The translations under genes were made by a program, and so were the position numbers. The notes below the pieces were generated by a model. The model saw only the letters and a program-made list of their open reading frames with translations, was not told the origin of the DNA and did no database searches. DNA of 64,000 bases from Kribbella soli (GTDB lineage: Bacteria; Actinomycetota; Actinomycetes; Propionibacteriales; Kribbellaceae), in contig NZ_SJJZ01000001.1 in assembly GCF_004331345.1 (NCBI RefSeq), forward strand, positions 992,001 through 1,056,000, written 5' to 3'. Shown here one piece after another: positions 1 to 64,000 of this stretch (position 1 is the stretch's first letter; every line of letters begins with the position of its first letter).

Positions 1-492
1 GACGGCGACCTGCTCAACGTGGACTGCGGCGCCTCCATCGACGGGTGGTGCGCGGACTCGGCGATCAGCTTCTGCGTCGGCACGCCGCGGGCCGAGGACC
101 TGGAGCTGATCGCGACGACCGAAGAGGCTCTCGCCGCGGGGATCGCGGCCGCTGTCGAGGGCCACCGGATCGGCGACATCGGCGCCGCCATCGGCGAGGT
201 CGGGAACCGCGCCGGCGTCGGCACCAACCTGGACTTCGGCGGCCACGGCGTCGGCCGCCGCATGCACGAGGAGCCGCACATCCCCAACGGCGGCCGCCCC
301 GGCCGGGGCCTCAAACTCCGCGCCGGCCACGTCTTCGCGATCGAGCCCTGGTTCTGGTCCGGTCCTGGATCCACCTACAGCATCGACGAAGACGGCTGGA
401 CCCTCCGCTCCGCCGACCGAACCCGCGGCGCCCACGCCGAACACACCGTAGCCATCACCCCCGAAGGCCCCCAGATCCTCACCCTGCCGTAG
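1..492 (+). CDS. map: Type I methionine aminopeptidase, C-terminal part (5' end outside window)
   Basis: Removes the initiator methionine from nascent proteins in the cytoplasm, using two metal ions. The reading frame is already open at base 1, so the N-terminus lies outside the window. The visible part carries the whole metal site of the family: the Asp of VDCG, the Asp of ADSA, the His of GHGVG, the Glu of AIEPW and the Glu of AEHT, in the correct order. Actinobacteria usually hold more than one map gene, so this may be the secondary copy rather than the one of the secY-adk operon, whose neighbours are absent. The next gene is convergent. Confidence 0.9.
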   Translation, partial: DGDLLNVDCGASIDGWCADSAISFCVGTPRAEDLELIATTEEALAAGIAAAVEGHRIGDIGAAIGEVGNRAGVGTNLDFGGHGVGRRMHEEPHIPNGGRPGRGLKLRAGHVFAIEPWFWSGPGSTYSIDEDGWTLRSADRTRGAHAEHTVAITPEGPQILTLP

Positions 493-770
493 TCGAACTC
501 GGGGATCGGGAACACTGGCCGAGCGGACTCTCCCGCACCGCAGCACATAGGGATCCGGGGAGTCCTACCCACCTGAAACGGCCAGCAGAAGTCCCCAAAC
601 CAACGGCCGGCCGGCGCTACGATCACCGCGGCCATCGGCCCTCCCCAGATCTGGCGCCGGACACTATGGTTCGCTCATGGAAGAGGAACCTCTGAGCATG
701 ACCTCACGCCGGAAACCTCCGCGACGAGACTTCATGAGCCGAGCGCGGATTCGCGCCATGACGGCGTGGG

Positions 771-1787
771 TCAGAAGAGGGCTTCTTGGGTGGGCTCAGG
801 GCGGTGCATGCCGTTGATGGGGGCTGGGCGGTGGGTGGAGCCTCGGGCGAAGCCGTGTTTGGCCAGTAGTGGGCGGAGTTTTTGGTCGAAGGCCTTGCGG
901 TAGCTCGGGGACGCGTTGGAGCCGTGGGCATACAGGGAGTTGTAGCGGCTGACGAGGTCCGGGTGGTCGTGGGCGAGCCATTGCATGAACCACTCCTTGA
1001 CGCCGGGGCGTAGGTGGAGGAGCAGCGGGGTTACACCGGTGGCGCCGGCCGCGGACAGTTGGGCCAGGAGATCGTCCAACTCATCCGTCGAGTCGGTGAG
1101 CCAGGGAAGGACGGGGGCGACCATGACGCCGCACGGGAGGTCGGCGTTGCGGACGGCTCGGATCAGGTCGAGGCGGCCGCGGATCGAGGGGACGCCGGGC
1201 TCGAGGCGACGTCGGAGTGCTTCGTCGCCCAGGGCGAGGGAGAGGCCGATGCCGACGGAGACCTCGGTGGAGGCCTCGGAGAGCAGGGACAGGTCGCGGC
1301 GGAGCAGGGTGCCCTTGGTGAGGATGGACAGTGGCGTGCCCGAGCCGGCCAGGGCCTCGATGATGCCGGGCATCAGGCGATAGCGACCCTCGGCGCGCTG
1401 GTACGGGTCCGTGTTGGTGCCCAGGGCAACTTGTTCGTGGCGCCAGGACGGGCGGGCCAGCTCGCGACGCAGGACGTCGGCCACGTTGGTCTTCACGACG
1501 ATCTGCTGGTCGAAGTCCCGGCCGGCGTCGAGTTCGAGGTACTGGTGGGTGGGTCGGGCGAAGCAGTACCGGCAGGCGTGCGAACACCCGCGGTACGGGT
1601 TGACGGTCCAGTTGAACGGCAGCGCCGTACCGGGCACGGAGTTCAGCGCCGACCGCGCCAGCACCTCGTGGAACGTGATGCCCTGGAACTCCGGCGTCGT
1701 CACCGACCGGACCAGCCCCGCGATCGACCCGAGCCCCGGCAACGTCCCCGGAGTCTCGGCGTCAACCCGCTGACCGGCCCACCTCAT
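771..1787 (-). CDS. Rv2578c-type radical SAM protein
   Basis: A 338-residue radical SAM protein of the family annotated as Rv2578c-like, distantly similar to spore photoproduct lyase. The CxxxCxxC cluster site is C68, C72 and C75 in the stretch YRGCSHACRYCF, and would bind the [4Fe-4S] cluster that cleaves S-adenosylmethionine. The N-terminus MRWAGQ matches the usual beginning of the family, so this ATG is probably right. The substrate is unknown. No partner gene is adjacent: the DinB-fold gene upstream is on the same strand but separated by a short gap. Confidence 0.85.
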   Translation of the reverse strand: MRWAGQRVDAETPGTLPGLGSIAGLVRSVTTPEFQGITFHEVLARSALNSVPGTALPFNWTVNPYRGCSHACRYCFARPTHQYLELDAGRDFDQQIVVKTNVADVLRRELARPSWRHEQVALGTNTDPYQRAEGRYRLMPGIIEALAGSGTPLSILTKGTLLRRDLSLLSEASTEVSVGIGLSLALGDEALRRRLEPGVPSIRGRLDLIRAVRNADLPCGVMVAPVLPWLTDSTDELDDLLAQLSAAGATGVTPLLLHLRPGVKEWFMQWLAHDHPDLVSRYNSLYAHGSNASPSYRKAFDQKLRPLLAKHGFARGSTHRPAPINGMHRPEPTQEALF

Positions 1788-1819
1788 GCATCATAGTCGA
1801 ACACATGTTCCCGTGACCG

Positions 1820-2386
1820 TCAAACGGCGGCGGCCCGCGCAGCCTCCTCGACACGCGCGCGGTACGCCGCCCACCACTCCGCGTCCTGCTCGGGGAGGTT
1901 CGAGTTGGTCGGCCTCATGCCGGCGGCGCCGTCCAGTTGTTCGCGGAGGATGTCGGCGTGGCCGGCGTGGCGGTTGGTTTCGGCGAGGACGTGGACGAGG
2001 ATGCCGTGCAGCGTCACCGACGGGTTGCGCCACCACGGCACCTGGCCCGGCGCGTCCAGGTCGAGCGCCTCGATCGTCGCATCCGCGTGCGCGCACGCCC
2101 GCAGGTAGCGGTCGACGATCTCGGCGCGCGTCTCGTCGGCGGTCGCCCACATCTCGACGTTCGGCTCGGCGTCGTCGTCCCACCACGGCAACTCTTCGGC
2201 GAACGGCCGGTCGAAGGTCTTCCCGAAGTACCAGGCCTCGACGATCGACAGGTGCTTGACCAGGCCGAGGAGGTTGGTCCCGCTCGGCGTCAGCGGCCGG
2301 CGGACGTCGTACTCGCCGAGCCCGTCGAGCTTCCAGACCATCGCCTCGCGGGCCTCGCGGAGGTAGTCGTGCAGTTTTTCCTTCAC
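1820..2386 (-). CDS. DinB-superfamily (DUF664) metal-binding protein
   Basis: A four-helix DinB/DUF664 protein of 188 residues starting at GTG. The likely metal-binding histidines are H45 (KHLSIVE) and H140/H143 in the NRHAGH stretch, the pattern of this family. Family members include thiol-dependent (mycothiol or bacillithiol) transferases, but most actinobacterial DUF664 proteins have no assigned reaction. Tryptophan-rich segments (ELPWWDDD, VPWWRNP) flank the helices. It lies 17 bases downstream of the next gene upstream (the NmrA-like reductase, same strand), so the two may be co-transcribed. A specific function cannot be inferred. Confidence 0.8.
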   Translation of the reverse strand: MKEKLHDYLREAREAMVWKLDGLGEYDVRRPLTPSGTNLLGLVKHLSIVEAWYFGKTFDRPFAEELPWWDDDAEPNVEMWATADETRAEIVDRYLRACAHADATIEALDLDAPGQVPWWRNPSVTLHGILVHVLAETNRHAGHADILREQLDGAAGMRPTNSNLPEQDAEWWAAYRARVEEAARAAAV

Positions 2387-2402
2387 AACCGCGAATCATG
2401 CC

Positions 2403-3236
2403 TCAGCCGAAGACCGCCGCGTTGGCACGGGCCCACTCGCGGTACGTCGTACCCGGGCGGCCGGTGAGGTCGAACACCGCCGGCTCCGGCTTCATCGGAT
2501 GTTCGGCCATCATCCGGAAACCGTCCAGCAGCCACTGCGCCGTTTCGCGACCGATCACCGGCGCCAGCCCCTCGACGTACTCGTCCGGCGTCAGCTCCTC
2601 GAACCGCACTTCTCGTCCGAGCACCTCCGAGATACAGGCGACCTGCTCCGGCGGCGTGATCCCCTCGGGTCCGCTCATGGTGATCTTCTGCCCGCCGTAC
2701 TCCTCGGACAGCAGCACCACCCGCGCCACCGCCGCGATGTCGGCGAGGTCGATCGGCGTCTGCACCGCGTCGCCGTACGGCGCTCGCACGACCCCGTCGG
2801 CCTTGATCGACGGAGCCCAGTCGAGCGTGTTGTTCATGAACTGCCCCGGCCGCAGGAACGTCCAGTCGAAGCCGCCCGCCTCGATCGCCCGCTCGATCCG
2901 GTAGTAGTGCCAGGTCGACGGATCCCCTTGCGCCTCGTAGTCCGCAGGCTCCCCCGACAGTACGACGACCCGCCGCACGCCGGCGTCCCGCGCACAGCGG
3001 ACGAAGTCGTCGACGTACGCCGGAAGCGGCGCAAGGTACACGGTGTCGACGCCGGCGAGCGCCGCGGGCAGCGTCTCCGGCTTGCCGAGGTACCCGCGCG
3101 CGACCTCCACACCCTCCGGCAGCGCGGCCCGGGCCGTCTTGTTCGTCAGCGCCCGCACCGGCGCACCCGCCGCCACCAACTCGTCGACCAGCAGGCGGCC
3201 GACACTCGCGGTCGCACCCGTCACCAGGATCGTCAT
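2403..3236 (-). CDS. NmrA-like NAD(P)-binding oxidoreductase
   Basis: A 277-residue atypical short-chain dehydrogenase/NmrA-family protein. It begins MTILVTGATASVG, a Rossmann dinucleotide-binding motif, and continues with the PEGVEVARGYL and GVDTVYLAPL segments typical of NmrA/QOR2-like quinone reductases. The reading frame is open further upstream, but the ATG used here is preceded by a good ribosome site (GAAGGGAG) and matches the family start; the longer version would run across the divergent regulator. It is transcribed away from a TetR regulator with a palindrome in the shared promoter, so that regulator probably controls it. Likely substrates are quinones or aldehydes, by family inference only. 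Confidence 0.87.
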   Translation of the reverse strand: MTILVTGATASVGRLLVDELVAAGAPVRALTNKTARAALPEGVEVARGYLGKPETLPAALAGVDTVYLAPLPAYVDDFVRCARDAGVRRVVVLSGEPADYEAQGDPSTWHYYRIERAIEAGGFDWTFLRPGQFMNNTLDWAPSIKADGVVRAPYGDAVQTPIDLADIAAVARVVLLSEEYGGQKITMSGPEGITPPEQVACISEVLGREVRFEELTPDEYVEGLAPVIGRETAQWLLDGFRMMAEHPMKPEPAVFDLTGRPGTTYREWARANAAVFG

Positions 3237-3255
3237 CTCGCTCCCTTCTCTACCT

Positions 3256-3282
3256 GAATTCCCGTAGGGTATACGAGAATTC
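3256..3282. promoter_or_regulatory. Candidate operator for the TetR regulator (27-bp palindrome)
   Basis: An imperfect palindrome in the 70-bp divergent intergenic region. GAATTC at each end and CGTA/TACG inside are inverted about base 3269, with 10 of 13 base pairs matching. It lies just upstream of a TATCGT box that precedes the TetR start by 7 nt, and about 20 bp before the reductase start, so a bound dimer could block both promoters. Assignment to the adjacent regulator is inferred from position. Confidence 0.6.
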
Positions 3283-3306
3283 AAGGAAGCGCCTATCGTT
3301 GGCCCC

Positions 3307-4098
3307 GTGAGCGAGCGGCGGAGTGGCGAGGGGCAGCCGGACAAGACGCTGGCGTTGTTGTGGCGCAACCACCGCCAGCCGACCGCTGCCGAACCCGTCG
3401 ACGGGGTGGCGAGAAAGCGCGGCGCCGGCCGTCGGCCGTCGCTGAACGTGGACGACGTCGTCCAGGCAGGCATCCAGCTCGCCGACGACAAGGGGCTGGC
3501 GGCCGCGTCGATGGGAGGACTCGCGAAGGAGCTCGGCGTCGGCACGATGACGCTGTACACGTACGTGCCGTCGAAGGAAGAGCTGCTCGACCTGATGGTC
3601 GACCAGGTGCTCGGCGAGCGGGAGCTCCCCGGCCCGGGTGAGCCGCGACCGGAGGACTGGCGGGAGCAGGTCGAGCTCTACTCCCAGCAGACCCGTGCGA
3701 TGTTCCAGCGGCACCTGTGGTTGTCACAGGTCTCGACGATCCGCCCGCCGGTCGGACCGGGCATGTTGGCGGGTCGCGAGTACCTCCTGTCCGCGTTACT
3801 CGGTCTCGGACTCGGAGCGCTCGAGACGAACACCGCTGCGCTCGCAATCACGACGTACGTCGACTCGGCGGCGAGCCTCGAGGCGGAGAGCCAACTGGTC
3901 GAGCGCGCGACCGGTCAGACCAACGACGCCTGGTGGTACGAGCGGAACGAGCTGTGGGAGACGTACTTCGACGTCGACCGGCACCCCGCGATGACCACGA
4001 TCTGGCACGCGGACGGCTACCAGTCGTCCACCCGCGAAGCCGCCGCCGACTCCTACCGCTACGGCCTGGACCGCCTCCTCGACGGCATCCAGCCCTAG
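3307..4098 (+). CDS. TetR/AcrR-family transcriptional regulator
   Basis: 263 residues with a helix-turn-helix at about residues 47-95 (ASMGGLAKELGVGTMTLYTYV) after a 40-residue basic N-terminal extension, and a C-terminal TetR_C-type ligand domain. The extension (MSERRSGEGQPDKTLALLWR) is typical of the tetracycline-repressor-like subgroup. The GTG start is preceded by TATCGT at a 7-nt distance and no ribosome site, so the transcript is probably leaderless. It is divergent from the NmrA-like reductase and probably represses it and itself. Its TAG stop shares the bases CTAG with the stop of the convergent ArsR-type gene. Confidence 0.88.
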   Translation: MSERRSGEGQPDKTLALLWRNHRQPTAAEPVDGVARKRGAGRRPSLNVDDVVQAGIQLADDKGLAAASMGGLAKELGVGTMTLYTYVPSKEELLDLMVDQVLGERELPGPGEPRPEDWREQVELYSQQTRAMFQRHLWLSQVSTIRPPVGPGMLAGREYLLSALLGLGLGALETNTAALAITTYVDSAASLEAESQLVERATGQTNDAWWYERNELWETYFDVDRHPAMTTIWHADGYQSSTREAAADSYRYGLDRLLDGIQP

Positions 4099-5078
4099 CT
4101 CCGGGCGCCGGTGAGTACGTCGGCGCCGACCGGGTTGAGCATGTGCCGCACCGAACTGCCGATGCGATGCGTCGTCACCAGGCCGGTGTTGTGCAGGATC
4201 CGGGCGTGCTCGCTGGCCGAGGCCAGTGAGATCCCGGCCCGGGCCGCCAGTTCGCTGGTCGAGCACGCACCACTCGAGATGCTCTTCAGCACCCGCGCCC
4301 TGGTCTTCCCGAGCAGGTCGGCCACGGCGCGATCGCGGTCCGCACGGCGTACGACGGCCTCGGGCCGGCCGGCGTGCCGCACGGGGTACACCAGCACCGG
4401 TGGCAGCGCGGGATCGAGCAGCATCATCGGGTACTTCCAGCAGAAGAACGACGGCACCAGTCGCAGCCCCCGGCCGTTCAGGTGCAGATCCCGGTCGATG
4501 TGCGGCATGTCGACCGACAGCACCGGCGCCTCCCAGCGCAGCGTCCGGTGCAGCTGCGGTATCAGCGACTCGAACCCGTCGTTGGCGACCGTGTCGTTGT
4601 GCTTGGCAACGGTCGACTCGATCGCCGGCGTGATCATCGGCATCTGCGGCGCGATCTTGGTCCGGTGGAACGACCGCAGCCCGTGCACCAGCCGGGTCAT
4701 CACGCCGTTCTCACCGGCCGCGAGCCGCCGGCTCCAGGCGGGCAGCCGGACGCTGTCCGACAATCTGCCCAACTCGGATCTCAGCTGACCGGGCGGTGTG
4801 GCGGCGACCGCCGCCAGTCCCGCCTTGAGTCCCTGACCCGCGGCGCGCGGTGTCAGGAAATCCGGTGAATAGCCGACCGGCGGCGCCAGCGCGAGCAGCT
4901 CCTGCTCCAGCGCGCTCAGCCGGGCCCTCGCCCGCTCCCGCCAGGTGCCGAACGTCTCCGGCTCGTCATCGGTCTGCAGGACGTGGAGCCCCAGCAGGAC
5001 CTCCCACAACGGATCGGGCTCCTGCGCGATCGTCGTCCTCGCCAGATCCGCACACTCGAAATGAACGCGGAACACCAC
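4095..5078 (-). CDS. ArsR-type winged-helix regulator with long N-terminal domain
   Basis: 327 residues. The C-terminal 75 residues form an ArsR-like winged helix (STSELAARAGISLASASEHA, then the wing around THRIGSSVRH). The roughly 240 preceding residues form an uncharacterised domain found in actinobacterial ArsR proteins of this length, possibly ligand-binding. No metal-binding cysteine motif of classical ArsR/SmtB proteins is visible, so metal sensing is unlikely. The GTG start follows a clear GGGGGAGGAG ribosome site. Its target is unknown; the neighbouring guaA is downstream on the same strand, 88 bases away. Confidence 0.85.
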   Translation of the reverse strand: MVFRVHFECADLARTTIAQEPDPLWEVLLGLHVLQTDDEPETFGTWRERARARLSALEQELLALAPPVGYSPDFLTPRAAGQGLKAGLAAVAATPPGQLRSELGRLSDSVRLPAWSRRLAAGENGVMTRLVHGLRSFHRTKIAPQMPMITPAIESTVAKHNDTVANDGFESLIPQLHRTLRWEAPVLSVDMPHIDRDLHLNGRGLRLVPSFFCWKYPMMLLDPALPPVLVYPVRHAGRPEAVVRRADRDRAVADLLGKTRARVLKSISSGACSTSELAARAGISLASASEHARILHNTGLVTTHRIGSSVRHMLNPVGADVLTGARS

Positions 5079-5166
5079 GGTCTCCTCCCCCGAGGAAAGT
5101 CACCCGCCGTGGTCAACGGGCAACATAAAGACCGTAACAGCGGTCCGGGTCACCCACCGTGACGTA

Positions 5167-6717
5167 TTACTCCCACTCGATGGTGCCCGGGGGCTTGCTG
5201 GTGACGTCGAGGGTGACGCGGTTGATCTCGTCGACCTCGTTGGTGATCCGGGTCGAGATGCGCTCGATCACGTCGTACGGCAGGCGGGCCCAGTCGGCGG
5301 TCATCGCGTCCTCGCTGGTGACGGGGCGCAGTACGACGGGGTGGCCGTACGTGCGGCCGTCACCCTGGACACCGACCGACCGTACGTCGGCCAGCAGGAC
5401 CACCGGGAACTGCCAGATGTCGCGGTCGAGACCAGCCGCGGTGAGCTCGGTGCGGGCGATCAGGTCCGCGGCGCGCAGGATGTCCAGCCGCTCGCGGGTG
5501 ACCTCGCCGATGATCCGGATGCTCAGGCCGGGGCCCGGGAACGGGTGCCGGTAGACCATCGTCTCCGGCAGGCCGAGCGCCAGGCCGAGCTCGCGGACCT
5601 CGTCCTTGAACAGCGTCCGCAGCGGCTCGATCAGGCTGAACTGCAGGTCGTCGGGCAGCCCGCCGACGTTGTGGTGCGACTTGATGTTCGCGGTGCCGGC
5701 ACCGCCGCCGGACTCGACGACGTCCGGGTACAGCGTGCCCTGGACCAGGAACTCGATGTGCCGCTCGGCGTCCACCTTGCGCGCGGTCGCCTCGAAGGTC
5801 CGGATGAACTCGCGGCCGACGATCTTGCGCTTCTGCTCCGGGTCGGTCACCCCGGCCAGCGCGGTCAGGAACTGCTCCTCGGCGTCGATCGCCTCGAGCC
5901 GGATCCCGATCGCGGCGACGAAGTCCTTCTCGATCTGCTCCGACTCGCCGGCCCGCTGCAGACCGTGGTCGACGTACACGCAGGTCAACTGGTCGCCGAT
6001 CGCCTTGTGCACCAGGGCCGCCGCGACCGCCGAGTCGACACCGCCGGACAGCGCGCACAGCACCTGCTTATCGCCGACCTGCTCGCGGATCAGCGCGACC
6101 TGCTCCTCGACGACGTTGGTCGTGGTCCAGTCACCCTTGCAGCCGGCGATCTCGTACAGGAAGTGCTCGAGGACGGCCTGCCCGGCCTGCGAGTGCAGGA
6201 CCTCCGGGTGCCACTGCACGCCGGCGAACTTCCGGTCCAGATCCTCGAACGCCGCCACCGGCGCACCCTCGGACGCCGCGAGTACGGCGAATCCGGCGGG
6301 CGGCGCGTGCACCGCGTCACCGTGGGACATCCACACGTTCAGGTCTTCGGGTACGTCGGCGAGCAGGGTCCCCGCCTCGCTCACGGTGACCGGCGTCCGG
6401 CCGAACTCGCGCAGTCCGGTACGCCGGACCTCGCCGCCGAGCGTCTGCGCCATCGCCTGGAAGCCGTAGCAGATCCCGAACGCCGGTACGCCGGCCTCGA
6501 ACAGCCCGGAGTCGACCCGCGGCGCGCCCTCGGCGTACACCGACTGCGGGCCGCCGGACAGGATGATCGCCTTCGGCCCCTTCGCCAGCATCTCCTCGAC
6601 CGGCATCGAGTGCGGCACGATCTCGGAGTACACCTTCGCCTCGCGCACGCGGCGCGCGATCAACTGCGCATATTGCGCCCCGAAATCGACGACCAGGACC
6701 AACTCATGCTCTGCCAC
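5167..6717 (-). CDS. guaA: GMP synthase (glutamine-hydrolysing)
   Basis: Converts XMP, ATP and glutamine to GMP, the last step of GMP synthesis after GuaB. The N-terminal glutamine amidotransferase domain has the nucleophile Cys in FGICYGF and the His of VQWHPE. The ATP pyrophosphatase domain has the P-loop [13 protein letters not shown], and the dimerisation domain ends in KPPGTIEWE. The GTG start gives 516 residues, a normal length. It lies 9 bases after the stop of a small upstream ORF and has no obvious ribosome site; a TAGGCT box sits 6 nt before the start, so leaderless or coupled translation is possible. guaB and guaB3 lie 14 kb away on the same strand. Confidence 0.97.
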
Positions 6718-6726
6718 GCGCAAAGC

Positions 6727-6924
6727 CTATCGGTGCAGGTCAGCAGGGCTGTAATCCGCGGCTCGGGCAGTCACCGGCAGCACCTCGTTGGTGACCTCCA
6801 ACCCCGGAAACCGCCGCCGCATAGCAGCCTCGTACCGAGCCGCCCCCGCCTGCTCGCCGATGTAGTCAGAGATCAAATGCACACCGAACCACAGCCGCAC
6901 ACGACATCGAGTCGGAAAGCTCAC
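6727..6924 (-). CDS. Small hypothetical protein upstream of guaA
   Basis: A 65-residue ORF with GTG start whose stop lies 9 bases before the guaA start, so it could be the first gene of the guaA transcript. The sequence (RLWFGVHLISDYIGEQAGAA and RRRFPGLEV) reads like a genuine small globular protein with a plausible helix, not like out-of-frame translation of a GC-rich strand. I recognise no family. It shows no signal peptide, cysteine motif or transmembrane segment. No strong ribosome site precedes it. It remains possible that the ORF is fortuitous. Confidence 0.45.
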   Translation of the reverse strand: MSFPTRCRVRLWFGVHLISDYIGEQAGAARYEAAMRRRFPGLEVTNEVLPVTARAADYSPADLHR

Positions 6925-7087
6925 AACCCGGACGCTAGCGACGCTAGTTGTCCACTGTGTTACCGATAGTTACAACCCGAAGACGAGCTCCGCAGGCATG
7001 CTGAGGGCCCGTCGCGGTGGGAAAGAAAACATCGCTGGATGACGAATGGTTTCCCCGCTCACTCGGTCGATCAAGGCGAGCAGCAAA

Positions 7088-8139
7088 TCAAACCGCCTTG
7101 GGACGCGAAGCCACCACCAACTGCGCCGGGGCGCGGAACGAGAGCAGGTCGATCGTCTGCGGGTGCTCGACTAGCTGTACTCCGCGGAGCAGCTCGCGGG
7201 TGCAGTCCAGGGCGACTTGGGTTTCCATTCGGGCTAGGGCGGCGCCGAGGCAGCGGTGGATGCCTATGCCGAATGCGAGGTCGGCTGGGCCGCCGTGGCC
7301 GCTCAGGCCGAGCAGGACGGGTGCGCCGGCTGGCAGCTCCACGTCGGCCAGGGTCGTCGGCTCGGCGGTGATGCGGCGCCAGGTGGGAACCGACGACGCC
7401 TCCTGGAGAACCTGATCCACCGTCGTACCGGGATCTTCCAGGCAACGCTGGAAGGCGGTGGAGATGAGTTGGGTCGTGGTCTCCTGGCCGGCGATCAGCA
7501 GGAAGTAGCCGACCGCGCACACCTCTTCATCGGTCAGCCCCAGACCGACCAGCACACCGAACAGATCGTCACCCGGCGCCTTCCGGGCGGCCGTCGTCCG
7601 CGCGCGCAACCAGGCGTAGAACTCGGCCGCGCTGTGCGCCAGCTCCAGCTGCCGGTCCTCATCGGGCCAACCCCAGAACAGTTCCAGCGAGTCCAGGCTC
7701 CAAGCCTTCAGTGCAGGTACGTCGACATCCGTCAGGCCGAGCAGGTGCAGTACGACGAGCGCCGGCGGCTCCGCGGCGATCGCCTGCACCAGATCGACCT
7801 GTTGACCATCAGCAAGGGCTCTCAAAGCAGCCGTGACACGGACGGTGTTGAGCTCCCGGGTCAGCGGTTCGGCGGCGGCGACGCGGGCGGGGCTGAAGAA
7901 GCGAGCGACGGCGGCACGGATCGGGCGGTGCGACTCCCCCGCGTTGTTCGCGAGGGTCGGCGGCAGCGCGAAGCCGACGCCGGACAGAACACGGAGCGCC
8001 TTCACAGACAGCGGCGTGTGAGCGAGTACGGCGTTGTCCGGGCGGAACGTCTGCGGGTCGAGCAGCACCTCACGCGCCAGCGCCGGGTCGTCGACGACCC
8101 AGTACCCGAGCGTCTCGTCGTACCTGGCCGGGCAGCCGG

Positions 8140-8143
<4 letters not shown>
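7088..8143 (-). CDS. Atypical cytochrome P450 at the end of the biotin operon
   Basis: A class I bacterial P450. The heme-binding loop FGIGIHRCLG with its Cys ligand and the I-helix LLIAGQETTTQ are intact. Two things are odd. The K-helix ExxR salt-bridge motif reads EASS, so the Arg is missing. The protein has about 351 residues against about 400 usual, because the N-terminal helices before ARYDETLGYWVV are short. The GTG start overlaps the bioD stop as GTGA; an ATG three codons upstream is an alternative. Coupling to bioAFD suggests a role in supplying the pimelate moiety, as for Bacillus BioI, which is also a P450. That role is an inference, and the sequence is not clearly a BioI orthologue. 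Confidence 0.85.
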
Positions 8144-8792
<649 letters not shown>

Positions 8793-8796
<4 letters not shown>

Positions 8797-9914
8797 GAGA
8801 CCGCTCCGATCGCGTCGACGACGACAGCACACGCCCGATCGAGATCGGCGGCGGACAACCCGGCGTGCGCGGTGAGCCGCAGCCGGGAGATGCCGTCCGG
8901 GACGGACGGCGGCCGGAAACTTCCCACCCGTACGCCGTTCCGCAGGCACAACTCGGCCGCACGCACGGTCTCGCGCGGACCCGGCATCGGGACGGAGACG
9001 ACCGCACCACGCGACGGCGGCACCTCGCAGGCAGCCGCCAGCCGCGCCGCGGCCGCATGGATCGCCGCGGGACGGTCAGGCTCGACCTGCAGAACCTCAA
9101 GCGCAGCAAGGGCCGCCGCACAGGCCGCCGGATTCAGACCGGTGTCGTAGATGAACGGACGTGCCCGGTTGACGAGGTGCTCGCGGAGCACCGACGGCCC
9201 CAGCACGACCCCGCCTTGGGAGGCCAGGGACTTGGACAATGTCATGGTGACGACGACGTGCTCGAGCCCGGCGAGACCCGCCGCATGCACAGAACCATGA
9301 CCGTTGCCGCTGACTCCCAACCCGTGTGCCTCGTCGACCAGCAGTACGGCGTTGTGCGCGCGGGCGACCGCGGCCAGTTCGAGCAGCGGCGCCTCGTCGC
9401 TGAGCACGCTGAACACTGACTCGGTCATCACCACCGCATGCGGTTCATTGCGCTCGGCAAGTACCTTCTCGACGGCGTCGACGTCGTTGTGCGGGACGAT
9501 CTCGACCCGGGACCGCGCCAGGCGGCCGGCGTCCACCAGCGAGGCGTGCACATGTTCGTCGGAGACCAGCAAGGTTCCCGGTCCGCCGAGGGCGGTGACG
9601 ACACCGAGGTTGGCGAGGTACCCGGACGAGAACACGAGCGCGGACTCCTGCCCCGCGTACGCCGCCAGCGCGGATTCGAGCTCCTCGTGAAGTTCCGTCG
9701 TACCGGTGACGAGGCGGGACGCGGTGGCGCCTGTGCCCCAGGTGCGTACGGCGTCGGCGGCGGCCGTCACCACCCGCGGATCGCGCGCGAGACCGAGGTA
9801 GTCGTTGCCCGCGAGGTCGATCAGGCCACCGTCCGCGGCCCGGGCAACGAGCCGTCGGGTCAGGCCCCGGGCCTCGAGCGCGGCCGCCTTTGGAGCCAGC
9901 CAGTCCTCCAGCAT
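8793..9914 (-). CDS. bioF: 8-amino-7-oxononanoate synthase
   Basis: PLP-dependent condensation of pimeloyl thioester with L-alanine. 373 residues of the alpha-oxoamine synthase fold: GNDYLGLA near residue 40, the VDEAHGLGVSG stretch with the PLP-contacting Asp and His, and the PLP-binding lysine in TMTLSKSLASQGG. The ATG start shares one base with the bioA stop (TGATG), and the stop overlaps bioD. An ATG further upstream would only extend into bioA. No dedicated pimeloyl-ACP synthesis genes (bioC, bioH) are seen in the window. Confidence 0.95.
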
Positions 9915-11227
9915 CAGCCGGCCTCCTCGACCGCGCCCGTGATCGCTGCGCCGATGGTGGCGATGTCCTCGTCGGTGCAGATGTACGGCGGCATCGTGTA
10001 GACGAGATCGCGGAACGGCCGGACCCAGACCCCACGGCGCAACGCGGCGTCGGTCAGGCGCGGCAGATCCACCGGCCCACCGAGCTGTACGACGCCGACC
10101 CCGCCCAGCACCCGCACGTCCTTCACCGCAGGCAACTCGGCCGCCGGAGCAAGCCCCGCCGAAAGCCCTGCGGAAATCGCAGCCACCCGAGAAGCCCAGT
10201 CCTGGGAAAGCAGCAGGTCGATCGATGCGAGGGCGACCGAACACGCGAGCGGGTTCGCCATGAACGTGGGCCCGTGCATCAGCGCACCACCCGGTCCGTT
10301 CGAGACCGTGTGCGCGACGTCCGACGTACACAGCATCGCGGCCAGCGTCAGGTAGCCGCCGGTCAGCGCCTTGCCGACGCACAGGATGTCGGGGTCGACG
10401 CCCGCGTGCTCGGAGGCGAACAGCGTGCCGGTGCGGCCGAACCCGGTGGCGATCTCGTCGAAGATCAGCAGGAAGCCGTGCCGGTCGGCGAGCTCGCGGA
10501 GAATGCGCAGGCAGGCGGGGCTGTACGGGTACATCCCACCCGCACCTTGCAGGACCGGCTCGACGATGATGCCGGCGATCTCGCCCGCATGCCGCTCGGC
10601 CACTGCGGCCAACTCGTCGGCCCAGGCCTGCAGCTCCGGATCCGTGTCAGGCCTGTCGAAGCCGGCCGGCGGTTGAGGCCCGAACACCTGCTCCTTGAGC
10701 GCGCCGGTGAACAGCGAATGCATCCCGTTCACCGGGTCGCACACGCTCATCGGCGCGAACGTGTCGCCGTGGTACCCGCCGCGGACAGTCAGCATCCGCG
10801 TGCGGCCATGGTTGCCGCGCGCAACCTGGTACTGCAGCGCGATCTTGATCGCCACCTCGACCGAGACCGACCCCGAGTCGCAGAAGAACACGTGCCGCAG
10901 CGGCTCCGGCGTGATCTCCACGAGCCGCTCGCCCAGCCGGACCGCCGGTTCGTGGGTGAGCCCACCGAACATCACGTGGCTGAACTCGTCCACCTGGCGC
11001 TTCAGCGCAGCGTCCAGCACCGGGTTCCGGTAGCCGTGGATCATGCACCACCAGGACGCCATCGCGTCGATCGCCTCGACAGTCCCGCCCGTACCGTCGT
11101 CCAGCTGCAGCCGTACGCCGGACGCACCCTTGACCACCCGCACCGGCGACGGCTCGGTCAGCGAGGAGTACGGATGCCAGAGCAGCTCCGCGTCCCGCTG
11201 TCGCCACCCATTGACCGACTGTGACAC
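9914..11227 (-). CDS. bioA: Adenosylmethionine--8-amino-7-oxononanoate aminotransferase
   Basis: Transfers the amino group of S-adenosylmethionine to form 7,8-diaminopelargonate. 437 residues with the class III aminotransferase features WHPYSSL, the [14 protein letters not shown] substrate stretch typical of Bio[13 protein letters not shown], and the PLP lysine in [11 protein letters not shown]. The GTG start (VSQSVNGW) was chosen because GGAGGAGG lies just ahead of it; the frame is open upstream but that part has no homology-like character. First gene of bioA-bioF-bioD-P450, with overlapping junctions throughout. Confidence 0.95.
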
Positions 11228-11313
11228 CGTCCTCCTCCGTCCTGAGGAGTCCCAACGGTAATCGGTCTTCGCACCGACCCGACCCGCAGGTGGCCGGTAT
11301 GTGAGCAGTACCC

Positions 11314-12258
11314 CTAGAACGCCGTTCCGGCCTTTGCGATGTGCAACGTGACGGCTACCGGATCGAGTCGCGGCTTCGCCAGCGCCATCAGCTCCTTGGC
11401 GCCCTCGACCGACTCGTCCCGGATCCACTGCACCGGCGCCGACAGCCCGAACCGCTCGACCGCGCTGGTCGCGTCGAGGAAGTCCCGCGACTCGGGCACC
11501 GACCAGGTCCGTTCGCGCTCCCAGGTGATCGCGTCCGCGGCCCGTTCGGAACGCTGCCACGAGCCGTCGTACTCGTTGCCGTGGACCAGCTGCCCGTCCG
11601 GTCGCAGTACGGCGACCCGGTCCACCCAGTCGCCCTCGTCGATCATCTCGGCGGCCTGCAGTACGCCGGCGTACCCGGCGTCGTGGCGGCGTTGCGTGGC
11701 CAGCCGGCCGAAGCCGTAGGTCTCCAGCGCGCGGATGTGCCGCTGCAGTACGCCGAGGCGGCTGACGGCCTCGTGCACCGCGAGGATCGCGACCTCCACC
11801 TGGTAGCCGGCCGCCTTGAACGCGCGGGCCGACGTCGCGAAGGCCTCCGGGTCGACCAGTTCGGTCTCGATGACGACGTCGTACCGCTGCTGGACGACCA
11901 GTTCCTCGGCGCGGGCCAGCCAACGGAGGCCGTCGGTCTCGACGTACCGGTCGGAGGTCGTCGGAGCGTCAGTGATGGGTTCGTTCAGGCGCGGGTGGTA
12001 CGCCTCGAGGGCGGTCGCGCTGAGGACCACGGGACTGTCCAGCATGGCCTTGACCAGTGCGGTGATCGCGGCCTTGCCGTCGCCGGCCTGGCCGCCGACG
12101 AAGACGACCGTCGGGTGCTCCTGCGGTGTGCCGGCGATCCGGTCGGGGACGATCCGCTCACGGAAGATCCGCTCGTTGTCCGCGTCGCTCAGCCGGAACC
12201 GGTCCTGCGCGTCGATCATCCTGCTCATCGGATCCGTCGTCCTCGCCGAGCTACCCAT
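11314..12258 (-). CDS. Zeta-toxin-fold protein with degenerate kinase site
   Basis: 314 residues similar to zeta toxins, UDP-GlcNAc kinases of toxin-antitoxin systems. The fold signature is clear: [13 protein letters not shown] at residues 51-63, AYHPRLNEP near 88, and VVIETEL. However, the Walker A Ser/Thr is Ala (A63). The catalytic Asp and nearby Arg of the GDxxR.xHP motif read T82 and E85. The EGT.R motif reads ETELV. The protein may be an inactive or re-purposed kinase. The ATG start lies inside the end of the upstream gene, an 8-base overlap like toxin-antitoxin pairs; ATG codons at residues 11 and 14 are alternatives. Confidence 0.75.
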
Positions 12259-12562
12259 CGTCTTCGTCTTCGTCGACGCTGAGCAGCTCGTCGGCGTCCT
12301 TACGGATGCCGGCGACAGCCTTCACGTCGAGTACGTCGAGATCCTGCCCCCGCGCCGCCCAGGCGGCCTGTTCCGCGCGCAACGCGTCGATCACGTCGGC
12401 ATCGGGTACGTCGGCGGCTTCCGCCGCGGCGAGCTGCTGGGCGTAGTACCCGACCGACTGCCGCACGCCCTCCAGGGCGATCTCGTACGCGAACAGCTGC
12501 GCCGCCGTCCAGCTCGCCTTCCCCAGCTCCGGGAGGACCTTGGAAACGGCGACATTAACCAC
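12251..12562 (-). CDS. Small acidic-tailed partner of the zeta-like protein
   Basis: 103 residues, predicted mostly helical (SWTAAQLFAYEIALEGVRQS, then AQQLAAAEAADVPDADVIDAL) with an acidic C-terminus ending SVDEDEDDG. It overlaps the zeta-like gene by 8 bases and precedes it, the arrangement of an antitoxin. I see no DNA-binding motif. The GTG at residue 22 of the longer frame is chosen because TTGGGC, a 17-bp spacer and TATCGT sit 6 nt before it, which predicts a leaderless transcript. Antitoxin function is inferred from position only. Confidence 0.65.
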   Translation of the reverse strand: MVNVAVSKVLPELGKASWTAAQLFAYEIALEGVRQSVGYYAQQLAAAEAADVPDADVIDALRAEQAAWAARGQDLDVLDVKAVAGIRKDADELLSVDEDEDDG

Positions 12563-12568
12563 GCCTGG

Positions 12569-12597
12569 ACGATATCCGAAATCCCGGGTCAGCCCAA
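12569..12597 (-). promoter_or_regulatory. Predicted leaderless promoter of the zeta-like pair
   Basis: On the minus strand, TTGGGC (-35) and TATCGT (-10) are separated by exactly 17 bp, and the GTG start codon begins 7 nt after the -10 box. No ribosome binding site fits between them, so transcription would start at the initiation codon. Confidence 0.5.
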
Positions 12598-12625
12598 AGC
12601 GATTGGCAGTACCACTCAGTGCCAC

Positions 12626-12814
12626 TCAGCCCGCGGTCAGTACGCCGTGGACCGAACAGCGGGCCGACCATCCCATCGGGTGGACCTGGACGATCATCCG
12701 GCGGCGGCAGCCGGCGCAGTACCTCGGTGGTTCGAGGGCCAGTGCGCGACGGCAGTCCTCGTGGCTGCCGTCGGTGAGCTCGCGGCCGCAGTGGCCGCAG
12801 TACGTCTCGGTCAC
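12626..12814 (-). CDS. bsaP: Biotin synthase auxiliary protein BsaP
   Basis: A 62-residue cysteine-rich protein directly after bioB. Six cysteines (C6, C9, C21, C33, C36, C53) in CGHCG, EDC, YCAGC and ARC arrangements could bind a metal or iron-sulfur cluster. In mycobacteria the small gene after bioB (Rv1590) has been described as an iron-sulfur auxiliary protein needed by BioB; this gene matches it in size, cysteine pattern and position. The GTG start overlaps the bioB stop as GTGA, so expression is coupled. The gene is easily missed because it is short and lies in a longer open frame. Confidence 0.85.
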
Positions 12815-13806
12815 AGCGTCTTCTGGAGTTCCTTCACCGGCATCTTCAGCTCCGCGAGCAGGTCGAGGTCGGCGGTCGCCGGGCGGCCCAGGGTGGTCAG
12901 GTAGTTGCCGACGATCACCGCGTTGATCCCGCCGAGCAGGCCCTCGCGGGTACCCAGGTCGCCGAGGGTCAGCTCGCGACCGCCGGCGTACCGCAGGACC
13001 GTCCGCGGCATCGCGAGCCGGAACGCGGCGATGGTGCGTAGCGCGTCCTTGCCGTCCATGATCTCCAGATCGCCGAACGGCGTCCCCGGCCGCGGGTTGA
13101 GGAAGTTCAGCGGGACCTCGTGCGGGTCGAGCTCGGCGAGCTGCGCGGCGAGCTCGGCGCGCTGCTCGAGCGACTCGCCCATCCCGACCAGACCGCCGCA
13201 GCACAGCTCCATCCCGGAGTCGCGCACCATCAGGCAGGTCTCCCAGCGCTCCTCGAAGGAGTGCGTGGTGACGACGTCACCGAAGTACGAGCGGGCCGAC
13301 TCGAGGTTGTGGTTGTAGCGGTGCACGCCCCACGACTTCAGCTCGTCGACCTGGGCCTGCGTGAGCATGCCGAGCGAGCAGGCGATGTTGATGTCCACCT
13401 CGGCGTTGATCGCGTCGATGCCGGCCTTCACCTGCGACATCAGCCGCTCGTCCGGACCGCGCACCGCGGCGACGATGCAGAACTCGGTGGCGCCGGTCTT
13501 CGCGGTCTCCTTGGCGGCCTCGACGAGTTCGGGGATGTTCAGCCAGACCGCGCGCACCGGCGAGGTGAACTGGCCGGACTGGGAGCAGAAGTGGCAGTCC
13601 TCGGGGCAGCCGCCGGTCTTCAGCGAGATGATCCCCTCGACCTCGACCTCCTCACCGCACCACTTCACCCGGACGTCGTGGGCGAGCGCGAGCAGTTCCG
13701 GCAGCCGCTCGTCGGGCACGGTGAGAACCTCGACCAATTGCTCCTGGCTCAGCCCGGTGCCCTGCTCCAGAACCTGCTCACGTGCCACGTCCAGGATGTC
13801 GTTCAT
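12811..13806 (-). CDS. bioB: Biotin synthase
   Basis: Radical SAM enzyme that inserts sulfur into dethiobiotin. 331 residues. The cluster motif CPEDCHFC binds the [4Fe-4S] cluster; other family motifs are [16 protein letters not shown] and [10 protein letters not shown]. The start ATG follows a GCAGGAGAA ribosome site. It heads a two-gene unit with bsaP, separate from bioAFD, from which it is divided by the zeta-like pair. I found no clear operator palindrome of the BioQ or BirA type upstream. Confidence 0.96.
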
Positions 13807-13929
13807 CGTTCTCCTGCCTCACATCTCAACGGTCGGCCTCACAGTAGGTCAGGTCGGTACGTCGGGGCTGCGGCGGGCGTCACGTGGAACACATCGGGCC
13901 GTTGTGACTCAGCGCCACTCTCCGCACTC

Positions 13930-14300
13930 CCCGGGAAAAGATTTCTGGATTTTCTCCGGAACCTCGTAACCCCCCGTAGATGGGCTCGTTGATGTGTGCA
14001 GAGGCGGTTACCGCAAGGAAGACCGCCACCCGGTTACCAGGAGCTACAAATGCTGATCATTACGATCAGCACGCAGAGTGGTCACAAGGCCCGAAGCCCC
14101 CGGAAATCGGATGTAAGGTAGTAACCAAGAGCTCGGGTCGCCAGCTATGGCTGGTGACCCGATCCCAAAGCGCCGGGCGCCTCACCCCGGCTTGAGTGGG
14201 TCCCTCGGGAAACGATTTGGGCGGAAACGTTCCCGAGGGACCTGCTCCCTTTTCCGGACCTTTTGCGAAAAGCCTCAGCAACTTACTGCTGAGGCTTTTT
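13930..14300 (+). ncRNA. Candidate structured non-coding RNA between bioB and choD
   Basis: The 520-bp gap 13,807-14,326 has no convincing protein gene but many inverted repeats read best on the plus strand. They are: GGCGGT/ACCGCC (14,003-14,027); an 8-bp stem with loop ATTAC (14,051-14,071); a 12-bp stem with a TATG tetraloop (14,134-14,161); CCGGG/CCCGG (14,173-14,190); a 13-bp perfect stem extended by 2 bp (14,199-14,242); and a terminator with TTTTT. A distant pairing of CCGGGAAAAG (13,931) with CTTTTCCGG (14,249) could close the molecule. It would be 300-370 nt. I recognise no tmRNA, RNase P, SRP or riboswitch core. A 6S- or Ms1-like RNA is possible by size but unproven. Confidence 0.45.
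14268..14300. terminator. Intrinsic terminator, probably bidirectional
   Basis: AGCCTCAGCA and TGCTGAGGCT form a perfect 10-bp stem around a 6-nt loop, extended by three A-T pairs and followed on the plus strand by TTTTT. On the minus strand the run is TTTT, just after the choD stop. It could end both the choD transcript and a plus-strand RNA from the gap. Confidence 0.85.
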
Positions 14301-14326
14301 CATTTGCTTAATTTCTCGCTGTTCTG

Positions 14327-16036
14327 TTACGAATCCGTCACAGCCTGCTTAGGGATGATCGGGAGCCGAAGAGCACCGGGCGCATCCGTCGGGACGACCG
14401 GGTGTTCGGGCTTCACCGGCTGGATCCGCTTGTACTCGGCACCGGCCGCCGGGCGCGGGTCGGCGGCACCCTTGTTCGGCCAGAACGAGAGCGCCCGCTC
14501 GGCCTGGGCGGTGATCGTCAGGGACGGGTTGACGCCGAGGTTCGCGGAGATGGTCGAGCCGTCGACGATGTGCAGGCCGTCGTACCCGTAGACGCGGTGG
14601 TACGGATCCACGACCCCCGACGAAGGTGAGTCGCCGATCGCGCAGCCGCCGATGAAGTGCGCGGTCATCGGCACGTTGAACGGCTCCCCGATCGTGCCGC
14701 CCGGCGTACCGTTCATCAGCTTCGCCATCCGCCGGACCACCTGGTTCGCGACCGGGATCCAGGACGGGTTCGGGGCGCCGTGCCCCTGCTTCGACGTGAG
14801 CTTCCACCGGCCCAGCCGGTCGCGCTTGCCGAACGTCGTGATCGAGTTGTCCGCGGTCTGCATCACCAGCGCGATCACGGTCCGCTCGGACCAGTGCTTC
14901 AGGTCGTACAGCTTCCGGATGTTCTTCCGCTGGACGCCGAGCTCGCGCACCCACGTCCGCCAGCGCGGCTTGTCCCCGTCGCCGTCGGTCAGCACGGTCT
15001 GCAGCAGCGACATCACGTTGCTGCCCTTCCCGTACCGCACCGGCTCGATGTGCGTGATGTCGTCGGGATGGAACGACGACGTGATCGCGACCCCGCGGCT
15101 GTAGTCGACGTCGGTGTCGCGGGAGATCGCGCCGAGCAGCGACTCCGAGTTCGTCCGGGTCAGCACGCCGAGCCGGTTCGACAGCCGCGGCAGCTTGCCC
15201 TCGTCGCGCAGGCGGTGCAGCAACTTCGCCGTACCGAGAGCCGACGCGGCGAACACCACCTGTGCCGCGGTGAACCGGCGCGTGGACTTCTTGTTCGACG
15301 TACGCCGGGTGTCGATCGCGTACCCGCCGCCTGTCTCCTCAGCGAGCGGCTCGACGGAGGTGACCGTGGTCAGCGAGTAGACCTCCGCGCCGGCCTTCTC
15401 GGCCAGGTAGAGGTAGTTCTTCGTCAGCGTGTTCTTCGCGTTGTGCCGGCAGCCCGTCATGCACTCGCCGCAGTCGATACATCCGGTACGGCGGGGGCCC
15501 GCGCCGCCGAAGTACGGGTCGTCGACCTCGACACCCGGCTCACCGAAGAAGACACCGACCGGTGTCGGGTGGAACGTCTCCCCCACGCCCATGTCCTCGG
15601 CGACCTGCTTCATCACCTTGTCGGCCGGCGTGAACCCCGGGTACGTCGTGACGCCGAGCATCCGCTTCGCCTGGTCGTAGTACGGCGCCAGCTCGGACTG
15701 CCAGTCGGTGATGTGCGCCCACGCGCGATCGGTGTAGAACGCGGGCAGCGGTTCGTACAGCGTGTTCGCGTAGACCAGGCTGCCGCCGCCGACCCCGGCG
15801 CCGGACAGGATGATCACGTCGCGCAGCGCGCTGATCCGCTGGATGCCGTACATCCCGAGCTTCGGCGCGAACAGGAACCGCTTGGTGTCCCACGAGTTCT
15901 TCGCGAACGCCGCGTCGTCGAACCGCGCACCGGCCTCCAGTACGGCGACCCGGTAGCCCTTCTCGGTCAGCCGCAAAGCACTCACGGACCCACCGAAACC
16001 GGACCCGACGATGACGACGTCGTAGTCGAAGCTCAC
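14327..16036 (-). CDS. choD: ChoD-type GMC oxidoreductase
   Basis: 569-residue FAD-dependent glucose-methanol-choline oxidoreductase of the ChoD/cholesterol oxidase type. The FAD site is VVIVGSGFGGSVSALRL near the N-terminus; GAGVGGGSLVYANTLY and the C-terminal TAHFIGGCAIGD and ISANLGVNPSLTI blocks match mycobacterial ChoD. A cysteine-rich stretch TGCIDCGECMTGCRHNAK is also conserved in that subgroup and resembles a metal or cluster site. The GTG start overlaps the aldehyde dehydrogenase stop as GTGA. In Mycobacterium choD sits next to guaB3; here guaB3 is 5 kb away on the same strand. Steroid oxidation is not demonstrated for this subgroup, so the substrate is uncertain. Confidence 0.88.
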   Translation of the reverse strand: MSFDYDVVIVGSGFGGSVSALRLTEKGYRVAVLEAGARFDDAAFAKNSWDTKRFLFAPKLGMYGIQRISALRDVIILSGAGVGGGSLVYANTLYEPLPAFYTDRAWAHITDWQSELAPYYDQAKRMLGVTTYPGFTPADKVMKQVAEDMGVGETFHPTPVGVFFGEPGVEVDDPYFGGAGPRRTGCIDCGECMTGCRHNAKNTLTKNYLYLAEKAGAEVYSLTTVTSVEPLAEETGGGYAIDTRRTSNKKSTRRFTAAQVVFAASALGTAKLLHRLRDEGKLPRLSNRLGVLTRTNSESLLGAISRDTDVDYSRGVAITSSFHPDDITHIEPVRYGKGSNVMSLLQTVLTDGDGDKPRWRTWVRELGVQRKNIRKLYDLKHWSERTVIALVMQTADNSITTFGKRDRLGRWKLTSKQGHGAPNPSWIPVANQVVRRMAKLMNGTPGGTIGEPFNVPMTAHFIGGCAIGDSPSSGVVDPYHRVYGYDGLHIVDGSTISANLGVNPSLTITAQAERALSFWPNKGAADPRPAAGAEYKRIQPVKPEHPVVPTDAPGALRLPIIPKQAVTDS

Positions 16037-17625
16037 GGGCGACCGATCTTCTTCAGGATCCGCAGTGCGCCGGTCATCAGCTCCGCGAACTTCTCGTCGG
16101 AGAGTCCGTGCGAGGCAGCGATCGGGATCAGCCGCTGGGTGGCGATCGCCTGCGGTTCGACGTACCGGCGGATGCCCTCGACACCCTGCCGGCGGCCGAG
16201 ACCGGACGACCGCATGCCGCCCATCGGTGTGTCGATCGAGCCGAACGTCGCGCCGTACCCCTCGTTGACGTTGACCGTGCCGGCCATCAGCTGCGCGGCG
16301 ACCGCGCGACCGCGGCGGCCGTCGCGGGTCCAGACGCTGGCGTTCAGGCCGTACTCGCCCTCGTTCGCGCGCTGGATCGCTTCGGCCTCGTCGGAGAACC
16401 GGTAGATCGAGACGACCGGCCCGAACGTCTCGTTGTCGAAGCACTCCATCGCCGGCGTGACCCCGGACAGCACGGTCGGCTCGTAGAAGAGCGGGCCGAT
16501 GTCCGGACGGGCCTTGCCGCCGGCGAGCACCGTAGCGCCCTGCTCACGGGCATCCTCGACGTGCCGGGTCACCGTCTCGAGCTGCGCCTTCGAGATCAGC
16601 GAGCCCATGTCGACGTCCCAGCCGGTGCCGGCCGAGAGGCGGAGCTTCTTCACCCGGTCCACGAAGGCCGTGACGAAGGCGTCGTACACCTGGTCGGCGA
16701 CGTACAGCCGTTCCATCGAGACGCACAGCTGGCCGGCGTTCGCGAAACACGCCCGTACGGCGCCTTCGGCCGCTCGGTTGATGTCGGCGTCCCGCAGTAC
16801 CAGCATCGGGTTCTTGCCGCCGAGCTCGAGGCTGCAGCCGATCAGCCGCTCGCCGGCCTGCTTCGCCACCAGCCGGCCGGTCTTGGTCGAGCCGGTGAAG
16901 CAGATGTAGTCGGCGTTCTGGATGAGCGCGCCGCCGACCGTCGGGCCGTCGCCGTTCACCGCGAGCCAGGCCTCCCGCGGCAGGCCGGCCTCGTACAGCA
17001 GCTCGATGCCGCGCAGCGCGGTCAGCGGGGTCTGGCTGTCGGGTTTGTGGACGACGGTGTTGCCGGCCAGGATCGCGGGCAGGCCGTCGGAGATCGCCAT
17101 CGTCAGCGGGTAGTTCCACGGCGAGATGATGCCGACGACACCCTTCGGGACGAACCGCTCCTCGGCGCGCGTGAGTACCGGGAAGATGCCGAGCTTGCGC
17201 TGCGGCTCGAGCAGCTCGAACGCCTTGCGGCCGTAGTACCGCGCCGTCAGCGCGACGTGCGCGAGCTCCTCGAACGCCTGCTTCCGTGCCTTGCCGGACT
17301 CGCGAATGATCAGGTCGACCAGCTCGTGCCGGTGATCGAGGACCAGGTCGTGGTACCGCAGCAGGATCGCCGCGCGCTCCGCGAGCGGCACCCGCCGCCA
17401 GGTCTGCTGGGTCCTCCGGGCGGCCCGGACGGCCGCGACCACGTCGTCCTCACTCGACACCGGCAGGTCCGCGATCGGCTGCCCGGTGGCCGGCGCGTAC
17501 GACGTACGGGTGCCGGCCGTCGCGCGCAGCAGCCCCGACAGCCGGCGGATGACCGACTGATCGGTCGCGTACGACGCGGTCGGGTCGAGCTCCGGATCCG
17601 CAGGAATCGAAGTCTGCTCACTCAT
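16033..17625 (-). CDS. Succinate-semialdehyde dehydrogenase-type aldehyde dehydrogenase
   Basis: 530-residue NAD(P)+-dependent aldehyde dehydrogenase of the GabD2 type. The oxyanion Asn is in ISPWNYPL, the nucleotide-binding FTGSTKTGR, the catalytic Glu in LELGGKNP and the catalytic Cys in NAGQLCVS. The C-terminus extends past the family core (ASHGLSDEKFAELMTGALRILKK). The ATG was chosen over an upstream in-frame TTG because TAGCCT, with CTGACA 18 bp further upstream, lies 6 nt before it, which suggests a leaderless transcript. It is coupled to the GMC oxidoreductase, so the pair may oxidise an alcohol through the aldehyde to an acid. That is an inference. Confidence 0.88.
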   Translation of the reverse strand: MSEQTSIPADPELDPTASYATDQSVIRRLSGLLRATAGTRTSYAPATGQPIADLPVSSEDDVVAAVRAARRTQQTWRRVPLAERAAILLRYHDLVLDHRHELVDLIIRESGKARKQAFEELAHVALTARYYGRKAFELLEPQRKLGIFPVLTRAEERFVPKGVVGIISPWNYPLTMAISDGLPAILAGNTVVHKPDSQTPLTALRGIELLYEAGLPREAWLAVNGDGPTVGGALIQNADYICFTGSTKTGRLVAKQAGERLIGCSLELGGKNPMLVLRDADINRAAEGAVRACFANAGQLCVSMERLYVADQVYDAFVTAFVDRVKKLRLSAGTGWDVDMGSLISKAQLETVTRHVEDAREQGATVLAGGKARPDIGPLFYEPTVLSGVTPAMECFDNETFGPVVSIYRFSDEAEAIQRANEGEYGLNASVWTRDGRRGRAVAAQLMAGTVNVNEGYGATFGSIDTPMGGMRSSGLGRRQGVEGIRRYVEPQAIATQRLIPIAASHGLSDEKFAELMTGALRILKKIGRP

Positions 17626-17716
17626 ACACAAAGGCTACCTGCCGGTAATAGCGGCTGTCAGTATCAAGGGACCGTTAAGCTGAGCGGCTGAACCTGCGAA
17701 GGGGTGGAACGTACAG

Positions 17717-19165
17717 ATGGTGGACAGCGGGGGGCTCTGGACGCCTCCTGAGGACGAGCTCGGTGAGGCGCTGCAGACAGCCCAGGTGCTGATCGAGGAG
17801 GGCCGGGCCGACGAGGCCGGGCCGTACCAGCAGCGGGTCATCGAGCTGGCCAGGGAACGGGCCGAAGGGCACCCGAACCACTACGAGGCCAAGCATCTGA
17901 TGGCCGCGACCCAGTACGAGCTGGCCGGATCGCTGAACGCGTCCGGCCGGCACGAGGAGGCACTCGCCGCACTGCACGAGGCGCAACTCGGGTACACCGA
18001 GCTCCAGGACGCCGGCGTGCTCGACGCGACCTGCTTCCTGGCCGACGTCCGCGCCCGGCGCGCGATGACCCAGGCGCACCGCGGTCACGGCGCCACCGCC
18101 GTACTGGAGATGGACGGCGCGGTGATCGCGTACGGCCAGCTCGTCGGCGGCGAGGACGGTCTCAAGCACCAGCCGGACTTCGCCCGGGTGCTCGCGATGA
18201 ACGCGCTGATCCTGCGGCGGTACGGCGACCCCGCGCTCGCGGTCGCGTCCGCGGACGCGGCGACGCAGCTGTTCCTGCAGCTCGCGGACCAGATCAACGA
18301 GAGCCCGCAGTCGCTGTCGTACGCCCGCTACCTGTGTACGGCGACCGCGGTATCGGCCGATGTCCACGCGGCCGAGGGGCGACTGGACCTCGCGCTCGAG
18401 GCGGACGAGATCGGGCTGACCACGGCCGACACGCTCGCCGACTCGGACTCGGCGACCGACATGCGCACGCTGGTCGCGGCCCTGGTCAGGAAGGGCAAGC
18501 ACCTCGGCATCGTCGGCCGTTTGGAGGGCGAGGCCTGCCTGCGGACGGCGTACGACACCGACGCCGAGACGGCGGCCCGCGTGGTCGAGGAGCTGGACCG
18601 CGGTCTGCCGCTGACGCTGGTCGCGGCGCTGGAGAACGCGGAGATCAAGCTCGGGCCGTTCGAGCAGTACCACCGGCTGGTGGCGCTGAGCGAGCCCGCG
18701 CCCGGGATGACGCTGGCGACCGTGTCGGGCCGGACGGACCCGGAGTCGGCGGCGCAACGCGCGACCGAGCTCGCGGAGCTGGTGAAGCCGCTGCTGTCGC
18801 AGGACGGGAACGCCGCGCTGACGCTCGGGCTCGAGGCGCACTACCTGTTCGCGATCTCGTCCGAGCGAGAGTCGCACCGGATGCGGTTCCAGACGGCGAC
18901 GTACGTGCCGATCTGGGCGCAGCTGCTGCTGGACATCTCCGAGGCGTACTTCCAGGCCGGGCGGACCGACATCGCGCTCGACCTCGGCGGCTGGTGCGCG
19001 GAAGTGGCGACCGCGCTGATCCCGTACGCCGACGACAACGAGCTGATGAAGGACCTGGCCGGGGCCTGCTACCGGCACCACGGCAACCTCCTGGCCGCCA
19101 CCGGCGACCTCGCCGCGTCCCACCACGCCCACGAGGCGGCGGAGCAACTCCAGCTCGGCCGTTGA
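17717..19165 (+). CDS. Large TPR-like helical repeat protein
   Basis: 482 residues, almost entirely helical, with degenerate tetratricopeptide repeats (AQVLIEEGRADEAGPYQQRVIEL; AGSLNASGRHEEALAALHEA; AEGRLDLALEADEIGL; GNLLAATGDLAASHHAHEAA). No signal peptide, transmembrane segment or catalytic motif is seen, so it is probably a cytoplasmic scaffold or regulatory protein. It is divergent from the aldehyde dehydrogenase, and the following mycothiol-type protein starts 46 bases later on the same strand. I do not recognise a characterised family. The ATG start has a G-rich region upstream. Confidence 0.78.
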   Translation: MVDSGGLWTPPEDELGEALQTAQVLIEEGRADEAGPYQQRVIELARERAEGHPNHYEAKHLMAATQYELAGSLNASGRHEEALAALHEAQLGYTELQDAGVLDATCFLADVRARRAMTQAHRGHGATAVLEMDGAVIAYGQLVGGEDGLKHQPDFARVLAMNALILRRYGDPALAVASADAATQLFLQLADQINESPQSLSYARYLCTATAVSADVHAAEGRLDLALEADEIGLTTADTLADSDSATDMRTLVAALVRKGKHLGIVGRLEGEACLRTAYDTDAETAARVVEELDRGLPLTLVAALENAEIKLGPFEQYHRLVALSEPAPGMTLATVSGRTDPESAAQRATELAELVKPLLSQDGNAALTLGLEAHYLFAISSERESHRMRFQTATYVPIWAQLLLDISEAYFQAGRTDIALDLGGWCAEVATALIPYADDNELMKDLAGACYRHHGNLLAATGDLAASHHAHEAAEQLQLGR

Positions 19166-19210
19166 CGTCCCAGCCCTCTCCGGCGGACGCTGACGCTGGA
19201 GGGGGAGATT

Positions 19211-19771
19211 ATGGACGCTGTACAGCTACACAATCGCACGGTCGCGAACTTCGCGGACCTGGTCTCGAAGGTGCCGGCCGATCGCTGGTCGGCGCCGACG
19301 CCGTGCTCGGACTGGGACGTCCGGGCGCTGGTCAACCATGTCGTCGGCGAGGAGCGCTGGACCGTGCCGCTGATGGCGGGCAAGACGATCGCCGAGGTCG
19401 GGGACACCCTCGACGGTGACCTGCTCGAGGACGACCCGGCCGCCGCGGCGTCGTACGCCGCCCGCGAGGCGGAGGTCGCGGCGACCTGGCCGATCGACAA
19501 GGTGCATCTGTCGTACGGCGACGAGGATCCGCACGAGTACCTGCGCCAGCTCGCGGCGGATCACCTGATCCACGGGTGGGACCTGGCCGTCGCGATCGAC
19601 GTACCGCCGCGGATGGACCCCGAACTCGTGAGCGAGGTCGCGGACTGGTTCGCGCAGCGCGAGGAGCTCTACCGATCGGCCGGGATGGTCGGCAAGCACC
19701 TCGACGGCTTCACCGATCCCACCGAAGCACTGCTCGCCGCCTTCGGCCGCGACCCGGGGTGGACCCCCTAG
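19211..19771 (+). CDS. TIGR03086-type mycothiol-fold metal protein
   Basis: 186 residues of the maleylpyruvate isomerase-like DinB fold (TIGR03086 type). WSAPTPCSDWDVRALVNHVVGEERW is the family signature, with the metal His in VNHVVGEE; further ligands are in DHLIHGWDLA. The family uses mycothiol, the actinobacterial thiol, for isomerisation or S-transfer, but most members have no known substrate. A strong GGAGGGGGAG site precedes the ATG. The stop shares the bases CTAG with the stop of the convergent L7/L12-like gene. Confidence 0.85.
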   Translation: MDAVQLHNRTVANFADLVSKVPADRWSAPTPCSDWDVRALVNHVVGEERWTVPLMAGKTIAEVGDTLDGDLLEDDPAAAASYAAREAEVAATWPIDKVHLSYGDEDPHEYLRQLAADHLIHGWDLAVAIDVPPRMDPELVSEVADWFAQREELYRSAGMVGKHLDGFTDPTEALLAAFGRDPGWTP

Positions 19772-20166
19772 TCCTGCAGTTCGGCGCGGAGGGCGCCGAC
19801 GAACAGGCCTGCCTCTTCGTCGGTCATGCCGGTCTCGGAGACGACCAGGGCGGTCGCCTGGTGGAGCTCGCCCGCGGCCTTGAGGGCGCGGGTGCGCTCG
19901 GCCAGGTTGGTGCCGGGGCGGCGGACCAACGGCGTACCGGTCGTCGGCGGCACGTACCGCCCGAGGCGGATGTCGTCGACCAGCTCCTTGGACTGCTTGA
20001 GGTCGAGGCCGGTGCGATCACGGATCAGCTTGACCGCATGCACCGCCTTCTTCGTGGTGATCAGGAACCGCACCTGATCGACATCGTCCGGGGACAGTTG
20101 GCCTCGCGCCGCGGCGAGGGCAACATTGTCCGTGTCCTGGCTGCTCCGACGGCTGAACAATCCCAT
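19768..20166 (-). CDS. Stand-alone ribosomal L7/L12 C-terminal-like protein
   Basis: 132 residues. The segment KAVHAVKLIRDRTGLDLKQSKELVDDI closely resembles the factor-binding C-terminal domain of ribosomal protein L7/L12 (helix, then GLGLKEAK-like motif). The L7/L12 N-terminal dimerisation domain and hinge are missing. A second helical region at about residues 85-130 (NLAERTRALKAAGELHQA, then MTDEEAGLFVGAL) resembles short helical modules of actinobacterial proteins. Proteins of this kind are common in Actinobacteria but uncharacterised; binding to a ribosomal or other partner is a guess. Confidence 0.78.
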   Translation of the reverse strand: MGLFSRRSSQDTDNVALAAARGQLSPDDVDQVRFLITTKKAVHAVKLIRDRTGLDLKQSKELVDDIRLGRYVPPTTGTPLVRRPGTNLAERTRALKAAGELHQATALVVSETGMTDEEAGLFVGALRAELQD

Positions 20167-20219
20167 GCGGCAATCCTTCCAGAACCCGTCAAACCGGGTG
20201 AACTCGAAGCAAGTCGGGC

Positions 20220-20933
20220 CTAATCCGCGAGCAGCTGCAGGATCTCGGACCAGGCGTGGGCACCGAGCTCGCGGTCGGCCGCCTCGGTCCCGCCGCGCGC
20301 CATCCGCTGCCCCGCGGTCTTCGGCTCCTCACCCGGCAGCACCGCACGATGCCCGGCCGCCGCGACCGTCACGGTCCGCGTCGGACGGTCGCCGCGACGC
20401 CGCTCGATCTCCGCCGCGAACTCGACCGACGGCCACACCTTGTCGTCGCCACCGGCCACCAGCAGGACCTCGCCCCGGATCCGCTCGACCGGGATCCGCG
20501 CCTGCTCCGGAGCCGCGCGCAGGCTCTGGCGATACATCCCGGTGTAGCTCGGCGGATCCTCCTCGGACTTCCAGTCCAGGTCGAACGGCACGAACGGGAG
20601 CGGCTCGCCCTGCCAGGTCCAGGCCGACCGCTGACTACCGTCCTCCAGGCTCCGGGCCCACACATAGGCACTCGGGGCGAACGCGACCACCGAGTCCACC
20701 CGCTCGTCGAGCGCACCGAGGAGCAACGCCGCCTCGGCACCCCACGAGCTGCCCATCACGACCAGCCGATCGTTGCCCGCCAGCTCAGCCAGCGGGAACG
20801 ACTCCAGCGGAACCTCGTGCGTCACCGGCCAGCGCGGCACGAGTACGTCGTACCCCTCGGCCTCGAGCAGCCGGGCCCGGTCCAGGTCCGGCGCACCGCT
20901 CGAACCATGGAGAAGTAGTACGCCGGTACTCAA
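20220..20933 (-). CDS. Alpha/beta hydrolase, BAAT/acyl-CoA thioesterase C-terminal type
   Basis: 237-residue alpha/beta hydrolase resembling the C-terminal domain of acyl-CoA:amino-acid N-acyltransferases and dienelactone hydrolases. The nucleophile elbow is GSSWGAE, the acid is probably the Asp of GGDDKVW, and the His is in AAGHRAV. LLLHGSSGAPDLDR near the N-terminus is the oxyanion region. Its ATG overlaps the guaB3 stop as ATGA, so the two are coupled, yet no biochemical link with purine metabolism is evident. The substrate is unknown. Confidence 0.82.
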   Translation of the reverse strand: MSTGVLLLHGSSGAPDLDRARLLEAEGYDVLVPRWPVTHEVPLESFPLAELAGNDRLVVMGSSWGAEAALLLGALDERVDSVVAFAPSAYVWARSLEDGSQRSAWTWQGEPLPFVPFDLDWKSEEDPPSYTGMYRQSLRAAPEQARIPVERIRGEVLLVAGGDDKVWPSVEFAAEIERRRGDRPTRTVTVAAAGHRAVLPGEEPKTAGQRMARGGTEAADRELGAHAWSEILQLLAD

Positions 20934-22036
20934 CCGACGACGACCTCGACCCGCTGGAACTCCTTGAGCTCCGTGTAGCCGGTGGTGGCCATCGCGCGCT
21001 TGAGCGCACCGACCAGGTTCATCGTGCCGTCCGGGACCCAGGACGGGCCGAACAGGATCTGCTCCATCGTGCCGGTCACGCCGACCTCGACCCGCTCACC
21101 GCGGGGCAGGTCCTGGTGCCAGGCCTCGGCGCCCCAGTGGTACCCGCCGCCCGGGGCGTCGCTCGCGCGCGCCAGCGGCGAGCCGACCATCACGGCGTCC
21201 GCGCCGCAGGCGATCGCCTTCGCCACGTCACCGGACCGCCCGACCGAGCCGTCCGCGATGACGTGCACGTACCGGCCGCCGGACTCGTCCATGTAGTCCC
21301 GCCGCGCCGCAGCGACGTCGGCCACCGCACTTGCCATCGGCACGGCGACCCCGAGCACCTTCCGCGTGGTGTGCGCCGCGCCGCCGCCGAACCCGACGAG
21401 CACGCCGGCCGCGCCGGTCCGCATCAGGTGCAACGCCGCCTGGTGCGTCGCACAACCACCGACGATCACCGGTACGTCGAGGTCGTAGATGAACTGCTTC
21501 AGGTTCAGCGGCTCCGCCTGCCCCGACACGTGCTCGGCGGACACCGTCGTACCGCGGATGACGAACAGGTCGACACCCGCGTCCACGACATGCTTGGCGA
21601 ACTGCTTGGTGCGCTGCGGCGAGAGCGCGCCGGCCACGGTCACACCGGAGTCGCGGATCTCCTGCACCCGCTGGGAGAGCAGCTCGGGCTTGATCGGCGC
21701 CGAGTAGATCTCCTGCAGCCGGTGCGTGGCCTGCTGCGTCTCGAGGCTGGTGATCTCCTCGAGCAGGCTGGTGGGGTCCTCGTACCGCGTCCAGAGACCT
21801 TCGAGGTTGAGGACGCCGAGACCGCCGGCCTTGCCGATCGCGATCGCGGTGGCCGGCGACATCACCGAGTCCATCGGCGCGGCCAGGATCGGCAGCTCGA
21901 ACCGGTACGCGTCGATCTGCCAGGCGACCGAGACCTCCTCGGGGTCCCGCGTGCGGCGCGACGGCACGATCGCGATGTCGTCGAACGCGTACGCCTGCCG
22001 GCCCCGCTTCGCGCGGCCGATCTCGATCTCGGTCAT
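20930..22036 (-). CDS. guaB3: GuaB3-family IMP dehydrogenase-related protein
   Basis: 368-residue TIM-barrel protein of the actinobacterial GuaB3 family, related to IMPDH and GMP reductase. It keeps the IMPDH barrel blocks (FELPILAAPMDSVMSP, GGLGVLNLEGLWTRY, VIADGSVGRSGDVAKAIACGADAVMVGSPLA) but has no CBS domains. At the place of the IMPDH catalytic loop GPGSICTTR it reads GGGAAHTTR, so the usual Cys is a His. It lies 27 bases after guaB. Its reaction in Actinobacteria is unsettled; a GMP reductase or altered IMPDH role is possible. Confidence 0.93.
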   Translation of the reverse strand: MTEIEIGRAKRGRQAYAFDDIAIVPSRRTRDPEEVSVAWQIDAYRFELPILAAPMDSVMSPATAIAIGKAGGLGVLNLEGLWTRYEDPTSLLEEITSLETQQATHRLQEIYSAPIKPELLSQRVQEIRDSGVTVAGALSPQRTKQFAKHVVDAGVDLFVIRGTTVSAEHVSGQAEPLNLKQFIYDLDVPVIVGGCATHQAALHLMRTGAAGVLVGFGGGAAHTTRKVLGVAVPMASAVADVAAARRDYMDESGGRYVHVIADGSVGRSGDVAKAIACGADAVMVGSPLARASDAPGGGYHWGAEAWHQDLPRGERVEVGVTGTMEQILFGPSWVPDGTMNLVGALKRAMATTGYTELKEFQRVEVVVG

Positions 22037-22063
22037 CTGGTGTCCTTACAGGTAGCAGGCGGG

Positions 22064-25231
<3,168 letters not shown>

Positions 25232-25239
<8 letters not shown>

Positions 25240-25855
25240 GATGCCCCTCCCCCGCTCTTCCTCGTTCCAGCTGTGCTTCATGCCCCACAAACCCCCTGAG
25301 CGTGTTCAACGCCCGATGCTGTGCGACCCTCACCGCCCCCGGTGTCATCCCCAGTGCCCGGCCGGTCTCCTCGGCTGACAACCCCGCAACGACGCGAAGG
25401 CGCAGGATCTCGCGCAGTTTCTCCGGCAACTTGTCCAGCAGGCCCATGATGTGCTGGACCTCTGAGTGCCGAACCGCGCGCTCCTCCGGCGTCGGTGACT
25501 CGTCCGCGCCGTCCGGCAGGTCCGGCGTCGAGACGTCGGCGACCGCGAACGCGCGCTGGGCATCGGCGACCTTGCGGGCCGCGATGCCGTAGACGAAAGC
25601 CTCGAAAGGCCTCCCCTCGTCACGGTACCGGCCCAGCGCGCCGAACACCGCGACACAAACTTCTTGTGCGACGTCGTCGACCATGTCGGCGCCGCCGGGA
25701 TAGGTCCACAAACGGGACCGTACGTATCTGTGCGCGACTGCGCGCACTCTGGTGAGCAGGTCGTTGAGAGCTGTGCGGTCCCCGTCGCCGGCCAGCGCGG
25801 CAAGATCCCTGAGCTCGACCCGGTCGTGGGTGTCAGGTACTCGGACCTCTGTCAC
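25232..25855 (-). CDS. sigD: ECF RNA polymerase sigma factor SigD
   Basis: 207-residue extracytoplasmic-function sigma factor. Region 2 (DDVAQEVCVAVFGALGRYRDEGRPFEAFVYGIAARKVADA) and region 4 (LPEKLREILRLRVVAGLSAEETGRALGMTPGAVRVAQHRAL) closely resemble mycobacterial SigD. The overlapping rsdA gene and the guaB/groEL neighbours match the Mycobacterium gene order. The GTG start VTEVRVPDTHDR was chosen because a GAGGGGCGAG ribosome site precedes it; the frame stays open 22 codons further, so a longer form cannot be excluded. It is held by RsdA, and its regulon in this organism is unknown. Confidence 0.93.
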
Positions 25856-25978
25856 CCCTCGCCCCCTCGTGTTCGGACCGGTCAGCCTGAAAGATGGTAC
25901 GGCGCTCAACTCTCGTTGCATAGTGGCAATTCGTGGTCAGGCCCCCGCTCTTGATCACAATCTGTCACTACCAGCCAG

Positions 25979-26431
25979 TTAGGTCCAGGGCCCGACGAAA
26001 CGGATCAGTTCGGACGCGTGCTCGCCCGCCCAGTCGATCGGCGTACGACCGGTCTCGAGCCACCCGGCCCGTCGATAGAGATGTACGGCGGCGCCACGGT
26101 TGTCGACCACCTCGAGCGAGAGCTTCCGCCCGAGCTCGGCGGCAGTCTTCACGCAATGGTCGAGCAACTGCCGCCCGATCCCCTGCCGGGTCGCCTCCGG
26201 GTCCACGAACAACCGCTCCACCTCGGCGTCGTCACCGACGGCAGTCAGCACCACATGCCCGACGACCCGCGCGTCACTCACCGCGACCCAGCAACCCAGC
26301 CGGTTCTCCGGCGTCAGCCAGTCCCGCGGGTCAGCAGGCCAGTTGATCGGGTACGCCGCCCGCTCATGCACAGCCCGCAACAACTCCACGCAAACACCCA
26401 GGTCTTCATCGCCCCGCACCCGTATCCACAC
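25979..26431 (-). CDS. GNAT-family N-acetyltransferase
   Basis: 150-residue GCN5-related acetyltransferase. The acetyl-CoA-binding motif is VDPEATRQGIGRQLLDH (R/QxxGxG type), preceded by VERLFV, and the C-terminal NRGAAVHLYRRAGW block is typical. The substrate is unknown. It stands alone between sigD and groEL; a 24-bp inverted repeat lies in its upstream region. Start is GTG. Confidence 0.85.
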   Translation of the reverse strand: MWIRVRGDEDLGVCVELLRAVHERAAYPINWPADPRDWLTPENRLGCWVAVSDARVVGHVVLTAVGDDAEVERLFVDPEATRQGIGRQLLDHCVKTAAELGRKLSLEVVDNRGAAVHLYRRAGWLETGRTPIDWAGEHASELIRFVGPWT

Positions 26432-26478
26432 CCACCCATCCCATCAGACCGACCGGATGGGGTCGGCACAGGACTGGA

Positions 26479-26542
26479 TATCCCCCCGTGTTGGGGGTTC
26501 TCCCCTCGCACACCAGCAGAGAACCCCCAACACGAGGGGATA
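26479..26542. repeat. Near-perfect 24-bp inverted repeat
   Basis: The arms 26,479-26,502 and 26,519-26,542 match at 23 of 24 positions around a 16-nt centre. Each arm contains GTGTTGGGGGTTCTC or its complement. The centre also contains CCCCTCG, which can pair with CGAGGGG in the right arm, so two foldings compete. It lies between the groEL terminator and the acetyltransferase start and codes for nothing. It may be a dispersed palindromic element or a large attenuator-like hairpin. Confidence 0.8.
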
Positions 26543-26610
26543 ACCGGCCTTGTGTCGGAGTGCGGCTGAGGGTGCTCGGGCGGCTCTGTGCGGCGGCGAA
26601 CCGCCGCGCA

Positions 26611-26659
26611 ACAGAGCACCGCCCGGCGGGTCCGAGGACCTGCCGGGCGGTGCTGTGTG
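26611..26659 (-). terminator. groEL terminator hairpin
   Basis: A stem of about 23 bp with two mismatches and a GAG loop begins 26 bases after the groEL stop: GCACCGCCCGGC pairs with GCCGGGCGGTGC, and GGGTCC with GGACCT. A second hairpin (26,583-26,617, GCTCTGT with ACAGAGC around a CGGCGG/CCGCCG stem) uses the same ACAGAG bases, so the two cannot form together. No U-run follows. Confidence 0.75.
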
Positions 26660-26684
26660 CTGTCGAACTACTACTGCTGAGGGA

Positions 26685-28752
<2,068 letters not shown>

Positions 28753-28836
28753 TTGCTGACCTCCACGGTCGATGTGCTGTTTGCGGTTCATGGTGGTCGC
28801 GCTCCCCTGCCGTCGCGGGGGTCAAGGGCCGGACCG

Positions 28837-28863
28837 CTGGCATTCTCGCATCGAGAGTGCCAA
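28837..28863. promoter_or_regulatory. CIRCE operator 2 (HrcA site)
   Basis: CTGGCATTC, nine bases, GAGTGCCAA. This matches the HrcA-binding CIRCE consensus TTAGCACTC-N9-GAGTGCTAA with a few changes in the left arm. It overlaps the predicted transcription start of groES. Confidence 0.85.
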
Positions 28864-28868
28864 CACCG

Positions 28869-28897
28869 AATCTAGGCCGCGATTAGCACTCGGTCAA
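28869..28897 (-). promoter_or_regulatory. groES-groEL promoter
   Basis: On the minus strand TTGACC (-35) and TAGATT (-10) are separated by exactly 17 bp. The -35 box lies in the spacer of CIRCE 1 and the start site falls at the edge of CIRCE 2, so HrcA bound at either would block polymerase. Confidence 0.85.
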
Positions 28898-28909
28898 CTC
28901 GAGTGCCAA
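28883..28909. promoter_or_regulatory. CIRCE operator 1 (HrcA site)
   Basis: TTAGCACTC, nine bases, GAGTGCCAA: one base from the perfect CIRCE palindrome. It covers the -35 region of the groES promoter. The hrcA gene itself is not in the window. Confidence 0.93.
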
Positions 28910-28944
28910 AGGATTCTCAGCGTGAGACGTCTAATGTTGCCCGG

Positions 28945-30111
28945 GTGAGTGTCGCCGCGCTGCTCGATGGACCGGGCACTGAGGTGCTGGCTGCCGCCTG
29001 CGCCGAGTACCGCCCCGGCAAGGAGCTCCAGCTGGTCGAGAAGCTCAGACGCCGGTACGACGCAACGCTTGTCACGACTGCGGTCACCCAGGCCGCACTG
29101 CGCCACCGCGCCGTCGCCAAGTTCGGTCCGGACGCAGAACGCATGTACTTCACCCCAGACGGCCTGGAGCAAGCCACCCGCACCACAGTCAGCACCCACC
29201 GAGCCGCACGCGTGGCGCTCAGCCAGATCGACACGATGGTCGACCTGGGATGCGGCATCGGCGGCGACCTCATCGTCATGGCCCGTGCGGGACTGCTGGT
29301 CACCGGTGTCGAACGGGACCCCGAGACCGCAGTCGTCGCCCGCGCGAACCTGGCTGCGTTCGACCTGCCTGGCGAGGTCCTCGTCGGCGATGCGGAGACG
29401 ACGGATCTCACGCCGTACGACATGGTGTTCGCCGACCCCGCGCGCCGGGCTGATGGACGGCGCGTGTTCGACCACAACGCCTACTCGCCGCCGTGGTCCT
29501 TCGTCACCCAGCTCCTGCAGCGCACCGCGTGCGTGAAGGTGGCGCCGGGCATCCCGCACGACGCGATCCCCGAAGGGGTGGAAGCGGAGTGGATCAGTGA
29601 CGCCGGTGAAGTAAAGGAGGCCGCGCTCTGGTCCGGTGAGCTGTACGGCGGCACACCACGACGGGCCACGCTGCTCCCCGGTGGCGCGAGTGTCAGCGAT
29701 GCACCGGAGGCCGACAGTGGTCCGGTCGGTCGGTACATCTACGAGCCCGACGGTGCGGTCGTCCGGGCCGGTCTGGTCACCGCGGTCTCGGCAGCGGTCG
29801 ACGGGTGGTTGCTGGATCCCCGCATCGCCTACGTCACCGCGTCGACGTACATCCCGACCGCGCTGGCCTCGGCGTACGAAGTACTGGAAGAGCTGCCCTA
29901 CAAAGAGAAAGCGTTGCGCTCCTGGGTCCGCAACCAGGGCATCGGGACGCTGGAGATCAAGAAGCGCGGCGTCGATCTCGATCCGGCCCAGCTGCGCAAG
30001 AAGCTCGCACCGAAGGGCTCGACGTCGGCGACCCTGATCATCACGCGCATCGGCCGCGACGCCGTCGCCTACTCGTGCCGCAGGGTGACGACCAGCTTGC
30101 CGGTCGCCTGA
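28945..30111 (+). CDS. SAM-dependent methyltransferase with THUMP-like C-terminal domain
   Basis: 388 residues. The class I methyltransferase motif I is VDLGCGIGGDLI, followed by GVERDPETAVVARANL and VFADPARR (a DPAR motif). The C-terminal part (KRRGVDLDPAQLRKKL-like region and ATLIITRIG) matches the THUMP-like domain of actinobacterial proteins of this family, often called class I SAM methyltransferases of unknown target, perhaps RNA. The GTG start is chosen because the earlier in-frame start lies inside a CIRCE element; TAATGT sits 7 nt ahead, so the mRNA may be leaderless. Its end overlaps the convergent oxidoreductase by 43 bases. Confidence 0.83.
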   Translation: MSVAALLDGPGTEVLAAACAEYRPGKELQLVEKLRRRYDATLVTTAVTQAALRHRAVAKFGPDAERMYFTPDGLEQATRTTVSTHRAARVALSQIDTMVDLGCGIGGDLIVMARAGLLVTGVERDPETAVVARANLAAFDLPGEVLVGDAETTDLTPYDMVFADPARRADGRRVFDHNAYSPPWSFVTQLLQRTACVKVAPGIPHDAIPEGVEAEWISDAGEVKEAALWSGELYGGTPRRATLLPGGASVSDAPEADSGPVGRYIYEPDGAVVRAGLVTAVSAAVDGWLLDPRIAYVTASTYIPTALASAYEVLEELPYKEKALRSWVRNQGIGTLEIKKRGVDLDPAQLRKKLAPKGSTSATLIITRIGRDAVAYSCRRVTTSLPVA

Positions 30112-31034
30112 TCGTCCTCCATGTACCGGTGCGCCGCGACGATGTCCTCCAGGTCGAAGACACGGTCGACGTTCGGCCGGTAGACGCCGCTCTCGACCTC
30201 GCTCACGATCCGCTGCAGCACGTCCGTGCGCCCCTTCATCGTCTCGCTGTGGAACGCCGTCAGCCGGGTTCCGGACGGGATCATCGCGATCGGCTCGAAG
30301 TCCTGGATCAACCACCCGCTGAGCGATCCCGCGACGCACACCGTGCCGCCGCGACGGACGAGCCGTAGCGAGTCCACCGCCGTACGCGCGCCGATCAGGT
30401 CCAGAACGTACTCCGGTCCGTCCGGCCAGATCTCCCGCAGCGATCCGCCGTCGTCGAGCACCACATGATCCGCGGTCAGCGCGTCGACCTTGCCCGCCTG
30501 CCGCGTCGTGACCGCGGTCTCGACCCCGTACCCAGCCGCGATCGCCGCAGCCGCCATCCCCACCGACGACGTACCGCCGCGAATCAGCAGCCGGCCGCCG
30601 CGCTCGATCCCCAACGCGTCCAACGCGCCCTGCGCCGTCAAGTACGTCTCGGGCAGCGCGGCCAGCAGGTCCCACGGCAGCGTGCTGGCGACCGGCATCA
30701 ACGTTGCGTTCGGCAACAATGCGTACTCCGCATAGCCGCCGTCGTACGCCCGGCCCATCTCCCCCATCACCGCCGCGACCGTTGTCCCTTCCGGTACGGC
30801 GGGATCGGTCGAGGCAACCACGACGCCGACACATTCGATCCCGAGGACCCGCGGGAACCGCACCGTCGGCGAATGCCCCTGCCGGGTCCGCAACTCCGAC
30901 CGGTTCAGACCGGCTCCCGCTACCCGCACCAAACTCCAGCCGTCCCGAACCGCCGGCACCGGCAACTCGCGGAGCTCCAGGACTTCGGGGCCACCCGCTC
31001 GGACACACACCGCGGCACGCATCGTCGCACTCAT
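30069..31034 (-). CDS. Zinc-independent MDR-family quinone oxidoreductase
   Basis: 321 residues of the medium-chain dehydrogenase/reductase superfamily, quinone-oxidoreductase subgroup. It begins MRAAVCVRAGGPEVLELREL, has AGAGLNRSELRTRQG near residue 50 and the cofactor motif IRGGTSSVGMAAAAIAAGYG. No structural or catalytic zinc cysteines are present. It would reduce quinones or enones with NADPH. ATG four codons downstream is an alternative start. It overlaps the methyltransferase gene tail to tail. A LexA-like box lies about 116 bases upstream. Confidence 0.87.
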   Translation of the reverse strand: MSATMRAAVCVRAGGPEVLELRELPVPAVRDGWSLVRVAGAGLNRSELRTRQGHSPTVRFPRVLGIECVGVVVASTDPAVPEGTTVAAVMGEMGRAYDGGYAEYALLPNATLMPVASTLPWDLLAALPETYLTAQGALDALGIERGGRLLIRGGTSSVGMAAAAIAAGYGVETAVTTRQAGKVDALTADHVVLDDGGSLREIWPDGPEYVLDLIGARTAVDSLRLVRRGGTVCVAGSLSGWLIQDFEPIAMIPSGTRLTAFHSETMKGRTDVLQRIVSEVESGVYRPNVDRVFDLEDIVAAHRYMEDDQATGKLVVTLRHE

Positions 31035-31149
31035 GCCTTCACTCTCGCCGCAGACCGGCGTGGCTGACCACCGATAGAATGCCAAGCTATGCCCGTTGGC
31101 CGCCAACCGTCATCGCACGGAACAATCCGGACTTGCGCTCGACGTACAT

Positions 31150-31165
31150 TCGAACATATGATCGA
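31150..31165. promoter_or_regulatory. LexA-box-like sequence
   Basis: TCGAACATATGATCGA differs from the actinobacterial SOS box TCGAAC-N4-GTTCGA at one of twelve fixed bases. It lies in the region upstream of the quinone oxidoreductase. No SOS gene is adjacent, so a chance match is possible. Confidence 0.35.
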
Positions 31166-31172
31166 CTCGCGA

Positions 31173-31241
31173 GCGGGTCTCCGGGCGACAAGCCGGCGGG
31201 CGAGGTGCTGCGTCTGCTGCTGCAACTCCCCGGAGACCCGC
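31173..31241 (-). terminator. Inverted repeat after the hydrolase gene
   Basis: GCGGGTCTCCGGG and CCCGGAGACCCGC are perfect 13-bp complements separated by 43 bases. The repeat begins 2 bases after the hydrolase stop on the minus strand, the position of a terminator. The long loop is unusual, and no U-run follows. Confidence 0.5.
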
Positions 31242-31243
31242 CA

Positions 31244-31954
31244 CTAACTTGCCCGGAATCGTTCCTTCACCGGCATCCGGAATCGAGCTATCGCGATCTC
31301 GCCGACCGCCGACGCCGCCTGATCGCGCACCGCCGGCAAGTGCTCGTCACCACCACCGGCAGGGATCCCTCCGACGAACTCTCTCACCAGCCGGTCCCAG
31401 TCCTTCGCGCGGCGCAGCATCGCGTGCCCTTCCCCGGCGAGGGAGTACGTCGTCACCTCCACCCCGGCCGCCCGCAGCCGCTGTGCGTACGCCGTCGTGC
31501 CCGCAGGAGAGGTGATCGTGTCGTCGGTCCCGTGCACGAACGTGACGGGTGGGCGAAGCGCGACGAGCGGCTCGTCGCGCGGCAGCCACGGCGCCAGCGC
31601 GAGCACGCCTGCCACCCGTGGATGATCGCCGGCGGCAACTACCGCTCGCCCGCCCATCGAGTGCCCGATCAGTAACACCCGCGAGATCACCGGCGGCAGT
31701 TCGTCGAGAACGGTCCGCAGATCAGTAGCCGCGTGGCCGTCGTCGTTCCAGCCCCGGAAGCGATACCGGAGGAACCCGGTCGCGGAGTTCGGCGCGACCC
31801 GCCGCGCGGCCTGCGCGAACGGCCACATCCGCAGCACAGCCGGGCGCCACAGGTGCGGGTCGGCGTGCGAGTGTTCCTCGCCGCCGTGCGCGAGCAGCAC
31901 CAGTTCGGTCGCGCCCGCCGGGTGCCGGACGAGATCGACACCCGGACGCCTCAC
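31244..31954 (-). CDS. Alpha/beta hydrolase
   Basis: 236-residue serine hydrolase. The oxyanion region is LLAHGGEEHS, the nucleophile elbow GHSMGGRA, the acid probably the Asp of HGTDDTI, and the His in GEGHAML. Dienelactone-hydrolase-like folds have this order. The GTG start overlaps the stop of the acetyltransferase as GTGA, so it is the last gene of the tsa operon. The substrate is unknown. Confidence 0.82.
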   Translation of the reverse strand: MRRPGVDLVRHPAGATELVLLAHGGEEHSHADPHLWRPAVLRMWPFAQAARRVAPNSATGFLRYRFRGWNDDGHAATDLRTVLDELPPVISRVLLIGHSMGGRAVVAAGDHPRVAGVLALAPWLPRDEPLVALRPPVTFVHGTDDTITSPAGTTAYAQRLRAAGVEVTTYSLAGEGHAMLRRAKDWDRLVREFVGGIPAGGGDEHLPAVRDQAASAVGEIAIARFRMPVKERFRAS

Positions 31955-32397
31955 GGCTGCGCGTACAACTCGGCCGGTTCCTTGCGGATCGACATCATCC
32001 GTCCGGGCGGCGTTTCGCTGAAGCCGTACGACCGGTAGAGCTCGTGCGCATCGGCGGTCGCCAGCAGGACCTGCCGCAGGCCCTTCAGCTCCGGGTGCTC
32101 GAGCAAGGTCGATACGACGAAGCGCCCGAGACCGTGCCCACGGTGCGACTCCAGCACGAACACGTCGGCCAGCCAGGCGAACGTGGCCCGGTCCGTCACC
32201 ATCCGCGCGTACGCGACCATCGCCCCGTCCGCGCCGTACACCCCGAGGTTCAGCGAACCGGCGACTGCGCGGTCCACCACCTCGCGCGGGATCCCCTCGG
32301 CCCAGTACGACGTACTCAAGAAGCCCTGCACCACGTCGACGTCGATCCGCTCGGCGTTGTCGTCCGCCTCGAAGCCGTCGGCTCCGGTCCACTTCAT
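31951..32397 (-). CDS. GNAT-family N-acetyltransferase
   Basis: 148-residue GNAT protein. [24 protein letters not shown] is the acetyl-CoA motif and [19 protein letters not shown] the C-terminal block. It resembles acetyltransferases whose C-terminus carries MMSIRKEP, a feature of YhbS/ElaA-like proteins. The ATG overlaps the tsaD stop as ATGA and the stop overlaps the hydrolase start, so it is co-translated with the t6A genes. Substrate unknown. Confidence 0.85.
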
Positions 32398-33449
32398 TTG
32401 TTCAGTACCTCCGTGATCGGCATCGACGAGTCGGCAGGGAGATCGAGTGGCGACGGCGCCTTCCCGGACCGGACCAGCTCCGAGCCGAGTGCGGCGACCA
32501 TCGCGCCGTTGTCGGTGCACAGACCGGGCCGCGGCACCCGTACGGCGATACCCGCCGCGGAGGCACGCTCCTCGGCCATCACCCGGAGCCGCGAGTTCGC
32601 CGCGACGCCGCCACCGATCAGCAGGTGCTCGAAGCCGCGGTCCTTGCACGCGTCGATCGCCTTGCGGGTCAGTACGTCGCAGACCGCTTCCTGGAAGGCC
32701 GCCGCGACGTGGTTCACCGGCACGTCCTCGCCGTCGCGCCGTTTCGCCTCGACCCAGCGCGCGACCGCGGTCTTCAACCCGGAGAACGAGAAGTCGAACC
32801 GGTGCCGCTCGAGGTCCCGCTGCGACGTCAGCCCGCGCGGGAACGTCACGTACAGCCGGTCCCCGCCGTCGCGCGCCGCCTTGTCGATCCACGGCCCGCC
32901 CGGGAACGGCAGCCCGAGCACCCGCGCGACCTTGTCGAACGCCTCACCGGCCGCGTCGTCGATGGTGCTGCCCATCGGTACGACGCCGTCGGTGATGTCC
33001 TCGACCGCGAGCAGCGACGAGTGTCCGCCGGACACCAGCATCGCGACGCAGCCCTTCGGCAGATCGCCGTGCTCCAGGGTGTCCACCGCGACGTGCGCCG
33101 CCAGGTGGTTCACGCCGTAGAGCGGCTTGTCCAGCGACAACGCCAAGCCCTTGGCCGCGGCGACACCGACGAGCAGCGCGCCGGCCAGGCCGGGCCCGCT
33201 GGTCACCGCGACCGCGTCCACGTCGGTCGGCTTGATACCGGCCGTCTCGCAGGCCCGCCGGATCGTCGGCACCATCGCCTCGAGGTGCGCGCGACTGGCC
33301 ACCTCGGGAACGACACCGCCGAACCGGGCGTGCTCCTCGACACTGGACGCGATCGCGTCGGCGAGCAGCGTCTGCCCGCGCACGATCCCGACCCCGGTCT
33401 CGTCGCACGACGTCTCGATCCCCAGAATCAAAGGCTCATTCGAAGTCAT
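32394..33449 (-). CDS. tsaD: tRNA N6-adenosine threonylcarbamoyltransferase
   Basis: 351-residue catalytic subunit of the t6A complex, transferring the threonylcarbamoyl group to A37 of ANN-decoding tRNAs. [15 protein letters not shown] at the start, the metal-binding NHLAAHVAV (HxxxH), [10 protein letters not shown] and the [10 protein letters not shown] block are conserved. It follows rimI with an ATGA overlap. TsaB and TsaE, its partners, lie just upstream in the same operon. Confidence 0.97.
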
Positions 33450-33895
33450 ACTGTCTCCCGCCACCGCATGATCACCGCATCCTCGCCGCCGCCGTAGTAC
33501 CCGCTGCGCCGGCTGATCTCCTCGAAGCCGAAGCCCCGGTACAACCCGATCGCCGATTCGTTGCTCGCAGCAACTTCCAGTAACACCGTCCGCCCGGCGC
33601 ACCGGGCCAGCGCCGCCGTCAGCAACTGCCCGCCGATCCCGGTCCGGCGCTCCGCCGGCGTCACCGCGATCCGCAGTACCTCGACCACATCGAGCGCGAC
33701 CTGCGGCAGCAGCAGTACGACGTACCCGACGAGCGCGCCCTCGTCCGCGACCAGGACGACCCGATCCTCGCTCAGCCGGTCGAACTCGTCCGCCCAGGCG
33801 CCTGTGCTCCAGGCAGCCGGGCCGAAGCACAGCTCGTCCAACGCGACCAGCTCGGCCTGGTCGTCCGAACGCGCCGCTCTGATGGCAGGTCTCAC
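33446..33895 (-). CDS. rimI: Ribosomal protein S18-alanine N-acetyltransferase RimI
   Basis: 149-residue GNAT protein. [22 protein letters not shown] is the acetyl-CoA site and [20 protein letters not shown] the C-terminal signature of RimI. The canonical target is the N-terminus of S18; in Actinobacteria wider N-terminal acetylation is known for RimI. GTG start overlapping the tsaB stop, stop overlapping the tsaD start; the position between tsaB and tsaD is the usual one. Confidence 0.93.
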
Positions 33896-34551
33896 AGCAC
33901 GCTCTTCGGCCTGCTGGACATGGTCACGTCCGGCCGGCGCAGGTACAGCGGATCCGGCGCGACAACCTCGAGCGTCCCGGTCGCCACACCCGTCGCCAGT
34001 ACGTCGGCCAACGGGTACTCCGGGACCTCGACAGCGGACACGCCCAGTGCCTCGGCGTACAGCACCGCGCCGCGGCCGATCACGGGAAGCCCGGAGAGCA
34101 CGTGGGCGACCTCGGCGGGCTTGTCGACCGCAGGTCCCTCGAGCCGCCGACGGCTGCCGTCCGCGGCCGGACCGTCGTACAGCGCCCAGTAGATCTCCTT
34201 GCGCCGCGCGTCCGTCGCGACCGCGACGGGCAACGTCAGCGTCGACTGCCGCGCGAGGATGTCGAGACTGCAGACGCCGGAGACCTCGATCCCCAGCACC
34301 TCACCCATCGTCCGAGCCGTGACGAGTCCGACCCGCAGTCCGGTGAACGGACCGGGGCCGACACCGACCGCGATCCCGGTCAGGTCGCGCGGCGTGACTC
34401 CCGCCGTTTCCAAGGCCGCTGCGATCGCCGGCGCGAGGAGCTCCCCGTGGCGTAACGCGTCGACGGTCGTCGACGAGGCGACGATCTCGCCGGCCGGCGT
34501 GGCCAACGCGACGGTGACGGCGGCACTCGAGGTGTCGAAGGCGAGCAACAT
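33892..34551 (-). CDS. tsaB: t6A biosynthesis protein TsaB
   Basis: 219-residue paralogue of TsaD that lacks the metal site and scaffolds the t6A complex. [15 protein letters not shown] at the start, [10 protein letters not shown], and the family block [14 protein letters not shown] are present. The ATG lies two bases after the stop of the GNAT-TsaE gene. Normal length. Confidence 0.95.
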
Positions 34552-34552
34552 G

Positions 34553-35479
34553 TCAGTTCTTCTCCAGTACGGACAGCTGAATGCCGGATGCGGCCCACCG
34601 CGGACCCACCGGAGTGATCCGCAGTGACCGCGTCTCGTCGGTGTCGTCGTCGCCTCGGGTCACCACGATGTCCAACCGATCGGGCGCGAGCGCCTCGGCC
34701 AGCCCATGACCCCACTCGACCACCGTGACCGCGTCCTCGAGGCTCGCGTCCAGGTCGAGGTCGTCCAGCTCCGCGAACCCACCGATCCGGTACGCGTCGA
34801 CATGGACGAGTGCGGGACCGCCTGCCAGCGACGGGTGCACCCGCGAGATCACGAACGTCGGCGACGTGATCGCTCCGCGCACCTTCAGCCCGACGCCGAG
34901 CCCTTGCGTGAACGTCGTCTTGCCGGCTCCCAGGTCACCGGACAGCACGAGTACGTCGCCCGCACGCAACTGGCCGGCCAGCTCCTCGCCGATCGCCTGC
35001 ATCTCGTCGGCGGTCGGCACGGTCAACTCGATCGGCATCGCCTTGGCGTAGGTCAGGTTGTGCGCCTGCTGGTCGACGACGGAGTACCCACGCCGCCTCC
35101 AGAACTCCACGGTGTCCGGCAGTTCGACCCGCGCAATGAGGCTCACCCGGCTGAGCCCCCGGCGTACGGCGACCTCCTCGGCGCAACCGACCATCGCCGA
35201 CGCGACGCCGCGGGCCTGGTACCGCGGGTCGACCGACACCCGGCGCAGGTTCAGGACGTCACCGACCTGCTCGAACAGCACCGCCCCGAGCGGTACGCCG
35301 TCGCTCAGCACCAGCAGCCCGCCGTGCTCGGCGATCGCGGCCGCCACCGTCGTCGCGTTCTCGGACAACGCGGTCGACGGCGGGTCGAGCACCCGGCGCG
35401 AGGAGAAGGCATGGTGAATCACATTGACGATGTCGTCGACGTGTTCCTCGGTGGCGTCGACGACGTGCAGGTCTGTCAT
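34553..35479 (-). CDS. tsaE: Fusion of GNAT acetyltransferase and TsaE ATPase
   Basis: 308 residues with two domains. Residues 1-150 form a GNAT acetyltransferase (RRVSVDPRYQARGVASAMVG; FWRRRGYSVVDQQ). Residues 150-308 are TsaE, the ATPase that resets the TsaB-TsaD complex in tRNA t6A synthesis: P-loop GDLGAGKTTF, ITSPTFVISRV, HVDAYRIGG and VVEWGHGLAEAL. Stand-alone TsaE has about 150 residues, so the N-terminal half is additional. The role of the acetyltransferase domain is unknown; it might modify a complex partner. Confidence 0.93.
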   Translation of the reverse strand: MTDLHVVDATEEHVDDIVNVIHHAFSSRRVLDPPSTALSENATTVAAAIAEHGGLLVLSDGVPLGAVLFEQVGDVLNLRRVSVDPRYQARGVASAMVGCAEEVAVRRGLSRVSLIARVELPDTVEFWRRRGYSVVDQQAHNLTYAKAMPIELTVPTADEMQAIGEELAGQLRAGDVLVLSGDLGAGKTTFTQGLGVGLKVRGAITSPTFVISRVHPSLAGGPALVHVDAYRIGGFAELDDLDLDASLEDAVTVVEWGHGLAEALAPDRLDIVVTRGDDDTDETRSLRITPVGPRWAASGIQLSVLEKN

Positions 35480-36594
35480 TGGTGTCCTAGGGATTGTTCG
35501 GCTCGTTCGATCATCCCAAGGAGGGCGGCGGTGAACTCACGGTGGTGCTCGATCAGGCCCAGGTGGCCGCAGTTCTGCACCTCGACCAGCTCGGCGCCGG
35601 GGACCCGCCGGACGATCTCCTCGGCGTGTTCGAACGGCGTCAGGTGGTCCTTGTCGCCGCCGATCACCACACACTCGACCTTCTGCAACGGCTCCAGGGC
35701 GTCGTACTTGTCGTGCAGCGCGAAGATCGGGTAGAAGTCCGCGATCACCTCGATCGGCGTCGCCGCGATCATCTCGTTGACGAACTCGGTGAACGCCGAC
35801 GGCACCTCGGAACCGAACGAGTACTTCCGGGTCAGCAGGTAGCTGATGTCCGTGCCGGCCTTCCGGCTGCGCTCGACCACGTCCGGGATCCGGGCCAGCG
35901 CGGCGACCGTCGGCGTGGCCAGCGCCCGCGCGAGCATGCCGACCTTGCCCGGGAACACGATCGGCACCTGGTCCAGCCCGCCGGCGCTGGTCGAGCACAG
36001 GCCGACGCCGATCACCCGGTCGCCGAACAGCTCGGGATGCTGCTCGGCCAGGGCCATGATCGTCATGCCGCCCATCGAGTGCCCGATCAGGATCACCGGT
36101 CCGGTCGGCGCGAACCGCTCGACGATCCCGTACAGGTCCTGGCCGAGCTGGTCGATGCTGATGTTGGCCTTCGGCGACCGCCCGGAGCGTCCGTGCGAAC
36201 GCTGGTCGTAGAACACCATCGTGCCGATGCCGGCCAGGTCGCGGCGCTCGAAGTGCCACAGGTCCATGTTCAGCCCGTAGCCGTGGGCGAAGATCACCGT
36301 CAGGTCCTCGGGCGGCAGCGGCAGCTTCCGGCCGAGCCTGCGCTTCGGGGGCGGAGCGGGTCGCCGGGACCGCTTCAGTTCGTCCACCTCGACGTACAGC
36401 TCGACCCCGTCGTCGGCGGTGAAGATGTGCGGCGTACCGCGCAGCGACCCGAACGGCTCGGCCTCCAACTGCTTGCGCTGACCCGATCGCCGGCCGATCA
36501 CCTGACGCTCGACCGCGACCCCGGCCGCGGCTCCTGCGGCCAGCACTCCGACCGCGGCCCCGATCAGACCAGCAGTCCGCCCTGCTTTGGACAT
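35476..36594 (-). CDS. Membrane-anchored alpha/beta hydrolase
   Basis: 372 residues. A hydrophobic segment at about residues 8-28 (GLIGAAVGVLAAGAAAGVAV) anchors it. The hydrolase domain has the oxyanion HGYGLN, nucleophile elbow GHSMGG, the acid in GGDKDHLTP and the His in NCGHLGLIEH. Genes of this type between alr and tsaE are common in Actinobacteria, but no substrate is known. Its stop overlaps the start of the GNAT-TsaE gene, so it is part of the t6A operon. Confidence 0.87.
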   Translation of the reverse strand: MSKAGRTAGLIGAAVGVLAAGAAAGVAVERQVIGRRSGQRKQLEAEPFGSLRGTPHIFTADDGVELYVEVDELKRSRRPAPPPKRRLGRKLPLPPEDLTVIFAHGYGLNMDLWHFERRDLAGIGTMVFYDQRSHGRSGRSPKANISIDQLGQDLYGIVERFAPTGPVILIGHSMGGMTIMALAEQHPELFGDRVIGVGLCSTSAGGLDQVPIVFPGKVGMLARALATPTVAALARIPDVVERSRKAGTDISYLLTRKYSFGSEVPSAFTEFVNEMIAATPIEVIADFYPIFALHDKYDALEPLQKVECVVIGGDKDHLTPFEHAEEIVRRVPGAELVEVQNCGHLGLIEHHREFTAALLGMIERAEQSLGHQ

Positions 36595-36600
36595 GCCGAT

Positions 36601-37746
36601 CTACCTTTCGCTGTCGACGTACCTGCGTGGGATCCGGGCGCCCAGGCGAGTGACGATCTCGTAGTTGATGGTCCCGGCCGCGTCGGCCCAGTCGTCCGCG
36701 GTCGGCTCGCCCGCCGTACCCGGGCCGAACAGCACGACCTCGTCGCCCGCCGCGGCCTGGTCGTCGCCGAGGTCGACGACGCACTGGTCCATACAGATCC
36801 GGCCGACGATCGCTCGCCGTACGCCGTACGCCTGGACCGGGCCGCCGTTCGAGGCGTGCCGCGGCAGCCCGTCGCCGTACCCGAGCGGGATCAGGCCGAG
36901 CGTCGACGGCCGCGGCGCGGTCCAGGTCAGCCCGTACGAGACGCCCGCGCCGGCCGGCACCCGCTTCACCATCGCCAGCCGCGCCCTCAGCGTCATCGCC
37001 GGCCGCAACCCGAGCTCGGCCGACGGCAGCGCATGCCCGAACGGCGACAGACCGTACGTCGCGACGCCCGGACGGACCAGGTTGAAATGGGTCTCCGGCA
37101 ACGCCAGCGTGGCGCCGGAGTTCGCGAGATGCTTGAACTCGGCGTCGATACCGAACGACTCGGCCACCTCGATCGCCTCGGTGAAGGTCGCGAGCTGGGA
37201 CTCGTTCGCCGGGCTCTTCGGCTCGTCCGAGGAGGACAGGTGCGACCAGATGCCCTTGATCTCGATCTGCCCGGTCGCCTGCGCGCGGACAGCGGCGCGG
37301 ATCAGCGCCGGCCACTCCTCCGGTACGGCGCCGCCGCGGGACATCCCGGTGTCGATCTTGAGGTGCACCCGCGCCGGGCGGTCCTGCACCCCGGCGACGA
37401 GCTCGTCGATCTCCCAGGGCGCGCCCGCGGACAGGTCGATACCGGCCTCGATCGCGTCGGCCAGCGGCTCGCCGGGGGTGGTCAGCCAGCAGAAGATCGG
37501 CCCGGTGTCACCGGCCGCCCGCAGCGCGAGCGCCTCCTCGAGCACCGCGGCGCCGATCCAGTCCGCACCGGCCTCCCGGGCGGCCCGGGCAACCGGGACC
37601 ATCCCGTGCCCGTATCCGTCGGCCTTGACCACAGCCATCAGCTGCGCGCCCTCAGCGCGGGCACGCAGCGTCGTCACGTTGTGACGGATCGCAGCCAGAT
37701 CGACCACGGCCTCAGCACGGACCGGACGTGACTCAGGAGTAGACAT
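36601..37746 (-). CDS. alr: Alanine racemase
   Basis: PLP-dependent enzyme making D-alanine for peptidoglycan. 381 residues. The PLP lysine is in VVKADGYGHG near residue 41, the catalytic Tyr lies in VSYGLTW, and the RPGVATYG and RICMDQ blocks are present. It heads the block alr-hydrolase-tsaE-tsaB-rimI-tsaD. The usual neighbour nnr is displaced 7 kb upstream by accessory genes. Confidence 0.96.
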   Translation of the reverse strand: MSTPESRPVRAEAVVDLAAIRHNVTTLRARAEGAQLMAVVKADGYGHGMVPVARAAREAGADWIGAAVLEEALALRAAGDTGPIFCWLTTPGEPLADAIEAGIDLSAGAPWEIDELVAGVQDRPARVHLKIDTGMSRGGAVPEEWPALIRAAVRAQATGQIEIKGIWSHLSSSDEPKSPANESQLATFTEAIEVAESFGIDAEFKHLANSGATLALPETHFNLVRPGVATYGLSPFGHALPSAELGLRPAMTLRARLAMVKRVPAGAGVSYGLTWTAPRPSTLGLIPLGYGDGLPRHASNGGPVQAYGVRRAIVGRICMDQCVVDLGDDQAAAGDEVVLFGPGTAGEPTADDWADAAGTINYEIVTRLGARIPRRYVDSER

Positions 37747-37761
37747 GGTCGTTCCAGTGTC

Positions 37762-38403
37762 TCAGGTGGCGTCGATCAGGTCGGCGAGGGCGGTCATGTT
37801 GTGGAAAACCGTGTTCGCATCGGAAAGTTTCGCGGGGTCGGTCATGCCGGCGTACCCGAAGACCTTCATCCCGGCGGCGACCGCGGCGGCGACGCCGAGC
37901 GGGCTGTCCTCGACCACCAGACAGTCGGCCGGTTTCACGCCCAGCGAGGCGGCCGCGTGCAGGAAGAGATCGGGGGCGGGCTTGCCGTGCGCGACGTCCT
38001 CGGCGCTGAAGATCCGGCCCTCGAACCGGTGCAGGAAACCGACCGCGGTCAACGCCGTACGGATCCGTCGATGGGTGCCCGAGGAGGCGAGGCAGTACCT
38101 GATGCCGCGCTCGTCCAGGTGGTCGAGAACGGCCTCGACGCCCTCGATCGCCAGCAGGTGTGCGAAGCCGTCGAACAGCCGCTGGTGGTACCTGTCCTCG
38201 AGATCCGCCGGCAGCGGCCGCCCGAGCTGAGCCTCCGTCTTCTGCCGCATCGACGCCATCGACCCGCCCATGAAGTCCCGCACCGCCTCCTCGAAGGTGT
38301 AGGGCAGCCCGGCCTCCGTGAGCAGCTCGGCCAGAATCGTGTTGGCCAGCCGCTCGGAGTCCACCAGCACGCCGTCGTTGTCGAAGATCACAAGTCCCGT
38401 CAC
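37762..38403 (-). CDS. HAD-superfamily phosphatase or phosphomutase
   Basis: 213-residue HAD hydrolase, subfamily IA. The nucleophile motif is FDNDGVLVDSE, motif II ASSGT, the lysine in HGKPAPD and motif IV VVEDSPLG. Members act on phosphoglycolate, beta-glucose-1-phosphate or other sugar phosphates; the cap domain (MGGSMASMRQKTEAQLG) does not decide between them. GTG start. It ends 15 bases ahead of the alr start and may be co-transcribed with it. Confidence 0.88.
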   Translation of the reverse strand: MTGLVIFDNDGVLVDSERLANTILAELLTEAGLPYTFEEAVRDFMGGSMASMRQKTEAQLGRPLPADLEDRYHQRLFDGFAHLLAIEGVEAVLDHLDERGIRYCLASSGTHRRIRTALTAVGFLHRFEGRIFSAEDVAHGKPAPDLFLHAAASLGVKPADCLVVEDSPLGVAAAVAAGMKVFGYAGMTDPAKLSDANTVFHNMTALADLIDAT

Positions 38404-38470
38404 ACCGAAACCCTAAGCGGCCACCGCATCGAGTGCGGTGGCCGCCGGGGTCTGCGAGAGCGAGCTGAGG

Positions 38471-39724
38471 TCAGGACGTAGTGAGCGAGAAGTCGTCCAG
38501 CCGGAAGGTCGCCGGACCGTTGGTGGAGGAGATCTCCACGCCGTACTCGATCGCGCTGACCTTGTCCGTGCCGGACAGCCAGCCCTTCGAGACCAGCCAG
38601 TCGAAGACCGCCTTCAGGTCGACGGAGCTCACGGCCTTCTGGTCGGTCATCGCGAGCGCGATGTACCTGCTGCCGACGGCGCCGCGCTTCCAGGCGGTGA
38701 ACGTGTGGCCGCCGATGGTCGCGGTCGCCTTGTCGGCCGCGTCACCAGGCGGCAACGAGGCCGGGTACTTGTAGTTCGTCCAGATCATCAGCTCTTCGTT
38801 GCCGAGCCCGTTCAGCCAGATGTCGTAGGACCAGTTGTACTCGCCGGACGACGGGGCGGACTGGGAGTTGGCGTACGTGCTCTTGATGCTGTTGAACGAG
38901 CTGATGGCCTTGTCGGGGAAGTTCTTCTGGGTGTCCGGGTAGGTCTTGACCGATCCCGGGTTGCTCGCCAGTTCCTTCTGGTCCGAGGTGACGTACCAGC
39001 TGTTGAACCCGCAGGCGTGGATGGTCTGCGGCCCGGACTCACCTTCGTTCCACTTGTTGTTGTTGACCAGGTAGCCGCTGGTGTTCCAGGTCCCGAAGGC
39101 GTCCGAGGACGACCACAACGGGCTCTTGCAGGTCCCCGACGCCGGCGGGGTGCTCGTCGTCGTCGAGGTCGACGTCGGCTTGGTCGTCGTCGGTTCCGTG
39201 GTCGGAGGCTTGGTGCTGGTCGTCGTGCTGGTCGGCGTCGGCGACGGCTTCGGGGTGCTCGTCGTCGGCGCACTGGTCGGGGCACTGGTCGGGGCGGTGG
39301 TCGGCGCCGGGGTCGTCGGCTGAGCCGCCACGGCAACGAAGTCGTAGTGGGCGGTGTAGGTCACCTTGGTGCCGGCCTGGTACCGCGCGCCGTCGTAACG
39401 GATCGCGCGCAGCCGGTAACTCTTGTCGGTGGTGCGACGCGGGTCGATCGACAGCATCGCGGGGCCGGAGGCGGTCGCGGTGATCGCGACCGGCTTCTGT
39501 CCGAAGCCGTGCAGGACGGTGCAACCGGAATAGGCATCAAGGACGCAGGTCTCGACGCGTCCAACGTTGGGCAGGGCGGTCACCGTGCTGTCCGCCGCGT
39601 TCGCGGTCGCGACCGGCGAGTCCTTGGACGCGTGTACGACGATCGGTAGGGCTACCAGACCGGCGACAGCGACGAGGGCCGCAGGAAGGATCACGCGACT
39701 CCGGGCAGTTCGGGTGGGGGGCAT
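38471..39724 (-). CDS. Secreted GH12-like glycoside hydrolase with Thr/Pro linker
   Basis: 417 residues. A signal peptide (residues about 1-32) is followed by an unassigned domain of about 100 residues with a Cys pair (ETCVLDAYSGCTV), a Thr/Pro-rich linker of about 65 residues, and a C-terminal domain resembling family 12 endoglucanases. In that domain NEELMIW at about residue 311 fits the GH12 nucleophile motif and EYGVEI at about residue 394 the acid/base region. A secreted cellulase or xyloglucanase is the likely role. The N-terminal domain is not one I recognise. Confidence 0.72.
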   Translation of the reverse strand: MPPTRTARSRVILPAALVAVAGLVALPIVVHASKDSPVATANAADSTVTALPNVGRVETCVLDAYSGCTVLHGFGQKPVAITATASGPAMLSIDPRRTTDKSYRLRAIRYDGARYQAGTKVTYTAHYDFVAVAAQPTTPAPTTAPTSAPTSAPTTSTPKPSPTPTSTTTSTKPPTTEPTTTKPTSTSTTTSTPPASGTCKSPLWSSSDAFGTWNTSGYLVNNNKWNEGESGPQTIHACGFNSWYVTSDQKELASNPGSVKTYPDTQKNFPDKAISSFNSIKSTYANSQSAPSSGEYNWSYDIWLNGLGNEELMIWTNYKYPASLPPGDAADKATATIGGHTFTAWKRGAVGSRYIALAMTDQKAVSSVDLKAVFDWLVSKGWLSGTDKVSAIEYGVEISSTNGPATFRLDDFSLTTS

Positions 39725-39962
39725 GCGAAGAGTTCCTTAGTGTGTTCGACGGGTCGCACTGCGTGCCCCAGAACTACAGCGCGGCCTCAACTGATCGATT
39801 GACTGTCCCCAGAAGGGCCAGTTGGACTGGCCTTGTCGTGACTTGTTCGCTCTCGCTACGGCGGTGACGTTATCGAACCGTGATCAGGGATGCCAACCCC
39901 GGGGCCTGAATTAACGAACCCTTCACCTGCAACGGTAGCAATCCAGGCGGCGTCCTCTGGTA

Positions 39963-40745
39963 GTGAACAAACGGATGATCGTGCTTGCCTCGACCGGACT
40001 ACTGCTGCTGTTGAGCGCGTGCGGAAACGACGTGGGGACCGGGGGCGGGGCGTCGCTGGCCGGGCGGACGTTCTTGTCCACCTCGATCACCGAGAACGGG
40101 AAACCGCGACCGCTCGCGGCGAAGACCAAGGTCCGGCTGCAGTTCACCACCAACGGCCGGATTTCGTGGAACGCCGGCTGCAATTCGTCGGACACCACGG
40201 TGTCGACCTCCGACGGCCGGCTGAGTCTCGGCAAGGAGATCGCGTCGACGGCGATGGGCTGCATGGGACCGCTGCAGGGTCAGGACTCCTGGATCGGCGG
40301 CGTTCTCCTGGCGAAGCCCGCCTGGAAGCTGGACGGCGACAAGCTTGTACTCAGCACCGAGAACACGACGATCTCGCTGCTCGACAAGGAGACCGCGGAG
40401 CCGGATCTCGCTCTCGACGGCACGAAGTGGAACCTGACCACGGTCGTCACCGGCGAGGCCGCGTCGCACCAGGCCGGCTTCGAGAAGGTCTGGCTGACGC
40501 TGAACGGCGAACGCGTCACCGGGTCGACCGGCTGCAACGAGTTCCAGGGCATGGTCGCGCGTGCCACCGGCAAGGTCACCTTCGGCGAACTGGCCACCAC
40601 GCGGCGGGCCTGTGCTGGGGACGCCGCGACGGTGGAATCCCTTGTCCTGAAGGGATTGAAGGGCGACCTGACCTACCAGATCGACGGCTCGACACTGCAA
40701 CTGCGCTCCTCCGACGGCGGACTGGACTTCACCGCGCGACGCTGA
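39963..40745 (+). CDS. Lipoprotein with two META domains
   Basis: 260 residues with lipobox LLSAC, Cys at residue 20. Two tandem META (HslJ-like) domains follow, at about residues 32-140 and 150-258, each with a motif of the TGCN type (GCNSSD and GSTGCNEF). META domains occur in heat-shock or antibiotic-resistance-associated envelope proteins and protease inhibitors; no single function is known. GTG start. It is divergent from the GH12-like gene. Confidence 0.85.
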   Translation: MNKRMIVLASTGLLLLLSACGNDVGTGGGASLAGRTFLSTSITENGKPRPLAAKTKVRLQFTTNGRISWNAGCNSSDTTVSTSDGRLSLGKEIASTAMGCMGPLQGQDSWIGGVLLAKPAWKLDGDKLVLSTENTTISLLDKETAEPDLALDGTKWNLTTVVTGEAASHQAGFEKVWLTLNGERVTGSTGCNEFQGMVARATGKVTFGELATTRRACAGDAATVESLVLKGLKGDLTYQIDGSTLQLRSSDGGLDFTARR

Positions 40746-40779
40746 CGCAAGTGAGTGAGGAGCCCGCGCGCGGCTCTCA

Positions 40780-40962
40780 TTGGAGACGGATCCGTACGGC
40801 CTCATTCCGTTGCTGATGGCAACAGGTGGCGCGACGCCCGAACCCGCCACCACGGACCTGCTGCAACCGGCGTTGGAGCACCCGAGCGAACAGGTCCGCG
40901 AAGCGGCCGACTACGCGATCCGGATGTCGAAGGCCTGGACCTCGTTCTTTGTTGTTTCGTAG
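40780..40962 (+). pseudogene. Probable fragment of a HEAT-repeat-like gene
   Basis: A short frame from a TTG start whose translation (DLLQPALEHPSEQVREAADYAI) looks like a helical HEAT/ARM repeat rather than noise. It has no signal peptide or full domain. Its 3' end runs into the tail of the PIG-L gene on the other strand. I read it as a remnant of a larger gene; a genuine 60-residue protein cannot be excluded. Confidence 0.25.
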
Positions 40963-43835
40963 GAGACGAGCAGGTGGCCGCGGTCCTTCAATTGCTGCCG
41001 TTGGGCCACCGTCAACGAGATCGTCCAGTGCTGCACACCGCGGGTGACCTGCTGCGTGGCTTGCTTGACCAGGTGACCGCTCATGTCCGGTGACCACGGC
41101 GGTGTTGCGCCGTCGGTGATCGCACACGGCGTGAACCCGTAGTCCGGCGGCGGGTCGGTCGTGCACGACGTCGTCCACACCGGGATCGCACCGAGCTCAC
41201 CACTGGTCAGGAACGCGCGAGCAGTGCCGTTTCCCTTCGACGACGTGACGAGGTGTACGGCGTCGCCGCTGACAGCCGACGACAGGATCTTGAGGTCGTC
41301 GGTCGGCACCCGGCCGGAGATCGGTACGCCGTTGCGCGCGGACTGCGCAATCGTTTGCGGCGACAGGGCGCCGTCGAGGTTCGGGTTCGACACGTCGGGC
41401 GGCGCCGGCGTGGTCGGGCGGTCCGCCGGCGGCGTGTACCCGGGCAGCGTGGCGAGCCCCCAGCGGTACGGGTCGGACTGCACGGAGCCGAGCGCCGACC
41501 ACCCGAGTCGCGTACTCATGTCGATATGCCGCAACGTCGTCGTACCGGCCGCCGAGGTGTCGTCGTTGTCGTACGGCGTGATGTTCAGCCCGAGCCGTGC
41601 CGGGTCGACGGCGGACGGGAGGTCGGCGAGCGGGATCTTCACCTCGAGGTCGTAACCTCCACCGGCGTACGCGTGCGGGACCGTGGTCTCGTTGCTGCCG
41701 ACCCACTGCGCGGTCGACGCGACCTGCACGCCGGGTGCGTTGCCGGTGTCGAGGGCGCCGCTCGAGTAGCCCTGGTGATTGTCCGCGTCGCGTTCCCAGC
41801 ACGGGCCACCGCTCTGGGTGAACGGGAAGATGCCGAGCTTGAACGTGTTCGCGGTGTCCTTCAGGTCCTGCGACGCCGTGCCGCGCGGGTCGAGCAGGAT
41901 CTCGACCGAGTCGGCCTGCCAGTGACCGACGCATTCCTCCGGCGTCACGGCGTACGACTGGTAGTCGTCGCGGACGTGGATGAAGAAGTACAGCGCGTCG
42001 TCGGACCAGCTGACCTTGGCCGTATTGCCTTCCCCTGTTGACGAAACGCCACAGTCGTCGACGCCGGTGCAGGTGCTCGCACCCTGCCAGATCCGGCCGA
42101 GGTCGAGCGTCGGGCCCGGGTACTCGCCCGGGTTCGCCTTGCCGTCGACGACCGGCGTCGCCTGCGGGATCACGGTCGTCGGGACGAGCGTGAGGGTCAG
42201 CGTTTCACTGCCGGTCGCCGTCCGGATCGGAATGTTGACGTTCTGCTGGGCGGGCAAGGTCGTGTCGGTGTTGGTGAGCTTGAACGTGACGGTGGTGTCC
42301 GCGCCGGGTGCGAGGTCGTACGGCTTCGCGTTGGCGTCGATGGTGAAGTCCGGCGGGAGGTCGAGCGACACCGCGCCGGTCTGCTGCTTCGCGGACCAGT
42401 TGTGGACGACGACGGGTACGTCGATGGTCTGGCCGATGCCCATCGACTGGATCGCCTGTGAGCGGCCGAGTCGGTTCGCCTGCGGCGCGGTGTTCTGCAG
42501 CCACTCGTCGTACTCCTGCCAGTTCCCCCAGCGCTGGAAGCGTCCTTCGGCGGCGGAAACGATCCGTACAACGTTTTCCGTGTAGCCGGTCGCGTGCTCG
42601 GTGGTGTAGAGCGCGGCAACCTTCGCGTTCTGGTCGACGGTCGCGGTGGCGGCGGGCGTGACGGTGAAGGTGATGTCGGCGCTCGATCCCTTGCGAACCG
42701 GCTTCGGGCCGTCGGTCGACCAGCCGGCCGGGACCGTGAGCGCGACGTTGCCCTTGGCAAGCTTTCCGCGGAGGTGCAGGGTGGCCTGGAAGGGTTCACC
42801 GGCGACGTTGTAGAACCTTTCGAAGGTTAGGTATTCGAGCGTTCCGAGCGGCAGTCCACCAGGGTCGGGTTTGGTCGCGCCGAACAGGATCGCGTCGTCA
42901 CGGCCGGCCGCCGCATTGCTGTTCGGCTGGAACGGTACGAACGACTCGGTCATCCCGAAGCGCGGACAAGCGGGAACCGACGTGCCCTTGTACATCACCC
43001 GGCTCTGGGTCGGGTACGCCGCGCGGCCCTCGTCCGCGACCTGCTGCCAGATCTTCGGCGTACCAGCGGTCTGCCCCTGCGTGTTACCGGCCGGCCAGGT
43101 GTACGGCGAGTTGTAGCCGGTCCACACGCCCGCGACGGTGTCGAGGCCGGTCGGGGTGAATCCGGTGGTGCAGTTCGCCGAGGTCGTCGTACCGCCGGTG
43201 CCTGCGGTGGCTCCGCCGGAGAAGACCTTTTTCACCTGCCAGGTGCTGAGGGCGTGCGGGCCCTTCAGTTGCTCGGGGAACATGTTCGGGTCCGCGGCCG
43301 CGAGCACGCCTTCCCAGATCAGCCGGCCGGCCTGCTGGTGGTTGCCGTGGCCGGCGGCAAGGGTCGGTGTGAAGCCGATATAGACCTCCGGCTGCGTCTC
43401 GCGGATCACCCGCGTGACCCTCCGGAGCGTTTCCTGCTCGTCCCAGAAGTACTGCGTCAGCGGCGCGCTCTGGTTGTAGAAGAAGTCGATCCGGTCGAGG
43501 TTGAAGATGTCGACCGTCCCGGAGCGGTAGTGCGCGACACGGTCCTCGTTCTCGCGCCGCAGACCGAGCTCGGGCCCGAGTTCGGGACCGGTCGCGTTGC
43601 CGCCGCCCTCACCTCGGGTCACCATGATCACGCCGCACTTGACGCCGTACTGCTGATGCCACACACCACACGGCCCGATGATGCTGGTGTCGTCGTCCGG
43701 ATGGGCCCACTCCCCCATCACGTCGATCTTCGTCTGACGATCAGCCACGTACGGCTGGGTCTTCGCCACGGCCGGAACCGGCAGCACGGCGAGCAGGACA
43801 AGAATCACGAACCCGGCGAATCGCTTCACGTGCAC
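40911..43835 (-). CDS. Secreted PIG-L deacetylase with NEW3-like and CBM9-like domains
   Basis: 974-residue secreted protein. After a signal peptide (about residues 1-24) comes a PIG-L/LmbE deacetylase domain with the zinc motif AHPDDD (44-49) and GHGNHQ as the later His motif. Then follow beta-sandwich domains with NPCBM/NEW3-like repeats, and at about residues 557-770 a CBM9-like sugar-binding domain (VDGKANPGEYPG; HWQADSVEILLDPRG). It would remove acetyl groups from GlcNAc-containing saccharides outside the cell. The last 200 residues are unassigned. Confidence 0.87.
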   Translation of the reverse strand: MHVKRFAGFVILVLLAVLPVPAVAKTQPYVADRQTKIDVMGEWAHPDDDTSIIGPCGVWHQQYGVKCGVIMVTRGEGGGNATGPELGPELGLRRENEDRVAHYRSGTVDIFNLDRIDFFYNQSAPLTQYFWDEQETLRRVTRVIRETQPEVYIGFTPTLAAGHGNHQQAGRLIWEGVLAAADPNMFPEQLKGPHALSTWQVKKVFSGGATAGTGGTTTSANCTTGFTPTGLDTVAGVWTGYNSPYTWPAGNTQGQTAGTPKIWQQVADEGRAAYPTQSRVMYKGTSVPACPRFGMTESFVPFQPNSNAAAGRDDAILFGATKPDPGGLPLGTLEYLTFERFYNVAGEPFQATLHLRGKLAKGNVALTVPAGWSTDGPKPVRKGSSADITFTVTPAATATVDQNAKVAALYTTEHATGYTENVVRIVSAAEGRFQRWGNWQEYDEWLQNTAPQANRLGRSQAIQSMGIGQTIDVPVVVHNWSAKQQTGAVSLDLPPDFTIDANAKPYDLAPGADTTVTFKLTNTDTTLPAQQNVNIPIRTATGSETLTLTLVPTTVIPQATPVVDGKANPGEYPGPTLDLGRIWQGASTCTGVDDCGVSSTGEGNTAKVSWSDDALYFFIHVRDDYQSYAVTPEECVGHWQADSVEILLDPRGTASQDLKDTANTFKLGIFPFTQSGGPCWERDADNHQGYSSGALDTGNAPGVQVASTAQWVGSNETTVPHAYAGGGYDLEVKIPLADLPSAVDPARLGLNITPYDNDDTSAAGTTTLRHIDMSTRLGWSALGSVQSDPYRWGLATLPGYTPPADRPTTPAPPDVSNPNLDGALSPQTIAQSARNGVPISGRVPTDDLKILSSAVSGDAVHLVTSSKGNGTARAFLTSGELGAIPVWTTSCTTDPPPDYGFTPCAITDGATPPWSPDMSGHLVKQATQQVTRGVQHWTISLTVAQRQQLKDRGHLLVSYETTKNEVQAFDIRIA

Positions 43836-43918
43836 ACTCCAAAGGCGGCGGAGGCAACGCTCCAGTCCTACGTCCGCACCGCCGAGCCGCGCAACCGCTT
43901 ACCGCGCGTCCCTCTGCT

Positions 43919-44557
43919 GTGGGGCTCGGCCTCGCCATCGGAACCTTCGCGGCGACGGCTTTGGCCGGATGCGGCCGAGAACCCCGATCCAACGAAGGAG
44001 AATCGCCAGCGGTGAAGCCTTCCACGAGAGCTGCCGGGCCGAAGGTGCTCGTGGCGTACTTCTCCCGCCCGGGCGAGAACTACGACAACGGCGGCCGCAC
44101 CTGGCTGAAGGTCGGCAACACCGAGGTCGTCGCGACGATGATCGCCGACCTCATCGCCTGCGACGTGTACCGGATCGAGGCCACCGAGCCGTACTCGAAC
44201 AAGTACGACGACACCGTCGCCCGCAACGTCCGCGAGCAGAACGCCGACGTACGTCCCGCAATCGCCAAGCAGCTGCCCGCGATCGACCAGTACGACGTGG
44301 TTCTGCTCGGCAGCCCGATCTGGAACGTGCGCGCCCCGATGATCATGTCGACCTTCACCGAGAAGCTCGACTTCGCCGGGAAGACCGTGCATCCCTTCAC
44401 CACGTACGCGATGAGCGGCCTCGGCACGACCGAACGCGACTACGCCCGGTCCTGCCCCGGCGCCACCATCGCCGAGGGCCTCGCCGTACGCGGTGAACAA
44501 GTCCAGCAGGCCCGGCCCCAGGTCACCGACTGGCTGCAACGAATCGGACTCCGCTGA
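43919..44557 (+). CDS. Flavodoxin-like lipoprotein
   Basis: 212 residues. A lipobox LAGC follows a short hydrophobic N-terminus; the exact start (GTG) is uncertain. The mature part is a flavodoxin fold of the flavodoxin_4 type: VLVAYFSRPGENY is the FMN phosphate loop, followed by LLGSPIWNVRAPM and FTTYAMSGLG. Such proteins are secreted or membrane-attached flavin reductases of unknown substrate. Divergent from the PIG-L gene. Confidence 0.82.
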   Translation: MGLGLAIGTFAATALAGCGREPRSNEGESPAVKPSTRAAGPKVLVAYFSRPGENYDNGGRTWLKVGNTEVVATMIADLIACDVYRIEATEPYSNKYDDTVARNVREQNADVRPAIAKQLPAIDQYDVVLLGSPIWNVRAPMIMSTFTEKLDFAGKTVHPFTTYAMSGLGTTERDYARSCPGATIAEGLAVRGEQVQQARPQVTDWLQRIGLR

Positions 44558-44572
44558 CAACTCCCGGCCGGT

Positions 44573-45997
44573 TCAGCTGAGAAGCCGGCGGGTGGCCTCG
44601 GGGAGGGCTTGGGCGACGGTGATGGCGGTGATCGGTGCGCCGTCGGATGCGAGGTTGGCTGCGGCGGCGTGCAGGTACGCGCCGACGCTCGCCGCGTCGA
44701 GGGGCGTCAGACCGCCGGCGAGGAGGGCGCCGCACAGGCCGGCGAGCACGTCGCCGGCGCCCGCGGTCGCGAGCCATGGGGTGGCGTTCGTGTTCACCCG
44801 AACCTCACCGTCCGGGCTGGCAATGACCGTGGTGGCGCCCTTGAGCAGGACTGTCACGTCGAAGCGCTCGGCCGCGAGGCGCGCGTACTTCAGCCGCTCG
44901 GCCTCGACAGTCGCGCGATCGACACCGAGCAGTCGGGAGAGCTCGCCGGCATGCGGTGTGATCAGTACGTCGACGTGGTCACCGGCGTCGTCGAGCGCCT
45001 TCAGACCGTCCGCGTCCAGGACAACGGGCTCCTCGGCGTCGAGCAGCTCACGGATCCGGGGGATGTCGAGCTCGTCGCCGAGTCCGGAGCCGATGGTCCA
45101 CGCCTGCACCCGGCCGTCACCGACGACCTCCGGGTGGGCTTCGCGGACCGCGCTCGCCACCGCGTCCGGACCGATGTACCGGACCATGCCGACGGGGCCG
45201 GCCAGGGCGCCGGCGGTGGCGATCACCGCGGCGCCTGGGTACTGGGTGGAGCCGACCATCAGGCCGACGACGCCGCGGGAGTACTTGTCGGACTCGCCGC
45301 GCGGGACGGGATAGAGCGCTTTGATGTCCGCAGCCTGGAGCGCTTGCACTTCCGCGGGTGGGAGGTCGAGGCCGATGTCGACGAGGTGAACCGGGCCGCA
45401 GGCGGTGGCGGCGGGGTCGACGAAATGGCAGATCTTGTGAGTGCCGAACGTGACGGTGAACGCTGCGTTCACGTGCGGCTCGGGCGTCTCACCGGTGTCC
45501 ACGTCGACACCGGACGGCGTGTCAACAGCCACGATCGGTACGCCGTACTCCTCGGCAACCTGCACCACAGCAAGCGCCTCAGGACGCAGTCCCGGCCGCC
45601 CACCGATCCCGACAATCCCGTCCACCACAACATCAGCACCCGCGATCTCCCTGACCACACCACCCGAGACACCAGCGGAAGCGGCGGCGGGGATTGCTTG
45701 GCCGCCGGCTGTTTTCAGGGCGTCGAGGCCCGCTTGGTGGGTCTTGGTCGAGAGGAGGACGGCGGTGACCTGGGCGCCGCGGCGGGCCAGTTGGGCGCCG
45801 GCGTACAGGGCGTCGCCGCCGTTGTCGCCGGAGCCGATCAGGAGGACCACGCGGGCGCCGTACGTGCCGCCGAGGAAGTTGCTGATGGCAACCGCCAGCC
45901 CGGTCGCCGCACGCTGCATCAGCGTGCCCTCGGGAAGCCTCGCCATCAACTCCGCCTCAGCCGCCCGAACCTGCTCGACCGTGTGCGCGCTACGCAT
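44573..45997 (-). CDS. nnr: Bifunctional NAD(P)H-hydrate epimerase/dehydratase
   Basis: Repairs hydrated NAD(P)H. 474 residues. The N-terminal epimerase domain has GSGDNGGDALYAGAQLA and VDTPSGVDVDTG. The C-terminal ADP-dependent dehydratase domain has VLDADGLKAL, TPHAGELSRLLG and the P-loop-like AGAGDVLAG. The ATG is chosen because GGAGG precedes it by 7 nt; a TTG two codons upstream is poorer. It sits upstream of alr in the conserved block, next to acpS. Confidence 0.95.
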   Translation of the reverse strand: MRSAHTVEQVRAAEAELMARLPEGTLMQRAATGLAVAISNFLGGTYGARVVLLIGSGDNGGDALYAGAQLARRGAQVTAVLLSTKTHQAGLDALKTAGGQAIPAAASAGVSGGVVREIAGADVVVDGIVGIGGRPGLRPEALAVVQVAEEYGVPIVAVDTPSGVDVDTGETPEPHVNAAFTVTFGTHKICHFVDPAATACGPVHLVDIGLDLPPAEVQALQAADIKALYPVPRGESDKYSRGVVGLMVGSTQYPGAAVIATAGALAGPVGMVRYIGPDAVASAVREAHPEVVGDGRVQAWTIGSGLGDELDIPRIRELLDAEEPVVLDADGLKALDDAGDHVDVLITPHAGELSRLLGVDRATVEAERLKYARLAAERFDVTVLLKGATTVIASPDGEVRVNTNATPWLATAGAGDVLAGLCGALLAGGLTPLDAASVGAYLHAAAANLASDGAPITAITVAQALPEATRRLLS

Positions 45998-46067
45998 CCT
46001 CAAACCTCCACGACAAGTGCCGCCGCGCTAACTGGCGACGGCTCGACGGGACGCGAGCGGCGCATGC

Positions 46068-46418
46068 TCAGCCCTCCAGGACAACCACGGCGGAGGCGAT
46101 GCCGGCGTCGTGGCTCAACGACAGATGCAGACTCTGTACGCCGAGCTTGGCCGCCTGCGCCGCCACGGTGCCGGTGATCTCCAACCACGGCCGCCCGGTC
46201 TCGTCGGTCTGCACCTCGGCGTCGTGCCAGTGCATTCCCGCCGGCGCCCCGAGCGCCTTCGCCAACGCCTCCTTGGCCGCGAACCGAGCCGCCAGCGACG
46301 CCGGCGGCTTCACCGCCTCCACGGCCGTGAACACCCGATCCCGCAACCCCGGCGTACGCTCCAGCGTCCGCATGAACCGATCCACGTCGACCACATCAAT
46401 ACCCACGCCGACGATCAT
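46068..46418 (-). CDS. acpS: Holo-[acyl-carrier-protein] synthase
   Basis: Transfers 4'-phosphopantetheine from coenzyme A to acyl carrier protein of fatty acid synthesis. 116 residues, the AcpS size. [12 protein letters not shown] holds the Mg-binding Asp, and [13 protein letters not shown] holds the Glu and Lys of the active site. [10 protein letters not shown] is the last family block. It lies 70 bases before nnr, and the later coaA makes the CoA precursor. Confidence 0.95.
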
Positions 46419-46459
46419 GTCCCTCACCCTAACCGCCCACTTCCGCCCCACACCTTCCG

Positions 46460-46507
46460 GGTTGGGGAGGATTTCCCGCCCGAATCGGCACAAGATCCTC
46501 CCCAACC
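46460..46507 (-). terminator. Terminator of the lacI-type gene
   Basis: GGTTGGGGAGGAT and ATCCTCCCCAACC are perfect 13-bp complements separated by 22 bases. The repeat directly abuts the stop codon of the LacI gene on the minus strand. Readthrough would enter acpS, so this repeat probably isolates the two units. Confidence 0.7.
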
Positions 46508-47512
46508 TCAATGCGAAGGGGGAGCTGTGGACTGGCGGATTCGGAGGTCTACCGCCAGGTCGAGGCGGAGGGCCGTGGGGGTGCGGCCTCGGGAGAGGTC
46601 GAGTACGACGCGGGTCGCGAGCTCGGCCATCTGGTGGAGTGGCTGATGGACGGTGGTGAGGGTCGGAGTCACCCATTGCGCCACCGGCAGGTCGTCGTAC
46701 CCCACGACCGAAAGGTCCCGCGGCACCTCCAGCCCCAGTTCACGAGCAGCCTGGTAGACGCCCAACGCCTGCATGTCGCTCCCGGCGAAGATCGCCGTGG
46801 GTCGGTCGGCAAGCCGGAGCAGGGCGAGCGCCTCGCGATGCGCGCCGGCGACCTCGAAGTCGGCCCACCGGATCAGCGCCGGATCGACCTCGATACCCGC
46901 CGAACGCAGCGCATCGGTGTACCCGTCGACGCGTTGCCGCGAGCACAGCGTCTCGATCGGACCGCCGATCATCCCGATCCGGGCGTGCCCGAGCGTCCGC
47001 AGGTGGGTCGTCGCCAGCCGGCCGCCGTTCCAGTTCGCGGAGCCGATCGACGGTACGTCGTCCCCCACGTCGCCGACCGGATCGACGACCACGAACGGGA
47101 TCCGCCGCGCCTCCAGTTGTGCGCGCTGGTCGGTGTCCAGGTCCGAGAACACCATGATCACGCCGAGCGGCCGCCGGTTCAGCACGGACTCGATCCACTC
47201 CTGCCGCGGCCGGAGCGCACCGCCGCACTCGGACAGCACGAGTTCGACGCCCTCGGCGCGGACGACCTCCTCGACACCGCGGATCAGCTCCATGGCCCAC
47301 TCGCCGCCGAGCTGGTTGAACACCAGGTCGATCATCGGGCCGGCCGCCGTACTCGAGCTCCGCCGCCGGTACCCGTGCTCCTGGATCAGGCTCTCGATCC
47401 GCGCCCGGGTCGCCGCCGCCACGTCCGCGCGCCCGTTCAGCACCTTGGAGACGGTCGGCACCGACACCCCGGCCTGCTCCGCAATTTTCGCAATGGTCGG
47501 CCGCTCGGCCAC
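46508..47512 (-). CDS. LacI-family transcriptional repressor
   Basis: 334 residues. The helix-turn-helix is at residues 5-25 ([22 protein letters not shown]) and the periplasmic-binding-like sugar domain follows, with [11 protein letters not shown] and [13 protein letters not shown]. The GTG start follows GGGAGG; a longer frame reaches the operator sequence. An 11-bp palindrome ahead of it recurs ahead of the GH67 gene, so it probably represses both. The inducer may be an aldobiouronic acid or related xylan fragment. Confidence 0.92.
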
Positions 47513-47526
47513 AACGCCTCCCGATC

Positions 47527-47537
47527 CGAAACTTTCG
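47527..47537. promoter_or_regulatory. LacI-type operator, copy 1
   Basis: CGAAACTTTCG is an 11-bp palindrome with one central base. It lies 15 bases before the lacI-type start. Its exact reverse complement occurs before the GH67 gene. Confidence 0.6.
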
Positions 47538-47565
47538 AACCAGACTAGCGTCACTCACGGGACGC

Positions 47566-49404
47566 CTACTTATGGATCGTGCGCCCGTGGCTGTCCGGTA
47601 CGCCGGAAAGCCGGTAGAAGAACGTGTTCACCTGGTCGCGCCACTCGCGGGCGTTGGACAGTTGGGTCTCGAAGCGGGACGTGATGTTCGCGCGGATGGT
47701 CGGCTCGAAACGCTCGGCGATCACCCGCCAGCGCGCGACCATCGCCTCTACCTCGGCGTACCCCTGGAAGTGCGTGTCGTAGATGTACTGCAGCACGGTG
47801 CTCCCGCTCTGCAGCACGTGGTCGTAGGGCACGTGATGGAAGAACAGCAGCAGCTCGTCGGGGCAGGTGTACACGTCCTCGTACAGACTCGCGAGCGGCT
47901 CCGGATATTGCCCGGTGAACCCCGATCCCGTCTTGACCGTCCGGTCCACGCCGACGCCGTACCGATCCGCGAAGTGGTACGTCCCAGCGCCCGAGTACTC
48001 GTACCCGTTCACGCTCGGCCCGTAGTGCGTCCCCGGCGTCACCATGAACCCGACCCCGAGCGGCGCGGTGTACCGCTCGTACGTCTGCCACGAGCCCGAC
48101 AGGATGGTCACCAGCTCGCTCCGGGTCCGGTCGTCCATCGCGAACGTCGCGGCCGCCCACTCGTGCAGCAGGCTGACCGGATCCGCAGCCGGGTCCCACG
48201 CCAGCCGCCCGAACGCGTAGAGGTTGCTCTGCGCAAGCTTGTGCCCGGTCCAGTTGAGGTCGTCGCCGACGTTGGACACGGCAACGATCGCACCGATGCG
48301 GTCGGCAACGTTCACGCCACCGCCACCGGTGGTGTCGAACTGCAGGATCTCCCGCCACCAAGGCCCCAGGTAGCAGAGGTCCTGCTGCTGGCCGGAGTAC
48401 TCCTGCGTGACCTGCAGCTCGACACCGAAAACGGTTTCCTGGAACTCCCCGAGCAGCGGCGAGACCGGCTCCCGGACCTGGAAGTCCAGCGGCCCGTGTT
48501 TGACCTGCAAGACAACGTTTTCCTCGAACCGTCCGTCCAGCGGGATGAACGCGTCGTACGCCGCCCGCGCCCGATCCGCCCGCCGGTCCCGCCAGTCCTG
48601 TTCGGGTTCCGCGCCGGAACATCGCCAGAAAACGCTTCCGCCGTACGGCGCCACTGCCCGCGCCAGCAGGTTCGCGCCCTCGGCATCACCGGCCGTCCGC
48701 ACCACGAGCCCACCGAGATCGGGTACGACGTCGTACACCCGGGCGACCGTGGCGGCCCACCAGCGCGCGACCCGCTCGTCGCGCGGGTCGTCGATGAAGT
48801 CGACCGCGAGGCTCACCGCGATCCCGTACTCACGGAAAACGCCGGCCAACCGGGCCACATCGGGCAGCTCGGCGGTAGCGAGCGCGACCGCATTGATCCC
48901 GATCGACGCCAGCAACCGCGCGTACTCCCGGACCCGGGTCAGGTCGGGCACCACCGCACCATCACGGAAAAAGAGCGATCCGCCCGAGTATCCACGCCGT
49001 ACGACGCCCGAGAGTTCGTCCCAGTGGTCCAGCATCCGGATCGGTACGGCGGGCTGCTCGACGACGGTGAAGTCGCCGCTCATCCACTCGAAGTACCGCA
49101 GCACGTAGAAGTACCCGTACAACAAGCCGTGCCCGCCCTCGGCCGCGACGACCAGGTCGTTGCCCCGTCGCACCACCACGAACCCCTCGACGCCCAGCCC
49201 GTGCTCGGGCACGGCGGCCTCGACCTCCTGCCAGAGAGCGGTCTCCCGGACCCGGGTCAGCGTGCAGACTGCGATCTGCACGTCGGTGCGGAAACGGCGC
49301 GTCTGCCGGACCTCGGCCCGGATCGTCTGCGCGAGCACGCCCGACGCATGCACAGTCACCTCGGGCAGGCGCTGGGTACCCAGCCAGGCGGAATCGGCGG
49401 TCAT
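47566..49404 (-). CDS. GH67 alpha-glucuronidase
   Basis: 612-residue glycoside hydrolase of family 67, releasing 4-O-methylglucuronic acid from xylo-oligosaccharides. The core is recognisable from VLQVKHGPLDFQVREPVSPL and GGHGLLYGYFYVLRY. No signal peptide is visible, so it acts inside the cell on imported fragments. The ATG start is 43 bases from a copy of the LacI operator. It is somewhat shorter than the commonest GH67 enzymes (about 650-700). Confidence 0.88.
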   Translation of the reverse strand: MTADSAWLGTQRLPEVTVHASGVLAQTIRAEVRQTRRFRTDVQIAVCTLTRVRETALWQEVEAAVPEHGLGVEGFVVVRRGNDLVVAAEGGHGLLYGYFYVLRYFEWMSGDFTVVEQPAVPIRMLDHWDELSGVVRRGYSGGSLFFRDGAVVPDLTRVREYARLLASIGINAVALATAELPDVARLAGVFREYGIAVSLAVDFIDDPRDERVARWWAATVARVYDVVPDLGGLVVRTAGDAEGANLLARAVAPYGGSVFWRCSGAEPEQDWRDRRADRARAAYDAFIPLDGRFEENVVLQVKHGPLDFQVREPVSPLLGEFQETVFGVELQVTQEYSGQQQDLCYLGPWWREILQFDTTGGGGVNVADRIGAIVAVSNVGDDLNWTGHKLAQSNLYAFGRLAWDPAADPVSLLHEWAAATFAMDDRTRSELVTILSGSWQTYERYTAPLGVGFMVTPGTHYGPSVNGYEYSGAGTYHFADRYGVGVDRTVKTGSGFTGQYPEPLASLYEDVYTCPDELLLFFHHVPYDHVLQSGSTVLQYIYDTHFQGYAEVEAMVARWRVIAERFEPTIRANITSRFETQLSNAREWRDQVNTFFYRLSGVPDSHGRTIHK

Positions 49405-49446
49405 CGAGCGCGATACTTACACACCAGACGGTCACCACCTGGTGAC

Positions 49447-49457
49447 CGAAAGTTTCG
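49447..49457. promoter_or_regulatory. LacI-type operator, copy 2
   Basis: CGAAAGTTTCG, the exact reverse complement of the palindrome before the lacI-type gene. It lies 43 bases upstream of the GH67 start codon, in the promoter region. Confidence 0.6.
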
Positions 49458-49566
49458 AAACCGTACCGTAGCTGAGACACACTGAAGACACTCTGGGACA
49501 CTCTGAGACCAAGGCCACGCCCTCCCGATGTGGGTGCATCCGGCGCCGATGGGAACAATGGGCCAC

Positions 49567-50520
49567 ATGCTGCAGCCGTCGCGGGAGGTGACTCCCTACA
49601 CCGAGCTCGACCGGGCCACCTGGGCGCAACTGGCCGAGACCACCGTCTCCCCGCTGACGGCGGACGAGGTCGAGCGGTTGCGCGGTCTCGGTGACGAGAT
49701 CGACATGGACGAGGTCCGCGAGGTGTACCTGCCGCTGTCGCGGATCCTCTCGCTCTACGTCCGGCACGCCCGCGCGCTGCACGCCGACACCGAGAGCTTC
49801 CTCGGCAAACCGGCCGAGACCCGCACCCCGTTCGTGATCGGGATCGGCGGATCGGTTGCCGTCGGCAAGTCCACGACCGCGCGACTGCTGCGCGAACTGC
49901 TGGCCCGCTGGCCCGAGCACCCGCGGGTCGCGCTGGTCACCACCGACGGTTTCCTCTGGCCGAACGCCGAGCTCGAGCGCCGCGGCCTGATGCAGCGCAA
50001 GGGCTTCCCGGAGTCGTACGACCGCAAGGCACTGCTCCGTTTCGTGGTCGAGGTGAAATCCGGAATCGACACGGTCGAGGCGCCGGTCTACTCCCACCTG
50101 CACTACGACCGGATGGACGACGTACGGACGACCGTCGAGCAGCCCGACATCCTCCTGCTCGAGGGCCTGAACGTCCTGCAGCCGGCGCCCCGGCACGCCG
50201 ACGGCAAGAGCGGCCTGGCGGTCAGCGACTTCTTCGACTTCTCGGTGTACGTCGACGCGGCCGCCGACGACGTCCGCTCCTGGTACGTGGCCCGCTTCCT
50301 CAAGCTCTGGGAAACAGCATTCCGCAACCCCGAGTCGTACTTCGTCCGGTACGGCGAGCTCAGCCGCGACGAAGCGATCAAGAAAGCGGAGTCGCTCTGG
50401 GACGGCATCAACGGCCCGAACCTGCGCGAGAACATCCTCCCCACCCGCTCCCGCGCCACCCTGGTCCTCCGCAAAGGCGCCGACCACGCCGTCCGCTGGG
50501 TCAGGCTGCGGAAGCTCTGA
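49567..50520 (+). CDS. coaA: Type I pantothenate kinase
   Basis: Phosphorylates pantothenate, the first step of coenzyme A synthesis. 317 residues. The P-loop is [15 protein letters not shown], and the family blocks [31 protein letters not shown] and [19 protein letters not shown] are intact. The ATG was chosen to align with the family start ([12 protein letters not shown]); in-frame starts exist 39 bases upstream. The end overlaps the convergent MFS gene by 20 bases. Confidence 0.96.
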
Positions 50521-51664
50521 CTGCGGGTACGACGGCCAGCGCGACGACTGCGGCGGTCAGGGCGAACGCGACCGGGTAGCCGGTGCCGCCGACGATCGCG
50601 CCGAAGGCCAGTGCACCGAGTCCCCAGCCGCCGTCGTACGCGAGGTTCCAGAGAGCGCTGACCTGGCCGTAGCGGGAGCGGTCGACGCGGTTGTACATCA
50701 GGGTCAGCGTCAGGTTCTGCGCGGCGCCGAAGCCGGCCCCGAAGCACGTGGAGCCGATCAGGATCGCGATCGGGCTGGGCAGGAAGATGAGCGATCCGGC
50801 CCCGACGGCGGCGAGCACGAGCGCCGGCGCAAGCAGCTTCGCAGGCCCGACACGATCGGCGTACCGACCAGCCAGCCAACGCGCCGCCGGCGCCGCGATC
50901 GCCTGCAACAGAAGGGCCGACGCGACCATCGACTGCCTGTCCCCAGCAACAGCCAGCGGCAGAAACGTAACGCTGATCCCCGCCGCAACAGTCACCGCCG
51001 CGAACACGAGAGTCGGCATCAACAACCCACTCCGCCGTACGCCGCCAAGCACCTTCACGTGCTGCTCTTCGACAGCGATCCGCGCCGGCAACCCGATCAG
51101 CATCACGAGCCCCGCCAGCGACGCGACGGCCGCCAGCACGAACAACGCACCGAACCCGACCACGTCGATCAGGTAAACCCCGAGCGGCAGCCCGATCACC
51201 GCAGGCACCCCAACCGCCACGCCGTACACCCCAAGCGCCTCACCACGACGAGCCGGCGGGGTGAGGTCAGCAACCAGCGCCACGGCCCCGACAACCAGGA
51301 TCGCCAGCCCCGCGCCACGCACGATGCACACAGCAAGCACAACCGGCAGCGAAGCCGACGCCAACAGCATGAGCGAAGGCGCCCCAAGCAGAACCAGACC
51401 CAGCCCCAACACAACCTGATACCCCCACCGCGCCAACATCCGCGGCACGACCAACTCCACACCCACCGCAGAAAACATCATCGCCGCGGTAGACAGCCCC
51501 GCCCCAACACCCCCAGACCCGTTGGCTGCCAGGTACATCGGCACCACCGAGGTCAGCAGATACATGCTCAGGCCCGACCCGAACACCATCACCAACAACC
51601 GCACGAACTGCCTGCTCAGGAGCGGGCTGACGCTGACTGTCGGGATCTCGCACGCTGTGGTCAT
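50501..51664 (-). CDS. MFS transporter
   Basis: 387-residue membrane protein with about 12 hydrophobic segments and the MFS motif [14 protein letters not shown] after helix 4 and [12 protein letters not shown] between the halves. The size and motif order fit drug or sugar efflux transporters. The substrate is unknown. Its 3' end overlaps coaA. It is 142 bases from the unknown gene upstream. Confidence 0.88.
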
Positions 51665-51806
51665 ACCTAGAAGCTAAAGCGATACCGGTACGCCCTACAG
51701 ATCCAGTTCCCCACCACCAGGGAGGACCAGTTCTCACGTCACTTTGTCGACAAACCCATCGTGGGATCCAGTCAGATGGTCGCGACACAGCAGCCAGCCA
51801 CCAGAC

Positions 51807-52286
51807 TCAGCCCGCTGCGGGGCCTAGTCGTTCGCGGGCTCTCGCTCGGATGGCCTTTGTCCTTCCCGCGTCTGCGAGCTGTTGCAGGATGTCCGCGTCG
51901 TCTGCTGCTTCGATCACACGGCGCTGAAGCCAGTCGGACCAGTCGTCCACATCCAGATTGCTCACATTCGGGTTTCCGTCAGCTATTCCTTCCAGGATCT
52001 CCAATTCTCGGATGCGTTTGCTGGGGAAGTCCCGAACCTCAGGTTTCAGATTCCTCACCCACGCCACGCGATCAGCCGGCGGAATACACGGAAAAGCTTC
52101 CACCACTACGGCAGCGGCGAGACTCTGGACGGGCTCAAGCTTCAGACCGGCGAGAAGATGTTCGCGAGCGGCGGACAACTGAACGGACCGGCGATAGAGA
52201 TCCAACCGGGCATGTTCATCCTCCAGGTCGACCTCCCCGGCGCCAGTGAGTGACACCAAGAGTCTCAGTTCGTCCGAAAGTCCCAT
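51807..52286 (-). CDS. Helical protein of unknown function
   Basis: 159 residues, predicted helical, with no transmembrane segment or cysteine motif. SDELRLLVSLTGAGEVDLEDEH opens it, and WVRNLKPEVRDFPSKRI and AADDADILQQLADAGRT lie later. I do not recognise a family. The start ATG is the second of two; it gives a 9-nt spacing after GGGAGG. The gene is divergent from the phosphopantetheinyl transferase with a 63-base gap. Confidence 0.65.
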   Translation of the reverse strand: MGLSDELRLLVSLTGAGEVDLEDEHARLDLYRRSVQLSAAREHLLAGLKLEPVQSLAAAVVVEAFPCIPPADRVAWVRNLKPEVRDFPSKRIRELEILEGIADGNPNVSNLDVDDWSDWLQRRVIEAADDADILQQLADAGRTKAIRARARERLGPAAG

Positions 52287-52349
52287 GCTCAGCATCCTCC
52301 CTTCACCCCGTACCGAACCATCGCGTCGGGCTCGGCGCGATACCTTCGG

Positions 52350-52940
52350 TTGGTGGGAAGTTCTGTCTACGTGTGGCTGGCAGCTGCTGGCGTCGAGCGC
52401 GGAGCGGCGGCCCACGACCTCCTGCTTGAGCTCGCGGGGACGCTCGTTGACCGGCCCATGCTGGTCCACGACGAGGCCGGGCGGCCGCACATCCCTGGGT
52501 TGGCGGTGAGCATCTCTTACACGCAGCACCTGATTGCCGTGGCTGCGGCGTACAGCGGGCCGGTTGGGGTCGACCTCGAGGAGGTTCGGGCGCGGGACTT
52601 CGAGGCGCTTGCCGGCCGTTGGTTTGCCCCACGTGAACTGGAGTGGATGAGGCGGCAGGGCGACGAGCTGGTCGCGTTTCTTCAGTTGTGGACGGGTAAG
52701 GAGGCGGTGGGGAAGGCGCTTGGGCAGGGGCTTCGGGGGTCGGGGTTGCGTCGTGAGATGCCCCTCGGGGGTGGGGCGGTCAAGTCGGCGCCCGGTCTGG
52801 TGGTGACGCACCTGCCCTGGCCGGGCGCGGTGCTCGCGGTCGCGGCGCCAGCCGGCCACGCGGTGCTCACGAGGGCGGCGCGTGACGTGGAGGTCGGCCG
52901 GCGGTCACCGACTCTTGACCCACCGTGCGCGCGTGGGTAA
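52350..52940 (+). CDS. 4'-phosphopantetheinyl transferase (Sfp-like)
   Basis: 196 residues. The Mg-binding Asp and Glu are in GVDLEEVR and the active-site block is LWTGKEAVGKALGQGL, the Sfp/EntD type. Unlike AcpS in this window, this type activates carrier proteins of secondary metabolism. No synthase genes are nearby. The start is GTG. The C-terminus is loosely conserved. Confidence 0.85.
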   Translation: MVGSSVYVWLAAAGVERGAAAHDLLLELAGTLVDRPMLVHDEAGRPHIPGLAVSISYTQHLIAVAAAYSGPVGVDLEEVRARDFEALAGRWFAPRELEWMRRQGDELVAFLQLWTGKEAVGKALGQGLRGSGLRREMPLGGGAVKSAPGLVVTHLPWPGAVLAVAAPAGHAVLTRAARDVEVGRRSPTLDPPCARG

Positions 52941-52964
52941 CTTTCGCGTCGCGGGGGAGTATCT

Positions 52965-52977
52965 GTAATTCAATTAC
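52965..52977. promoter_or_regulatory. Palindrome upstream of the cell-wall recovery cluster
   Basis: GTAATTCAATTAC is a perfect 13-bp palindrome with one central base, 45 bases before the GH3 start. A related but imperfect GGAATT-GA-AAATCC overlaps the murQ promoter. Both may be MurR sites; this is inference from half-site similarity. Confidence 0.4.
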
Positions 52978-53021
52978 TTTGGCGCTCGCCCCTGCCCGCC
53001 CGGACTGAGTTGGTGACACCG

Positions 53022-55592
53022 ATGGAACTGACCCGACGCCAGACTCTCGGCCTAGCGGCGGCCACCGTCGCAGGATCGACGGTCGCAGCCACCACGACCG
53101 CAAGCGCGAACACCAATCGCTGGGTCCGCGACACCCTGCGCCGGATGACGCTGGAGCAGAAGGTCGGCCAGCTGTTCGTCTGCTACGCGTACGGGCCGGC
53201 GGCCGACACCGCTGACGCCCGCAACACCAGCCTGTACGGCGTTGCGACGCCGGCCGAGGTGGTCGCCAAGTTCAACCTCGGCGGCGTCATCTACTTCACC
53301 TGGACCGACTCGACGAAGGACCCGCAGCAAATCGCCGGCCTGTCGAACGGCCTGCAAAAAGCATCGCTGACGAACACCGGCATCCCGCTGCAGATCAGCA
53401 CCGACCAGGAGTACGGCTCGGTCGTCCGCGTCGGACCGCCCGCCACGCAGTTCCCCGGCGGTATGGCGCTCGGCGCGACCCGCTCGGCCGCCTTCGCGCG
53501 CGAAGCGGGCGCGATCGCCGGTCGCGAGCTGAAGGCCCTCGGCATCACCACCGACTTCGCGCCGGACGCGGACGTCAACGTGAACCCGCTGAACCCGGTG
53601 ATCGGCGTCCGCTCCGCCTCCTCCGACCCTGCACTGGCCGCCGAGATCGTGGCCGCCCAGGTGAAGGGCTACCAGCGCGACGGCCGGATCGTCTCGACCG
53701 CGAAGCACTTCCCTGGCCACGGCGACACCGAGACCGACAGCCACGTCGGGATCCCGGAGATCCACCACACCCGCGAGGAGTGGACCCGGATCGACCTGCC
53801 GCCGTTCCAGGCCGCGATCCGGGCCGGCATCAAGTCGATCATGACCGCGCACATCGTCGTACCGGCGCTCGACCCGTCCGGCGACCCGGCGACGTTGAGC
53901 CGGCCGATCCTGACCGGGATCCTGCGGCAGCAGCTGCGGTTCGACGGCGTGGTGATCACCGACTCGCTGGGGATGAAGGGGGTCCGGGACAAGTACGGCG
54001 ACGCGGAGATCCCGCTCCGGGCGATCGAGGCGGGCGTCGACCAGCTGCTGATGCCGGTCGATCCCGGACTGGCGTACAACTCGGTCCTCGACGCCGTCCG
54101 CGGCGGCCGCATCTCCGAGGCCCGCGTCGACGAGAGCGTCACGCGCATCCTCGCGCTCAAGTACGAGGGCGGTCTCGTCGACCGCCCGTACGTCGACCTG
54201 TCCCGCATCGCCAAGATCGTCGGTACGCCGGCCAACTACGCCGAGGCCCAGCGCATCGCGGACCGCAGTACGACGCTGCTGCGCAACGACGCCGATCTAC
54301 TCCCGCTCTCCCCCGCGCCGCGCAAGATCGTCGTCACCGGCTATAGCCCCACCAACCTGGCGACCGCCCTGCAGAACCGGGGCGCGACGACGGCCGTGAA
54401 GGACACCGGCACCACGCCGACCGACGCGAAGATCGCCGACGCCCTGGCAGCCTCGGCCGCCGCGGACCTGACCATCGTGCTGACCAACAAGGCCTGGGAC
54501 ACCGAGGTCACCGACAAGCTGGCGAAACAGCAGAAACTCGTCAACGGCCTGCTCGCCACCGGCCGCCCGGTGATCGTCGTCCCGGTCCGCGACCCGTACG
54601 ACGTCGCGTACTTCGACGCTCCGTCGACCACGCTGGTCACGTACGGAAGCACCGTGGTGTCGATGGAAGCACTCGCCAAGGTGCTGTACGGCGAGATCGC
54701 ACCGACGGGCAAGCTGCCGGTCGAAATTCCCGCCAAGCCGGACCCGAACAACCCTGACCCGGCGCCGGTTCTGCACCCCTTCGGTCAGGGGCTCACGTTC
54801 GATCCGCGGGTGACCCGCCTGACAGTTGCCTCGTACAACATCCACGCGGGCGCCGGCGAGGACAACGTTTTCGACCTCGACCGCACCGCGCAGGCAATAA
54901 AAGCCTTGAACGCGGACATCGTCGGACTGCAGGAGGTCGACGTCCATTGGGGCGACCGCAGCCAGTGGCTGGACACGATCGCCGAACTCGCCGCGAAGCT
55001 CGGGATGTACCCGGCATTCGCGCCGATCTACGACCTCGACCCGCTGGCGGCCGGTCAGCCGCGACGCCAGTACGGCGTGGGCGTGCTGTCCCGCTTCCCG
55101 TTGGTGCGGACCGAGAACCACCCGATCACGCGACTCTCGACGCAGGATCCGAATCCGGTGCCCGCTCCGGCGCCAGGATTCCTCGAGGTGGAGGTCGACG
55201 TCCGGGGGCGGCGGGTGCACGTCTACTCCACCCACCTGGACTACCGCGGCGATCCGACCGTGCGGACGATGCAGGTCGCCGACACCGTCAAAATCCTGGC
55301 CCAGGACCGTCGGCAGGATCTGCAGGTCCTGGTCGGTGACTTCAACGCCGAGGCCGACGCGCCGGAGCTGGCCGGGCTCTGGACGCGGCTGACAGACTCG
55401 TGGACGGCGGCCGATGAGACGACAGGCGGACCGAACACCTATCCGGCCGTCGCCGCGAACAAGCGGATCGACTTCGTCACCGTCGGCAAGGGGCTGACCG
55501 TGCGAAGCGCCGAGGTACCAGCCGAGGTCCCGGTCGCCGAGGCCGCCAGTGACCACCGTCCGACGATCGCCGATCTCTCGTTCCGTTCCTGA
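53022..55592 (+). CDS. Secreted GH3 beta-N-acetylhexosaminidase fused to an EEP phosphatase/nuclease domain
   Basis: 856 residues. A twin-arginine signal (LTRRQTLGLAAA) leads a NagZ-type GH3 enzyme: the His/Asp dyad loop is KHFPGHGDT (228-236), the nucleophile D314 is in VITDSLGM, and a shortened C-terminal alpha/beta domain ends near residue 590 with HPFGQGLTF. From about residue 598 follows an endonuclease/exonuclease/phosphatase domain: SYNIHAG, GLQEVD, STHLDYRG, GDFNAE and SDHRPTIADL, so its catalytic residues are all present. The GH3 part would release GlcNAc from peptidoglycan. The EEP substrate is unknown. It is the first gene of the recovery cluster; a GTG four codons earlier is an alternative start. 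Confidence 0.9.
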   Translation: MELTRRQTLGLAAATVAGSTVAATTTASANTNRWVRDTLRRMTLEQKVGQLFVCYAYGPAADTADARNTSLYGVATPAEVVAKFNLGGVIYFTWTDSTKDPQQIAGLSNGLQKASLTNTGIPLQISTDQEYGSVVRVGPPATQFPGGMALGATRSAAFAREAGAIAGRELKALGITTDFAPDADVNVNPLNPVIGVRSASSDPALAAEIVAAQVKGYQRDGRIVSTAKHFPGHGDTETDSHVGIPEIHHTREEWTRIDLPPFQAAIRAGIKSIMTAHIVVPALDPSGDPATLSRPILTGILRQQLRFDGVVITDSLGMKGVRDKYGDAEIPLRAIEAGVDQLLMPVDPGLAYNSVLDAVRGGRISEARVDESVTRILALKYEGGLVDRPYVDLSRIAKIVGTPANYAEAQRIADRSTTLLRNDADLLPLSPAPRKIVVTGYSPTNLATALQNRGATTAVKDTGTTPTDAKIADALAASAAADLTIVLTNKAWDTEVTDKLAKQQKLVNGLLATGRPVIVVPVRDPYDVAYFDAPSTTLVTYGSTVVSMEALAKVLYGEIAPTGKLPVEIPAKPDPNNPDPAPVLHPFGQGLTFDPRVTRLTVASYNIHAGAGEDNVFDLDRTAQAIKALNADIVGLQEVDVHWGDRSQWLDTIAELAAKLGMYPAFAPIYDLDPLAAGQPRRQYGVGVLSRFPLVRTENHPITRLSTQDPNPVPAPAPGFLEVEVDVRGRRVHVYSTHLDYRGDPTVRTMQVADTVKILAQDRRQDLQVLVGDFNAEADAPELAGLWTRLTDSWTAADETTGGPNTYPAVAANKRIDFVTVGKGLTVRSAEVPAEVPVAEAASDHRPTIADLSFRS

Positions 55593-55603
55593 GGAGACCT
55601 GTC

Positions 55604-56887
55604 ATGAAGCGACGCAGTTTGCTCGCCGGCGCCGGTGCAGTCGCCGCCGCCCCGCTGATCGACGTACCCCAGGCCCACGCTGGGCAGACCGTGTCCAGCC
55701 GCAAGGTGATGACCGGCGCCGAGGTGCTCGCGAAGGACGACTGGCGCGCGTTGTCCGGCCAGAAGGTCGGCGTGATCAGCAACCCGACCGGGATCCTGCC
55801 GGACTTCACGCACGTCGTGGACACCATGCACGCGTCCGGCAAGGTGAACATCGTCGCGGTGTTCGGTCCAGAACACGGTTTCCGCGGCAGCGCGCAGGCC
55901 GGCGGTTCGGAGGGCGACCACGTCGACCCGCGCACCGGGATCATGGTGTACGACGCGTACGGCGCGAACGCCGACAAGCTGGTGCAGCTCTACACCCAGT
56001 CCGGCGTGGAAACCGTTGTCTTCGACATCCAGGACGTCGGCGCCCGGTTCTACACCTACATCTGGACGATGTTCGAGGCGATGCTGGCCGCGGTCCGCAC
56101 CGGCGCCCGCTTCGTTGTTCTCGACCGCCCGAACCCGGTCGGCGGGTACGCGCGCGGCCCGATGCTGAAACCCGGCTACACGTCCGGTGTCGGCAAGAAG
56201 GAGATCATCCAGCAGCACGGTATGACCGTCGGCGAGCTGGCCCGGATGTTCAACGCCGAGTACCTCCCGCTGGAACCGAACGGTGGGCGCCTGCAACAAC
56301 TCACCGTCATCGAGGCGAAGAACTGGAAGCGCGACCAGCTGTACGACGACACCGGCCTCACCTGGGTGATGCCGAGTCCGAACATGCCCACCCCGGACAC
56401 CGCACTGCTGTACCCGGGCCTGTGCCTGTTCGAGGCGACCAACATGTCCGAGGGCCGCGGTACGACGCGACCGTTCGAGCTGATCGGCGCGCCGTACGTC
56501 GACTACAAGTGGGCGCAGGCGCTGCAGACCAAGAACATCCCGGGCGTCGCGTTCCGCGAGGCGTACTTCACCCCGACGATCAGCAAGAACGCGAACGTCC
56601 TGTGCGGCGGCGTCCAGGTGCAGATCACCGACCCGCACCGGGTCGAGGCGATCACCGCGGCGACGCACATGATCGTCGAGGCCCGTAAGCTCTACCCCGA
56701 ATTCACCTGGCGGGCGGAGACCCCACCCGGCCGGTGGATCGACCTGCTCACCGGATCGGACCGGTTCCGGACCATGCTTTTGGCGGATGCGACCGCCGAG
56801 CAGATCGTGGCAGCCTGGAAGTCCGAGACCGACGCCTGGACTGCTCGGCGGGCGAAGGACCTTCTGTACAAGGGCGCGCACCGATGA
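55604..56887 (+). CDS. namZ: Exo-beta-N-acetylmuramidase NamZ (GH171, DUF1343)
   Basis: 427 residues with a Tat-type signal (MKRRSLLAGAGAVAAA). The DUF1343 blocks are VGVISNPTGI, FGPEHGFRG, VFDIQDVGARFYTY and VLDRPNPVGG; the family was shown in Bacillus subtilis to cut terminal MurNAc from peptidoglycan fragments. SD GAGGAG precedes the ATG. It begins 11 bases after the GH3 gene, and its stop overlaps the next start as ATGA. Confidence 0.92.
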   Translation: MKRRSLLAGAGAVAAAPLIDVPQAHAGQTVSSRKVMTGAEVLAKDDWRALSGQKVGVISNPTGILPDFTHVVDTMHASGKVNIVAVFGPEHGFRGSAQAGGSEGDHVDPRTGIMVYDAYGANADKLVQLYTQSGVETVVFDIQDVGARFYTYIWTMFEAMLAAVRTGARFVVLDRPNPVGGYARGPMLKPGYTSGVGKKEIIQQHGMTVGELARMFNAEYLPLEPNGGRLQQLTVIEAKNWKRDQLYDDTGLTWVMPSPNMPTPDTALLYPGLCLFEATNMSEGRGTTRPFELIGAPYVDYKWAQALQTKNIPGVAFREAYFTPTISKNANVLCGGVQVQITDPHRVEAITAATHMIVEARKLYPEFTWRAETPPGRWIDLLTGSDRFRTMLLADATAEQIVAAWKSETDAWTARRAKDLLYKGAHR

Positions 56888-58608
56888 GACGGCTCGGCGC
56901 GCTCACGATAGCTTCGGCGGTGATACTCACAATGGCTTCCCCTGCTGTTGCTGGCAGCAACAACTCCGGCCGGTTCGACCGGCCGTACGACGGCTATGCG
57001 CCGAAGACCACGCTGCTGCGTGACGCGACCCCGGCGAAGGCCGGCCTGGACCCCGCGCCGATCGACGCCGCGCTGGCCCAGGTCGCCGCCTGGACCCAGC
57101 CGAGCGGTGCGACGAAACCGCTGTACGCCGGCGCCGTCACGCTGCTCGGCCACGACGGGCAGATCGTCACCCGGACGGCGACCGGTCTGGCGCTGAAGTA
57201 CGCCGACGGGCAGGGCACCGAGCTGCCGCCGGACCAGCAGATTCCGATGCGCACCGACACGATCTTCGACATGGCCTCGGTGTCCAAGCTGTTCACGTCG
57301 ATCGTCGTGCTGCAACTGGTCGAGAAGGGCAAGGTCGACCTGGACGCGCCGATCGCGACCTACATCCCGGAGTTCGCGGAAAACGGCAAGGAAACGGTCA
57401 CGGTCCGGCAAGCACTCACGCACACGAGCGGATTTCCGTCCTGGCTGCCGCTGTGGAGCGCGCAGCCGGATCCGGAGTCCCGTCTGCACATGGCGCTGAC
57501 CGCCAAGCTGCTGAACGCACCCGGTACGACGTACCTCTACAGCGACCTGAACCTGATCGCGCTCGGCGAGCTCGCCCACCGGGTGACCGGGAAAACGCTG
57601 GACAAGCTGGTCGCCGACGGGATCACCAAGCCGCTGCAGATGCGCGACACCGGCTACAACCCGGATCCGAAGAAGAAGCCGCGGATCGCCGCCACGGAGT
57701 ACCAGACCTCGCCGCCGCGCGGCATGGTGTGGGGCGAGGTGCACGACGAGAACGCCTGGTCCCTCGGCGGTGTCGCCGGCCACGCGGGCGTCTTCAGTAC
57801 GGCCGACGACATGGCCGTCCTGGCGCAGACGTTCCTGAACGGCGGCAGCTACCGCGGCGCCCGGATCCTCAAGGAATCCTCGGTGACCGCGATGATCACG
57901 AACTTCAACCAGGGCTTCCCCGGCAACGACCACGGCCTCGGCTTCGAGCTGAACCAGCGCTGGTACATGGGCGGCCTGTCCGGACCGCGCACTGCCGGCC
58001 ACACCGGCTACACCGGTACGTCGATCGTGATCGACTTCGACTCCCGCTCGTTCGCGATCCTGCTCACCAACCGCGTGCACCCGAGCCGCAACTGGGGCAG
58101 CAACAATCCGGCCCGCCGCGCGGTCGCCCAGGGCCTGGCACTCGCCCTCGGCGTCGGCCCACGGCACGGCAAGGACGCCTGGTTCTCCGGTACGACGGAC
58201 AACGCGACCAGCACGCTCGACGTCAAGGTCGCCGTACCGGCCGAAGGTGCGAAGCTCGCGTTCGACCTGTTCGTCGACACCGAGGACACCGACCTGCTGT
58301 ATCTGGAGACGTCCACGGACGGAACGACCTGGACGAAGGTTCCGTTCTCGGTCCGCGACCGGGGGTCGGTGATCGACACCGACGGCTCGATCAGCGGCTC
58401 CGGCGACCGGCACTGGCACCAGGTCACCGCCGATCTCACAGCCGGCGAGCAGACGATCCGCTGGCGGTACACGTCCGACCCGCTGTACCAAGGCCGCGGG
58501 GTGTACGTCGACGGTGTGAAGATCACGAGCGGGACTGGTCTTCTTCTCGACGGTGAACGAACGCCTGAATCATTTACCGCAACAGGTTGGAGACTTTCGC
58601 GTCGGTGA
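56884..58608 (+). CDS. AmiE-like serine hydrolase (beta-lactamase fold) with C-terminal beta-domain
   Basis: 574 residues, Sec signal (residues about 1-24). The penicillin-binding/beta-lactamase motifs are S132-x-x-K135 (ASVSK), Y219 of YSDLN and HTG in GHTGYTG. In Bacillus the neighbouring ybbE (amiE) gene of this fold is assigned as the MurNAc-L-alanine amidase that frees peptide from MurNAc, so that role fits here. The last 150 residues form a beta-rich domain (LDVKVAVPAEGAKLAFDLFV) similar to those attached to secreted peptidases. ATG overlaps the namZ stop. Confidence 0.85.
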   Translation: MRRLGALTIASAVILTMASPAVAGSNNSGRFDRPYDGYAPKTTLLRDATPAKAGLDPAPIDAALAQVAAWTQPSGATKPLYAGAVTLLGHDGQIVTRTATGLALKYADGQGTELPPDQQIPMRTDTIFDMASVSKLFTSIVVLQLVEKGKVDLDAPIATYIPEFAENGKETVTVRQALTHTSGFPSWLPLWSAQPDPESRLHMALTAKLLNAPGTTYLYSDLNLIALGELAHRVTGKTLDKLVADGITKPLQMRDTGYNPDPKKKPRIAATEYQTSPPRGMVWGEVHDENAWSLGGVAGHAGVFSTADDMAVLAQTFLNGGSYRGARILKESSVTAMITNFNQGFPGNDHGLGFELNQRWYMGGLSGPRTAGHTGYTGTSIVIDFDSRSFAILLTNRVHPSRNWGSNNPARRAVAQGLALALGVGPRHGKDAWFSGTTDNATSTLDVKVAVPAEGAKLAFDLFVDTEDTDLLYLETSTDGTTWTKVPFSVRDRGSVIDTDGSISGSGDRHWHQVTADLTAGEQTIRWRYTSDPLYQGRGVYVDGVKITSGTGLLLDGERTPESFTATGWRLSRR

Positions 58609-58644
58609 CCCCATCTCGTGCATAGTCGCCGTACCGTGGCTGCC

Positions 58645-59532
58645 ATGAATTCAACAACCTCTCCAGAACCCACGGGGCCGCTGCTGGTCCGGGTCCGCGC
58701 GGTGATGCCCGCGCTGGCGCCGGCCGAGCAGCGGGTTGCGAACGCGGTCCTCGCGGACCCGGGCGGAGTGGCGGCGATGACGATCTCCGAACTGGCCGAG
58801 GTGGCATCCACCTCGGAGACCACGGTCATCCGGTTCTGCAAGCAGATCGGCGTCCCCGGCTATCCGCAGCTCCGCCTGCAACTGGCGGCCCAATCGGCGC
58901 AGGAGAGCATCCGGCCGGAGGTCGGCGGCGACATCGAGCCGGGTGACTCGCTGGCCGACGTGGTCAGCAAGGTCGCGTTCGCCGACGAGCGGGCGGTCCG
59001 CGAGACCGCGCAGCAGGTCGACGTGGACGCGCTGGCCAAGGTCGTCGACGCGGTGGTGAACGCATCGCGGGTCGACCTCTACGGTTTCGCCGCGAGCGCG
59101 TTCGTCGCCCTTGACCTGCAGCAGAAGCTGCACCGGATCCGCCGGGTCGCGTTCGCCTGGTCGGACGTGCACATCGCGCTGACGAGTGCTGCGCTGCTCG
59201 GCGAGGGCGACGTCGCGATCGGTATCTCGCACACCGGCACCACGGTCGAGGTCGTCGAGGCCCTCGAGGAGGCGGCCAAGCACGGCGCCACCACGGTCGC
59301 GGTGACGAACTTCCCGCGCTCGCCGCTGGCCCGGACCGCGGACCTCGTGCTCACCACGGCCGCGCGTGAGACGACGTACCGCTCGGGCGCGATGGCCAGC
59401 CGGATCGCGCAACTGACGGTGATCGACTGCCTGTTCATCGGGGTCGCACAGCAGGTGCTGCCGGACGCCCGGAAGGCCCTCGAGGAGACCGCCAGCGCGG
59501 TCCGCGGGCACCGGCTCAAAGGATCCGACTGA
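58645..59532 (+). CDS. murR: MurR/RpiR-family transcriptional regulator
   Basis: 295 residues. The N-terminal helix-turn-helix (TISELAEVASTSETTVIRFCKQIG) and C-terminal SIS domain (LYGFAASAFVALDLQQKLHR; GISHTGTTVEVVEAL) fit MurR, which senses MurNAc-6-phosphate and represses recovery genes. Placement between the amidase and murQ supports this. ATG is used; a GTG nine codons earlier is possible. No copy of a PTS transporter is adjacent. Confidence 0.9.
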   Translation: MNSTTSPEPTGPLLVRVRAVMPALAPAEQRVANAVLADPGGVAAMTISELAEVASTSETTVIRFCKQIGVPGYPQLRLQLAAQSAQESIRPEVGGDIEPGDSLADVVSKVAFADERAVRETAQQVDVDALAKVVDAVVNASRVDLYGFAASAFVALDLQQKLHRIRRVAFAWSDVHIALTSAALLGEGDVAIGISHTGTTVEVVEALEEAAKHGATTVAVTNFPRSPLARTADLVLTTAARETTYRSGAMASRIAQLTVIDCLFIGVAQQVLPDARKALEETASAVRGHRLKGSD

Positions 59533-59542
59533 GGTCGATCAC

Positions 59543-59573
59543 TTCCGTCAACGATGAACGGAATTGAAAATCC
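59543..59573. promoter_or_regulatory. Candidate MurR operator in the murQ promoter
   Basis: TTCCGT-N9-ACGGAA (59,543-59,563) is directly followed by and overlaps GGAATT-GA-AAATCC (59,560-59,573), which covers the -35 box. Either repeat could bind the adjacent regulator and block murQ transcription. Confidence 0.4.
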
Positions 59574-59592
59574 TTCAGTAGAAAACTAACAT
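59564..59592 (+). promoter_or_regulatory. Leaderless murQ promoter
   Basis: TTGAAA (-35) and TAACAT (-10) are separated by exactly 17 bp, and the murQ GTG begins 8 nt after the -10 box. There is no ribosome site between, so the transcript would start at or within a base or two of the GTG. Confidence 0.65.
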
Positions 59593-59599
59593 CGATCCC

Positions 59600-60484
59600 G
59601 TGACCTCACCGACCGAGCAGCGCAACCCGAGGACGCTGGCCATCGATGCGGTGGGCACGTCCGAAATCCTCCAATTGCTGAACAACGAGGACGCCCTGGT
59701 CGCCGGGGCCGTCAGCGCGGTGATCCCGGAGCTGACGAAGGCCGTGGACGCCGCTGTCGAGGCGGTCCGGGGCGGCGGCCGGGTGCACTACTTCGGCGCC
59801 GGTACGTCGGGACGCCTGGCGACCCTGGACGCCGCCGAACTGCTGCCCACGTTCCACGTCCCGGACGGACTGGTGGTCGCCCACCACGCCGGCGGCACGG
59901 AGGCGCTGCTCCGCGCGGTCGAGAACGTCGAGGACTCCGAGGAGGGCGGCGCCCGGGACGCGGCCGCCGTCACCGGTCAGGACCTCGTCGTCGGCCTCGC
60001 TGCTTCCGGGAGCACGCCGTACGTCGCCGGCGCCCTGAAGGCCGCCCGCGCGGCCGGGGCGACCACCGTGCTGGTCACGTCCAACCCGGACGCCCCGCTG
60101 GCGCCGCTGGCCGATGTCGTGGTCGCCGCGGACACCGGCCCCGAGGTGATCGCGGGCTCGACCCGGCTGAAGGCCGGCACCGCGCAGAAGATGATCCTGA
60201 ACGCGTTCTCGACGACGCTGATGATCAAGCTCGGGCGCACCTGGTCCAACCTGATGGTCGACCTGGTCGCGACGAACAAGAAGCTCCGCGGCCGGATGCT
60301 CCGCATCCTCGCAGAGGCGACGGGCGCCGACGAGGGCGCCTGCGAGGCGGCCCTGGCCGAAGCCGACGGCGAGCTCAAACCCGCCCTCATCCACCTCCTG
60401 ACCGGCACCCCCATCCCCGCCGCCCGAGCCGCCCTGGAGGCAGCTCACGGCCGCGTGGCCACCGCCCTCGCCGAACTAGGCTGA
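59600..60484 (+). CDS. murQ: N-acetylmuramic acid 6-phosphate etherase
   Basis: Cleaves the lactyl ether of MurNAc-6-phosphate to GlcNAc-6-phosphate and D-lactate, in the cytoplasm. 294 residues; TEQRNPRT opens the family, and FGAGTSGRLATLDAAEL and GSTRLKAGTAQKMILNAFST are its sugar-phosphate blocks. It ends the cluster, following murR from its own promoter. The tail overlaps LtrA by 9 bases. A MurNAc kinase or PTS enzyme would be needed to feed it and is not seen. Confidence 0.95.
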   Translation: MTSPTEQRNPRTLAIDAVGTSEILQLLNNEDALVAGAVSAVIPELTKAVDAAVEAVRGGGRVHYFGAGTSGRLATLDAAELLPTFHVPDGLVVAHHAGGTEALLRAVENVEDSEEGGARDAAAVTGQDLVVGLAASGSTPYVAGALKAARAAGATTVLVTSNPDAPLAPLADVVVAADTGPEVIAGSTRLKAGTAQKMILNAFSTTLMIKLGRTWSNLMVDLVATNKKLRGRMLRILAEATGADEGACEAALAEADGELKPALIHLLTGTPIPAARAALEAAHGRVATALAELG

Positions 60485-61639
60485 CCGCTCCACCGGTGGT
60501 CGCAGGACCAGCGTCACGACGATCAGGGCCATGAAGAGCGCGGTGAGCGCGAACGGGACCGGGATCAACGGGTCCAGCAGCACCAGTACGGCGCCCACCG
60601 GTACGACGATGTTGACCACGCGGTCGGCGTTGTCGCGAAGAGCGATCCACCAGATGCCGATGACGAAGATCGCGATCGGGATCGTCACCGTGTAGGACGC
60701 GGCGATCTCGCTCAGCTCGGTGTGGTGGGTGATGCTGTCGATCTCCACCTCGATCCCGGCCGAGAACGCGCCGGCCGCGGCGAACACGAAGTAGTGCACG
60801 TAGCCGTAGCGGATCGAGCGCGCGAACGACGTGATCGCGGTGTGGTGCGGCGGCCAGAAGTAGATCCACCAGAGCGCGGCGGTGACCACCAGCATGAGCA
60901 CCGAGAGCGCGATCAGCTCGCCGAGGTGCTCGTGCTCATGGACGGCGTCGAAGATCGCGTTCGCCGAGGCGAGCAGGCTCTCGCCGAGCAGGATGAGCGT
61001 GAACAGGCCGTACCGCTCGGTGATGTGGTGCGGATGCCTCGGCGTCGACCAGCGCCGCTCCGCCACCAGCGGCACGGCCAGCTCGGCGAGCACGAACACG
61101 CACCAGGCGATGATCACGATCGTCTCGGACATCACCAGCGTTGTCAGCCACAGCACCTGCACGATCGCGATCCCGCCGGCGTAGCGGAGCGTCACCTGCC
61201 GGCTCTCCCCGGCCGAGCGGGATGCCCGTAGCCATTGGGCGATCATCGCGACCCGCATCACGACGTACCCGAACACCACCACGGTGAAGTCGTGGTCGGC
61301 GAAGACCGGCTCGATCCCGGCGGCGACGACCAGGACGCCGCTCATCTGCACGATCGTGAGCACCCGGTACAACCAGTCGTCGGTCGCGAAGGACGTGGCG
61401 AACCAGGTGAAGTTCATCCACGCCCACCAGACCGCGAAGAACACCATCGCGTAGGACATCACGCCGTCGGCGATGTGCTTCTCGGACAGCGCGTGGTGGA
61501 GCTGGGCCGCGGCGACACTCACCGCGACCACGAACACCAGGTCGAAGAACAGCTCCAGCGACGACGCGGTCCGGCCGGGCTCGTGCGGGTCCCGCGGCCG
61601 CATCGGAACCAGCCGCAACCGCGTCGTAGAGGGCGTCAT
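60476..61639 (-). CDS. LtrA-family membrane protein
   Basis: 387 residues of the low-temperature-requirement A family: ELFFDLVFVVAVS in the first helix is its signature, then about ten transmembrane helices. WSTPRHPHHITERYGLFTLILLGE is another family block. Function unknown in bacteria; named from a cold-sensitive Listeria mutant. It follows the reductoisomerase by 10 bases on the same strand. Confidence 0.88.
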   Translation of the reverse strand: MTPSTTRLRLVPMRPRDPHEPGRTASSLELFFDLVFVVAVSVAAAQLHHALSEKHIADGVMSYAMVFFAVWWAWMNFTWFATSFATDDWLYRVLTIVQMSGVLVVAAGIEPVFADHDFTVVVFGYVVMRVAMIAQWLRASRSAGESRQVTLRYAGGIAIVQVLWLTTLVMSETIVIIAWCVFVLAELAVPLVAERRWSTPRHPHHITERYGLFTLILLGESLLASANAIFDAVHEHEHLGELIALSVLMLVVTAALWWIYFWPPHHTAITSFARSIRYGYVHYFVFAAAGAFSAGIEVEIDSITHHTELSEIAASYTVTIPIAIFVIGIWWIALRDNADRVVNIVVPVGAVLVLLDPLIPVPFALTALFMALIVVTLVLRPPVERSA

Positions 61640-61649
61640 GGCGCCTAGG

Positions 61650-63095
61650 CTAAACGGAGATGTCCACGGATGGGCGGAGCTCGGCGGCGGCGGCCAGGGC
61701 GTCGTGGGCGGGGTTGTCGAGGAAGCCCTTGATCAGGGCCGGGTCGGCGGGGCGGTCGAGGTGCGGCAGGGCGATCTGCTCGTACGCCGCCTGGAAGCGC
61801 GGACCCCAGCGCCGGGTGCCGAGCCGGGCGGTGCGGGAGCAGTTGTCGACCATGTAGGCGACGTCGCGGGCGTGCATGTACGGGAGGAGCGAGTCGACGG
61901 CCTCGATCACCGACTCGTTCACGATCTCGGACCACGCGTGACCGCGCGCCGCGAACTCGTCGACCTGCGCCATCATCGTCGCCACGAACAGCCCCGCGGT
62001 CAGTGGATCGATGCGGGCCGGTGCGGTGCCGCGGCGGGCGTGCACCTCGGCGCTGTGCGACCACATCGGGCTGCCGCCGATCTCGGTCATCGGGCGGGTG
62101 GCGAGCCGGCGTTCGGCCAGGATCACGCTGCGCAGTTCGGTGCCGTCGGCAACCTCGTCGTACACCTCGGCGACCAGGTCACGGGCCGGACCGTACGCCG
62201 CGGAGTACGCCCGGTCGAACAGCTCCTCGTCCCCGCTCGCCGCCCGCACCGCCGCGAGGCCGTCGGTCGAGATGGTCCGCGCGATCGGCCCGGTGATCGC
62301 CTCGGTGGACCGCACGTACGCCGTCACGGGGTCCGCGCCCTCGATCCGGAAGTAGCGGTACAGCGCCTCCACCAGACCGTGCACCGCTCCGAGCAGGATC
62401 GCCCGCTCACCGGCGATGTCCGACAGGTACTCGGACCGCAACGTGGTCGCGAACGTGTACGGCGACCCGAGTCCGATCGACCACGCGAGCGCCCGGTCCC
62501 ACGCATGCCCGTCCGGATCCGCGTGTACGGCGATGCTCGCATTGATCCCGGCCCCGTTGACGGTCGCGCCCTGCTGGTACAGCCGCCGTACCGAGTCCCC
62601 CATGCCCTTGGGGCACACGGCGATCACCGGATGCCCCTCGGGGAAGGCGCTTCCGATCGAGGTCAGATGACCCAGCAGGAAACCGTGGGACAGGCCAATG
62701 GTCGCGCCGGGCTTCAGGACCGCGAAGATCTCCTCGTGCTGCGCCGCCAGCGCCGCGTCCGCGATCAGCAGGATCACCAGGTCCGAGGCCGCGGCGACCT
62801 CGAGCCAGTCCCCCAGCGTCCCGTTCTCCTCGGTGAACCCCTGCGTGCGCGCGTCCTCGACGGACCGGGACCCCGGGCGCAACCCCACCGCCACAGTGAT
62901 CCCGGTCCCGGCGAGCGAGTCGCGCAGGTTCAGCGCCTGCGCACGTCCTTGCGGTCCCCAGCCCAGTACGCCGATCCGCTCCACACCGTGCAGCGCCGCA
63001 GGCAGTAACCCGAACAGGTCCCGCCCACCGCGCACGATGTCCTCGGACCCGCCCGGCACATCCATCCGCTCAACCCGAAACACCGAACTCTTCAT
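61650..63095 (-). CDS. Class II (plant-type) ketol-acid reductoisomerase
   Basis: 481 residues. The NADPH loop GWGPQGRAQALNLRDSL, the Mg site SDIAGERAILLG and the C-terminal blocks NESVIEAVDSLLPYMHAR, MVDNCSRTARLG and LRPSVDISV closely resemble plant enzymes. Ketol-acid reductoisomerase makes dihydroxy acids of branched-chain amino acid synthesis. Actinobacteria normally carry the short class I form (about 340 residues) beside ilvBN; no ilv gene is here. This may be a second copy or serve another 2-hydroxy-ketoacid. It is downstream of the Gfo/Idh/MocA gene. Confidence 0.85.
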   Translation of the reverse strand: MKSSVFRVERMDVPGGSEDIVRGGRDLFGLLPAALHGVERIGVLGWGPQGRAQALNLRDSLAGTGITVAVGLRPGSRSVEDARTQGFTEENGTLGDWLEVAAASDLVILLIADAALAAQHEEIFAVLKPGATIGLSHGFLLGHLTSIGSAFPEGHPVIAVCPKGMGDSVRRLYQQGATVNGAGINASIAVHADPDGHAWDRALAWSIGLGSPYTFATTLRSEYLSDIAGERAILLGAVHGLVEALYRYFRIEGADPVTAYVRSTEAITGPIARTISTDGLAAVRAASGDEELFDRAYSAAYGPARDLVAEVYDEVADGTELRSVILAERRLATRPMTEIGGSPMWSHSAEVHARRGTAPARIDPLTAGLFVATMMAQVDEFAARGHAWSEIVNESVIEAVDSLLPYMHARDVAYMVDNCSRTARLGTRRWGPRFQAAYEQIALPHLDRPADPALIKGFLDNPAHDALAAAAELRPSVDISV

Positions 63096-63170
63096 GCCTC
63101 AAGTCAAAGGGCGGCACGGCCATTGCAGCAAGCGCAATGTCCGCACCGCCCCGTTGCAGGAACTGAAAGA

Positions 63171-64000
63171 TCAGGGTTGCAGGCCGACTGCCTTCAACGG
63201 ATCGGGCCAGGCCTTGAGCGCCGCGTGCAGGGCTGCGTCCTGGGTGGTTGCCAGCGCTTCGGTGTGGGCGGCGGTGATGACGTCAGCGATGTGGACGGGC
63301 GCGCCGGTGTCGGCGGATCGTACGGCGGCTTCGACCATGGCAAGGCTGACTACGTTGGAGTGGACTTCGGACTGCGGCGTTGTCGAACGGCGGACCGCGT
63401 CGACGAACTCGACCAGCGAACCCGCGATCTCCTGTGGTTCGTCGGCCATCACCGCGGGCAGTGCCTCACCGGACGCCAGCTCGGCGACCGGTGGGTTGTC
63501 CCCGTCCCAGGTCGCAGTACCGCCGGGGGTGCTCGCGCGCCAGCTGCCGTTCCAGGACGTCTCCAGTCCCGGCGCGCACCAGCTGCCGGTGAAGGAGAAG
63601 CGAGAGCCGTCGGCGTACGTGAAGATCGCGGAGGCGGCCGCGTTGCCGTCGAACCAGCTCCAGGGCGGGTTGTACGAGTCGCAGTACACCGACACCGGCT
63701 CAGACCCGATCAGCTTGCGGGACAGGTCGAACTGGTGGATCGCCATGTCGACCAGGAGCGGCTCGGCCATCCGCTCCCGGAACCCGCTGAAGTGCGGAGC
63801 CTTGTAGAACTCGCACGACAGCGTCCCGATCGGCCCGAGCTCGGCGAGCTGACGCTGGAACGCCGCGATGGCCCGGAAGTACCGGCGGGACTGCGAGACC
63901 ATCAGGAGCTGTCCGCTCACCTCCGACGCCGCGACCATCTGCAGACACTCGCGCACCGTCTCGGCCAACGGCTTCTCGCAGAGCACCGGAAGCCCACGCA
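63171..64000 (-). CDS. Gfo/Idh/MocA-family oxidoreductase (N-terminus outside window)
   Basis: The visible 276 residues carry the end of the Rossmann domain (VLCEKPLAETVRECLQMV, with the EKP motif that orients NAD) and the substrate domain with MAIHQFDLSRKL, whose DxxxH-like His positions are typical. The start lies beyond base 64,000. The substrate is a sugar or inositol derivative by family. It is 75 bases upstream of the reductoisomerase on the same strand. Confidence 0.88.
   Translation of the reverse strand, partial: RGLPVLCEKPLAETVRECLQMVAASEVSGQLLMVSQSRRYFRAIAAFQRQLAELGPIGTLSCEFYKAPHFSGFRERMAEPLLVDMAIHQFDLSRKLIGSEPVSVYCDSYNPPWSWFDGNAAASAIFTYADGSRFSFTGSWCAPGLETSWNGSWRASTPGGTATWDGDNPPVAELASGEALPAVMADEPQEIAGSLVEFVDAVRRSTTPQSEVHSNVVSLAMVEAAVRSADTGAPVHIADVITAAHTEALATTQDAALHAALKAWPDPLKAVGLQP

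Follow-up and report, generated by a model that had tools for sequence, protein, structure and literature searches.

A predicted structured RNA gene with a sigma-BldN-type promoter is conserved throughout Kribbella

The small RNAs MicA and RybB of Escherichia coli depend on Hfq and are much shorter than the RNA considered here, which has a length of about 300 nt and several fixed hairpins. Like the Kribbella RNA, MicA and RybB are encoded by small RNA genes with a promoter of the ECF-sigma type, and they were described as adding, from a strong promoter, a repressing arm to the RpoE regulon (PMC8103513). Their targets are mRNAs of outer-membrane proteins, whereas the Kribbella RNA has a promoter of the type read by an aerial-growth sigma factor. 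Sigma-BldN, an aerial-growth ECF sigma factor, recognises CGTAACN16CGTTGA (PMC2375139), and the targets described for it are genes of hydrophobic-sheath proteins (chaplin, rodlin), bldM and rsbN (PMC2375139, PMC4255298). The rsbN gene of Streptomyces venezuelae is read from a BldN-dependent promoter of its own, and convincing BldN matches were described as limited to morphologically complex genera (PMC4255298). The Kribbella RNA shares the promoter consensus of the Streptomyces sigma-BldN regulon (PMC2375139, PMC4255298) and, as with Streptomyces BldN and rsbN, a BldN-like sigma gene lies in K. soli next to a putatively RsbN-like gene, the two being separated by a similar promoter. The Streptomyces targets named in these sources are protein genes, whereas the two exact sites of the Kribbella genome both precede conserved, putatively non-coding RNAs. 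A further point of comparison is given by the actinobacterial Ms1/scr3559, likewise a structured intergenic RNA of similar length (PMC9130861, PMC8539372); Ms1 is defined by its HAD-IB hydrolase gene neighbour and Kribbella is named among the genera that have it (PMC9130861).

The DNA that we analysed, hereafter the window, is a stretch of 64,000 nucleotides of Kribbella soli (contig NZ_SJJZ01000001.1, positions 992,001 to 1,056,000, forward strand). A gene-free gap with inverted repeats and a terminator was found where an earlier note on this DNA had placed it. The gap is flanked by two minus-strand genes, bioB on the left (NCBIfam BioB, with a score above the family cut-off) and a GMC oxidoreductase gene on the right, for which the top NCBIfam family is cholesterol oxidase, with a score below the cut-off of that family; beyond the latter lie genes for succinic semialdehyde dehydrogenase and then guaB3 and guaB2. 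Of the 38 loci fetched from Kribbella genomes, 36 have bioB to the left of the gap and 37 have the oxidase gene to its right, and since seven of these loci extend only about 500 bases per side, the misses may be edge effects. Near the biotin genes, the window also encodes on its minus strand (11314–12258) a protein with a Zeta-toxin domain (Pfam PF06414). The features assigned to the gap are:

13965–13992, plus strand: promoter matching the sigma-BldN consensus, with -35 element CGTAAC (13965–13970), 16-nt spacer and -10 element CGTTGA (13987–13992)
13999–14301, plus strand: predicted transcript, its start placed from the position of the -10 element and its 3' end at about 14301
14003–14027, plus strand: hairpin 1
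14133–14162, plus strand: hairpin 2, of 13 bp
14172–14191, plus strand: hairpin 3, with loop CGCCUCAC
14194–14247, plus strand: hairpin 4, a long stem
about 14266–14301, plus strand: intrinsic terminator, placed at 14267–14300 by a consensus scan

The promoter, which the earlier note did not include, is the main clue to function and is identical to the published sigma-BldN consensus, CGTAAC-N16-CGTTGA. It is kept in all 38 Kribbella genomes (CGTAAC in 35, CGTGAC in 3), and the spacers of these 38 promoters comprise 22 distinct sequences with a length that is always 16. No other site with at least 11 of the 12 positions matching was found on either strand of the window, and a search of 13700–14500 for a sigma-70-type promoter found none. 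The whole K. soli genome (8.8 Mb) contains two exact sites and none of the reversed pattern; for the CGTRAC form we counted 163 sites over the 38 genomes, versus 41 for the reversed pattern. Sites of the type CGTGAC-N16-CGTTGA, such as those at L173:1501–1528 and L172:1501–1528 (both minus strand), recur across the genus, where they are found before a rodZ gene (12 other loci positive by tblastn) and also before a small, unassigned protein that matches no Pfam family (3 other loci).

Conservation along the gap, expressed as the average fraction of 37 genomes that carry the base of the window, rises from 0.54 at 13940–13959 to 0.89 at 13960–13979, dips to 0.59 at 14080–14099, amounts to 0.99–1.00 over 14160–14239 and drops after 14259, with 0.46 at 14260–14279 and 0.73 over the terminator. 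The RNA had earlier been proposed to start near 13930, which is not borne out, as conservation begins abruptly at 13960 and the promoter follows at 13965–13992. The proposed pairing of CCGGGAAAAG (13931) with 14249 is unlikely to matter, since CCGGGAAAAG precedes the promoter and falls within neither the predicted transcript nor the conserved block. At the other end, a terminator scan of 801 bases returned two terminator-like sites, for a mean of 0.8 in shuffled sequences. For the downstream hairpins picked by script at the 38 loci, the 8 nt on the 3' side contain a mean of 4.6 T and the 8 nt on the 5' side a mean of 1.4 A, and these hairpins comprise 26 distinct stems. A downstream terminator is not evident in two of the 38 loci (L024 and L037), and in two further loci (L026 and L034), where the script chose another hairpin, it was seen by eye. 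The locus has its own promoter, a terminator in nearly all loci and no conserved frame, as expected of a trans-acting sRNA gene; the sequence gives good support to the putative RNA gene and its sigma-BldN-type promoter.

The gap folds with an energy well below that of shuffled sequences (z -7.55 for 13925–14302, plus strand; z -9.22 for 13999–14302, the predicted transcript). In a structural alignment of 37 of the 38 Kribbella genomes (A2), standard pairs occupy 99.6% of the 1850 cells of the four hairpins. In hairpin 1, 97.6% of the cells are paired and two pairs show changes on both sides; hairpin 2 is paired in 100% of its cells, with eight pairs that never vary, four that vary on one side and one that varies on both. 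The six pairs of hairpin 3 are all invariant in 37/37 sequences, which makes a covariation test impossible there. Hairpin 4 is again paired in 100% of its cells, with both-side changes in three pairs, and its apical sequence as well as the UCCCUUU on the 3' side of the stem are invariant in 37/37; because UCCCUUU comes after hairpin 4 in every sequence, an alternative 3' end near 14256 is possible if hairpin 4 terminates, above all in L024 and L037. It is also possible that a pseudoknot, CUCA (14181–14184) with UGAG (14193–14196), competes with hairpin 4. Taken over all four hairpins, changes on both sides occur at 6 of the 50 pairs (31 cells). The covariation score is 0.106, versus 0.070 in shuffled alignments and 0.009–0.029 in slid versions, and further pair types number 27 for a shuffle mean of 25.0, a value reached by 23 of 500 shuffles. 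Compensatory change in the four hairpins is modest and constitutes support rather than proof, because 29 of the 50 pairs are invariant and the shuffle test is inflated by relatedness. An unbiased pairwise covariation scan was dominated by shared ancestry and gaps, and no new helix was accepted from it.

Comparison with relatives, which the earlier note had named as a check, upholds four stems, with modest covariation, but not the two-state folds proposed there. CGGTTACC is indeed present at 14005 and 14031, and GTAACC at 14121, but the alternative folds that these would allow are not conserved: all six GGTTAC–GTAACC pairs are kept in 15 of 37 sequences for the first copy and in 12 of 37 for the second, and all pairs of an 8-bp hairpin at 14051–14071 are kept in only 8 of 37, counts that are perhaps somewhat low because the alignment is gappy around these pairings and this hairpin.

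Hairpin 3 and the apical part of hairpin 4 do not vary, loops included, in any of the 37 sequences, an invariance that seems to exceed what base pairing with an mRNA usually demands. This would suit a protein-bound structural or scaffold RNA, also under BldN-type control, in which the invariant hairpins 3 and 4 form the site of a dedicated protein. No partner is suggested by bioB and the cholesterol-oxidase-like gene, the sole neighbours checked for conservation, which lie on the other strand, and we regard a scaffold as unlikely, though deserving of consideration.

BLASTN located the region in 37/37 Kribbella genomes, but in none of 21 genomes from elsewhere in the order. A covariance model (R1), built from 37 sequences for the 3' part of the RNA, found the RNA in 38/38 Kribbella genomes, as a single copy in that of K. 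soli. Outside the genus, with stricter filters for the large genome sets that could miss diverged relatives, R1 gave weak matches in 2 of the 207 genomes searched from the rest of the order and one weak match class-wide among 393 other genomes, a set that evidently holds no further Kribbella. The matches in G163 and G295 were rejected, as what aligned were hairpins without the conserved loops; that in G217 has an E value of 0.031 in the order-wide search. An exact 21-base pattern of the RNA was found in 21 records of a GTDB-based collection; 20 of these bear the name Kribbella in their title and the remaining one Streptomyces sp. SID13031, the latter apparently being G036, which was grouped with the genus of the window in the genome search. 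The RNA thus appears convincing only in Kribbella, with no convincing match elsewhere in the order and class sets searched. Rfam, which the earlier note had suggested consulting, gave no match at the gathering threshold in the window (release 15), and the best sub-threshold match in the gap reached 22.6 bits of the 80 required. Phage and plasmid collections gave no match by blastn, and IMG/VR no exact match to the core pattern of the RNA. Judged by titles and the beginnings of abstracts, the Ms1 paper is the only one among the papers listed for small or non-coding RNAs of Kribbella to concern an RNA of this genus, and those listed for BldN and sRNAs show no BldN-driven sRNA. From its sequence, the gap is predicted to hold a conserved non-coding RNA gene that had not been catalogued before and that all Kribbella genomes searched carry, and the central proposal of the earlier note, an undescribed structured plus-strand RNA with a terminator, stands on its conserved hairpins, its plus-strand pairing and the absence of an Rfam match.

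A 6S- or Ms1-like RNA, binding RNA polymerase, had also been offered as an option, and both the length near 300 nt and the report of Ms1 in Kribbella (PMC9130861) would agree with it. The neighbours, bioB and the GMC oxidoreductase gene, do not include a HAD-IB hydrolase gene, and the best HAD-IB match of the genome lies elsewhere, at G000:C2:2782546, where a separate candidate for the Kribbella Ms1 can be placed:

L047:2592–2875: candidate Kribbella Ms1 RNA, in the spacer between the HAD-IB gene and a gene read as Fic by eye

This spacer has a conservation of its own, with matches in 24 of 25 Kribbella genomes and in 8 of 14 genomes from elsewhere in the order, and R1 finds nothing in it; at the ssd locus no HAD-IB gene is evident alongside. 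6S RNA and Ms1 fold as a rod with a central single-stranded bubble, whereas the conserved fold of the gap is a row of four separate hairpins, and no Rfam 6S model matches at E values up to 10. The RNA of the gap thus differs from Ms1/scr3559 in locus, neighbours and fold, on which grounds we rejected an identity with Ms1 or 6S as very improbable.

The strand is not decided by folding energy alone, since the minus strand of the gap also folds well (z -6.66), and on that strand the RNA region sits between the oxidase gene and bioB, as would a leader or riboswitch of bioB. Such a leader, or one of a downstream plus-strand gene, is nevertheless hardly credible, as 1843 of the 1850 pair cells are standard when read as plus and 1643 when read as minus (a comparison that favours plus somewhat, the structure having been taken from the plus-strand consensus), the terminator faces plus, and the next downstream gene is convergent. 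The plus-strand orientation given in the earlier note is supported by this count; every cell of hairpins 2 and 4 pairs as plus, while read as minus these hairpins lose 62 and 109 cells, respectively. A small protein is just as improbable: although the window has an open frame at 13981–14195, and some other loci have a related frame that stays open across much of this span, the distances from the -10 element to CCCTTT take ten values (239–292) and fall into all three remainders modulo 3 (16, 12 and 10 of the 38 loci), so that no frame runs through, the longest open frame of the 38 loci is constant neither in frame nor in content, and the 3' half is near-invariant at every base and not just at first and second codon positions; on the spread of lengths and the unstable longest frame, coding was rejected.

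We looked in the K. soli genome for a sigma factor that could read the promoter. Of its 96 loci with sigma-70 region 2, L150 most resembles the compared stretches of PDB chain 6dxo_A (94 identical of 143 aligned residues), and L158 comes second. We take 6dxo to be the S. venezuelae RsbN–sigma-BldN complex, and presumably RsbN carries DUF5667. A structure of RsbN–sigma-BldN is described, without PDB code, in PMC8103513. In an NCBIfam scan that covered L150 and L158 of the 96 loci, the best family for L150 is BldN (TIGR02952, E 1.1e-53), with 181.7 bits for a cut-off of 206.45, and because of this score under the cut-off we term it BldN-like. The BldN-like sigma gene is followed, within L150:1342–3199, by a gene whose DUF5667 product contains a hydrophobic stretch, and CGTAAC-N17-CGTT lies between the two genes; when compared with PDB sequences, the DUF5667 protein gave no significant match (best E 0.68). 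The genome thus seems to encode a BldN-like sigma factor beside an RsbN-like protein, and a second BldN-like sigma factor, L158, or other ECFs could also act as readers of the site.

The second exact BldN-type site of the genome (G000:C2:1966322–1966349, minus strand) faces another conserved non-coding stretch:

G000:C2:1966061–1966351 (L112 from about 1528 down to 1240), minus strand: second undescribed conserved RNA, predicted behind the second exact site

This stretch was matched in 38/38 Kribbella genomes, in G028 over 72 bases only. The promoter has CGTAAC-N16 in 30 of 30 fetched loci; the hexamer after it is CGTTGA in 24 of them and CGTTGT in the other 6. In K. soli the second RNA ends in a strong terminator hairpin before TTCCTTTT, its fold has a z of -5.2 and Rfam gives no match to it with an E value below 0.41. 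Its alignment (A3) comprises 29 of the 30 loci, L180 being left out since the pattern missed it, and in a class-wide search the model of the second RNA found the K. soli genome alone among 394. A secreted-looking protein is encoded at L112:1738–2331 (plus strand); it contains two repeats around CHN...GIGGTVP and matches neither a Pfam nor an NCBIfam family. Homologues of this protein adjoin the second RNA in four other loci. We rejected the second site as a promoter of this protein, which is divergent from the second RNA, the site facing the conserved non-coding stretch. A companion RNA behind the second exact site makes chance less likely.

The explanation that we favour, with a probability of roughly 0.6, is a stand-alone structured regulatory RNA gene of about 260–300 nt, Kribbella-wide and read rightward from a sigma-BldN-type promoter, that is, a putative BldN-type developmental sRNA. 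What can be read directly from the DNA is the match and conservation of the promoter, the plus-strand hairpins, the terminator in nearly all loci, the lack of a conserved reading frame, and the BldN-like sigma factor with its adjacent, putatively RsbN-like gene. From these we infer the control by the BldN-like sigma factor, the timing and the mode of action. The BldN-like sigma factor would drive transcription of the RNA, which would be produced as the colony sends up aerial hyphae; the RNA may then act in trans, and its contacts with an mRNA or protein would be made by the C-rich stretches together with the invariant loops of hairpins 3 and 4. It would constitute an RNA arm of the BldN response, comparable to MicA and RybB for RpoE in E. 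coli.

A broader proposal, which we put forward tentatively and hold to be possible rather than probable, is that the aerial-growth sigma regulon of Kribbella has an RNA arm in which the two exact promoters drive two genus-specific structured RNAs, without evident mutual similarity, that would jointly form a post-transcriptional layer of aerial development, beside or in place of the surface-protein genes of Streptomyces. If true, an RNA under a BldN-type promoter would add a layer to the BldN cascade. The predicted RNA gene is defined and deletable, with a clear prediction of the timing of its expression, and it indicates that near-invariant RNAs absent from Rfam can be carried by a whole genus.
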